DNA from: a virus
DNA length: 37,970 nucleotides
Reading direction: 5' to 3' (one strand)
IMG/VR virus record: IMGVR_UViG_3300042362_000122
Coordinates: 1 to 37,970 of that record
Both the position numbers and the translations under genes were made by a program. Shown here one piece after another: positions 1-37,970 of the stretch. The notes under the pieces were generated by a model. That model had not been told where the DNA came from and ran no database searches. It worked only from the letters and a program-made list of their open reading frames with translations. Position 1 is the stretch's first letter. Every line of letters starts with the position of its first letter.

Positions 1-127
1 ATTTGTGCAAAGTCAACATTAACGGCCTCACCAATAACTCAATGGGTGAAAATGGCCTGTGCATTTCGGGTTACGGGGCCATTCTCAAAGGTAAGCCTAC
101 TGAATCGTCTGTGATTTGCGTCAGCGG
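1..127. repeat. 127-bp terminal overlap, left copy
   Basis: These bases are identical to 37844-37970. The tailspike frame continues without a break through the overlap, so the molecule is circular or circularly permuted and the window was cut inside a gene. A length of exactly 127 matches a common maximum assembler k-mer, which makes an assembly overlap more likely than a packaged terminal repeat. One copy should be removed, leaving 37,843 bp. Confidence 0.95.
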
Positions 128-1043
128 CGCGGTCGCGGGGACACCGATTGTGCCTCCAATCAGCACTTACGCAAACGGGTTGCGAATTGAAGGGTTTACG
201 ATTGACATGACGGGGATGCCAGCCGCCGCGTCTACCTATGCAATTGCAATTCAGTTGAGCTACAACAGTTCAATTGAAGACATCCATGTCATCTACGAGC
301 CCAACGCTGGCGGTGGTTTGTATCTCGGCAATCAAGTTTACACATACGCTGTTCGAAACTTGAACACCACTCGCGTGTGGCTACTTGGTTTTAACAACAC
401 CACCAACCAAACCAGCACTTGCAGCTTTTGGAGTCTTGTTGCAAACCAAGTGATTATCAAAAACTGCTTTGATATCTCGTTTTTTGCTCCGACCATTCAA
501 GGCTCGTTGAATCACTTTGTGCTTGATGACGCCAACACCATCAACATTATTGGTGGCGATCTTGAGGGAACAGGCGGGTATGTTTACGAGTTTTTGAACT
601 CTACGCGCAACGTCAACTCTATCGCCAACACTCCGGGCGGGTACACGAACGCAACGTACTCCACCGGGTTGGCGTACAACTCTAATTTGTCTGACCGCCC
701 TCCATTCGGTGGTCAAGCCATAGGCACTTATGGCCGCGTCAACAGCCCCGGCCGCGTGATTCTTTCCGCAACGACAGCCCAAACAATTTACGAATTTTTG
801 GACACTGCTGCTAACCAAGGCACCGGGCTTGTTGCTGTGTTTGGTGACGATGGTAGCAACGGGTTTGCTGATCTTGTGCTTTGCGCTTACAGCGCAGTGG
901 CGGTTGTGTCGTCTAACACTATGTATGGCTCCCCGCCAACACGAACCTACACGTTCACAAATAACCAGCTCAAACTTGCTAGGTCAGCCGCCACCAGCGG
1001 ATCAATTAAAGCGGTGCTGACTGAATTTCTCACCTCCAACTGA
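1..1043 (+). CDS. Tailspike, C-terminal part (gene begins at 37009)
   Basis: This is the 3' part of a gene that starts at 37009 and crosses the circular junction. The first full codon here is at base 3, and base 3 equals base 37846 in the same frame. The joined protein is about 625 residues. This part is rich in Asn, Thr, Ser and Gly with short repeating strands, as expected of a right-handed beta-helix spike that binds or cuts surface polysaccharide, followed by a C-terminal trimerisation-type region. No catalytic residues can be assigned by eye. The DNA is clearly AT-richer than the head genes and uses relaxed codons, which suggests exchange with other phages. It is followed 10 bp later by a tail fibre gene. 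The gene is complete once the genome is closed. Confidence 0.85.
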   Translation, partial: LCKVNINGLTNNSMGENGLCISGYGAILKGKPTESSVICVSGAVAGTPIVPPISTYANGLRIEGFTIDMTGMPAAASTYAIAIQLSYNSSIEDIHVIYEPNAGGGLYLGNQVYTYAVRNLNTTRVWLLGFNNTTNQTSTCSFWSLVANQVIIKNCFDISFFAPTIQGSLNHFVLDDANTINIIGGDLEGTGGYVYEFLNSTRNVNSIANTPGGYTNATYSTGLAYNSNLSDRPPFGGQAIGTYGRVNSPGRVILSATTAQTIYEFLDTAANQGTGLVAVFGDDGSNGFADLVLCAYSAVAVVSSNTMYGSPPTRTYTFTNNQLKLARSAATSGSIKAVLTEFLTSN

Positions 1044-1053
1044 AGGTTGAATC

Positions 1054-1905
1054 ATGGCCGATCTTAAAATTTCTCAGCTTACCGGCGCCAGCACACCTCT
1101 TGCGGGGACAGAAGTTGTTCCGTTGGTGCAAAGCAGCACAACCAAAAAGGTCAGCGTTGCAAACTTGACGGCTGGCCGCACCGTTGATGTGGCTGTTCTT
1201 TTGGCAAACAGCACAAGTGTTGATGGCAACTGGAAAGTTCAAACCAACGCGTCAGCATCTGGGCTAGCTGGTATCGGCGTAAACAACAACGGCGGCTACG
1301 GCGCCTATTTGATTTACGACAACAGCGGGCGTTACGCGGGCGGCGGCGCGGCCATTCGCAACATCGCCAACACGCCGATCTACATTGAAACCAACAACAC
1401 TATCGTCGGCCAGTTTGATACGTCTGGAAATTACGTTCCCGCCACCGCAGGTAAAGGCATCAACTTCACCGCCAACACCAACGCGCCAGGGATGACGAGC
1501 GAGTTGCTGAACTGGTATGAGGAGGGGACTTGGACGCCTGTTCTCACGCCAAGCACAAGCGGCAGCATTACGTTGACTTCTCCAACAAACTCCATGCGCT
1601 ATACCCGCGTTGGACGGTTGGTGACGCTGACGGGGCTTATAGATGTGGCATCGGTGTCATCCCCAGTGGGTGACCTACGTCTAACCGGTATTCCTTTTAA
1701 TGTTGGCGGCTCTGGCGCAGGTTCTGTCAGTGTGTACGGCCTTGGCACCACCAGCACGGCCACTGCCTATCAAGTGCTTGTTGATAGCGGCAGCGCAACT
1801 ACAATGTTCATCCGTGGGTATAACGCAGGTAGTCAAGTCGCCACAGTTGCAAACAATGTGCAAGGTGGATCGGGGTTTTATTTGACAATCCAATACACCG
1901 TTTAA
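1054..1905 (+). CDS. Tail fibre / receptor-binding protein
   Basis: The protein has 283 residues. It begins with a short virion-anchoring motif (ADLKISQLTGASTPLAGTE, then VPLVQ and KKVSVANLT) that I recognise from many tail fibre and collar proteins of aquatic podoviruses. The middle (about 60-150) is Gly/Asn-rich. The C-terminal half begins with NWYEEGTWTPVLTP near residue 150, continues with a YTRVGRLVTLTG-type strand pattern and GIPF near residue 210, and looks like a beta-sandwich receptor-binding domain found at fibre tips. The ATG at 1054 lies 10 bp after the tailspike stop and has only a weak ribosome site. It sits between two beta-helix tailspikes and shares their lower GC. The receptor is unknown. 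Confidence 0.75.
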   Translation: MADLKISQLTGASTPLAGTEVVPLVQSSTTKKVSVANLTAGRTVDVAVLLANSTSVDGNWKVQTNASASGLAGIGVNNNGGYGAYLIYDNSGRYAGGGAAIRNIANTPIYIETNNTIVGQFDTSGNYVPATAGKGINFTANTNAPGMTSELLNWYEEGTWTPVLTPSTSGSITLTSPTNSMRYTRVGRLVTLTGLIDVASVSSPVGDLRLTGIPFNVGGSGAGSVSVYGLGTTSTATAYQVLVDSGSATTMFIRGYNAGSQVATVANNVQGGSGFYLTIQYTV

Positions 1906-1915
1906 AGAGTTGACC

Positions 1916-3211
1916 ATGAGCCTGACAAAAGCCACTTACAGCATGATTGACGGTGCGCCCGTCAATATCTTGGATTACGGCGCAGACCCAACGGGGGCGA
2001 CAGATAGCGCCGCTGCTTTTGCGGCGGCGTTTGCTGCTTCCACAACGGTGTACGCTCCCGCCGGAACGTATCTTGTCAATTCGCAAATTCAAATCCCGTC
2101 TTCAGGCACGCTTTTTGGGGAAAACAAGACCAACACAATTATAAAAGCGGGCGCGTTTGCGCAAAATGTGATCGCATTGCCGCAAAGTAACTACAACGTC
2201 AGAATTAGGCGACTGAGCATAGATTGCAATTCTTTGGCTTCTCAAGGTATTGTTTCTTCGTCTACTACGAACGGCGAAGCTGCGCACTTGTTGATTGAAG
2301 ATGTTGCTGTCTACAACAGTATTGGCAAAAATATCAATCTGAAATACATGACTTACGCTGTGTTGCGCGATGTGTATTGCAACAACATTGCCGCGAACGG
2401 TTTGGCGTATGGCTTGTATCTGGAAAACTGCAACAACTGTGAAATTCACGGGGGTTTGTACTACAACAACAAACTTGGCTCTGCATACTTGCTGAACAGT
2501 GCAACAAACTTATTTCTTGGCGCACGTTTCTACAATGACTCAACGGTTACCACGCCGAACCTGATGTCTGTGGAAAACTCATTCGGCAACGACGTTGTAA
2601 ATTGCACTTTTGAGCCACAAGGCAGTGCCAACGTCACAACAAATATCAGTGTTGTTGGAACAACCGGGGCACTTAATTGCACCGATAACAGTTTTATTAA
2701 CTGCACATTTTTGGGCCTTGCGAACACATCAACGCATGTTATCGCTGTGGGTACAGCAGCGGCTGCATATAAAACAAAAATTGAAAATTGCAAGTTCATA
2801 AAGCCCACGTCTACATCGTCTATTTTGCTCACAAACCAAGCAAACACTTTGATAATGGACTGCGTTGATTTAGTGGCTTACGACACGCCAACGTACGCGG
2901 ATGTCAGCATCACCAACAACAGCGGTAATGCCTATTCCGTGCGCACGATTGTCAATGGCGCAAGTGTGGTTGATCCGCTGACAAATAACACCGGAAATCT
3001 TGGGAATTCCTCTTTGAAGTGGGCGGGAGCATACGCCACAACATTTTTTGTTGGCCCCTCGTCTGTTAAATTTACCTCTGGTTCTGGGACGCCCGAAGGC
3101 GCTGTTACCGCACCCGTAGGTTCTTTGTTTACCCGCACTGATGGCGGTGCAAACACAACGCTGTATGTAAAAGAATCTGGAACAGGCAACACTGGCTGGG
3201 TTGCTAAATGA
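1916..3211 (+). CDS. Second pectate-lyase-like tailspike
   Basis: The protein has 431 residues and starts at the ATG at 1916, not at the in-frame TTG 6 bp upstream. The N-terminus (SLTKATYSMIDGAPVNILDY, then GADPTGATDS) is the standard entry into a Pectate_lyase_3-type right-handed beta-helix, with a short capping helix before the first coils. The next 300 residues show repeated short strands with Asn ladders (for example ENCNNCEIHGG). The C-terminus (GSLFTRTDGGANTTLYVKES, ending NTGWVAK) is a small domain often seen at the ends of phage spikes. It most likely recognises or degrades capsule or LPS. It shares the GADPTG-TDS motif with the tailspike at the window ends, so the two may be complementary specificities or a tiered assembly. 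The stop is directly followed by a promoter. Confidence 0.82.
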   Translation: MSLTKATYSMIDGAPVNILDYGADPTGATDSAAAFAAAFAASTTVYAPAGTYLVNSQIQIPSSGTLFGENKTNTIIKAGAFAQNVIALPQSNYNVRIRRLSIDCNSLASQGIVSSSTTNGEAAHLLIEDVAVYNSIGKNINLKYMTYAVLRDVYCNNIAANGLAYGLYLENCNNCEIHGGLYYNNKLGSAYLLNSATNLFLGARFYNDSTVTTPNLMSVENSFGNDVVNCTFEPQGSANVTTNISVVGTTGALNCTDNSFINCTFLGLANTSTHVIAVGTAAAAYKTKIENCKFIKPTSTSSILLTNQANTLIMDCVDLVAYDTPTYADVSITNNSGNAYSVRTIVNGASVVDPLTNNTGNLGNSSLKWAGAYATTFFVGPSSVKFTSGSGTPEGAVTAPVGSLFTRTDGGANTTLYVKESGTGNTGWVAK

Positions 3212-3238
3212 TTGACACGCGCCTTCTTAGCGCATAAT
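3212..3238 (+). promoter_or_regulatory. Sigma70-like promoter for the capsid operon
   Basis: A perfect TTGACA box lies at 3212-3217. CATAAT lies at 3233-3238 after a 15-bp spacer, or TAATCT at 17 bp. It sits in one of the few gaps of the structural region, 48 bp before the scaffold start. The leader at 3250-3284 contains a GTAGA/TCTAC inverted repeat that could fold in the mRNA. Transcription of scaffold and coat by host RNA polymerase is inferred. Confidence 0.6.
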
Positions 3239-3285
3239 CTGAGAACTGTACCGGCCCAGTAGACCGGGGTTTCTACGGAAACACC

Positions 3286-4074
3286 ATGAACGACGAAAGT
3301 CAAAACTTAGCGGAAGTTGAATCCGCGCAAGCCCCCGAGGTGACGGCCACCACGGATCAGGCACAAAATGCGCCGGAAGTCGCTGAACAGAGCAACGAAC
3401 AGGCTGAGGAAAAGAAATTCTCCCAAGCTGAAATCGATGCGATGATCAGCAAGCGCCTCGCAAGAGAGCAACGCAAATGGGAACGAGAGCAAAGGTTCAA
3501 GGCGGCAACGCCCGAGCTGTCTGCTACGCCCCCGTCGCAGGAACAGTTTGAGTCGACCGAAGCTTACGCGGAAGCGCTGGCTGAACGGAAAGCTGCAGAG
3601 CTGCTTGCGCGCCGGGAAGCAGAGCGCCAGCAGGCCGAAACTCTTGAGAGCTACCATGAGCGCGAAGAGGAAGCACGCACCAAGTACGAGGACTTTGAAC
3701 AAGTCGCTTACAACCCGCGCATCCCGATCACGCAAGTGATGGCCGAGACGATTCAGGCGTCTGACGTTGGGCCTGAGGTGGCTTACTACCTTGGCTCCAA
3801 TCCGAAAGAGGCCGATCGCATCGCCAAGTTGTCGCCGTTCTTGCAGGCGAAAGAGATTGGGAAGATCGAGGCCAAATTGGCCGACAATCCTCCCGTAAAG
3901 AAATCGTCGAGCGCCCCAACGCCGATCACGCCTGTCACCCCTCGGGGCGGCAACGCAAGGGTTCTGGACACGACTGACCCGCGCTCCATCAAGGAGATGT
4001 CGACGTCAGAGTGGATCGAAGCCGAGCGCCAACGGCAGATCAAAAAATGGGATGCTCAACAACGTGCCCGCTAA
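3286..4074 (+). CDS. Capsid scaffold protein
   Basis: The protein has 262 residues, is strongly charged and lies immediately upstream of the coat gene, the usual place for a scaffold. Residues 1-45 are acidic and rich in Glu, Gln and Ala. Residues 45-135 are predicted helical or coiled coil with many Glu, Arg and Lys (FSQAEIDAMISKRLAREQRK). Residues 185-215 form a Pro/Ser/Thr linker. The C-terminus is basic and helical (WIEAERQRQIKKWDAQQRAR), as expected of a scaffold tail that binds coat protein. It would shape the procapsid and leave before or during DNA packaging. The ATG at 3286 follows the promoter leader. Function rests on position and composition. No protease domain is visible. Confidence 0.75.
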   Translation: MNDESQNLAEVESAQAPEVTATTDQAQNAPEVAEQSNEQAEEKKFSQAEIDAMISKRLAREQRKWEREQRFKAATPELSATPPSQEQFESTEAYAEALAERKAAELLARREAERQQAETLESYHEREEEARTKYEDFEQVAYNPRIPITQVMAETIQASDVGPEVAYYLGSNPKEADRIAKLSPFLQAKEIGKIEAKLADNPPVKKSSSAPTPITPVTPRGGNARVLDTTDPRSIKEMSTSEWIEAERQRQIKKWDAQQRAR

Positions 4075-4093
4075 CTTTTGAAAAGGAATTGTC

Positions 4094-5302
4094 ATGGCAA
4101 ACAGCCTGCTTACCATCGACATGATTACTCGCAAGGCCCTCGAAATCCTTGAGAACAATCTTGTCCTGACCCGTAACGTGAACCGTCAGTACGACGACAG
4201 CTTCGCTGTCGAAGGTGCCAAGATTGGTTCGACCCTGCGTATCCGTCTGCCCGATCGTGCTCTGGTCACCGACGGCGCCGCGCTGCAAGTCCAGTCGGAC
4301 AATGAGCAGTTCACCACCCTGACTGTCGCTTCCCAGAAGCACATCGGCGTGAACTTCACGTCTGCCGAACTGACTCTGCAGTTGGACGACTTCGCCGAGC
4401 GTGTGTTGAAGCCTCGTATCAGCCAGCTGGCCGCCAGCATCGACGCCGACGTCGCCAACAGCTTCCGCTACATCGGCAACAGCGTAGGCACCCCCGGCAC
4501 CACTCCCGGCACCTCGTTGGTTCTGCTGCAAGCTCAGCAGAAGCTCAACGAGAACGCCGCTGTGATGAGCCCGCGCTACGCGACCGTCAACCCGGCCGCC
4601 AACGCTGGTTTGGTCGAGGGCATGAAGGGCCTGTTCAACCCCACTGACACCATCAGCCGCCAGTTCAAAAACGGCATGATGGGCATGGGCGTGCTGGGCT
4701 TCGACGAGATCAACATGTCTCAGTCGATCAAGCAGTTCACCACCGGCTCGCGTAACGCTACCGGCGGCTCCACTTCTGCTGCTGTGTCGAGCGAAGGCGC
4801 CACCACCATCGCCATCACCGGCGCCGGTGCAAACGCTACCGTGAAGGCCGGCGACGTGTTTACCGTGGCTGACTGCTTCGCTGTGAACCCGCAGACCCGC
4901 GAGTCCACCGGCTCGCTGTTCCAGTTCGTGGTGACCGTTGACGTGACTCTGGGCTCCAGCGGCGAGGGCAACCTGACCGTGGCTCCGATCTACTCGGCCT
5001 CCAACGCTCTGGCAACCGTCAACTCGCTGCCCGGCAACAGCAAGGCAGTCGTGTTTGTGGGCGCGGCCTCCAGCCAGTACCCGCAGAACCTTGTGTACCA
5101 CAAGGATGCGATCACCTTCGCTACCGCCGACCTGATGATGCCGCAAGGTGTCGATATGGCCTCGCGTCAGGTGCACAACGGTATCTCGATGCGTATTGTT
5201 CGTCAGTACGACATCAACAACGACCGTATGCCCTGCCGTATTGACGTGCTGTACGGCTACAGCGTGATTCGTCCTCAGATGGCCGTGCGCCTCTGGGGCT
5301 GA
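4094..5302 (+). CDS. Major capsid (coat) protein, P22 gp5-like
   Basis: The protein has 402 residues, close to the P22 coat family (PF11651). It begins with MANSLLTIDMITRKALEILE and continues with NLVLTRNVNRQYDDSF and KIGSTLRIRLP, the typical N-arm and first beta strands of P22-type HK97-fold coats. A Gly/Ser/Thr-rich inserted domain occupies about residues 215-310 and would match the accessory domain of P22-type coats. The last part (RIDVLYGYSVIRPQMAVRLW) is the conserved P-domain end. A good ribosome site (AAAAGGAATT) precedes the ATG at 4094. Codons are markedly more uniform and C/G-ending than in the neighbouring tailspikes, as expected of a very highly expressed gene. Confidence 0.92.
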   Translation: MANSLLTIDMITRKALEILENNLVLTRNVNRQYDDSFAVEGAKIGSTLRIRLPDRALVTDGAALQVQSDNEQFTTLTVASQKHIGVNFTSAELTLQLDDFAERVLKPRISQLAASIDADVANSFRYIGNSVGTPGTTPGTSLVLLQAQQKLNENAAVMSPRYATVNPAANAGLVEGMKGLFNPTDTISRQFKNGMMGMGVLGFDEINMSQSIKQFTTGSRNATGGSTSAAVSSEGATTIAITGAGANATVKAGDVFTVADCFAVNPQTRESTGSLFQFVVTVDVTLGSSGEGNLTVAPIYSASNALATVNSLPGNSKAVVFVGAASSQYPQNLVYHKDAITFATADLMMPQGVDMASRQVHNGISMRIVRQYDINNDRMPCRIDVLYGYSVIRPQMAVRLWG

Positions 5303-5329
5303 TCGAAACTTTTTTGAAAGGACATCATC

Positions 5330-5731
5330 ATGGCTATTCCTAATGGTGCTGGTGGCTATCAGTTCAATGATGGCAATACTGGCGAAGCTCTCCTGTTCGT
5401 GCAGGGCGCCCCCACTGCTCTGACGGCCGGTGCAACCGCTACGGCCGCCCAGCTGGCAAACGGTCTGTTCACCTTCAACGGCGCCGCCGGCAACCTCCAG
5501 TTGCCGACCGTGGCCGATCTGGAGGCCGAAGTCTCTTCGGCCACCAAGGTGAACGCTGCGTTCGACTTTTTCATCATCAACATTGATGCGTCCGGCTCGG
5601 ACACCATCACGTTGACGACCGGGACTGGTTGGACGATTGTTGGCACGGCAGCAGTGACGGTGAACACCTCCGCTCACTTCCGTGCTCGCAAGACCAGCGA
5701 TACCACTTGGACGGCGTACCGCGTGTCGTAA
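5330..5731 (+). CDS. Small structural protein, possible head decoration
   Basis: The protein has 133 residues, follows the coat gene by 27 bp and has a clear AAAGGA ribosome site. It is Ala/Thr/Gly-rich and predicted all beta. The C-terminal stretch (residues 75-133) has NIDASGSDTITLTTGTGWTI followed by a FRARKTSDTTWTAYRV end, a pattern of small jelly-roll virion proteins. The next gene has a comparable end (VAYDTTDWFSVPL), so the two may be related. Position right after the coat and before the head-tail genes suggests decoration of the capsid. No characterised family is recognised. Confidence 0.6.
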   Translation: MAIPNGAGGYQFNDGNTGEALLFVQGAPTALTAGATATAAQLANGLFTFNGAAGNLQLPTVADLEAEVSSATKVNAAFDFFIINIDASGSDTITLTTGTGWTIVGTAAVTVNTSAHFRARKTSDTTWTAYRVS

Positions 5732-5774
5732 TCAGCAGGGGGCTCCGGCCTTCTGTTCTTAAAAGGACAAAACC

Positions 5775-6230
5775 ATGCCAAATACCAAACCAGTTGGCGT
5801 TGCGTTTTCCGACCCTGAGCTTGTCTCGGGGACTACGATTACCGGCGCCACTATCACCAACTCCACGATCACCGGCGGCACGCTGTCCAGCCCCACGCTG
5901 ACCGGCGCCTCCCTGAGCGTTGACGTCGCCAAACCGGCGGCTGCGGGTTCGACCCGCGCCGACGCGACGGCCATGACGGCTTCGTTCAACTGGGTGACTG
6001 CAGCTGACGCCACCAAAGGTGTTGTGCTGCCTGCTCCCACGGCCGGCCGACTGCTTGTGGTTAAGAACGACGATACGGCCAACGCTATTTTGAAGGTCTA
6101 CGCTCCCGGCAGCGCCAAAATCAACGGCGTCGCTGGCACTACGGCTTTCTCGATGGCTGCGAAAACGGCTTGCTGGTTTGTGGCGTATGACACCACAGAC
6201 TGGTTCTCCGTTCCTCTTGTCGCTTCTTGA
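5775..6230 (+). CDS. Small structural protein with beta-helical Thr/Ile repeats
   Basis: The protein has 151 residues. Residues 15-45 contain a regular run of five- and six-residue steps (TTITGATITNSTITGGTLSS), which predicts a short beta-helix or trimeric stem. Residues 60-151 form a beta-rich domain ending VAYDTTDWFSVPLVAS, similar in design to the end of the preceding 133-residue protein. The ribosome site AAAAGGAC precedes the ATG at 5775. The gene is followed directly by a terminator, closing the coat cluster. It could be a head fibre or a decoration protein. No named family is recognised. Confidence 0.6.
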   Translation: MPNTKPVGVAFSDPELVSGTTITGATITNSTITGGTLSSPTLTGASLSVDVAKPAAAGSTRADATAMTASFNWVTAADATKGVVLPAPTAGRLLVVKNDDTANAILKVYAPGSAKINGVAGTTAFSMAAKTACWFVAYDTTDWFSVPLVAS

Positions 6231-6235
6231 TAGGG

Positions 6236-6257
6236 CGGGGGCCTTGTGCCCCCGTTT
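6236..6257 (+). terminator. Rho-independent terminator after the coat cluster
   Basis: CGGGGGC at 6236-6242 pairs with GCCCCCG at 6248-6254 across a CTTGT loop, followed by a short T run. The T run is only three bases, so termination is probably partial, letting some transcripts reach the tail genes while keeping coat mRNA most abundant. Confidence 0.6.
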
Positions 6258-6265
6258 AAAAATCT

Positions 6266-6502
6266 ATGGCCGTCATCTATCTACGTCACCCCTTGCACGG
6301 GGCAAAAGTTGCAATCTCCGACATGGAAGCCGAAAATGACTTCCAGAACGGTTGGGAAGAGTTCGACCCAGCTGAACCTGTAACTGATTCAGCGCCGGCA
6401 GCTGACGTTGAAGTTGATAAGCCGGAGCCTCAAGAGGCGCCCGTCGTCAACGAGCTGCAGCCGCGTCGGCGCGGTCGTCGTCCTCGGGAGGCCACGGAAT
6501 GA
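6266..6502 (+). CDS. Small protein near the head-tail junction genes
   Basis: The protein has 78 residues. The first 35 (VIYLRHPLHGAKVAISDMEA, then NGWEEF) resemble a short conserved motif seen in small proteins of many phages beside head completion genes. Residues 37-62 are acidic and Pro/Ala-rich. The end is basic (RRRGRRPRE). The ATG at 6266 follows the terminator and has no good ribosome site. The end overlaps the next gene by an ATGA, so translation is coupled. It may be a minor neck component. I do not know its function. Confidence 0.55.
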   Translation: MAVIYLRHPLHGAKVAISDMEAENDFQNGWEEFDPAEPVTDSAPAADVEVDKPEPQEAPVVNELQPRRRGRRPREATE

Positions 6503-7218
6503 CCACGTCTGCAACCGCCGGTGAAATCATCAACGGCTCCCTGCGTTTGCTGGGGGTCTTGGCCGAGGGCGAGACGTCTTCGGCTGCTGTGATGCAAGAC
6601 TCGATCATGGCGATCAATCAAATGATCCAGTCATGGGACACCGAGCGGTTGTCGGTCTTCAGCACGCAGGATCAGGTCTTTACTTGGCCTGCCAACGTCA
6701 TTTCTCGCACTTTGGGCCCGACCGGCGACTTTGTCGGCAACCGGCCCATCGAAGTTGACGACTCCACCTACTTCAAAGACCCGTCGTCGGGCTTGTCGTT
6801 TGGTGTCAAGATGATCAACCAGCAGCAGTACAACGGCATCGCGTTCAAGACCGTGACGTCGACGTACCCTCAAGTCCTGTGGGTGAACAACACGTTCCCC
6901 GACACGACCCTGACTATTTATCCAGTGCCCATCAAGGCGCTGGAGTGGCACATTGTTTCCGTCGAGACGCTGACTGAAGTCACCAGCGTGGCGACCGACA
7001 TGTACTTCCCGCCCGGCTACCTGCGCGCCTTCCGCTACAACTTGGCGATGGAGCTGGCGCCGGAGTTCGGCGTAGAGCCCTCGCCCCAAGTCACTCGGAT
7101 TGCGATGACCAGCAAGCGCAACTTGAAGCGCATCAACAACCCGAACGACCTGATGGCGATTCCGTACCCGATTGTGGCGACCCGCCAGCGCTACAACATC
7201 TATGCCAACAACTTCTGA
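6499..7218 (+). CDS. Head completion / tail accessory protein, P22 gp4-like
   Basis: The protein has 239 residues. The N-terminal helices (TAGEIINGSLRLLGVL and AINQMIQSWDTERL) and the later FPPGYLRAFRYNLAMELAPE segment match the P22 tail accessory factor gp4 / head-to-tail adaptor family, which binds below the portal ring after packaging and begins tail assembly. P22 gp4 also has muramidase activity. No clear catalytic pair can be assigned here. It overlaps the upstream gene (ATGA at 6499) and the gp10-like gene by one base at 7218, consistent with assembly order. Confidence 0.8.
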   Translation: MTTSATAGEIINGSLRLLGVLAEGETSSAAVMQDSIMAINQMIQSWDTERLSVFSTQDQVFTWPANVISRTLGPTGDFVGNRPIEVDDSTYFKDPSSGLSFGVKMINQQQYNGIAFKTVTSTYPQVLWVNNTFPDTTLTIYPVPIKALEWHIVSVETLTEVTSVATDMYFPPGYLRAFRYNLAMELAPEFGVEPSPQVTRIAMTSKRNLKRINNPNDLMAIPYPIVATRQRYNIYANNF

Positions 7219-8648
7219 TGAAAACGCCGATCCTTGGAGCCACCTACGTCGCGCGGTCGGTCAACGCGGCCGACGCGCGCATGGTGAACCTCTTTCCAGA
7301 GGTTGTGCCAGAGGCCGGCAAGGAGCCGGCCTTTCTCATGCGCGCGCCGGGGCTGCGCAAGCTCACTGAGGTTGGAACCGGCCCCGTCAGGGGTTTGTGG
7401 GCGTTGGGCAGCTTCATGTACGTTGTCAGCGGCACCACGCTGTACAAGGTCAGCACCACCTACACCGCGACGTCGCTTGGCACGGTCGCTGGCACCGGGC
7501 CCGTGTCCATATCGGATAACGGCACGCAGATTTTCATCGCGGCCAACGGCCCGAGCTACATCTACAACTCGGCCACAAACGTCTTCGCACCCATCACCGA
7601 TCCAGACTTCCCCGGCGCGGTCAGCGTGGGCTACCTTGATGGCTACTTCGTCTTCAACGAGCCCAACAGCCAGAAGTTCTGGGTCACTCAACTGCTCGAC
7701 GGCTCATCGGTCGACCCGCTGGACTTCGCCAGCGCAGAAGGCGCGCCTGACGGTCTGGTTGGCCTGATCGTTGACCACCGCGAGGTCTGGCTGTTCGGCA
7801 CCAACAGCGTCGAGGTTTGGTACGACGCCGGTCTGCTGGACTTCCCGCTGCAGCGCATCCAAGGCGCCTTCAACGAGATCGGCTGCGCAGCTGCTTACTC
7901 AATCGCCAAGATGGACAACGGGCTGTTTTGGCTTGGCAAGGACGCGCGCGGTCAAGGCGTCGTCTACCGCGCCAACGGCTACACCGGCCAGCGCATCAGC
8001 ACGCACGCTGTTGAGTGGCAGATTCAGCAGTACGGCAACCTGTCGGATGCGATCGGCTACACCTACCAGCAGGACGGCCACAGCTTCTACGTCCTGATCT
8101 TCCCGAGCGCCAACACGACGTGGGTCTACGACGTCGCCACGCAGGCGTGGCATGAGCGCGCCGGCTGGGTCAACGGCGAGTTCACCCGGCACCGCAGCAA
8201 CTGTCAGGTGTTTTTCAACAGCAAGGTCGTCGTGGGTGACTACGAGGATGGGCGCATCTACGCCTTCGACCTCGACTACTACCAAGACGACGACCAGATT
8301 CAGCGCTGGTATCGGACGTGGCGGGCGCTGCCCACTGGCGCCAACAACCTCAAGCGCACCGCGCACCATTCGCTTCAGATCGATCTGGAGTCAGGCGTTG
8401 GCATCAACCTCGGCCAAGGCGACGACCCTCAGGTCATGCTGCGCTGGAGCGACGACGGCGGTCACACTTGGTCAAACGAACACTGGGCTCCCATCGGCAA
8501 GATCGGCGAGTACTACCGCCGCGTTTTCTTCCGTCGTCTTGGCATGACCTTGAAGCTGCGCGACCGCGTGTACGAGTTGTCGATGACTGACCCAGTGAAG
8601 ACAGCCATCATGGGCGCCGAACTGCTGCTCAGTCCGACCAATGCCTAG
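7218..8648 (+). CDS. Packaged-DNA stabilisation protein, P22 gp10-like
   Basis: The protein has 476 residues, the usual size for P22 gp10 (Phage_stabilise family). The opening ([20 protein letters not shown], then VNLFPE) and repeated beta-propeller-like segments ([33 protein letters not shown] and [20 protein letters not shown]) are characteristic. Residues 430-445 carry [10 protein letters not shown], an Asp-box-like loop. The protein forms the ring that plugs the portal and anchors tailspikes. It starts on the A of the upstream gp4-like stop (TGATG) and overlaps the next gene by 8 bp. Confidence 0.85.
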
Positions 8649-9678
8649 CCCGACCAACATCTCAAACATCACACCTCCAAGGGTTGATTTAATCGACCCT
8701 CGGACGGGACTGATCTCGCGTGAGTGGTATCGGTTCTTCCTGAATCTGTTTCAGCTGACCGGCAGCGGCCAAAACACAACGTCGCTGACCGACTTGCAAC
8801 TCGGCCCTCCAGCCCCGCAGCAAGAGGATTTGACAAACGTCATTGTTGATGTCACCGGGCTCGAAAAACAACCCTCGCAAGAAAGCGCGCTTGACCAGAT
8901 TGCCGAGCTGGAAAAACAAATCAACGGTTTGCTGTCGGCGCCTGCCCCTACACCGCAAGTTTTGCAGCTTGTGTATGGGGCTTTCTACAGCACCGCAAAC
9001 CAACTAGACGGCTCTAACACCACGGCGTACCCGGTCGTGTGCGACACCACGGCGTACAGCAAGAACGTCACGTTAGAAAATAGGACAGCGGTGTTCACGG
9101 CGTCTATCGGCCCGGCCAGTACGACCATGACGGTGACGGCCATCACGTCTGGCCCGATCTACCCCGGCATGGTCATCACAGGCACGGGCGTGACGGCTGG
9201 CACTTACATCGTGTCGCAGCTAACAGGCACAGACGGCAGCACGGGAACGTACCGAGTCAGCGCTTCGCAAACCGTAGCGTCTACGACCATTACCGGCACT
9301 TGCAAATCCAAGATAAAGGCCGAGATCGCGGGCGTCTACAACGTGCAGTTCAGCATCCAGTTTGTAAACACCGACAACAACATCCACGACACAGACGTCT
9401 GGATGCGTAAGAACGGCGTCAATGTGCCTGACTCTAACAGCCAGTTTTCTGTGCCCAATCGGCACGGCGGCGTGGACGGGCACTTGATCGGCGCGCTAAA
9501 CCTGTTCATCGATTTGGCAGCGAATGAGTACATTGAGTTGATGTGGTCGACTACAAACACCTCCACTACAATTCAGTACATTGCTGCACAAACCGGGCCG
9601 GTTCGACCCGCTACGCCGTCCGTCATCGTCACGGTGGATTTAGTGTCTAAACCAACGCTTCAAGGAATTTCAGCATGA
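8641..9678 (+). CDS. Tail structural protein with inserted mobile-type domain
   Basis: The protein has 345 residues. Residues 1-45 ([20 protein letters not shown], then YRFFLNLF) are a conserved virion-attachment segment of aquatic phage tail proteins. A short coil lies near 78-100. From about 120 a jelly-roll domain starts (VTLENR) and resumes at about 222 ([35 protein letters not shown]). Residues 149-221 look like a separate beta domain ([33 protein letters not shown]), a promiscuous module found in many structural proteins of environmental phages. The likely role is a tail knob or needle accessory fibre. It overlaps gp10 at the start and the next gene by an ATGA. Confidence 0.7.
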
Positions 9679-10013
9679 CTGTCTACGCCAAGGTATTGAT
9701 CCCGGCCAAAAACGCCGAGAACAGCCAAACCACTCAGTACACGTCGACCAACGTCACGACGATCATCGACAAATTCACGGCGACGAACTACAGCGCGACG
9801 GCCGCCACCATCAGCGTGAACCTTGTCACCCTAGCTGACACCGCTGGCAACCAGAACTTGATCGTCAAGACCAAAACGCTGCAGCCGGCCGAGACGTACA
9901 CGTTCCCTGAAATCGTCGGTCAGATTCTTTCGCCCGGCGCTTTCATCAGCACGATCGCCAGCGCCGCCACCTCGATCAACATCCGCGCCTCGGGCCGCGA
10001 GATCACACAATGA
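9675..10013 (+). CDS. Small tail-associated structural protein
   Basis: The protein has 112 residues, mostly Thr, Ala, Ile and Val in short strands. It begins [20 protein letters not shown] and continues with alternating beta strands to GREITQ. Its size, composition and ATGA overlaps on both sides, between a tail protein and the cupin, suggest a small virion component assembled with its neighbours. Similar short proteins sit at this place in related podoviruses, but I recognise no characterised family. Confidence 0.6.
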
Positions 10014-10468
10014 GCGACGCACTGACCATCGACCAGCCGCTGGAGCTGATGCAGCAGAAGGTAGAGGCTCTGCAGTCTGAGCTTGCCAAGCTGCCGCAGT
10101 ACCAGCCCGAGACGAAGCACTACTTCCACGGCGGGATGTACTGCCGCGAGGTGTTTCGTCATGCCGGCGTATTGGTCGTTGGTGCAGTGCACAAAAAAGA
10201 GCACTTCTACCTGATCGTGTCTGGGACGGTGGCGATCACCGACGGGGAAGGCAACGTCGAAGAGGTCACCGGCCCGCACTTGTTCCAGAGCAAGCCCGGC
10301 ACCAAGCGCGCCGTGTACGCGGTCACCGACGCTTTGTGCATGACTTTCCACGCCATTGACGCCACAACTGTTGAGGCTGCAGAGGCTGAACTTGTAGAAT
10401 TAGAACCCAGCAGTATGTACGCGCCGGGTAACTTGATCAAACACGACGCACAGGAGGTGCTGACATGA
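10010..10468 (+). CDS. Cupin-fold protein in the tail operon
   Basis: The protein has 152 residues. Residues 10-30 form an amphipathic helix. Residues 36-115 form a small cupin barrel: HYFHGGMYCREVFRHAG, then VVGAVHKKEHFYLIVSG, where H61 and H65 occupy the metal-site positions of cupin motif 1, then TGPHLFQSKPGTKRAVYA with H90, and CMTFH with H114. The tail is acidic. Cupins bind small ligands or sugars and may be enzymes or structural. Tight overlaps (ATGA at both ends) place it in the tail/ejection operon, so a virion or receptor-related role is likelier than metabolism. Metal binding and activity are not proven. Confidence 0.65.
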   Translation: MSDALTIDQPLELMQQKVEALQSELAKLPQYQPETKHYFHGGMYCREVFRHAGVLVVGAVHKKEHFYLIVSGTVAITDGEGNVEEVTGPHLFQSKPGTKRAVYAVTDALCMTFHAIDATTVEAAEAELVELEPSSMYAPGNLIKHDAQEVLT

Positions 10469-11178
10469 CATTCTGGGTAGCTGGCGCAGTCGTTGGAAGC
10501 GCCGTCATTGGCGGCATGGCGTCCAATAGAGCCGCAAAAACACAAGCACAGGCCGCCGCGCAAGCCGGCGACGTTCAACGCGATATTTTTGAGCGGCAGG
10601 TCGAACTGCAAGAGCCTTGGCGCCAAGCTGGCATCAACGCGCTTGGCAAACTTGGCACGGGCTTCAGCGGCCAAGTCGATCTGACGCAAGACCCCGGCTA
10701 CGCTTTCCGAATGTCGGAGGGCATGAAAGGGTTGGAGCGGTCAGCTGCTGCACGCGGCGGCCTGTTGTCGGGCGGGGCACTCAAGGGCATCCAGCGGTTC
10801 GGGCAGGATTTGGCCTCGCAGGAGTACCAGAACGCCTACAACCGGGCGCTGACGCAGTACAACACCACGGCGGCGCTGGCCGGCGTCGGCCAAACCGCAA
10901 CGAATGCGCTCACTGGCGCGGCGGGGCAGTACGGTCAGAACGCCAGTGAAGCAATTCAAAACGCTGCGGCGGCGCGCGCGTCGGGGTACGTTGGTGGTGC
11001 AAATGCGCTGACCAGCGCGTTGGGCACTGGCTTGAACTACTACCAAGGCCAAAACTATCTGAACGCGCTGCGACCGCCAGCTGCAGCTGCGCCAGCAGCG
11101 TCCTACTCTTACGGCGGCGGCATGGCCCCGGTTGACTACTCACTGAGCAGCGGCGGTGTTCGCTTGGGTGGAGGTTAA
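10465..11178 (+). CDS. Ejection (DNA transfer) protein, P22 gp7-like
   Basis: The protein has 237 residues. An N-terminal hydrophobic glycine-rich segment (VAGAVVGSAVIGGMASN) is followed by Ala/Gln-rich helices (KTQAQAAAQAGDVQRDIFER). Residues 75-105 contain DPGYAFRMSEGMKGLERSAA, a conserved motif of phage DNA transfer proteins, then ARGGLLSGGALKGI. The tail is low-complexity Ala, Tyr and Gly. Proteins of this type are packed in the head and injected to make a channel across the cell envelope. It is first of three consecutive ejection-type genes. Confidence 0.75.
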   Translation: MTFWVAGAVVGSAVIGGMASNRAAKTQAQAAAQAGDVQRDIFERQVELQEPWRQAGINALGKLGTGFSGQVDLTQDPGYAFRMSEGMKGLERSAAARGGLLSGGALKGIQRFGQDLASQEYQNAYNRALTQYNTTAALAGVGQTATNALTGAAGQYGQNASEAIQNAAAARASGYVGGANALTSALGTGLNYYQGQNYLNALRPPAAAAPAASYSYGGGMAPVDYSLSSGGVRLGGG

Positions 11179-11180
11179 AA

Positions 11181-13154
11181 ATGCCTATCAATCCCGCAAT
11201 CGCAATGGGCGTGCAGCCCCTCCAGCTCGCTGACCCGCTGGCGCAGTACGGCAAGATCGCCGCCATCCAGCAGGCGCAGAACCAGAACGCGCTGGCGCAG
11301 TACCAGCTCGGCGCGGCGCAACGCGAAGAAAAGTCGCAGAACGCCCTAAGCCAAGCCTATCAGGATGCCTACGACCCTGAGAAGGGCACCTACGACATCA
11401 ACAGACTGCGTGGTTCGCTGATTAGATCGGGCGTCGGCGCCAAGCTGCCTGAGATCGAAAAGAAGTTGGGTGAGCTACGGACGCAGCAGCTCGCGCAAGG
11501 TAAAGCGGAGACGGAGTTAGTGGGCGCCAAGCTGACGCAGGCGCGCGCTTTTCTCGACACCCTTGACCCGTCCGACCCCAACGCGCCGACGCAGTACATC
11601 GCATGGCATGAGGCCAACCACAAAGACCCCGTGCTGGGGCCGCTGTTGGCCGCGCGGGGCGTGACTGTTGACCAATCCCGCGCTCGCATCGCGCAGGCCA
11701 TCCAACAGGGCCCGGCGGCGTTTGCGCAGTTGATCAATCAGTCCAAGCTGGGCACTGAGAAGTTCATGGAACTGAACGCGCCCAAGACCGTCTCGCAAGA
11801 CCTTGGTGGAACCGCTCGCGTCCTATCAATGCCCGGTCTGGGCGGCACCGCTACGGTCGTGCCCGGCTCAGAGGCAACGCGCACGCTCACGCCCGGCGAG
11901 AGCAAAGAGTCCATCCGCGAGGTCAACGTCGGCAACGAGGTCATCACTGAAGCGTATGACCCAGTTTCAAAGACTACCCGCGTGGTCAGCCGTCGGCCCA
12001 TTCAGCTCACGCCTGAGCAAGCGCGCGTCGCAGCACAAGAACGCAACGTGGTTTCCAACACCATTACGGATGAGCGCGGCAACGTCACGCTGCTCAACAA
12101 GTTTGGTGAGGTGGTTCAACCGCGCGATGCAGCCGGCGGGGCGGCCGCGCTTACACCTCAGCGTAAGCCGGTCGTGTCTACGATTGACACGGGTTCTGAA
12201 ACCATTACGCAAGAGTACGATCCCGTATCAGGCAACACCAGAATCATCAGCCGCACTCCTAAAACTCTTACGCCCGAGCAACAGCGTCAAGCCGCGCAAG
12301 AGCGTAATGTGGTGTCCAACACGGTCACAGACGCGGCAGGCAACGTCACGTTGCTCAACAAGTTTGGGCAGATCATTCAGCCGCAGAACGCGGTCGGCGC
12401 TCCTGCGGCCATCAGAAATGAACAGAAGCCGGTGGTGCAAAACATCGATTCTGGCAACGAAGTCATCACTCAGTTGGTGAACCCCAATACCGGCCAAATA
12501 ACCGTTCTTGGCCGGCGCCCCAAACAGATGACGCCGGAACAAGTGCGCTCCGCTTCGCAAGAGTCGAGAACCGTGGCCGGGTCGTTTACCGACGCTGCTG
12601 GCAACGTCACGCAGTACAACAAGTTCGGCCAAGTCATTCAGTCCACTGCGCCTGCCGCAGCTGGCGGCGGCGCCGTTCAGCTCAGGGGCAAACCTAGCGC
12701 GACGTTTGAGAAAACGCAAGCGCAGCGCGCGCAGTTGGATAAAGACCTTACTACGGCCATTCGAGAACTTAGCGACATCACCAAAGACGGCGGCCTGATT
12801 GATCAGTCCACCGGCAGCGGTGCGGGCCGTTTGGTGGATATTGGCGCTCGGTTTGTTGGACAAGCTACCAAGGGCGACATTGCAATCAGTAAGCTAAAAC
12901 CGATTGCTGACTTGCCGCTCAAGTTGATCCCGCGCTTTGAAGGCCCGCAGTCTAACCAAGACGTTACGGCGTACAAAGAAGCCGCCGGCCAGCTCGCCGA
13001 TCCGACGCTGCCAAGAGAAGTCCGAAAAGCTGCGGGCCGCACCGTGCTGCGTTTGATGCAAGAGCGCAAAGGCCAGTTTGTGACTGAAGGTATGGCTGCC
13101 GAAGGTACTGCGGCCGGCGGCGGCGTGGACGCCAACAACCCGTTGCTGAAGTAA
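11181..13154 (+). CDS. Large internal/ejection protein with three tandem repeats
   Basis: The protein has 657 residues. Residues 1-110 are Ala/Gln-rich helix (AQYGKIAAIQQAQNQNALAQ). Residues 240-493 contain three tandem units of exactly 87 residues, each with an EVIT or ETIT strand, an LTPEQ or MTPEQ helix, and the GNVTLLNKFG or GNVTQYNKFG motif. The C-terminal 150 residues are helical and resemble ends of other ejection proteins (ATFEKTQAQRAQLDKDLTTA; LIPRFEGPQSNQDV). Length and place between gp7-like and a second large ejection protein suggest a P22 gp20/gp16-type role in DNA entry. It starts 2 bp after the previous stop. Confidence 0.7.
   Translation: MPINPAIAMGVQPLQLADPLAQYGKIAAIQQAQNQNALAQYQLGAAQREEKSQNALSQAYQDAYDPEKGTYDINRLRGSLIRSGVGAKLPEIEKKLGELRTQQLAQGKAETELVGAKLTQARAFLDTLDPSDPNAPTQYIAWHEANHKDPVLGPLLAARGVTVDQSRARIAQAIQQGPAAFAQLINQSKLGTEKFMELNAPKTVSQDLGGTARVLSMPGLGGTATVVPGSEATRTLTPGESKESIREVNVGNEVITEAYDPVSKTTRVVSRRPIQLTPEQARVAAQERNVVSNTITDERGNVTLLNKFGEVVQPRDAAGGAAALTPQRKPVVSTIDTGSETITQEYDPVSGNTRIISRTPKTLTPEQQRQAAQERNVVSNTVTDAAGNVTLLNKFGQIIQPQNAVGAPAAIRNEQKPVVQNIDSGNEVITQLVNPNTGQITVLGRRPKQMTPEQVRSASQESRTVAGSFTDAAGNVTQYNKFGQVIQSTAPAAAGGGAVQLRGKPSATFEKTQAQRAQLDKDLTTAIRELSDITKDGGLIDQSTGSGAGRLVDIGARFVGQATKGDIAISKLKPIADLPLKLIPRFEGPQSNQDVTAYKEAAGQLADPTLPREVRKAAGRTVLRLMQERKGQFVTEGMAAEGTAAGGGVDANNPLLK
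11910..12660 (+). repeat. Three 261-bp tandem repeats inside the ejection gene
   Basis: Conserved glycines fall at residues 251, 338 and 425, giving an exact 87-residue (261-bp) period. Units 1 and 2 are closest (QERNVVSNT and NVTLLNKFG shared). Unit 3 is more diverged (QESRTVAGSF, NVTQYNKFG). The period and the ordered divergence indicate two in-gene duplications. Confidence 0.85.
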
Positions 13155-13164
13155 GGAGGGCGTC

Positions 13165-15132
13165 ATGGCCGCATCGCTCGCCGAGATCATCCAAGACCCC
13201 AACTACGTCAACGCCAACGAGGCGACCAAGCGCGCCATCTTTGACAAGTACGCGCCGCTCGACCCGAACTTTTCCAAGGCCAACGCTGCCACGCAGGAGG
13301 CCATCCGCGTCAAGTTCGGCGTGGCCCAGCCCCGTGCGGCCGAGTCTGAAGGAGTGCCCGGCCCTCGGGCAGAGCCGCCAGCATGGGCTTCCCAGTACCC
13401 GAACCTGTACAGGGGCGCGGTCGCCGCGCGTCAGATGCTTGGCCCTACGGTCGAGATGCTCGGCGGCGTCGCAGGCGGCGTCGGTGGCGCGGCCGCTGGC
13501 ACGTTCGGTGCCGGGCCCGTGGGCACGGCAGTCGGCGGTATCTCTGGTTCGGCGCTGGGTTACGGTACGGCCAAGCAGGGCCTGCGCGCGGTCGATGTAG
13601 CCCTTGGCCTGCAGCCCCCGTCGCAGACGCTGGGGCAAGAGGCACGCCAAGCGGTGGGCAACGTTGTCGAGGGCGCCACTTACGAGGTCGGTGGCCGGCT
13701 GGCTGCGCCAGTCGTTAACCGTCTGGTGCAGGCAGGCTCACAAGCAGTCGGCACGCTGGCCGACATTCGACAGTTGCCCAATCAACTGTCGGCGCAGATC
13801 GCTCGCCGATCGCTGAACACGCCAGAACAAGTTGCTGCTGCCCGAACTGCGCTGCAGGCGCCGGGAGCCCAAGGGCTGACCGCGCAGCAGGCACTGGCAC
13901 AAGGCGGCGTCATTTCGCCCAGCGCGCAAGCCACGATCGAGAAGACGATCAAGAAGACCGGCACGGTTGACACCCGCGCGGCCATCGAAGCCAGCCAAGA
14001 GGCAGCACGCAGGTCTACCATTCAAGGCGTCACGCCTGATCTGCAGGCGGCCATCAACGCCCGCCGGGCGGCGTCCAAGCCCCTGTACGAGGCGGCTGAC
14101 CGCGCTGTGGTGCCAATCGATTCCGAGCTGACCAGCGTCATCTCTCGGATGCCTGAGGGCACTCTGGCTGCTGCGGCCAACATCGCCAAGATGGAGGGTC
14201 GGCCCTTCATCATGGGCAAGACCACGCCCGGCAAGATGGTCGAGATGCCCGGGCAATTTGATGTCACCGGCAAGCCCATAATGATTCAGGAGCCCGGCAA
14301 AACGGCCAGCATCACCGGCGAGTCGCTGCATTACATCAAGCGCGCGCTGGGCGACATCGCCTACGGCCCGACGGCCACCACCGGCGCCGGCCGCGACACC
14401 CAGCTGGCCGCGCGGGCGCTGCTGGACGACTACGTCAAGGTGTTTGAGGCGAAGGTGCCCGAGTACGGGCAGGCCCGCGCTACGTTCTCCGCACTGTCTG
14501 CGCCGGTCAATCAGGCGCAGGTGCTCAAAGAGATGGTGTCGGTGCTGGAGAAGCCCGGCGGCGGCGAGCGTATCGGGCCGTTCCTCAACGTGCTGGGCCG
14601 GGGTGAGCAGGCCATGCTCAAGCGCGCCGGCGGCCGAGGCGGCGCTCGTTTTGAGTCGCTCAATGAGGTGCTGACGCCCGAGCAGCTCGCCAAGGTGCGC
14701 GACGTAGCCCGGCAGCTGGAGACTGAGGCCGCCGTCGGTATGCAGATCAGCGCCGGCCAGCAGCGCGCCACCGAGCTGATTAAGGATGAGCTGCCCAACT
14801 ACCGTCTGCCGAACATCTTCAACGTCTTTGCCACGACGGCCAACAAAGTGCTGGATGTGCTGGGCCAAAAAGTGAGCGAGAAGACCATTCGCCATCTTGC
14901 GGATGCGTCAATGTCGGCCAAGTCGTTTGACGATCTGCTCGCCACGCTGCCGGGCGAAGAGCGCGTCAAAGTGCTGCGGGCCATCAGTGATCCGTCGACT
15001 TGGGCAGCGTTGCGTCCTGCCGTTCCCAAAGCGGCAATGGGCGTTGGCGGGGCAATTGAGAACCCTGAGACACCCCAAATCAACAACTTGGCGCCAGCGC
15101 CCGCTGCGCCTGCAAATGCTCTGGCGAGGTGA
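13165..15132 (+). CDS. Large ejection protein, P22 gp16-like position
   Basis: The protein has 655 residues. It opens with two copies of a short helical motif (NANEATKRAIFDKYAPLDP and NAATQEAIRVKFG), widespread at the N-termini of large injected proteins. Residues 88-135 are a long Gly/Ala membrane-active segment (MLGGVAGGVGGAAAGTFGAG). The rest is Ala/Arg/Gln-rich helix with no enzyme motif visible. It would be ejected with the DNA to help cross the envelope. A strong AAGGAGGG ribosome site precedes the ATG. It is last of the ejection genes, followed by lysis genes. No lytic transglycosylase residues were identified. Confidence 0.7.
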   Translation: MAASLAEIIQDPNYVNANEATKRAIFDKYAPLDPNFSKANAATQEAIRVKFGVAQPRAAESEGVPGPRAEPPAWASQYPNLYRGAVAARQMLGPTVEMLGGVAGGVGGAAAGTFGAGPVGTAVGGISGSALGYGTAKQGLRAVDVALGLQPPSQTLGQEARQAVGNVVEGATYEVGGRLAAPVVNRLVQAGSQAVGTLADIRQLPNQLSAQIARRSLNTPEQVAAARTALQAPGAQGLTAQQALAQGGVISPSAQATIEKTIKKTGTVDTRAAIEASQEAARRSTIQGVTPDLQAAINARRAASKPLYEAADRAVVPIDSELTSVISRMPEGTLAAAANIAKMEGRPFIMGKTTPGKMVEMPGQFDVTGKPIMIQEPGKTASITGESLHYIKRALGDIAYGPTATTGAGRDTQLAARALLDDYVKVFEAKVPEYGQARATFSALSAPVNQAQVLKEMVSVLEKPGGGERIGPFLNVLGRGEQAMLKRAGGRGGARFESLNEVLTPEQLAKVRDVARQLETEAAVGMQISAGQQRATELIKDELPNYRLPNIFNVFATTANKVLDVLGQKVSEKTIRHLADASMSAKSFDDLLATLPGEERVKVLRAISDPSTWAALRPAVPKAAMGVGGAIENPETPQINNLAPAPAAPANALAR

Positions 15133-15134
15133 AC

Positions 15135-15347
15135 ATGGCTTTGGAAGGGAACGCGGAAATCGACCCCGTGAAATACGGTGTCCTGTGGCAGAAGGTGCAG
15201 GACATGGACAAGAAGATGGACAAGATGGAGCGCCAGATGGAGCTGCTGCTGGACATGGCAAGCCGCTCCAAAGGCGCGCTGTGGATCGGCATCGGCCTGT
15301 GGTCGGCTCTGACCGGCGTTGTCGGGTTCTTCTTCGGTAAACACTGA
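15135..15347 (+). CDS. Small holin-like protein (coil plus one membrane segment)
   Basis: The protein has 70 residues from the ATG at 15135, which has a GAGGTG ribosome site inside the end of the upstream gene. The alternative GTG at 15129 is less likely. Residues 15-42 are a charged coil with repeated Lys-Met (KVQDMDKKMDKMERQMELLL). Residues 48-68 are one hydrophobic segment ending FFFGK. This layout resembles XhlA-type haemolysin/holin accessory proteins. The endolysin gene starts 2 bp downstream. It could be a holin, a pinholin or an antiholin paired with the 122-residue membrane protein. Confidence 0.6.
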   Translation: MALEGNAEIDPVKYGVLWQKVQDMDKKMDKMERQMELLLDMASRSKGALWIGIGLWSALTGVVGFFFGKH

Positions 15348-15349
15348 TC

Positions 15350-15802
15350 GTGTTCAAGCTCAGCGCTCGCTCGCTGGCAAAGCTGGATGGGGTAAACCCT
15401 GATCTGGTTCGCGTCGTCAAGCGCGCAATCGAGCTGACCAAAATCGACTTCGCCGTCATTGAAGGGCTGCGCACACCCGCGCGGCAGCGCGAACTGTTCG
15501 CCAAGGGCGCCAGCCAGATCAAGGAAGGTGGCACGCATGTGGCCGGCCGGGCCGTCGATCTGGTGGCGTTTCTCGGCGGCCGCATCTCATGGGAGCTGAA
15601 CCTCTACGACGACATCGCCGACGCCATGCGTCTGGCCGCGCTGGAGGCCAACGTGGGGCTGCGCTGGGGCGCGGCGTGGAACGTGCCTGACGTTCGTCAT
15701 TGGAAGGGCACGATGGAGTCGGCGATGATGTACTACATCGACGCCCGTCGTAATATGGGCCAGCGGCCTTTCATCGACGGGCCGCACTTTGAACTGGCAT
15801 AG
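15350..15802 (+). CDS. Endolysin, M15 family L-Ala-D-Glu/D-Asp-type peptidase
   Basis: The protein has 150 residues, the size of T5-like endolysins and VanY-type peptidases. Conserved features: VIEGLRTPARQRELFAKGAS, GTHVAGRAVDL with zinc-binding H63 and D70, and DGPHFEL near residue 146 with the third zinc ligand. It would cut the peptide stem of murein at the end of infection. It starts with GTG at 15350, 2 bp after the holin-like gene. There is no signal peptide, so it needs a holin for export. It is the only recognisable murein hydrolase in the window. Confidence 0.88.
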   Translation: MFKLSARSLAKLDGVNPDLVRVVKRAIELTKIDFAVIEGLRTPARQRELFAKGASQIKEGGTHVAGRAVDLVAFLGGRISWELNLYDDIADAMRLAALEANVGLRWGAAWNVPDVRHWKGTMESAMMYYIDARRNMGQRPFIDGPHFELA

Positions 15803-15810
15803 GAGGCCAT

Positions 15811-16179
15811 ATGGATCCGTTGACCATACTCGCTGCGCTGGGGCCACTGGCCGTTGACTTAGGGAAATCCCTCATCGGACGCTTCATCCAGACCGACGGC
15901 TACAAGCCCGTCAACGTGGACGAGTACGTCAAGATGCGCCAGTTCGATCTGGACATGTTCAAGGCCATGAACGAGGCCGGTGGGGCCAACCCCTCATACC
16001 CGTGGGTCGAGGCCGCTGTGCGCCTTATGCGCCCGGCTGTTGCGGCCGTTGTGCTGGGCACTTGGGCGGCACTGAAACTTCAGGGCCAGTCGAGCGAGAC
16101 GGTCGACAACTTTGCGGCCGCCGTGGGCTTCTACCTGTTCGGCGACCGCACGCTGTTCTACAGCCGCAAAGCAAAGTAG
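15811..16179 (+). CDS. Holin of the 3TM / GTA type
   Basis: The protein has 122 residues. An N-terminal hydrophobic stretch (LTILAALGPLAVDLGKSLIG) is followed by a polar middle, then PSYPWVEAAVRLMRPAVAAV leading into a membrane helix, and a last segment with FAAAVGFYLFGDRTLFYSRK. This end is characteristic of the GTA_holin_3TM family. An AGGAGG site precedes the ATG at 15811. It follows the endolysin and is the last gene of the rightward structural and lysis unit. It would release the endolysin by permeabilising the inner membrane. Confidence 0.75.
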   Translation: MDPLTILAALGPLAVDLGKSLIGRFIQTDGYKPVNVDEYVKMRQFDLDMFKAMNEAGGANPSYPWVEAAVRLMRPAVAAVVLGTWAALKLQGQSSETVDNFAAAVGFYLFGDRTLFYSRKAK

Positions 16180-16192
16180 CCTGAGGGGGCAG

Positions 16193-16444
16193 TCACGCCC
16201 CTGCCGGCAGTTGTGGTTGCAGCAGGTCACCACGGCGCGGGCTCGGCGTCGGCGAGGGGGTCGGTTTTTCTACGCGGGACGGTGTTTTGGTACATGCGTC
16301 CGTTTTCTTCGTAGACGCGGAAGGGCCAATTTTCACGACGCTTTCTTGGGTAGTGAACTTGTGCAGGTTTGCACACTCTCGGCGCCGGCGCTCGCCCCGC
16401 GTCTCCTTCACCACTGTCCATGTTCCGCATACTGGGCATTTCAT
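16193..16444 (-). CDS. NrdR-type zinc-ribbon protein lacking the ATP-cone
   Basis: The protein has 83 residues, starting at the ATG at 16444 that overlaps the upstream stop as ATGA. Residues 3-34 carry a zinc ribbon with C3, C6, C24 and H28. The string RRRRECANLHKFTTQE matches the core of the NrdR regulator zinc ribbon, except that the fourth ligand is His and is spaced by three residues. The ATP-cone that makes up the rest of NrdR is absent. Instead a Pro/Ser/Thr linker and a short basic end follow. It may bind DNA and alter host or phage transcription. It is the last gene of the leftward early unit. Confidence 0.65.
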   Translation of the reverse strand: MKCPVCGTWTVVKETRGERRRRECANLHKFTTQESVVKIGPSASTKKTDACTKTPSRVEKPTPSPTPSPRRGDLLQPQLPAGA

Positions 16445-16644
16445 TTGATCTCCGTCACGCTGTGCAAGTAGGCCGTCAGGCGCTTTATACGCGCTTCGTG
16501 GTACTTGCACATCGACTCAGAGTATTCGCGCGCTGACTGGGCCTCCAGCAGCTTGCGCTTGGCCTCCTCCAGCTCCTTTAGCGCCAGCGCCTCCGCACTG
16601 GGCAGTCGGAAGTAAGCGCGCATCTCGTTGAACAGTTCCCGCAT
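16441..16644 (-). CDS. Small coiled-coil protein
   Basis: The protein has 67 residues, almost all helical and rich in Glu, Ala, Leu and Lys (ALALKELEEAKRKLLEAQSA). A good AAGGAG site lies just before the ATG at 16644. The stop overlaps the zinc-ribbon start. Similar short coils recur in this cluster and in early regions of related phages. The function is unknown. Confidence 0.55.
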   Translation of the reverse strand: MRELFNEMRAYFRLPSAEALALKELEEAKRKLLEAQSAREYSESMCKYHEARIKRLTAYLHSVTEIK

Positions 16645-16654
16645 GATCTTCTCC

Positions 16655-16864
16655 TTATAGCGCCCGGGCTTCTTTCAGAATCTCCATGCGCTCCCGGGCG
16701 GCGCGCAGGCTGGTGTAGCGCTGGTGCAGGCGCTCAAGGATCGACAGGCGCCGGCGGCCAACGCGCTCGGCGTTGAGCAGCTCCAGCACCTCGTTTTCAC
16801 TGAGCAGCGCCAGCTCTTTGTTCAGCTTTCGCCAGTTCGTTTGCAATCTTCTTCTCCAGTTCAT
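16655..16864 (-). CDS. Small helical protein, start uncertain
   Basis: The protein has 69 residues from the ATG at 16864, which overlaps the previous gene by 68 bp in another frame. A shorter GTG start at 16786 would give 43 residues. The conserved-looking part is the C-terminal half (GRRRLSILERLHQRYTSLRA), charged and helical. It ends 10 bp before the next gene, whose ribosome site abuts its stop. The function is unknown. Confidence 0.45.
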   Translation of the reverse strand: MNWRRRLQTNWRKLNKELALLSENEVLELLNAERVGRRRLSILERLHQRYTSLRAARERMEILKEARAL

Positions 16865-16988
16865 TGATCTGCCGACCCACGCGCAGCATGGCGCGGTCGG
16901 CGCGGTTGTACGCCTTGGCCCATTGACGCTCTTCGGCCTTGGACGCCTTGAGCTTGGCCTTGAGCAGCTTAATTTTTGTCGAGTCCAT
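16797..16988 (-). CDS. Small coiled-coil protein
   Basis: The protein has 63 residues and is highly basic and helical (KIKLLKAKLKASKAEERQWA, then a RVGRQINELEKKIANELAKA coil). An AAGGAA site precedes the ATG at 16988, which overlaps the upstream gene by 20 bp. It is probably an accessory protein of the early leftward operon. No family is recognised. Confidence 0.5.
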   Translation of the reverse strand: MDSTKIKLLKAKLKASKAEERQWAKAYNRADRAMLRVGRQINELEKKIANELAKAEQRAGAAQ

Positions 16989-17172
16989 ATCGTTCCTTGA
17001 TTACGCGAGTGATGTCACGGGGCGTCATGCCGGGGATCGCTGAGATGAGCGCGCACTCCATCGCCACCTTCTGCGCGAACTGGCGCATCTCTTTGACCGT
17101 CATCACCGCGATCGGCAGCTGCTCAGTGGCTGCGTCGCGGATCATCTCGATCAGCTCTTCGTCTTTGATCAT
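16969..17172 (-). CDS. Small acidic helical protein
   Basis: The protein has 67 residues from the ATG at 17172, which overlaps the preceding stop as ATGA. A longer in-frame reading upstream has no support. Residues 1-45 are helical (MIKDEELIEMIRDAATEQL, VKEMRQFAQKVAMECA). Residues 47-60 (IPGMTPRDITRVIKERYGL) look like a short helix-turn-helix-like end. The function is unknown. Confidence 0.5.
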   Translation of the reverse strand: MIKDEELIEMIRDAATEQLPIAVMTVKEMRQFAQKVAMECALISAIPGMTPRDITRVIKERYGLDKN

Positions 17173-18056
17173 TTCTTCTCTCCTATGCCGTGCGCGGCTT
17201 CGATGGCGCGGGCGAATGCGTGTTGCTGCGTATTCGCTGTGCGCTCTGCCTCGGTTGTCGCAGACCATGACCACAAGTCTCTTATCTGCTCATCTGTCAG
17301 CGGCTGGCGCTGTGCTGCGGGTGGGGTGGTCAACCCTGCGGTCATGTTGTCAATCTGCGTGAGTACGCCCATCAGATCATCAAACGGCTTCCACTGCGGC
17401 GCTACACCCTTGTAGTGCTGCTCCCATATTGCGACAGCAAGGCGTTTTGCATAGCCGTAGGCGTCAGGCTGTTTGCCCGCAGCCTTCCAACCAGACCAAG
17501 CCCAATAAGCCGGGCTGTTTAGCCTGAACGGGTTGGTGCTGTCGTCGTAGTCAGCGTTCCACCATTCATTAAAGGCGTCAGGTATGGCATCCCATTGCCC
17601 CTGCTCTGGCTGCACTCGATCAGCAATGCAAGGCCCTTTGCCGCACTTCCTGCATGTGCGTGGATACCCTTTCCCTTCAGCGCGGAGTGTTTTGTTGCAA
17701 GTGCTGTCTTGCTTCCGCTCTGGCTGTGCTGCGGGTGGAGTGGTGTACCGTTCTTCGGCTTCTTCCACCGCACAGATGGCGGCATCTAACCGGATCAGCG
17801 CATCGCCGGAGTCGTTCTCTGTAATCATTTCGCTGTCGTACAGCGCGTATAGGTCGGTGATGATTTCCTCAGCCCACGCCACCGGCTCCTGCTTCTCAGC
17901 CGCATCGATGGCGGTGTTGAGGGCGGTGATGGCCTTGCTGTGCTGGTCAAATGCCTTGCCGCCTTTCTTGATCTGCGACTCGCTGGACTCATCGAATCCA
18001 ACGTGAAGTCCAAACTTCAGCGCCTCCAACGCCTGTTTCATGGTTTCAATAGTCAT
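17169..18056 (-). CDS. Modular early protein built of shuffled segments
   Basis: The protein has 295 residues and starts by an ATGA overlap with the helicase stop. It is a chain of short modules joined by TTPPAAQ linkers (at about residues 106 and 243): an N-terminal MKQALEALKFGL segment, a Cys motif (CRKCGKGPC), then EWWNADYDDSTNPFRLNS, then PLTDEQIRDLWSWS and the end FARAIEAAHGIGEKK. Three of these modules recur in the + strand proteins at 22020-23026, with nearly identical DNA. Proteins of this style are common in early regions of Burkholderiales phages. The biochemical role is unknown. Confidence 0.65.
   Translation of the reverse strand: MTIETMKQALEALKFGLHVGFDESSESQIKKGGKAFDQHSKAITALNTAIDAAEKQEPVAWAEEIITDLYALYDSEMITENDSGDALIRLDAAICAVEEAEERYTTPPAAQPERKQDSTCNKTLRAEGKGYPRTCRKCGKGPCIADRVQPEQGQWDAIPDAFNEWWNADYDDSTNPFRLNSPAYWAWSGWKAAGKQPDAYGYAKRLAVAIWEQHYKGVAPQWKPFDDLMGVLTQIDNMTAGLTTPPAAQRQPLTDEQIRDLWSWSATTEAERTANTQQHAFARAIEAAHGIGEKK
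17487..17567 (-). repeat. 81-bp dispersed inverted repeat, copy A
   Basis: Reverse-complemented, this stretch matches 22491-22571 at 78 of 81 bases. It encodes the EWWNADYDDSTNPFRL module in both genes. The two copies lie on opposite strands about 5 kb apart. Confidence 0.9.
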
Positions 18057-19345
18057 TTCAATTCCTCCATTGCTACGTCACTGATGGCGCGCTTGTCGTG
18101 CAGCGCGGCCCAAATCTTTTCATCCACGGTTTTGTTGGTCATCAAGATGTAGCACCAGACGTCGTGTCGCTGGCCGGAGCGGTGCAGTCGCCCAACGGTT
18201 TGTTCGTAAAGCTCAAGACTCCAAGGCAGGGACAGAAAGACCATGTGTCGGCCTCCATGCTGCAGGTTAAGGCCATGACCTGCGGATTTTGGGTGCACTG
18301 CCAGAAGTGGAACCACGCCGGCGTTCCATCGCTCAATGGCACCAGCATCGTCCAGCGTGGTGAGGTGCTTGTATCGTCGCTTGAGTTCGGCGAGTTCTTC
18401 TTGGTAGTTGTAGACGATGAGGGTGTTTGCATGTTGGTTCTCTTCCAGTAGGTCATCGAGGGCGTCAAACTTGTGCGGGCTGAACCAGCGCGGCTCGGGC
18501 GTGTAGACGAACCCAGACGACATCTGCTGCAGCTTCTGCGTCACCACGGCCGCGTTCTGGGCCACGGCAGCGGTGTCAGGGAACTGCACGATGAAGTCCT
18601 TCTTCATCGTCTCGTAGGGCTGGCGATCCTCCAGCTCGACGCGCAGTTCGACCGTGTGCAGCGGCGGCAGCTTGTCCTTGTACTCGCCCGGCTCCAGCAC
18701 AAACGTGGCCGGCTTGATGCGCGCCATAACCTGCTCCAGCGCGCCGGGGCGCGGGGCCCACTCGTTGTAGTCCTTGTTGACGAGGTAGAAGTACTGTTGC
18801 AGGAAGGCGCCCTTGCTGCGGCCCAGCAGCTTCTGGTCGATGATCTTGCACTGGCCGAAGACGTCCTCCAGACCGTTGCTGGTGAACGAGCCGGTCAGGC
18901 CCCAGCGGATTTTGATCTCGTCCATGACCTTGAACAGCGCCTTGAAGCGCTTGCCCGAGGCGTTCTTGAGCTTGGTCAGCTCGTCAAACACCACGCCGTC
19001 GAAGATGCCAAGGTTCAGCTCGGACAACCATTGCAGGTTGTCGTAGTTGATGACCATGACGTGCGTGTCGGCCGCGTAGGCCACCAGACGCTGGCGCGGT
19101 GTGCCGACGCACAGGGACATCGTCAGCTCGGGCGCCCACTTTGGCAGCTCGACCGGCCAGACGTCGGTGCAGACGCGCTTGGGCGCCACGACCAGCCAGC
19201 GCTTGACCACGACCTCGCGCACCATGTCGCGCATGGCCGTCAGCGTGAGCGCAGTCTTGCCCGCGCCCACCGGCGCCAGCACCATCGCCCGGTCGTGTTC
19301 GAACAGGAAGTCGGCGCCCTGATCTTGGTAGGGCCTTAGCTCCAC
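18053..19345 (-). CDS. SNF2-type superfamily 2 DNA helicase
   Basis: The protein has 430 residues. The GTG at 19345 (VELRPYQDQGADFL) was chosen because it begins at the conserved LRPYQ Q-motif and overlaps the upstream gene by 10 bp. A longer reading to 19474 adds only unconserved residues. Motif I is APVGAGKT (24-31), motif II is DELT (121-124), motif III includes LTGS, and motif VI is QTVGRLHRSGQ near residue 390. This is a compact phage SNF2 helicase of the kind found with VRR-NUC, DUF2800 and PolA genes. It should translocate on DNA with ATP and assist replication or recombination. Confidence 0.88.
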   Translation of the reverse strand: MELRPYQDQGADFLFEHDRAMVLAPVGAGKTALTLTAMRDMVREVVVKRWLVVAPKRVCTDVWPVELPKWAPELTMSLCVGTPRQRLVAYAADTHVMVINYDNLQWLSELNLGIFDGVVFDELTKLKNASGKRFKALFKVMDEIKIRWGLTGSFTSNGLEDVFGQCKIIDQKLLGRSKGAFLQQYFYLVNKDYNEWAPRPGALEQVMARIKPATFVLEPGEYKDKLPPLHTVELRVELEDRQPYETMKKDFIVQFPDTAAVAQNAAVVTQKLQQMSSGFVYTPEPRWFSPHKFDALDDLLEENQHANTLIVYNYQEELAELKRRYKHLTTLDDAGAIERWNAGVVPLLAVHPKSAGHGLNLQHGGRHMVFLSLPWSLELYEQTVGRLHRSGQRHDVWCYILMTNKTVDEKIWAALHDKRAISDVAMEELK

Positions 19346-19665
19346 TTCTTTGTCTCCCAGTTGTACCGGCGACTGCTGACGTATGCGGTCATCTCTTCGT
19401 CGGTCATGCGCGTGGTTACGGGCGGCACATACGGGTCGGGCCCGTACACGAACGGCTCGGTGCGGCTGTTCCATTCGTCAGCGATGGCCTTGGCGTGCGC
19501 CTCATCGGTCACCACAGCACCGGGCTTGTCGGCAAACGTCAGCACGTTGACGCCGGTCTTGTTCATCACGCCCCACCATGTCGGGCCAACCTGCTCAGCA
19601 CGATATGGGCCGACGGCAAAGTACTTAGCCGGCAAAGCCGTACTCACGCTCTTTGATCCACTCAT
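19336..19665 (-). CDS. Conserved early hypothetical protein
   Basis: The protein has 109 residues. The ATG at 19665 sits 7 bases after an AAGGAG site. The upstream ATG at 19671 is too close to it. The middle (WWGVMNKTGVNVLTF, then AHAKAIADEWN) is a small alpha/beta module seen in other phage early proteins. The end is TEEM-like acidic helix and YNWETKKWS. It overlaps the VRR-NUC gene by 41 bp and the helicase start by 10 bp. Because it lies between two recombination enzymes it may assist them. The function is unknown. Confidence 0.5.
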   Translation of the reverse strand: MSGSKSVSTALPAKYFAVGPYRAEQVGPTWWGVMNKTGVNVLTFADKPGAVVTDEAHAKAIADEWNSRTEPFVYGPDPYVPPVTTRMTDEEMTAYVSSRRYNWETKKWS

Positions 19666-19912
19666 CGACATGCTCCTTAGACCATAAACAGGCGTAGCTC
19701 TGGCACATGCGTGCCATCTCCGACGCAAAATGCTTCTGCAACGGCGACAGCCGGCCGCCGGGCGCCTTCAGCTCCACAAACCATGTGCTGCCGTCGGGCA
19801 AACAGACGACGCGGTCGGCGACGCCCCGGTGCGCAGGGCTGGTGAACTTGTACGCCACGCCGCCCAGCTTCTTGACTTGGCTCACCAGATGAGCCTCGAT
19901 TTGTTTTTCCAT
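19625..19912 (-). CDS. VRR-NUC nuclease (Holliday junction resolvase-like)
   Basis: The protein has 95 residues from the ATG at 19912. ATGs at 19921 and 19924 are alternatives, and the longer reading would run through the promoter. The PD-(D/E)XK core is visible: E6 in the first helix, GVADRVV with D33, and FVELKAPGG with E47 and K49, then Q59. This is the phage-type stand-alone VRR-NUC domain, which cuts branched DNA. It is the first gene of the leftward unit and diverges from the DUF2800 nuclease. Confidence 0.85.
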   Translation of the reverse strand: MEKQIEAHLVSQVKKLGGVAYKFTSPAHRGVADRVVCLPDGSTWFVELKAPGGRLSPLQKHFASEMARMCQSYACLWSKEHVDEWIKEREYGFAG

Positions 19913-19919
19913 GCGGTGC

Positions 19920-19973
19920 ATCATAACACCGTCAAAAAGTTCTTGACAACCCTTTTTTGTTTTGTGGTAGCAT
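19920..19973. promoter_or_regulatory. Divergent early promoter with overlapping -35 boxes
   Basis: For the + strand, TTGACA at 19943-19948 and TAGCAT at 19968-19973 are separated by 19 bp. For the - strand, TTGTCA (19949-19944) and TATGAT (19925-19920) are separated by 18 bp. The two -35 boxes share five bases. The - strand transcript would begin almost at the VRR-NUC ATG, so that message may be leaderless. Both halves of the replication module would start here. Confidence 0.55.
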
Positions 19974-20003
19974 GGCGGCTCGTTCAATCAACTGGAGTCC
20001 AAT

Positions 20004-21119
20004 ATGCAACACAGCAAGATCGTCGGCGGCTCGACCGCCAAGCGCGTCATCAACTGCCCCGGCAGTGTGGCGTTGGTTCAAAGAATGCCTCCTCAAGTGG
20101 AGAGCAAGTACGCCGCCGAGGGCACCATGCTGCACGCCTGCATGGAAGACCTTCTGGCCGATGGTGAGCTGGGCGACGTTATCGCCAAGAACAAGCTCAC
20201 CGAAGAGCAAGCCGACAAACTCCAGTACTGCCTTGGCGCTCTCGACGAGATCGACCCGAAGCAGGAGATGGTCTTCAACCAAGAGGTCGAGGTGTCGTTC
20301 GACGGCGTCAAGGGCCTTGAGGGCGTCTTCGGCAACGTCGATCTGATTGGCCGCCTCGGCGACCGCGTCATCGTGCTGGACTGGAAGTTCGGCGACGGCG
20401 TCATGGTCGAGGCCGAGGAGAACCCGCAGGGCCTGTTCTACGCAGCCGCTGCCATGCGTACCAAGTCGCTGGCGTGGGCGTTCTACGACGCCAAGGAGAT
20501 CGAGATCGTCATCGTGCAGCCCTTCTCAACCCGGCGCTGGGTGACGACCTTTGAGCGCGTGCTGGAGTTCCGCGAGGAGCTGGTGCGCGCTGTCAAGCAG
20601 GCCGCCAAGGCCGACGCGCCGCTGGCGATCGGCGACTGGTGCCGCTGGTGTACAGGCAAACCCATCTGCCCTAAGATGACCGGCGCGATTGACCGTACGG
20701 TGCACATGAAGTTGGAGGCGCTCGCACCTGAGGAGCTGTCCAAGGCGCTGGACTTGGCTGATAAGCTGGAGTCCTTCATCGGCGACGCCCGCAAGCTGGC
20801 GCAGGAGCGCCTTGAGAAAAATATGCCTGTGCCCGGGTACAAACTTGTACCCAAGCGCGCGACGCGGCAGTGGACGAACACGGCCGACGCGGCCCGTTGG
20901 ATGGGTGAGAAAGGATTGGAACTCGATCAGATATTCACCAAAGAAATCATCAGCCCTGCTCAGGCAGAGAAGGTGCTGAAGAAGAGCAAGCTGGCGCTGC
21001 CCGACAACCTCGTCGTGGCAGTGTCGAGCGGCAGCACGTTGGCGCCGGAGAGCGATCCCCGGCCCGCCGTGCTTAACGTCGGGACGCAACTCGTTGCGGC
21101 CCTTTCTAAACTCCAGTAA
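20004..21119 (+). CDS. DUF2800 family RecB/Cas4-like exonuclease
   Basis: The protein has 371 residues. PD-(D/E)XK features: AEGTMLHACMED with H44 and E48, GNVDLIGRL with D113, IVLDWKFG with D126 and K128, and PQGLFYAAAA with Q142. C18 near the N-terminus together with C213, C216 and C222 (DWCRWCTGKPICP) make the four-cysteine pattern that holds an Fe-S cluster in AddB, Cas4 and related nucleases. It likely resects DNA ends during recombination-dependent replication. It is first of the rightward replication genes, followed 11 bp later by the probable SSB. Confidence 0.88.
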   Translation: MQHSKIVGGSTAKRVINCPGSVALVQRMPPQVESKYAAEGTMLHACMEDLLADGELGDVIAKNKLTEEQADKLQYCLGALDEIDPKQEMVFNQEVEVSFDGVKGLEGVFGNVDLIGRLGDRVIVLDWKFGDGVMVEAEENPQGLFYAAAAMRTKSLAWAFYDAKEIEIVIVQPFSTRRWVTTFERVLEFREELVRAVKQAAKADAPLAIGDWCRWCTGKPICPKMTGAIDRTVHMKLEALAPEELSKALDLADKLESFIGDARKLAQERLEKNMPVPGYKLVPKRATRQWTNTADAARWMGEKGLELDQIFTKEIISPAQAEKVLKKSKLALPDNLVVAVSSGSTLAPESDPRPAVLNVGTQLVAALSKLQ

Positions 21120-21130
21120 GGAAGACTCAA

Positions 21131-21781
21131 ATGTCAAATATCGTAACCTTCAAGCAAGCAAACCTGCCTGCAGTAGCAAGCCTCTCCACGGCGCTGCGTG
21201 CTCTTGAGAAGGATGTCGGCTCTGCCGGCGTCGTCCTGCTCAAGATGGACAAGACCGGCCACTGGGTCTATGGCGCCGATCAGACCGAAGTCGAGGATGA
21301 CTCGACGTGGGCTGTCAACCCCTTTTCGTTCGTTCACGGCTTCATTGCTTGGGGCGACGGCGAGGTGTTGGGTGAGAAGATGGTGTCTGTGTCGCAGCCG
21401 CTGCCCGAACTTGACGCCGCCCCGCCCAACGCCAAGCGCGGGTGGGAGACGCAAGTGGGCATGTCGTTGAAGTGCCTCAACGGCGAAGACAAGGATATGG
21501 AAGCACGCTACACGACCACCTCGGTGGGCGGCAAGCGCAGCGTCCAGACCCTTGCGCTGGCGATTGCAGCACAGGTCGAGAAAGACCAGTCCAAGCCCGT
21601 GCCAGTGGTGCGCCTGAAGAAGGATCACTACACGCACAAGTCCTACGGGAAAATCTTCACGCCGGTCTTTGAGATCGTCGAGTGGATCAGCATGGACGGC
21701 GGTGCCGAAGATGCGGCCGACGCCGCGCCTGAGGCCCCAGCAGCGGAAGAGGCGCCTCGTCGCCGTCGCCGCGCCGTCTAA
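21131..21781 (+). CDS. Probable single-stranded DNA-binding protein
   Basis: The protein has 216 residues. Its place between the DUF2800 nuclease and the DNA polymerase is where DUF2815/Enc34-type SSBs sit in related cassettes. Aromatic and Gly-rich strands (GHWVYGADQTEVEDDSTWAV, FIAWGDGEVLGEKMVSVSQP) fit an OB-like fold. KKDHYTHKSYGKIFTPVFEI lies near the end of the folded part. The tail is acidic (GGAEDAADAAPEAPAAEEA) but then ends in RRRRRAV, opposite to the plain acidic tip of bacterial SSB. An AAGGAA site precedes it and a strong terminator follows. Confidence 0.6.
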   Translation: MSNIVTFKQANLPAVASLSTALRALEKDVGSAGVVLLKMDKTGHWVYGADQTEVEDDSTWAVNPFSFVHGFIAWGDGEVLGEKMVSVSQPLPELDAAPPNAKRGWETQVGMSLKCLNGEDKDMEARYTTTSVGGKRSVQTLALAIAAQVEKDQSKPVPVVRLKKDHYTHKSYGKIFTPVFEIVEWISMDGGAEDAADAAPEAPAAEEAPRRRRRAV

Positions 21782-21787
21782 GGTCGG

Positions 21788-21825
21788 AGGCCGGGGCCTT
21801 GTGAAAGGTTCCGGCCTTTTTCTTT
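21788..21825 (+). terminator. Strong rho-independent terminator after the SSB gene
   Basis: AGGCCGGGGCCTT (21788-21800) pairs over 13 positions, two of them G-T, with AAGGTTCCGGCCT (21805-21817) around a GTGA loop. TTTTTCTTT then overlaps the leader of the next gene. It probably limits transcription into the small early genes and polymerase, leaving more SSB and nuclease message. Confidence 0.85.
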
Positions 21826-21837
21826 CAGGAGAAACAC

Positions 21838-22023
21838 ATGCACCCCTACCAAGAACTCTGCCATCTGCTGCGCGAGTACCAGCTGGCCTGTGATGCGATG
21901 GACGACGATGGCGCGCTCAAGATCGCCATGCAAGTGCGCGAGGCCGCGCAGCAGTTCGTCGTCCAAGCCGCCAAGAACGTCAGCCCGCCGGCAGACCCGC
22001 GCCAGCTGGAGCTTGACCTATGA
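21838..22023 (+). CDS. Small early helical protein
   Basis: The protein has 61 residues with an AGGAG site just after the terminator. It is acidic and helical (LCHLLREYQLACDAMDDDGA) and ends PRQLELDL. The stop overlaps the next start as ATGA. The C-terminal QLELDL resembles clamp- or polymerase-contact peptides, but this is only a guess. The function is unknown. Confidence 0.5.
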   Translation: MHPYQELCHLLREYQLACDAMDDDGALKIAMQVREAAQQFVVQAAKNVSPPADPRQLELDL

Positions 22024-22601
22024 ACCGAGAAGACATCATCCGCATGGCGCTGGAGGCGTTGCTGGAAATCAACGAACTCAGCAAAGGAGAAAACGCCATC
22101 TGTTTACCAGCAGAGATTGATGGAGCAATGGACGCCCTCCGCACCGCCATAGAGCAGGCTGAGAAGCAGGAAGCATGGAAAACCAGCGACACAGCGTATC
22201 GGCCCGGAGGACTGCCACAAGACTTTACCAAGCACGAAGTTGATTCGTTTGACGACTGGTCAGAGTGGGTCTGCCCTGACCCAACGCAATACTTCATGAA
22301 GTGCTGCGATTGCGGTCTGGTTCACAAAATGCAATTCAAGGTCGTCAAGTACTCGGAGGGCGATGAGTGCGAACCCTTTAACGACCCAAACGTGCAGGTT
22401 GTTTTTAGAGCAAGGCGGCATGAGATTGCTGAGAAGCAAGAAGACAGCCTCGCCCAAACAAACTGGGACAACATCCCGCAAGCATTCAACGAATGGTGGA
22501 ACGCTGACTACGACGACAGCACCAATCCATTCAGGCTAAACAGCCCGGCTTATTGGGCTTGGTCTGGCTGGTCTGCGGCAAACAAGGAGAAGAACACATG
22601 A
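22020..22601 (+). CDS. Modular early protein with zinc-like and EWWNADYDDS modules
   Basis: The protein has 193 residues. Module 1 is a helix (REDIIRMALEALLEINEL) ending AIEQAEKQE. Module 2 (residues 75-135) has FMKCCDCGLVHKMQFKVVKY and VVFRARRHE, a small Cys-bearing beta domain. Module 3 (about 150-190) is FNEWWNADYDDSTNPFRL, almost identical to a segment of the - strand protein at 17169-18056. Modules of this kind are mixed and matched between phages. The protein overlaps both neighbours by ATGA. The function is unknown. Confidence 0.6.
   Translation: MNREDIIRMALEALLEINELSKGENAICLPAEIDGAMDALRTAIEQAEKQEAWKTSDTAYRPGGLPQDFTKHEVDSFDDWSEWVCPDPTQYFMKCCDCGLVHKMQFKVVKYSEGDECEPFNDPNVQVVFRARRHEIAEKQEDSLAQTNWDNIPQAFNEWWNADYDDSTNPFRLNSPAYWAWSGWSAANKEKNT
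22491..22571 (+). repeat. 81-bp dispersed inverted repeat, copy B
   Basis: This is the partner of 17487-17567 on the other strand, with three mismatches. Two of the three differences fall in third codon positions of the shared module, which suggests recent duplication or a recent common source plus selection on the protein. Confidence 0.9.
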
Positions 22602-23026
22602 CCACACACATCACAAAGACATGGTTCGATGGCGACAAGGTAGTGACGCAGGAAATCCCTGAGTCTGAGGTTTACAAGCAGGAGCCTCGGTGCGCGGTAA
22701 TCGTGGAGGTGTTCGGAAAAGGCTGGCGGCTCGACTACATGTCGCTCCCCGTTGGAAAGCACAGGCTCTACACGCAGGAATATGTTTACACCACCCCACC
22801 CGCAGCACAACCGTGCCCAACATGCGAAGCACTGGCCCGTACAGTGATGATGGATCAGACAGCGCACGACACAAAGCGCCAGCCGCTGACGGATGAGAAG
22901 ATTTGGCTTGAGTATCAGAGGTTCTGGCCGTTTCATCCGGCAGAGGAGCCACGGCTCGCCAAAGACATCGCCAAGTTCGCCCGCGCCATTGAAGCCGCGC
23001 ACGGCATCACAGGAGAGAAGACATGA
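22598..23026 (+). CDS. Modular early protein with TTPPAAQ and IEAAHGI modules
   Basis: The protein has 142 residues. The ATG at 22598 overlaps the previous stop as ATGA. A longer upstream reading is not supported. Residues 1-60 form a beta-rich module (THITKTWFDGDKVVTQEIPE). The linker YTTPPAAQ is followed by PCPTCEALART, then QPLTDEKIWLEYQRFW and the end FARAIEAAHGITGEK. The linker and the last two modules match the - strand protein at 17169-18056. The function is unknown. Confidence 0.6.
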   Translation: MTTHITKTWFDGDKVVTQEIPESEVYKQEPRCAVIVEVFGKGWRLDYMSLPVGKHRLYTQEYVYTTPPAAQPCPTCEALARTVMMDQTAHDTKRQPLTDEKIWLEYQRFWPFHPAEEPRLAKDIAKFARAIEAAHGITGEKT

Positions 23027-23322
23027 CAAAACAATCCGAAGCCCTGCGGCTGGCTGATTTGATTCAACGATACCGAAGCCCGCATTGCGGAGAAGCAGCC
23101 GCCGAACTGCGCCGCCTAGATGAACTCGCTGAAAGCGAAGGACGATGGGCGTCCGACTACTTGGCTCGCGCCGTAAAAGCAGAAGCGCTGAACTCGCAAC
23201 TGCTGGAGGCGCTGCGTTTCATCGCGGACAGGCAAGACCTGATGTTTGCTGAATGCAGCGATGCTGAAGAAATCATTGAGGTGGCTCGTGCCGCCATTGC
23301 TGCGGCAAAGGAGGAAGCATGA
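23023..23322 (+). CDS. Small modular early protein
   Basis: The protein has 99 residues, starting by an ATGA overlap. It is all helix, with ALRLADLIQRYRSPHCGEAA, then AELRRLDELAES and EALNSQLLEALRFIADRQD, and an acidic Ala-rich end. The opening segment is another widespread phage early module. It overlaps the next gene by ATGA. The function is unknown. Confidence 0.5.
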   Translation: MTKQSEALRLADLIQRYRSPHCGEAAAELRRLDELAESEGRWASDYLARAVKAEALNSQLLEALRFIADRQDLMFAECSDAEEIIEVARAAIAAAKEEA

Positions 23323-23663
23323 CAGAAGACATCATTGCAATGGCACGGCGGGCAGGGGCACACGACGATGGGTTTGAGGTTCGCTTTGTAGAACTACGAT
23401 ACCTTGAACGCTTCGCCGCCCTTGTCGCCGCAGCAGAGCGCAACAAGCTGGCTCAGTGGATGATGGCCAAAGGCTACGCTACCGGCCACGGTGATACGAC
23501 CGAAGACCTGCTGGACGAGCTGGATTGGCAGATCACTGAATCATGGTCGAAGGTTGTCATGACCAGCGTTGAGGCAGAGCGCGAGGCGTGTGCGAAGCTG
23601 GCGTTTAACGCTAAGACCTATATCGAAGCTGCCACCGCCATCCGAGCAAGGGGCCAACAGTGA
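23319..23663 (+). CDS. Small modular early protein
   Basis: The protein has 114 residues, starting by an ATGA overlap. Segments include DIIAMARRAGAHDDGFEVRF, LAQWMMAKGYATGHGDTTED, and the end AEREACAKLAFNAKTYIEAA then AIRARGQQ. The first and last segments recur in early proteins of related phages. The stop overlaps the GTG start of the DNA polymerase (GTGA at 23660), so polymerase translation is coupled to it. The function is unknown. Confidence 0.55.
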   Translation: MTEDIIAMARRAGAHDDGFEVRFVELRYLERFAALVAAAERNKLAQWMMAKGYATGHGDTTEDLLDELDWQITESWSKVVMTSVEAEREACAKLAFNAKTYIEAATAIRARGQQ

Positions 23664-25636
23664 GCATCCTGTGGATTGATTTCGAGACGCGCAGCCGGTG
23701 TGACCTGCCGGCGCGCGGCGTCTACAACTACGCGCAAGACCCCAGCACTGAAGTGCTGTGCATGTCTTACGCCTTCAACGACGAAGACGTCGTTACATGG
23801 CGCGCGGGCGAGCCCTTCCCGCACCGCGTCTACGACGCTGTGCAGTACGGCATCACCATTCGCGCCCACAACGCCGCTTTTGAGCGCCTGATCTGGACGT
23901 ATGTCCTCGCGCCTGACTACAACCTCCCGACGCCGCGTTTGGAGCAGTTCTATTGCACCGCTGCGCAGGCTAGAGCCAACTGCGGCCCGGGTAGTCTGGA
24001 GGACGTGGGGCGCTTTGCCAGCGCCGACATGAAGAAGGACTACCGTGGCGCGCAGCTGATCCGTCTGCTGTCCGTGCCGCAGGCCGACGGCACCTTCCGC
24101 AAAGACCCTGAGCTGCTGGCTGAGATGGTCGCCTACTGCGAGCAGGACGTGCGCGCTATGCGGGCCATCTCCAAGGCCATGCGCGACCTGAGCGCCGAAG
24201 AGCTGGCCGACTACCACACCAACGAACGCATCAATGACCGGGGCGTGCTGGTCGACGTCGACCTGTGCAAGGCCGCCGTCAAGTACGCCAGCGACGAGCT
24301 GGTCGAGATTGAAGAGATCGTGGCCGAGGTCACCGAGGGCGAGATTCAGTCGGTGCGCAGCCCCAAGATGCGCGAGTGGGTGCTGGAGCGGGTTGGCGAG
24401 CAGGCGCGCAAGATGATGACCGTCTACAAGGACGGCGAGCAGAAGTTCAGCATTGACAAAACCGTGCGCGCCAACCTGTTGGCGTTCGCCGAGGAGAACC
24501 CCGATGAAGTACCGCCCGACGTTGCGGAAGTTATCCAGTGCGCCGACGACCTCTGGGCGTCAAGCGTTGCGAAGTTCAGCCGCCTCGCAGCTCTTGCAGA
24601 CGACGAAGACCGTCGGGTGCGAGGAGCCTTTGTATTTGCGGGTGGATCTGCTACGGGACGGGCGTCGTCCTACGGCGCTCAAGTTCACAACTTTACCCGG
24701 AAGGTCGCGGCTGCCCCAGAAGACGTTCGTCATGCAATGGTCAGAGGTCATGCGATTGTCCCAAAGTACGGAAAGCGCGTAACCGACGTTCTGAAGGGAA
24801 TGCTTCGTCCTGCGCTTGTGCCGGCGCCGGGGCATGTGCTCATCGTAGCAGACTGGTCTGCGATCGAGGCGCGCATGAACCCGTGGCTGTCGGCCGATGC
24901 GACGTCCGAAGCCAAGCTGGAGCTGTTTCGCACCGGCGCTGACGTCTACAAGGTCAACGCCAGCAAGACCTTCCACGTCAGCGTGGGCGAGATCGACAAA
25001 GAGCAGCGCCAGATCGGCAAGGTGCAGGAGCTGGCCTGCGGCTACGGCGGCGGCGTCGGCGCCTTCGCTGCAATGGGCCGCATCTACGGCGTGCACCTGC
25101 CCGAGTCGGACGCCCGCCGGATGGTCGACGCATGGCGCCGGGCTAACCCTTGGGCTGTCGCCTACTGGACAGCGCTGGAGTCGGCCTACACCCGGGCCAT
25201 GCGCCACAAGAACCATGAGTTCCACGCCGGCCGCGTGACGTACATGTTCGACGGCCAGCACCTGTGGTACGCCCTGCCATCGGGCCGCATCCTGTGCTAC
25301 CCCTATGCCCGGCTGGAAAGCGACGGGGTATCCTACGCCAAGGCGTCATGGAAGCCCGCAGCCGATGCCAAGGAGTGGCCCCGGGCGCGGCTGTGGAAGG
25401 GTCTGGCTTGCGAAAATATCACGCAGGCTGCGGCCAACGACGTCCTGCGCGCGTCCCTACGCCAGCTCGACGGCGTGGTGCTGCATGTGCACGACGAGAT
25501 CGTGCTGGAGGTGCCGCAGGACACCGCAGACGCTGCCAAGGCGCGGCTGCATGAGGTGATGTGCACCCCGCCGGTATGGGCAAACGGTCTGCCCTTGGAG
25601 GCCGAAGTCAATGTGATGACCAGATACGGAAAGTAA
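23660..25636 (+). CDS. Family A DNA polymerase with 3'-5' exonuclease
   Basis: The protein has 658 residues. The proofreading domain shows D7 and E9 (IDFETRS), HNAAFE at 70-75, and YCEQD at 159-163. The polymerase shows GRASSYGAQVHNF at 323-335, motif A DWSAIEAR at 398-405, motif B RQIGKVQELACGYG at 450-463 and motif C HDE at 611-613. All catalytic residues are present. There is no 5'-3' exonuclease domain, as in other phage replicases. The GTG start at 23660 overlaps the previous stop. It replicates the genome with the PrimPol/helicase directly downstream. Codon use relaxes at about 24490-24850, between the exonuclease and palm. Confidence 0.95.
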   Translation: MSILWIDFETRSRCDLPARGVYNYAQDPSTEVLCMSYAFNDEDVVTWRAGEPFPHRVYDAVQYGITIRAHNAAFERLIWTYVLAPDYNLPTPRLEQFYCTAAQARANCGPGSLEDVGRFASADMKKDYRGAQLIRLLSVPQADGTFRKDPELLAEMVAYCEQDVRAMRAISKAMRDLSAEELADYHTNERINDRGVLVDVDLCKAAVKYASDELVEIEEIVAEVTEGEIQSVRSPKMREWVLERVGEQARKMMTVYKDGEQKFSIDKTVRANLLAFAEENPDEVPPDVAEVIQCADDLWASSVAKFSRLAALADDEDRRVRGAFVFAGGSATGRASSYGAQVHNFTRKVAAAPEDVRHAMVRGHAIVPKYGKRVTDVLKGMLRPALVPAPGHVLIVADWSAIEARMNPWLSADATSEAKLELFRTGADVYKVNASKTFHVSVGEIDKEQRQIGKVQELACGYGGGVGAFAAMGRIYGVHLPESDARRMVDAWRRANPWAVAYWTALESAYTRAMRHKNHEFHAGRVTYMFDGQHLWYALPSGRILCYPYARLESDGVSYAKASWKPAADAKEWPRARLWKGLACENITQAAANDVLRASLRQLDGVVLHVHDEIVLEVPQDTADAAKARLHEVMCTPPVWANGLPLEAEVNVMTRYGK

Positions 25637-25639
25637 AAA

Positions 25640-27964
25640 ATGACAAAACAGGCAACTATGCAATTTCTGGAATTTCTGACAGGACTGGCGCCGGAGGGAG
25701 AGACGGCGCTGATCGTGCGGCAGAAACCGCAGCGCAAGGACGGCGAGATTCAGCTGCACGCTGACGGGGCCGTCAAGTGCACATGGCCGGCGTACCTGCC
25801 CGACATCAAACGCATCAAGGACGATCAGGCATGGTACGGCAACACCGCCAGCTTCATCGTCGATCGCTTCCGCGACGGCCACATCAGCGCCGGCGCTGCC
25901 AATTGCGAGTACTGCCTTGTGCTGGTGCTCGACGATATTGGCACCAAGTCCAAAGAACCCTCACTGGCGCCGACGTGGAAGATGGAGACGTCGCCCGGTA
26001 GCTTTCAGTGGGGCTACGCCTTCAGCGACGACCAGCCCACCAAGGCCGAGTTCTCTGCGGCCATCAAGGCCATCGCCGACGCCGGCTACACCGACCCCGG
26101 GGCGATCAACGCTGTCAGAAACTTCAGGCTGCCGGGCTCGATCAATCTGAAGCCCGGCCGCAACAACTTCGCGGCCAAGCTGGCCGAGTTCCACCCCGAG
26201 CGTGAGTTCTCCCTGCAAGAGATATGCGACGCCCTCGGCGTCGTGCCGGCCGAAGCCGACTCGCTGACCGTGCGGCCCATTCGCGTGCACGACACCGGCG
26301 GCGACGACGTCTTTGCGTGGCTGTCCGAGAAGGGGCTGGTGCTGCGCAACCCGAACCCTGAGGGCTGGGCCGGCGTCATCTGCCCGAACCACACCGAGCA
26401 CACCGACGGCAACCCAGAGGGCCGCTACCTGCCGGCCTCGCGGGCCTACTGCTGCCTGCACTCGCACTGCATCGACTTCGACACCAAGACCTTTCTTCAG
26501 TGGGTGGCCGACAACGGCGGCCCCAAGCATGACCCGGGCATTCGCGACGACCTGATGGCGTCGGTCATGCACGATGCCCTCCAGAAGTTGGAGCCCACCA
26601 CGTTCTTCACCGACGACGCTGCCAAGGTCATCGAGGAGGTCGAGCGCAAGGAGGTCGGCCGGCTGCAGAAGGCGCAGTGGTATGAACGATTCGCCTACGT
26701 CCAGACTGACGACAGTTACTTCGACATGATCGACCGGCGCGAGATCAGCCGGGGCACGTTTAACGCCATCTTCCGGCATGTGTCGTGCCGCTCGATCCAC
26801 AACCAGCGCAAGGTCGAGGCCAGCGTGTGCTTCGACGAGAACCGCCAGAGCATGAATGCCAAGACCCTGATCGGGATCACCTACGCCGCCGGCGAGTCGG
26901 TGCTGGTGGCCCGGGACGGCGACGTCTACGGCAACCGCTGGCGAGACGCCCGGCCGGTCGTGGACAAGCGCGGCCTTGCGTCCGTGACGCCGTGGCTGGA
27001 GCACTGCGCGGCGCTGGTGCCTGATGCCAGCGAGCGCGAGCACCTGTTCAACGTCATGGCGTACAAGGTGCAGCACCCGGAAGTCAAGATCAATCACGCT
27101 GTGCTGCACGGCGGCGATCAGGGCTGCGGCAAGGACACCATGTGGGCGCCCTTCATCTGGGCCATCTGCGGCCCGGGCATGAAGAACCGGGGCTTGCTGG
27201 ACAACGACACGCTCAACAGCCAGTGGGGCTATCAGCTGGAGTCCGAGATTCTCATCATCAATGAGCTGAAGGAGCCAGAGGCGCGGGAGCGCCGGGCGCT
27301 GGCGAACAAGCTCAAGCCCATCATCGCGGCCCCGCCGGAGATGCTGCCGATCAACCGTAAGGGTTTGCACCCATACGACATGGTCAACCGCATGTTTGTG
27401 CTCGCGTTCTCCAACGACCCTGTGCCGATCTCGATTGACAGCCAAGACCGGCGCTGGTTCTGCATATGGTCGTCGGCCCCGCGCATGAATCCTGACGCGG
27501 CCTTGAAGCTGTGGAACTGGTACAAGGGCGGCGGCTTTGAGGCGATCGCCAGCTGGCTGTACGCCCGTGATGTGAGCGCGTTCAATCCTGCGGCGTCGCC
27601 GTCATGGACAGAATTCAAGGCCAACCTTGTCGAACACGGCATGAGCCTTGCCGAGTCGTATCTGGTCGACTTGATGCGCGAGCGCAAGGGTGAGTTCGCC
27701 CGGGGCGTGGTCGGCTCGCCGTTCCACGCGCTGTGCGACCGTCTGGCCGGTGCTGCGCCGTCGGGCGTCAAGGTGCCTCAGGCTGCGCTGCTGCACGCGC
27801 TCAAAGAGGCCAACTGGGTTGACCTTGGACGTGTATCGTCCGGCGACCTGCCCAGCAAAAAGCACCTGTTCTGCGCGCCCGATATGGTCGGCATAGTCAG
27901 CAAGTCTGAAATGCGTCGGCTGGTCGAGGAGGCGCCTCCGCTGCGCATGGCACTTGTGAAGTGA
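25640..27964 (+). CDS. Primase-polymerase / SF3 helicase replication protein
   Basis: The protein has 774 residues. The N-terminal domain looks like an archaeo-eukaryotic (RepB/PrimPol-type) primase: LVLDD with D98 and D99, then RNFRLPGSINLKPGR at 160-174. Residues 248-277 form a candidate zinc site (C248, H251, C271 or C272, H274, C277). The C-terminal half is a DUF5906/D5-like SF3 helicase: Walker A GGDQGCGKDT at 491-500, Walker B ILIINE at 537-542, sensor AFSND at 589-593 and arginine finger DRR at 603-605. It should open the origin, unwind and prime. Repeats that could be its binding sites begin 3 bp after its stop. Confidence 0.88.
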   Translation: MTKQATMQFLEFLTGLAPEGETALIVRQKPQRKDGEIQLHADGAVKCTWPAYLPDIKRIKDDQAWYGNTASFIVDRFRDGHISAGAANCEYCLVLVLDDIGTKSKEPSLAPTWKMETSPGSFQWGYAFSDDQPTKAEFSAAIKAIADAGYTDPGAINAVRNFRLPGSINLKPGRNNFAAKLAEFHPEREFSLQEICDALGVVPAEADSLTVRPIRVHDTGGDDVFAWLSEKGLVLRNPNPEGWAGVICPNHTEHTDGNPEGRYLPASRAYCCLHSHCIDFDTKTFLQWVADNGGPKHDPGIRDDLMASVMHDALQKLEPTTFFTDDAAKVIEEVERKEVGRLQKAQWYERFAYVQTDDSYFDMIDRREISRGTFNAIFRHVSCRSIHNQRKVEASVCFDENRQSMNAKTLIGITYAAGESVLVARDGDVYGNRWRDARPVVDKRGLASVTPWLEHCAALVPDASEREHLFNVMAYKVQHPEVKINHAVLHGGDQGCGKDTMWAPFIWAICGPGMKNRGLLDNDTLNSQWGYQLESEILIINELKEPEARERRALANKLKPIIAAPPEMLPINRKGLHPYDMVNRMFVLAFSNDPVPISIDSQDRRWFCIWSSAPRMNPDAALKLWNWYKGGGFEAIASWLYARDVSAFNPAASPSWTEFKANLVEHGMSLAESYLVDLMRERKGEFARGVVGSPFHALCDRLAGAAPSGVKVPQAALLHALKEANWVDLGRVSSGDLPSKKHLFCAPDMVGIVSKSEMRRLVEEAPPLRMALVK

Positions 27965-27966
27965 CG

Positions 27967-28073
27967 AAAAACGGGAGCGTTGCCCTGCAAAAAACGGGAG
28001 CTTCGCCCTGCAAGAATCCAAAAAACGGGAGCGTTTGCCTGCAAAAAACGGGAGCGTTTGCCTGCAGGAATCC
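27967..28073. repeat. Four iteron-like direct repeats, candidate origin
   Basis: Copies lie at 27967-27988, 27989-28011, 28020-28042 and 28043-28065. Each has an A5-A6 run, then ACGGGAGC, then a CTGC end. The last two copies are identical over 23 bp. The array is two pairs, each pair followed by an 8-bp spacer (AAGAATCC at 28012, AGGAATCC at 28066). Period, A-tracts and place beside the replication initiator gene fit iterons. Function is inferred. Confidence 0.75.
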
Positions 28074-28302
28074 ATGCGCGGCGCTCCCTCGCGCGTATGG
28101 CCGGGCGGCCGGCCGGGCGGCCGCGCGCCGGCAGCAGCTCGGCGGCCACCGGCCCGGCCGCGCGCCGGCCAGCTGGCGCCAACGGCCACGGCCGGCAGCA
28201 GCTCGGCGGCCAGCTGGCGGCCGCTCAGGCGCGCGCAGCAGCTCGGGCAGGCCACGGCCCCGGCCGGCGGCCGGCGGCCAGCTGGCGGCCCGGCCCGGGC
28301 AT
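28074..28302. repeat. Extreme-GC, low-complexity repeat stretch
   Basis: No convincing gene is present. The sequence is almost only G and C, made of overlapping GGCC, CCGG, GCGC and CAGCTG words. A 22-bp word is present twice (28127-28148 and 28191-28212), and its first 18 bp recur at 31084-31101. CCAGCTGGCGGCC occurs at 28210 and 28278 and again at 31074. It forms the left flank of the island and would be rich in hairpins. Confidence 0.8.
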
Positions 28303-28332
28303 AAAAAAGCCCCGACGGTTTAGCGTCGGGGC
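28303..28332 (-). terminator. Terminator of the leftward island operon
   Basis: GCCCCGACG (28309-28317) and CGTCGGGGC (28324-28332) form a perfect 9-bp stem with a 6-base loop. On the - strand it is followed by six T (28308-28303). It lies 49 bp after the last tiny gene of the operon. Confidence 0.88.
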
Positions 28333-28380
28333 GGGAAAGCCGGGAGGGCCGGCCGGGGCAACTGCGCGCGCTGCGCGCGG

Positions 28381-28443
28381 TTATAAGTCTAGCAGCTCGA
28401 CCAGCAGCGCGGCCACGATAAGGCCGCAGAGAATCAAGAGCAT
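28381..28443 (-). CDS. 20-residue membrane microprotein
   Basis: The ATG at 28443 begins a 20-residue protein, MLLILCGLIVAALLVELLDL, which is one membrane helix with two late acidic residues. An AAGGGG site sits exactly 6 bases upstream, and its AA overlaps the TAA of the preceding gene. This arrangement repeats at the other two junctions of the operon, and a terminator follows, so translation is credible despite the size. It could act with the 61-residue membrane protein, like a toxin, lysis or envelope-modifying peptide. No homology is known to me. Confidence 0.55.
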   Translation of the reverse strand: MLLILCGLIVAALLVELLDL

Positions 28444-28453
28444 GGCCGGCCCC

Positions 28454-28639
28454 TTAAAAGAGGGCCATCGCAAGCCAGAGCACGCCATAAAACCCGATCG
28501 ACGCGGCCACCACGGCCGCGTAAAAGTAAGGGCCCCGGCCGTCGTCGAATTGAGCGCGCCAGCGCTCATGCCGCGTCGTCGGGATTGTCGAGAATGTCAG
28601 GCGGCCATTGTGGCCGCGTCGGTGAAATAGGTTTCGCAT
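28454..28639 (-). CDS. Small single-span membrane protein
   Basis: The protein has 61 residues from the ATG at 28639, placed 6 bases after an AAGGGG site. The N-terminal 37 residues are basic and polar (MRNLFHRRGHNGRLTF). Residues 39-61 are a membrane helix ending GFYGVLWLAMALF. The order predicts cytoplasmic N-terminus and inner-membrane anchoring. It lies between the cysteine-rich protein and a 20-residue membrane peptide. No family is recognised. Confidence 0.6.
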   Translation of the reverse strand: MRNLFHRRGHNGRLTFSTIPTTRHERWRAQFDDGRGPYFYAAVVAASIGFYGVLWLAMALF

Positions 28640-28650
28640 GGTTTGCCCCT

Positions 28651-29316
28651 TCAATTGGTGAGACGAATATCAATAACGCGTCGGCGCGTGCCATGAGCGG
28701 GAAAGCCCACAATGGCCGCGCGCTGGCGCTGGCAGAGCTGGCACGTCGCGCAACTCACGTCATCGCGCTGCGTGGCCGGGCATATGACCACGGGCCGGCC
28801 GGCCGGCGTCGCCGTGTTCATGGTTTGCGTCGACGGTAAGACGACGACGACGGGGCCGGCCCCGGTGGCCGCGAGCCGGTCGGCGTCGGCTAGGTCATTG
28901 GCCGATAGATTGACGGTAAAGCCCCATTCGTTGGCCGCGCGAATCCATCGCAAGCTCTCGGCGTCGCGGTAATGCGAATAAGTAAAGCCCCGGCGGCCAC
29001 GGTTTGCGGCCACCAGCTGGCCGAGCGCGGCCGGGTCGACCGTCTGGCCGTCGCCGGGTAAGTCGCCGGCCTGATTGTGGCGCCAGAGCTGGCCGGCCGG
29101 CAGTGCGGCCACGGCCGCGACGAATTCGGGCCAGAACTGGCCGCGCTGGCCGGTCGAGACGGCCGACCAATGCAAGGCCAGCGGCCCGGCGGCCGCGTAG
29201 CACTCGGCGCGCATGGCGCAGTCGGCCGGGCATGTCGCGCGCTCGGACGTCGAGACGGGGATCGGGCCGGTTTTCACATTGGCCGATTTTGGGCTTAGGT
29301 GTACGCGGTACATCAT
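28651..29316 (-). CDS. Cysteine-rich putative Fe-S enzyme, GP88-like
   Basis: The protein has 221 residues. An N-terminal cluster CPADCAMRAECYA holds C29, C33 and C39 next to a CYA motif, followed by H49. RHNQAGDLPGDG follows near residue 80, then alternating strands and helices (GFTYSHYRD, GFTVNLSANDLADADRL, GPVVVVLPS). A second cluster holds C169, C179, C182 and C185 (SCATCQLC). CxxxC...CYA openings occur in phage GP88 and Gp37/Gp68-type proteins, some of which resemble radical-SAM barrels. An Fe-S or zinc role is therefore likely, but the reaction is unknown. It is preceded by an AAGGGG site overlapping the DUF932 stop. The sequence is dense in GGCC words, unlike the phage core. Confidence 0.65.
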   Translation of the reverse strand: MMYRVHLSPKSANVKTGPIPVSTSERATCPADCAMRAECYAAAGPLALHWSAVSTGQRGQFWPEFVAAVAALPAGQLWRHNQAGDLPGDGQTVDPAALGQLVAANRGRRGFTYSHYRDAESLRWIRAANEWGFTVNLSANDLADADRLAATGAGPVVVVLPSTQTMNTATPAGRPVVICPATQRDDVSCATCQLCQRQRAAIVGFPAHGTRRRVIDIRLTN

Positions 29317-29326
29317 GGCGCGCCCC

Positions 29327-30418
29327 TTAAACCAGCTCGACCATATCCAGCAGCTCGCCGGCGCCGGTTTCGAATTCGACGCGCTCGGCCGTCCAAGGGA
29401 TCGATTTAGCGTAGGCGGTCGCGCCGGTCACCACGTCCCACAGGGTTTCGATCGGCCGGCCCTCTTCGGCCATGTGCGCGGCCGCGACGCGCTGGCCGAC
29501 CTTCGGGCCGAAGCGCTTCGCCAAAAAATCCTCGACCTTATCGACCTTCGATCGCTGCGCGCCGACGAGCACGCGCTCGACCGAGCTGGCCGTCGACTGA
29601 GAGTAAGCCAGCAGCGCCGGGGCCACCTCTTCGACGAATCGATCGGGCGCGCTGGCCGTGTGCCTGATCGCGATTTCTTCCAGCTCATGCGCGCCCCAAA
29701 CGATGCGGTTCGCGCAAACGTAGTCGAAAAGGAAAGTCTTCACGCGCAGCGTGCCGGCGCCGACTTCGGAATTCGACACGAAGAACCCGCGCGCCAGCGT
29801 GCCGGTTTGGCCGTCGCGCCGGCCGGGCAGCTCGATGCGATTGTTTTCGTCGGCCAGAAAAACGAACATGTCGCGGTCGCCGGCGAATAGCGTCGTCGTC
29901 GCGCTGGTCACGGTTTCCAGCTGCTGGCCGAAGATACCCGGCACGCGAAAATTACCCGTCACGCCGTCGCCGAACCGATCGCGCAGCGCGTCGACCACGT
30001 CGCCGTTCCAAATGCGGCCATAACGCGGCCCAGTCATCGCGCGCATGACGGCGTCGCCGTTTTTGGTCAGCAGTACGCCGACGTCGCTGGCGTCGCGCTC
30101 GACGTGGAAACCGTAATTCAGGCAGTCGGCCGCGACCGGCGCCGGCAGCGAGCGCAGATAGGCGGCCGGCGCGCCGACCAGCTGCGCGGCCTGACCCATT
30201 GCCCAATTCGTCGGCGCGAAACCGTGGCCGCTCGGCCCTTCGATCAGCAGGCCATCGGCGCCGTCGGGCACGGCGCGCAGCTGGCGCGAGCTGACCACGG
30301 CCGCGCGACTGATCGCGCGCTGCGCGTGAAAATGCGCGGCCATTGCGTCGAGCGACGTAAAGCGCTCTTCTTCGGGACGGGTGGCCCATTGGCGGGATGC
30401 TTGCATGAGTGTGGACAT
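29327..30418 (-). CDS. DUF932 family protein
   Basis: The protein has 363 residues. The core resembles the phage/plasmid DUF932 family: FAPTNWAMGQAAQLVGAPAA, then NGDAVMRAMTGPRYGRIWNG, FVFLADENNRIE, GFFVSNSEVGAGTLRVKTF and DYVCANRIVWGAHELEEI. The C-terminal third is helical (KVDKVEDFLAKRFG). DUF932 proteins are common on phages and plasmids, and their molecular role is not established. The ATG at 30418 has an AAAGGA site. The stop (GTTTAA) overlaps the ribosome site of the Cys-rich gene. Codons are extremely GC-rich. It heads a leftward operon between replication and packaging genes. Confidence 0.8.
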   Translation of the reverse strand: MSTLMQASRQWATRPEEERFTSLDAMAAHFHAQRAISRAAVVSSRQLRAVPDGADGLLIEGPSGHGFAPTNWAMGQAAQLVGAPAAYLRSLPAPVAADCLNYGFHVERDASDVGVLLTKNGDAVMRAMTGPRYGRIWNGDVVDALRDRFGDGVTGNFRVPGIFGQQLETVTSATTTLFAGDRDMFVFLADENNRIELPGRRDGQTGTLARGFFVSNSEVGAGTLRVKTFLFDYVCANRIVWGAHELEEIAIRHTASAPDRFVEEVAPALLAYSQSTASSVERVLVGAQRSKVDKVEDFLAKRFGPKVGQRVAAAHMAEEGRPIETLWDVVTGATAYAKSIPWTAERVEFETGAGELLDMVELV

Positions 30419-30436
30419 GGTTCGGTTTCCTTTAGG

Positions 30437-30706
30437 TTAGGGTACTTTCGCGACGCGCACAATTGCGCGCCAGCCGTTAATGTAAGGCATTTTTTGGCAG
30501 TGTGCCGGGCAGCAGCAAAAAATTTCGGTCATTTCGGTCAGGCGCGCGGCCGAGCTGCCGAAGGCTTGATGTAAGTTTCGCGTCAGGGTTTTGCTGCCTG
30601 GGAGCGCGGCCGGTTTGTTGCGCGCCAGCTCGGGCGCGTTTTGTTCGGTCAGATGGGGCCGGTTTTCGGTCAGGGTTCGGTCGGCCGGCGCGATGACGTG
30701 ACCCAT
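30437..30706 (-). CDS. Possible first ORF of the island operon
   Basis: The reading frame has 89 residues from the ATG at 30706 and ends 18 bp before DUF932, with the DUF932 ribosome site right after its stop. The N-terminal 60 residues are of low complexity and reflect the TGACCGA repeat units (TENRPHLTEQ, LTEMTE). The end is more gene-like: IFCCCPAHCQKMPYINGWRA, with a Cys/His cluster, then IVRVAKVP. A 31-residue product from an internal ATG is an alternative. It could be a leader, a small zinc protein or a chance frame. Confidence 0.3.
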   Translation of the reverse strand: MGHVIAPADRTLTENRPHLTEQNAPELARNKPAALPGSKTLTRNLHQAFGSSAARLTEMTEIFCCCPAHCQKMPYINGWRAIVRVAKVP

Positions 30707-30949
30707 GATCAAAGCCGCGCCGCGCCTAGCTTTTTTGCCTTTTTCGGTCAGTTAGGTCATTTATTTGTATAGACTAGGAAAATATGTAATTTCACAATGT
30801 GAAATATGACAGTCGAGCCGGCGCGATTTATTTTCGCTGTCGAATTGACCTAATTGACCTAAACCGATGGCGCGCAGAAACGGCCGAAACCGGGCCCCGC
30901 GCATGCACTGCGCGTAAAAATCCGTTCGGGCTTTGGGTCAATTCGGTCA
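30523..30949. repeat. Field of 9-bp tandem repeats (consensus NTTNGGTCA)
   Basis: Tandem pairs with exact 9-bp phase: TTTCGGTCA at 30523 and 30532, TTTCGGTCA/GTTAGGTCA at 30742 and 30751, TTTGGGTCA/ATTCGGTCA at 30932 and 30941. A reversed pair AATTGACCT lies at 30843 and 30852. Single copies lie at 30643 and 30664, with a near copy at 30675. A 17-bp palindrome lies in the middle. Such phased repeats look like protein-binding iterons or operators. Confidence 0.75.
30789..30805. promoter_or_regulatory. Perfect 17-bp palindrome, probable operator
   Basis: ATTTCACA, a central A, then TGTGAAAT: eight perfectly paired bases on each side. It lies in the only AT-rich stretch between the leftward island operon and the terminase genes, flanked by the 9-bp repeats. 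A weak - strand -10 (TATACA at about 30771-30766) lies next to it, so a regulator dimer bound here could control the island operon. Confidence 0.65.
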
Positions 30950-30959
30950 ACCCCGAACC

Positions 30960-31231
30960 GATGGCCGAACCGGCCGAACCCGAACCGGCCCCGGTTCGCG
31001 GCCGGCAGCTGGCCGGCCCCGGCCGATGGCCCCGGCATGGTGGCTGGCATGGCGAGGCATGGCGCGCTCGGCGCCAGCTGGCGGCCGGCAGCAGCTCGGC
31101 GCGCAGCTCGCGGCCGGTGGCCGCGCGCCGATCGGGCGCCAGCTCGCGGCCGCTCGCGCTCGGCGTGCTGCAGTGCAGCAGACGGCCCCCGGGGAGGGCC
31201 GGCGGCCGGCCGGTCACGAGCCGGTGGTACC
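30960..31231. repeat. Right GC-rich repeat flank of the island
   Basis: No supported gene is present. The stretch starts with GAACC/GGCCGAACC words and becomes almost pure GC, with GCCAGCTGGCGGCC, GCCGGCAGCAGCTCGG and GCGCGCCG words that also occur at 28074-28302. Open frames cross it on both strands only because stops are rare in such DNA. Confidence 0.7.
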
Positions 31232-31254
31232 GCAAAAATTTTTTTATTTTTTGC
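31232..31254. promoter_or_regulatory. AT-rich inverted repeat upstream of the terminase genes
   Basis: GCAAAAA (31232-31238) pairs with TTTTTGC (31248-31254) around T-rich sequence. It lies at the sharp edge between the GC-rich flank and the packaging genes, 92 bp before the small terminase. It may be an easily melted or bent site, or a weak bidirectional terminator. Downstream to 31346 no clear sigma70 promoter is visible. Confidence 0.4.
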
Positions 31255-31346
31255 ACACCGCTCAAAGAATCCTTTACATTTGCGCCTATGGGTCACTTCG
31301 GCCATTTGGTCTTCCAGAAAAAATCGCACCGGCGTAAACTGCACAC

Positions 31347-31817
31347 ATGTTCAAGAGTCTTCCGCTTACCCTTCGTGAAGTGCGCGCCACAGAGGCGACG
31401 CTGGAGCGCATTTACGAATCTGCGTATTTGGGATTGAAGGGTGATGCACTGGCGCTGGCTGCTGGATTACTTCCAGTCGAGTACAACCGACTCAAAGAGC
31501 TTGACCAAATGGCCCAATTGGCCGAACAAAAGGGGCGCGCTGACAGTGAACGCGAGAACAGCCAGCATCTGCTCAACGCCGCCCGGGCGGGCGACGCAAA
31601 AGCCGCGCTTGCTATCCTCCAGCACACCCACGGCTGGGTTGCCAAACAAGCCATCTCCGTCGAGGTCGACCAGCGCATCAGCGTCATCGACGCCCTGCGC
31701 GCTGCTGAGAGCAGGGTCATCGACGGCGCAGTCACAGAAGTGATCGAAAACCAGCCCAGCCCCACGCTACCCAAGCGCGTAGAGAACACGAATGCAGAAG
31801 CCCATCTACAGTCCTGA
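31347..31817 (+). CDS. terS: Small terminase subunit (probable)
   Basis: The protein has 156 residues and overlaps the large terminase start by 26 bp, the usual position. Residues 15-55 are helical with a helix-turn-helix-like part (TLERIYESAYLGLKGDALAL, then AAGLLPVEYNRLKEL). A central coil follows (QLAEQKGRADSERENSQHLL). The segment DAKAALAILQHTHGWVAKQ is seen in many phage small terminases. The end is a Pro/Thr tail. It should recognise the packaging site and stimulate the motor. The ATG at 31347 is preceded by a non-canonical ribosome site. Confidence 0.75.
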   Translation: MFKSLPLTLREVRATEATLERIYESAYLGLKGDALALAAGLLPVEYNRLKELDQMAQLAEQKGRADSERENSQHLLNAARAGDAKAALAILQHTHGWVAKQAISVEVDQRISVIDALRAAESRVIDGAVTEVIENQPSPTLPKRVENTNAEAHLQS

Positions 31818-33318
31818 GGACGAACAGCTCTTGATGACCCGGCTCTGGGGGCCGGCGGTCAAGGACGACCCCGAGGCGTTCGTGCTGTTCGCCTTCCCGT
31901 GGGGGCAGGAGAACACGCCGCTGGCAAAGTACAAGGGCCCGCGCATGTGGCAGCGCCAAGTGCTGCGCGACATCAAGGAGCACATCCAGCGCAACAAGGG
32001 CCAGCTGAACATGGACACGCTGCGCGAGGCGGTCAGTTCTGGGCGAGGCATCGGCAAGTCAGCTTTGGTCAGCTGGCTGATCTTGTGGATGCTGTCCACG
32101 CGGATCGGATCGAGCGTCGTTGTCAGCGCCAACTCCGAGGCGCAGCTGCGCTCGGTGACGTGGGGCGAGCTGACCAAGTGGTCGACGATGGTGATCAACG
32201 CCCACTGGTGGGAGATCAGCGCGACCAAGTTGATGCCGGCCAAGTGGCTGACGGACATCGTCGAGCGCGACCTCAAGAAGGGCACGCGCTACTGGGCCGC
32301 TGAGGGAAAGCTGTGGTCAGAGGAGAACCCCGACAGCTACGCCGGTGTGCACAACCACGACGGCATGATGCTGATCTTCGACGAGGCCAGCGGTATCCCC
32401 GACTCGATCTGGTCGGTGGGCGCGGGCTTCTTCACGGAGAACATCCTCGACAGGTACTGGTTTGCGTTCAGCAACCCACGGCGCAACACGGGGTACTTCT
32501 TTGAGTGCTTCCACGCCAAGCGCGACTTCTGGTCGACGCGGCAAGTGGACGCCAGAACGGTTGAGGACACGGACAAGCAGGTCTACCAGCAGATCATCGA
32601 CGAGTACGGCGAGGACTCCTCACAGGCCAAGGTCGAGGTGTATGGGGAGTTCCCCTCAGCTGGCGACGATCAGTTCATCACGCCGATGCTGGTGGCCGAC
32701 GCGGCCAAGCGCGCGCGGTACAAGGACGAGACGGCGCCGATCGTCATTGGCGTCGACCCGGCGCGAGGCGGGGCAGACTCGACGGTGATCGCCGTGCGGC
32801 AGGGCCGCGATCTGGTGGCGATCCACCGCTACCACGGCGAGGACACGATGACGATCGTGGGCCGCGTCATTGACGCGATCGAGGAGTACAAACCCACGTT
32901 GGTGGTGCTCGACGAAGGCGGCCTCGGGTACGGCATCTTGGACAGGCTGCATGAGCAGCGGTACAAGGTCGTCAGAGGCGTGAACTTCGGCTGGAAGGCC
33001 AAAAACCCGATTATGTACGGCAACAAACGGGCCGAATTGTGGGGGCAAATGAAGGATTGGCTCAAAACCGCGTCGATACCCAACGACAGGGGTTTGAAGT
33101 CCGATCTGACAGGGCCTACCATAAAACCGAATTCGTCGGGTACAATTTTCCTAGAAGGCAAAAAGGAGATGAAAGCCCGTGGGCTGGCCTCGCCTGATGC
33201 CGCCGATGCGCTGGCCGTGACATTCGCGTTTCCAGTCGCGCACCGGCAATATGTTGAAAAGCCCAGCAGTCGCGGTTATGCTGCGAACGGCGTGGCTACA
33301 TCTTGGATGGGGGCTTGA
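31792..33318 (+). CDS. terL: Large terminase subunit
   Basis: The protein has 508 residues. The ATPase has Walker A SSGRGIGKSA (82-91), Walker B MMLIFDEAS (192-200, D197/E198) and a coupling-like AFSNPRRNTG segment (225-234). The nuclease has VIGVDPARGGADST (D322), VVLDEGG (D374/E375) and SPDAADALA (D469, D472). All catalytic residues are intact. It pumps DNA into the procapsid and cuts it. Codon use relaxes after about 33000. The stop overlaps the next start by one base (TGATG). Confidence 0.95.
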   Translation: MQKPIYSPEDEQLLMTRLWGPAVKDDPEAFVLFAFPWGQENTPLAKYKGPRMWQRQVLRDIKEHIQRNKGQLNMDTLREAVSSGRGIGKSALVSWLILWMLSTRIGSSVVVSANSEAQLRSVTWGELTKWSTMVINAHWWEISATKLMPAKWLTDIVERDLKKGTRYWAAEGKLWSEENPDSYAGVHNHDGMMLIFDEASGIPDSIWSVGAGFFTENILDRYWFAFSNPRRNTGYFFECFHAKRDFWSTRQVDARTVEDTDKQVYQQIIDEYGEDSSQAKVEVYGEFPSAGDDQFITPMLVADAAKRARYKDETAPIVIGVDPARGGADSTVIAVRQGRDLVAIHRYHGEDTMTIVGRVIDAIEEYKPTLVVLDEGGLGYGILDRLHEQRYKVVRGVNFGWKAKNPIMYGNKRAELWGQMKDWLKTASIPNDRGLKSDLTGPTIKPNSSGTIFLEGKKEMKARGLASPDAADALAVTFAFPVAHRQYVEKPSSRGYAANGVATSWMGA

Positions 33319-33578
33319 TGGCAAAGAAAGGCGTTTCGCTGTCAGTTGGACGCGGGGAGAAATTGCCCGTGTCTAAAGGCGCTGGCCTGACCGCAAAAGG
33401 GCGGGCCAAGTACAACGCTGCCACCGGCTCCAATCTCAAAGCTCCCGCGCCCAGCCCCAAGACCGAGGCAGATAAAGGCCGCAAGGCCAGCTTCTGCGCG
33501 CGCATGGAAGGGGTCGTCAAAAACGCCAAAGGCGACGCCGAGCGCGCCAAGGCGTCCCTCAAACGATGGAAGTGCTGA
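33318..33578 (+). CDS. Small basic phage protein (DUF6321-like)
   Basis: The protein has 86 residues. The ATG at 33318 shares its A with the terminase stop. A longer reading to 33303 is inside terL. GAGLTAKGRAKYNAATGSNL, then KASFCARMEGVV and a RWKC end follow a pattern I know from many small phage proteins next to terminase or portal (DUF6321-like). It is basic and may bind DNA or the head. Family assignment is from memory. The function is unknown. Confidence 0.6.
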   Translation: MAKKGVSLSVGRGEKLPVSKGAGLTAKGRAKYNAATGSNLKAPAPSPKTEADKGRKASFCARMEGVVKNAKGDAERAKASLKRWKC

Positions 33579-33579
33579 T

Positions 33580-33750
33580 ATGACCTCCCATGCCAAACCC
33601 GGACTCTATGCCAACATCGCAGCTAAACGTGAGCGCATCAAAGAGGGCTCCGGCGAGAAGATGCGCAAGCCCGGCAGCAAGGGCGCGCCCACCGACAAGG
33701 CGTTCCGTGATTCAGCCAAGACGGCCAAGAAGCCGATGAAGGGGAAATGA
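33580..33750 (+). CDS. Small very basic phage protein
   Basis: The protein has 56 residues: [20 protein letters not shown], then [20 protein letters not shown], ending KKPMKGK. The start YANI..KR.RI..GSGEKMR is a recurring pattern of short phage proteins between terminase and portal. It begins one base after the previous stop and overlaps the next start (ATGATG). Its many Lys residues suggest DNA or capsid binding. Confidence 0.65.
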
Positions 33751-33911
33751 TGCCGCTGGTCAAGTCATCCTCCAAAGAAGCCTTCCGCAAGAACATCAAG
33801 GCTGAAGTCGCTGCCGGCAAGCCGGTCAAGCAGGCCGTCGCCATCGCCTACAGCGTCAAGCGCGAAGCGGCCAAGAAACCCGCCAGCAAGGCGCCAGCGA
33901 AGAAGAAGTAA
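33747..33911 (+). CDS. Small Lys-rich protein upstream of the portal
   Basis: The protein has 54 residues from the ATG at 33747, or 53 from 33750. [20 protein letters not shown], then IAYSVKREA, is a motif shared by many tiny phage proteins. The end is a [12 protein letters not shown] tail. Its stop overlaps the portal start by one base (TAATG). It may be a nucleoid-like or head-associated protein. The function is unknown. Confidence 0.65.
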
Positions 33912-36172
33912 TGGCAACGATCAACCAAGACCCCTCAGGCATCAACGGCGCAGGCAAAGTGTCTGCGCGCGGTGGCCCGTCGCCTGAAGCGACGCGCGAT
34001 GGCCGCGACAAGCTGCAGCTCATGCGCGATCGACTGCGCATGGCCCTTGGCGCGTACTCTGAGAGCCGCGAGGACGAACTGGACGATCTGCGCTTCATGG
34101 CTGGCTCGCCCGACAACCAGTGGCAGTGGCCGCAGGACGTGCTGGCGACCCGGGGCTCGGTGCAGGGGCAGACGGTCAACGCCCGGCCGTGCCTGACGAT
34201 CAACAAGCTGCCGCAGCATGTGCGGCAGGTCACCAACGAGCAGCGGCAGAACCGCCCCTCGGGCAAAGTCATCCCGGTCAACGATCAGGCCGACGTTGAG
34301 GTCGCAGAGGTGCTCAACGGCATCGTGCGGCACATCGAGTACATGTCGGACGCCGACGTGGCCTACGACACCGCGTGCGAGAACCAAGTCACCTACGGCG
34401 AGGGCTACATCCGTCTGCTGACCGAGTACTGCTACGAGGACTCGTTCGATCAGGACATCAAAATCGCCCGCATCCGCAACTCGTTCTCGGTCTACATGGA
34501 TCCGCTGATCCAAGACCCGTGCGGCGCGGATGCTGAGTGGTGCTTCATCACCGAAGACCTGACGAAGGAAGATTACCAGCGCATGTACCCCGACGCCTCG
34601 CCGGTGTCGACCATCATGGCGCAGGGCATCGGCGATCAGGACATCAGCCAGTGGATCACTGAGGACACGATCCGCATCGCTGAGTACTTCTACATCGACC
34701 ACAAGGACGACACGCTGTACCTCTACCCGGGGAACCAGACCGCGTTCAAGGGCTCGCCGCAGGACAAGACGCTGCGGGCGATGGGCCTGACGCCCATCCG
34801 CGAGCGCCGGGTCGACCGCAAGCGCGTGATGTGGATGAAGACCAACGGCTTTGAGACGCTGGAAGAGCGCGAATGGGCCGGCAACTGGATTCCTGTCATC
34901 CGTGTAATAGGCAACGAGTTCCAAGTCGACGGTCGCATCTTTATCTCGGGCATCGTGCGCAACGCCAAAGACGCGCAGCGCATGTACAACTACTGGACGA
35001 GCCAAGAGGCTGAGATGCTGGCGCTGGCCCCCAAGGCCCCCTTCATCGGCTACGGCGGCCAGTTTGAAGGCTACGAGTACCAGTGGAAGACGGCCAACAC
35101 TCAGAACTGGCCGTATCTGGAGGTCAACCCAGACGTCACAGACGGCTCTGGCAGCGTTTTGCCGCTGCCCCAGCGTGCAGCCCCGCCGCTACCCCAAACC
35201 GGCCTCATTCAGGCCAAAATGGGCGCATCTGAGGACATCAAGTCGACCACCGGGCAGTACGACGCAAGCCTTGGGCAGGTGTCCAACGAGCGCTCTGGCC
35301 GGGCAATTCTGGCCCGCGAGCGCCAAGCTGACGTCGGAACGTACCACTACGTCGACAATCTGGCCCGCGCGGTGCGCTACGTCACGCGCCAGCTGGTCGA
35401 TCTGATCCCGAAAATCTACGACACCCAGCGGATCGCTCGCATCATCGGCATTGATGGCGAGACGAACATGGTCAAGATCGACCCGACGCAGAGCGAGCCG
35501 GTCAAAAAGATCATTGATCAGACTGGCATCGTCATCGACAAGATTTACAACCCATCCGTGGGCCGCTACGACGTCGTGGTGACCACTGGCCCGAGCTATC
35601 TGACCAAGCGTCAAGAGGCAATGGACGCCATGTCGCAGATTCTGCAGGGCAACCCGAACCTGTGGGCCGTGGCCGGCGACCTGTTCGTCAAGAACATGGA
35701 CTGGCCGGGCGCCCAAGAGATGGCCGCCCGTCTGCGCAAGACAATTGACCCCAAACTGCTTGCCAACGAAGACGACGATCCAGCTCTGCAGGCTGCCAAT
35801 CAGCAGATTCAGTCGATGGCGCAGGAGATGCAGCAGATGTTTAACATGCTGCAGAACGTCAACCAGTCGATTGAGGCTCGGGACGTGCAAGTTCGTGAGT
35901 TTGAGGCCAAAGTCAAGGCATTTGATGCCGAAACCAAGCGGATTTCGGCCACAATTGCGGGTATGACGCCAGAACAAATCCAAGACATCGTGATGGGCAC
36001 GCTTGCGGCCGTGCAGGATGTGGGCGATTTGATCCCTCCGCAACAGATGCAAGGGCCTATCATGGCTGAGAGCCCCGGCATGGAGATGGAGATGGGTGAA
36101 ATGGCCCGTCAGGAAGAGGCCCAGCAGGCCACCCCGATGCCCAACGTCGTGCCACAAGGAGGCGCAGCATGA
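33911..36172 (+). CDS. Portal protein, P22-like
   Basis: The protein has 753 residues, close to P22 portal (725). Conserved parts: LRFMAGSPDNQWQWP (about 56-70), CLTINKLPQHVRQVTNEQRQ (about 95-114) with RPSGKVIPV, then EYMSDADVAYDTACENQVTY, NSFSVYMDP, and EDIKSTTGQYDASLGQ (about 440-455) with NERSGRAILARER. The C-terminus is a Gln-rich helix (QQIQSMAQEMQQMFNMLQNV), matching the long barrel of P22-type portals. It forms the dodecameric DNA channel. The end overlaps the next gene by ATGA. Confidence 0.92.
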   Translation: MATINQDPSGINGAGKVSARGGPSPEATRDGRDKLQLMRDRLRMALGAYSESREDELDDLRFMAGSPDNQWQWPQDVLATRGSVQGQTVNARPCLTINKLPQHVRQVTNEQRQNRPSGKVIPVNDQADVEVAEVLNGIVRHIEYMSDADVAYDTACENQVTYGEGYIRLLTEYCYEDSFDQDIKIARIRNSFSVYMDPLIQDPCGADAEWCFITEDLTKEDYQRMYPDASPVSTIMAQGIGDQDISQWITEDTIRIAEYFYIDHKDDTLYLYPGNQTAFKGSPQDKTLRAMGLTPIRERRVDRKRVMWMKTNGFETLEEREWAGNWIPVIRVIGNEFQVDGRIFISGIVRNAKDAQRMYNYWTSQEAEMLALAPKAPFIGYGGQFEGYEYQWKTANTQNWPYLEVNPDVTDGSGSVLPLPQRAAPPLPQTGLIQAKMGASEDIKSTTGQYDASLGQVSNERSGRAILARERQADVGTYHYVDNLARAVRYVTRQLVDLIPKIYDTQRIARIIGIDGETNMVKIDPTQSEPVKKIIDQTGIVIDKIYNPSVGRYDVVVTTGPSYLTKRQEAMDAMSQILQGNPNLWAVAGDLFVKNMDWPGAQEMAARLRKTIDPKLLANEDDDPALQAANQQIQSMAQEMQQMFNMLQNVNQSIEARDVQVREFEAKVKAFDAETKRISATIAGMTPEQIQDIVMGTLAAVQDVGDLIPPQQMQGPIMAESPGMEMEMGEMARQEEAQQATPMPNVVPQGGAA

Positions 36173-36531
36173 AAGCCGCAGATTTCGTCGGCATGTTGTT
36201 CTTGGCGCGGGATGTAGCCCATTCTGTGCACCTGAACACCCGCAGTTTTTCCAAACACATGGCCCTCAACACGTTCTATGACGAGATTGTGGACTTGGCC
36301 GACAAGTTTGCCGAGGCGTATCAGGGGCGGCACGGGCTGATCGGCCCTATCTCTCTGATGAGCGCCAAAAATACATCCAACATCCTCGATTTTCTGCAAG
36401 GGCAGATGGCCGAGATTGACGAATGCCGCTACGAAGTGTGTGACAAAACCGACACGCCGCTGCAAAATATCATTGATGAAATCTCTGGCTTGTACCTGAG
36501 CACGATCTACAAGCTGAAATTCCTCGCGTAA
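36169..36531 (+). CDS. Helical protein (DUF5856/Dps-like bundle)
   Basis: The protein has 120 residues, predicted as a four-helix bundle: FLARDVAHSVHLNTRSFSKH, then MALNTFYDEIVDLADKFAEA, FLQGQMAEIDECRYEVCD, and IIDEISGLYLSTIYKLKFL. It resembles phage DUF5856 proteins, which look ferritin/Dps-like. H and E residues at helix faces (H21, H30, E39) could be metal ligands, but this is not shown. It overlaps the portal stop by ATGA. It may be a head-associated protein or an intracellular Dps-like protein. Confidence 0.55.
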   Translation: MKAADFVGMLFLARDVAHSVHLNTRSFSKHMALNTFYDEIVDLADKFAEAYQGRHGLIGPISLMSAKNTSNILDFLQGQMAEIDECRYEVCDKTDTPLQNIIDEISGLYLSTIYKLKFLA

Positions 36532-36540
36532 GGAGCCGAC

Positions 36541-36843
36541 ATGGAACTTCTCAGACCCCTCTCCGATGCTGACTATCCCGGTCGCACGGTGGCCTACACC
36601 GGCACGGCCGGCAGCACCTCGACTTGGAACCCGGGCCCCGAGGGCGTGGTGGTCTGGTCTACGACCCCCTGCTATGTGGCTGTGGGCGTGGACGTGACGG
36701 CAACGACCGCCAGCACCCCGATTCCTGCGTACACCCCGATCCCGTTCTATCTGGAGCCCGGCTCCGGCGCACCGTGGCGGGTGAGCGCAATTCGTGTTGC
36801 CGACAGCGGCGACATCTACTGCAAGCCGATCAACATCCGATGA
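36541..36843 (+). CDS. Small structural protein
   Basis: The protein has 100 residues, beta-rich: TVAYTGTAGSTSTWNPGPEG, VVVWSTTPCYVAVGVDVT, then FYLEPGSGAPWRVSAIRVAD. The layout is like small jelly-roll virion proteins located near the portal in aquatic podoviruses. AAGGAG precedes the ATG at 36541 and the stop overlaps the next gene as ATGA. It could decorate the head or the portal vertex. No family name is recognised. Confidence 0.6.
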   Translation: MELLRPLSDADYPGRTVAYTGTAGSTSTWNPGPEGVVVWSTTPCYVAVGVDVTATTASTPIPAYTPIPFYLEPGSGAPWRVSAIRVADSGDIYCKPINIR

Positions 36844-37004
36844 GCTGGGGAATCGGCCTTCGCAACTCAGTGGCAATCGGCCTTGCAGGCATTGCCACGC
36901 TTTTTTCGGGCACCCGCGACAGCGGTGCCTCTGTAGGCAATCTTCTCACCGAGTCAGGCGACAACCTCACGCAAGAGGACGGCGGCCTGATCTTGTTGGA
37001 GTAA
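36840..37004 (+). CDS. Tiny protein before the tailspike
   Basis: The protein has 54 residues, starting by an ATGA overlap. A hydrophobic, Gly/Ala-rich first part (SVAIGLAGIATLFSG) is followed by an acidic end, NLLTESGDNLTQEDGGLILL. The TESGD.L..E.GG.ILLE pattern recurs at the ends of other phage structural proteins. It stops 4 bp before the tailspike. It could be a membrane-active or virion peptide. The function is unknown. Confidence 0.55.
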   Translation: MSWGIGLRNSVAIGLAGIATLFSGTRDSGASVGNLLTESGDNLTQEDGGLILLE

Positions 37005-37008
37005 CCAC

Positions 37009-37970
37009 ATGGCCGTGAACCTCTCACCTGTGGGCGGCGTCGCAGCCCAGTTTTTTACCAACAGCGGCGCTCCTCTGACCGGCGGCAAGATTTTCACCTA
37101 TCTGGCCGGCACCACCACGCCTGCTACGACCTACACAAACTCGCAGGGCAACGTCCAGTGGACGAACCCGATCGTGCTCAACGCAGCTGGCCGCGTGCCT
37201 TCTGGCGGTGAGATTTGGCTGACCGACGGCCTGCTGTACAAGTTCGTGCTCAAAGACGCTGACGACGTCACGATCGCCACTTACGACAACATCAGCGGCA
37301 TCAACAGCAACTTCGTTGCGTTTGTCAACCAGCAAGAGATCGTCACGGCCACCGCAGGCCAGACGGTGTTCAACCTTGGCATCAGCTACCAGCCGGGCAC
37401 CAACAGCCTGTCGGTGTTTGTGGACGGCGTAAACCAGTACGGCCCCGGCGCTCAGTACGCCTACACCGAGACTGACAGCGACACGGTGACGTTTACCAGC
37501 GGCCTGCACGTTGGCGCTGAGGTCAAGTTCACCACCACGCAGCAGCAAAGCGCGGGCGCTGTTTCGGCGGCCCAAGTGTCGTTCACTGGGTTCAAAGGAC
37601 AAGTCGGCACGGTTCAAGACCTAGCCGATAATGACGGCTCTAACTGGAGTGGCTTTCAACCTGCAGGCACGGGTGCAGTCGCTCGGTCAGCGCAGGAAAA
37701 AATGCGTGATGTGTTCAGCGTGTTGGACTTTGGCGCTGACCCGACCGGCGTGACTGACAGCACCACGGCAATCAATAACGCGCTGGCGGCAATCTACACT
37801 AGCGGCACGAAGGGCGCCAAACTTGTCTTTCCGCAAGGCACCTATTTGTGCAAAGTCAACATTAACGGCCTCACCAATAACTCAATGGGTGAAAATGGCC
37901 TGTGCATTTCGGGTTACGGGGCCATTCTCAAAGGTAAGCCTACTGAATCGTCTGTGATTTGCGTCAGCGG
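37009..37970 (+). CDS. Tailspike, N-terminal part (continues at base 1)
   Basis: The gene begins with the ATG at 37009 and runs off the right end, continuing to 1043 (about 625 residues in all). Residues 1-70 (NLSPVGGVAAQFFTNSGAPL, then TGGKIFTYLAGTTTP) form a head-binding domain widespread in podovirus tailspikes. Residues 105-185 form a T7-fibre-like beta domain (FVAFVNQQEIVTATAGQTVF, GPGAQYAYTETDSDTVTF). From about 235, VFSVLDFGADPTGVTDSTTA begins the Pectate_lyase_3-type beta-helix. Codon use and GC match the phage core up to about 37620 and then drop, so the gene appears chimeric. Confidence 0.88.
   Translation, partial: MAVNLSPVGGVAAQFFTNSGAPLTGGKIFTYLAGTTTPATTYTNSQGNVQWTNPIVLNAAGRVPSGGEIWLTDGLLYKFVLKDADDVTIATYDNISGINSNFVAFVNQQEIVTATAGQTVFNLGISYQPGTNSLSVFVDGVNQYGPGAQYAYTETDSDTVTFTSGLHVGAEVKFTTTQQQSAGAVSAAQVSFTGFKGQVGTVQDLADNDGSNWSGFQPAGTGAVARSAQEKMRDVFSVLDFGADPTGVTDSTTAINNALAAIYTSGTKGAKLVFPQGTYLCKVNINGLTNNSMGENGLCISGYGAILKGKPTESSVICVS
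37844..37970. repeat. 127-bp terminal overlap, right copy
   Basis: Identical to bases 1-127. See the left copy: it closes the circle inside the tailspike gene. Confidence 0.95.

Follow-up and report, generated by a model that had tools for sequence, protein, structure and literature searches.

Organization of the tailspike locus

The stretch of DNA analysed here (the window) comprises the 37,970 bases of a virus record. Both of its ends carry the same 127 bases (37844..37970 = 1..127, unstranded), and this identity of the contig ends indicates a circular molecule of 37,843 bases. Its genes follow in the order terminase, portal, small genes, tailspike, gene 2, gene 3, scaffold and coat; the portal is P22-like (Pfam E 2.2e-174), and the terminase is also recognised. 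The tailspike gene crosses the circular joint and consists of 37009..37843 plus 1..1043, amounting to 625 codons (625 aa). Its 5ʹ part, encoding residues 1–320, occupies 37009..37970 (+ strand) and continues at position 1 through the joint. The 3ʹ part, in which the receptor part runs to the stop codon (1..1043, + strand), is in continuous frame with 37009..37843.

Directly after the portal, a small gene at 36169–36531 matches DUF5856 and the PHROG family "starvation-inducible transcriptional regulator"; at the same place, phage DSL-LC05 (OR003940.1, our locus L001) has a gene annotated as a DNA binding protein. DSL-LC05 is a lake phage for which the consulted part of PMC10611076 gives Enterobacterales as the predicted host. 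It resembles the window in its order of terminase, portal, spike genes, scaffold and coat and has a related anchor (52% over residues 2–143). Unlike in the window, this anchor is a separate 170-aa gene that lacks a receptor part (L001 7602–8114); it is followed by a 205-aa gene and then by a 483-aa gene annotated as tailspike.

Domains of the tailspike

In P22-type tailspikes, the head-binding domain is a trimer bound to the tail hub. Residues 11–96 of the window's tailspike (37039..37296, + strand) fit this fold in both sequence and predicted structure: phmmer matched them to 7eeq at E 8.8e-11, a profile search reached E 2.3e-14, and their model superimposed on P22 1lkt with Z 11.4 and an rmsd of 1.9 over 84 aligned residues, although identity to P22 is only 23%. 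The Pan3 tailspike is similar in fold (Z 12.9), and the cyanophages Pam1 and Pan3 are also similar in sequence (E 2.3e-14 and 2.3e-12, respectively). The Pfam head-binding model found no match in the tailspike at E ≤1. Mean pLDDT of the anchor model was 70, with values of 72–92 in ten-residue blocks across residues 11–100. As in P22, Sf6, Pam1 and Pan3, the domain takes the N-terminal place on the spike, in a phage with a P22-like portal. Unlike in these P22-type tailspikes, it is followed by a second beta domain at about residues 104–184 (37318..37560, + strand), for which strands were modelled at 105–179 and fold matches were only middling (Z ≤6.4). A low-confidence linker follows at residues 182–218 (37552..37662, + strand), with pLDDT below 50 nearly throughout. 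In tblastn, the matches to relatives mostly stop near residue 192 and otherwise at 199–200.

Beyond the linker, a connector at residues 214–262 (37648..37794, + strand) resembles the N-terminal edge of 2vbe and 4urr (E about 4e-5), which we take to be Sf6 tailspike structures. A pectate-lyase-like stretch matching PF12708 spans residues 236–316 (37714..37956, + strand; E 3.4e-11, 43.8 bits against a gathering threshold of 27) in a query that ended at residue 320; the remainder, searched alone, gave no match. The structure model of the receptor part had a mean pLDDT of 43.5, too poor for a fold search, and its profile had no matches in the PDB at E 1. The pectate-lyase-type receptor part would most likely bind or cleave a host surface polysaccharide. 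Relatives of it were absent at E 1e-5 from 50,697 phage records and from the 63 stretches of genome contigs that matched two short peptide patterns, and an IMG/VR scan found them in 3 of 11 matched stretches, with a profile scan returning the same three loci, one of which (L083) carries an unrelated N-terminus. The corresponding IMG/VR scan with the anchor found relatives in 441 of 444 matched stretches.

Receptor parts are exchanged between related phages

Anchor relatives were collected with residues 1–200 (tblastn, IMG/VR), and the loci compared are the best 80 of 441, picked by likeness to the window's anchor; pairs drawn from them are not independent of one another. Behind the conserved anchor, these relatives carry unrelated receptor parts. 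Among 88 pairs whose anchors are 90–97% identical, 84 lacked receptor similarity (E 1e-3), 2 had partial similarity and 2 had receptors at least 90% alike. Similarity was also lacking in 55 of the 62 pairs, near-duplicates included, whose portals are at least 95% identical (1 partial, 6 at least 90% alike); with seven near-duplicate loci removed, receptor similarity was lacking in 49 of 51 such pairs. Most receptor pairs among the loci show no detectable similarity, and homologues were too few for a receptor tree.

The reverse case, in which the same receptor part sits on differing backbones or anchors, is found in L002/L003, in L083 and in the pairs L007/L024, L009/L066 and L050/L073, whose receptors are 97, 89 and 98% alike on anchors that are 79, 69 and 84% alike, respectively. 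The receptor part of L083, a stretch of 64% GC, is 41% identical to the window's over window residues 225–613, and the L083 N-terminus has no similarity to the anchor. An earlier, sequence-only reading of this DNA had proposed that the receptor part is a module exchangeable apart from the anchor. This proposal is borne out, by the comparison of loci and not by composition; exchange is better supported, and the composition argument weaker, than that reading had it.

The clearest case is that of L002 and L003, which share 1536 identical nucleotides from codon 163 of the tailspike gene (37495..37843, + strand), continuing across the joint to codon 45 of gene 2 (1..1187, + strand). The backbone of L002 is 97–98% identical to the window in DNA. 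L003 has a different backbone: its portal and that of L002 are 69% identical in protein, DNA identity is 76% over most of the portal gene, and L003 lies beside L012 and L023 in the portal tree. Between L002 and L003, the stretch 36171–37056 carries 20–39 mismatches per 90 columns, and mismatches thin out through the anchor. Within the block, ~50 mismatches (about 3%) separate the window from either of them. Since backbone and receptor have diverged to a similar degree between the window and L002, the block points to a recent move from an L002-like to an L003-like phage; on the simplest reading, the window stands on the donor side. The receptor has been on this backbone at least since the window and L002 split (both are at ~97%), and the exchange into the window's own lineage is older and unseen.

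The joint had been placed at residue 205, a position that the shared block does not uphold, since it starts inside the anchor and ends in the next gene. Exchange probably proceeds by homologous crossovers, one where the 3ʹ end of the anchor is conserved (codon ~163 in this case) and the other in the conserved 5ʹ part of gene 2. The start of the block adjoins residues 161–175, a stretch in which 36 anchors agree at 12 of the 15 positions; synonymous identity at the supposed crossover site is not raised (0.44–0.47).

The L003 junctions rest on one contig, and an assembler could fuse two phages within conserved DNA; moreover, no second contig was found with this receptor on an L003-like backbone. 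It is nevertheless very improbable that L003 is an assembly chimera and the clearest exchange an artefact. Contig names put L002 and L003 in different IMG datasets, L003 matches the window rather than L002 at 1188–1305, and exchange of the same kind is found in pairs without L003.

The anchor and the phage backbone

The virion anchor had been thought to stay in place while the receptor part changed. This stands in part: codons 1–30 mostly track the backbone, but later codons do so less, and anchor and portal groupings differ. Anchor trees place the window, together with L002, beside L003, L012 and L023 (SH-aLRT 99 for codons 1–180 and 100 for codons 1–100), whereas the portal tree places it with L067 and L042 (100); codons 101–180 alone gave a tree without resolution. 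In the comparison of trees, which the sequence-only reading had suggested as a check, the portal data reject a clade of the window, L002 and L003 (p-AU 1e-5).

Replacement of the whole gene, anchor included, in the window's lineage is a possibility to be taken seriously, if one that falls somewhat short of probable. The differing groupings argue for it, as do L013 and L074, with portals 99.4% and anchors 76.7% identical, and the 51 pairs whose portals reach 95% identity or more, in 49 of which codons 1–30 are more alike than codons 31–60. However, parts of codons 31–60 vary more in amino acids, which alone could yield the last pattern, and AU tests did not reject an anchor that follows the portal (p 0.30 and 0.155). 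Judging from such comparisons, anchors can apparently be exchanged as well.

A variable island up to the scaffold gene

The variable island extends past the end of the tailspike to the scaffold gene. Gene 2 (1054..1905, + strand; 283 aa) consists of a conserved 5ʹ part, an EEGTWTP joint at 1519–1539 and a diverged 3ʹ part. The 5ʹ part has relatives in 342 IMG/VR stretches, and a joint like NWYEEGTWTP occurs in gene 2 of 54 of the 80 loci (again the best 80 of 441). Gene 3 of L003 has a joint of this type as well. From about 1537 on, the window is similar to neither L002 nor L003, and similarity to L002 resumes at 3211; the end of gene 2 and gene 3 thus differ even between the window and L002. 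The 3ʹ part of gene 2 was considered as a swapped module and rejected: 874 of 1485 pairs are still similar there, and it is better named a fast-diverging domain.

Gene 3 (1910 or 1916..3211, + strand) encodes a second pectate-lyase-like spike (PF12708, E 3.7e-15) that lacks a head-binding domain, and it is unlike the gene 3 of L002 despite the 97–98% identical backbone. The right border of the island is formed by the scaffold gene (3286..4074, + strand), shortly before which the similarity to L002 returns. Where two loci have similar scaffold starts (35 pairs), the DNA 60–260 nt upstream has an identity of at most 0.50 in 28 pairs and of 0.77–0.91 in 7. The gap between tailspike and scaffold holds 2–4 ORFs of at least 80 aa in 33 of the 35 loci that cover both genes.

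A GC3 step within the tailspike gene

GC3 in 60-codon windows along the tailspike gene is 0.77–0.85 up to codon 200 and 0.50–0.67 from codon 181 on. The best change point is codon 184, where GC3 falls from 0.811 (180 codons) to 0.569 (434 codons; 2LLR 34.6). None of 2000 shuffles gave a step as strong (largest 2LLR 20.5), and neither part of the gene has a significant second step. The change-point fit gives a support range (2-lnL) of codons 175–202 (37531..37614, + strand), and both the step and the loss of homology coincide with the end of the second beta domain and the linker. The composition is therefore not uniform, and the GC-rich start followed by AT-richer DNA with relaxed codons, as reported from the sequence alone, is confirmed. 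The switch itself had been put at about residue 205 (37620), which lies just outside the support range, the real step being slightly upstream. The AT-richer stretch was said to run to 1043; it does run through the end of the gene, but it continues into genes 2 (GC3 0.57) and 3 (0.50), and the scaffold gene is at 0.65. Coat, portal and terminase have a GC3 of 0.80–0.84.

Ten other long genes of the window served as controls, and three of them have an internal GC3 step unmatched in 200 shuffles. The step in terL (31792–33318), at codon ~376, takes GC3 from 0.90 down to 0.58 with a 2LLR of 48.8, exceeding that of the tailspike, and the portal gene falls from 0.84 to 0.63 at codon ~579 (2LLR 25.3). 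The first ~15 codons of the gene at 25640 (25640–27964) have a GC3 of 0.33 against 0.86 in the remainder (2LLR 21.2); the real start codon of this gene may lie further downstream. An internal step of this kind is beyond chance, yet not specific to a chimera.

The GC3 step is shared by the group

Among the best 80 of 441 anchor loci, the gene extends for 60 codons or more past codon 192 in 79, and 72 of these, the window included, differ from one another; L001, L082, L083, L044 and L069 were left out of this set. GC3 after codon 192 is below GC3 before it in 71 of the 72 loci, with means falling from 0.535 to 0.372, and L010 is the sole exception. Four-fold sites fall likewise in 71 of 72 (0.527 to 0.363), and the drop is found in 62 of 63 loci when each receptor is counted once. 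It is seen for 16 of 17 amino acids. Individually, 52 of the 72 loci have a significant change point (≤1/100 shuffles), located at codons 159–234 in 45 of them, and 20 have none. Mean GC3 over the 72 loci in 20-codon bins is 0.46–0.61 to codon 180, 0.42 at codons 181–200 and 0.36–0.41 from codon 201, which describes a step and not a slope.

Since the drop is shared by 71 loci and that of the window ranks only 11th in size among the 72, the step belongs to the group and not to the window's phage in particular. Composition had been offered as evidence of the exchange. With such a drop in nearly every locus and a stronger internal step in terL, it proves no exchange, and the control genes and the 72 loci rule it out as proof of chimerism. 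A family-wide GC3 step at the border of anchor and receptor is not described in the titles and opening parts of abstracts listed by the literature searches.

What maintains the step

A recent import of the receptor part from an AT-richer donor, with the donor's codons still present, would account for a receptor GC3 of 0.57 beside 0.80 in coat and portal. A GC3 of 0.84 in the receptor part of the distant relative L083 is in keeping with this, since the receptor family need not be AT-rich. However, L002 carries the same receptor at a divergence about equal to that of the backbone, and the drop recurs in 71 of 72 loci across anchor GC3 values of 0.30–0.81. Furthermore, a regression on a common donor pool with partial amelioration needs a pool GC3 of 0.11–0.17 (bootstrap ranges 0.04–0.24 and 0.01–0.25), well below the mean of 0.37 that receptors actually have; this makes the simple import model unlikely, though not impossible. 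Overall, we regard recent import as improbable.

The step may instead have nothing to do with exchange and reflect codon selection or mutation bias that differs within genes, for example, because receptor domains are under less codon selection or because GC3 declines as a gene nears its end; this is a plausible account that we would stop a little short of calling probable. The steps in the window's terL and portal speak for it, and terL homologues (21 loci) fall too, their GC3 going from 0.64 to 0.50 across the five final bins. ORFs present in at most 4 loci have a mean GC3 of 0.447 and widely shared ORFs one of 0.558, against 0.377 for receptors, and the rare ones are the lower of the two in 49 of 58 loci; these ORFs were called mechanically, and some rare ones may be spurious. 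Such a difference would be expected if DNA that is rarely shared drifts or is under relaxed codon selection. Against this account, the profile over the 72 loci is a step and not a slope, and only 26 of 42 portals have a lower GC3 beyond codon 192 than up to it (means 0.650 and 0.679), far under the tailspike step.

Two general causes were considered and set aside. An effect of gene position is shown only weakly by the portals, and conservation is a weak predictor of GC3 (pooled rho 0.27 over 70 bins; rho 0.30 for anchor columns). Conservation was not significantly related to the window's own GC3 in any of five genes. In the 21 terL homologues, the fall is milder than in the window, and GC3 falls where the protein is well conserved, as it is over most of that stretch.

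A related question has been raised for 74 phages, in which host-preferred codons are commoner in head than in tail genes; copy number and lateral transfer are named as possible causes in the part of that study consulted (PMC2266997), and these pose the same question as the standing step here. Tentatively, and with less conviction than for selection or mutation bias within genes, the step could be a steady state that arises from how the DNA evolves and not from its origin. Codon selection, or recombination with homologous partners, would keep widely shared parts GC-rich, and parts that seldom meet a homologous partner would drift AT-ward in every lineage, whatever the GC content of the genome. 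The standing step is the least explained part of the finding.

A modular tailspike and its implications

Taken together, the gene is very probably the main tailspike of a P22-like podophage, with a receptor island that is exchanged within the group and a GC3 step that is a standing property of its modules. Residues 11–96 would fix the spike to the virion, a function suggested by their P22-type fold, and the second beta domain and the linker would connect them to the pectate-lyase-type receptor part. The latter forms part of a variable island, about 3.5 kb long, that lies between the anchor and the scaffold gene. The GC3 step would mark the edge of a module and not be the fingerprint of one recent import into the window's phage. 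Of the sequence-only reading, the exchangeable receptor module thus stands, whereas the use of composition as evidence, the border and the extent of the module do not.

Modular tailspike exchange is well known, and the locus shows an ordinary phage strategy in unusual detail. Modularity of anchor and receptor, with swapping across phage genera, is described in the consulted part of Pas et al. 2023 (PMC10408124). As far as that part goes, the present group differs in being uncultured, in having one exchange marked by a 1536-nt identical block and in the survey of GC3 over 72 loci. Likewise, distantly related Alteromonas phages have a common host-recognition module (PMC10579305); in the portion of that work consulted, the module is a tail fibre and a chaperone, whereas in the window it is a predicted beta-helix-type spike and two further genes.

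The locus provides a clean example from nature of uncultured phages exchanging a receptor although their backbones have diverged, and the borders of the shared block are mapped. It also provides a family-wide control: in this group a GC drop inside the tailspike gene, a feature often taken as foreign DNA, is the normal state and by itself neither dates nor proves an exchange. If the steady-state explanation were true, low GC would not mark a phage receptor gene as foreign.
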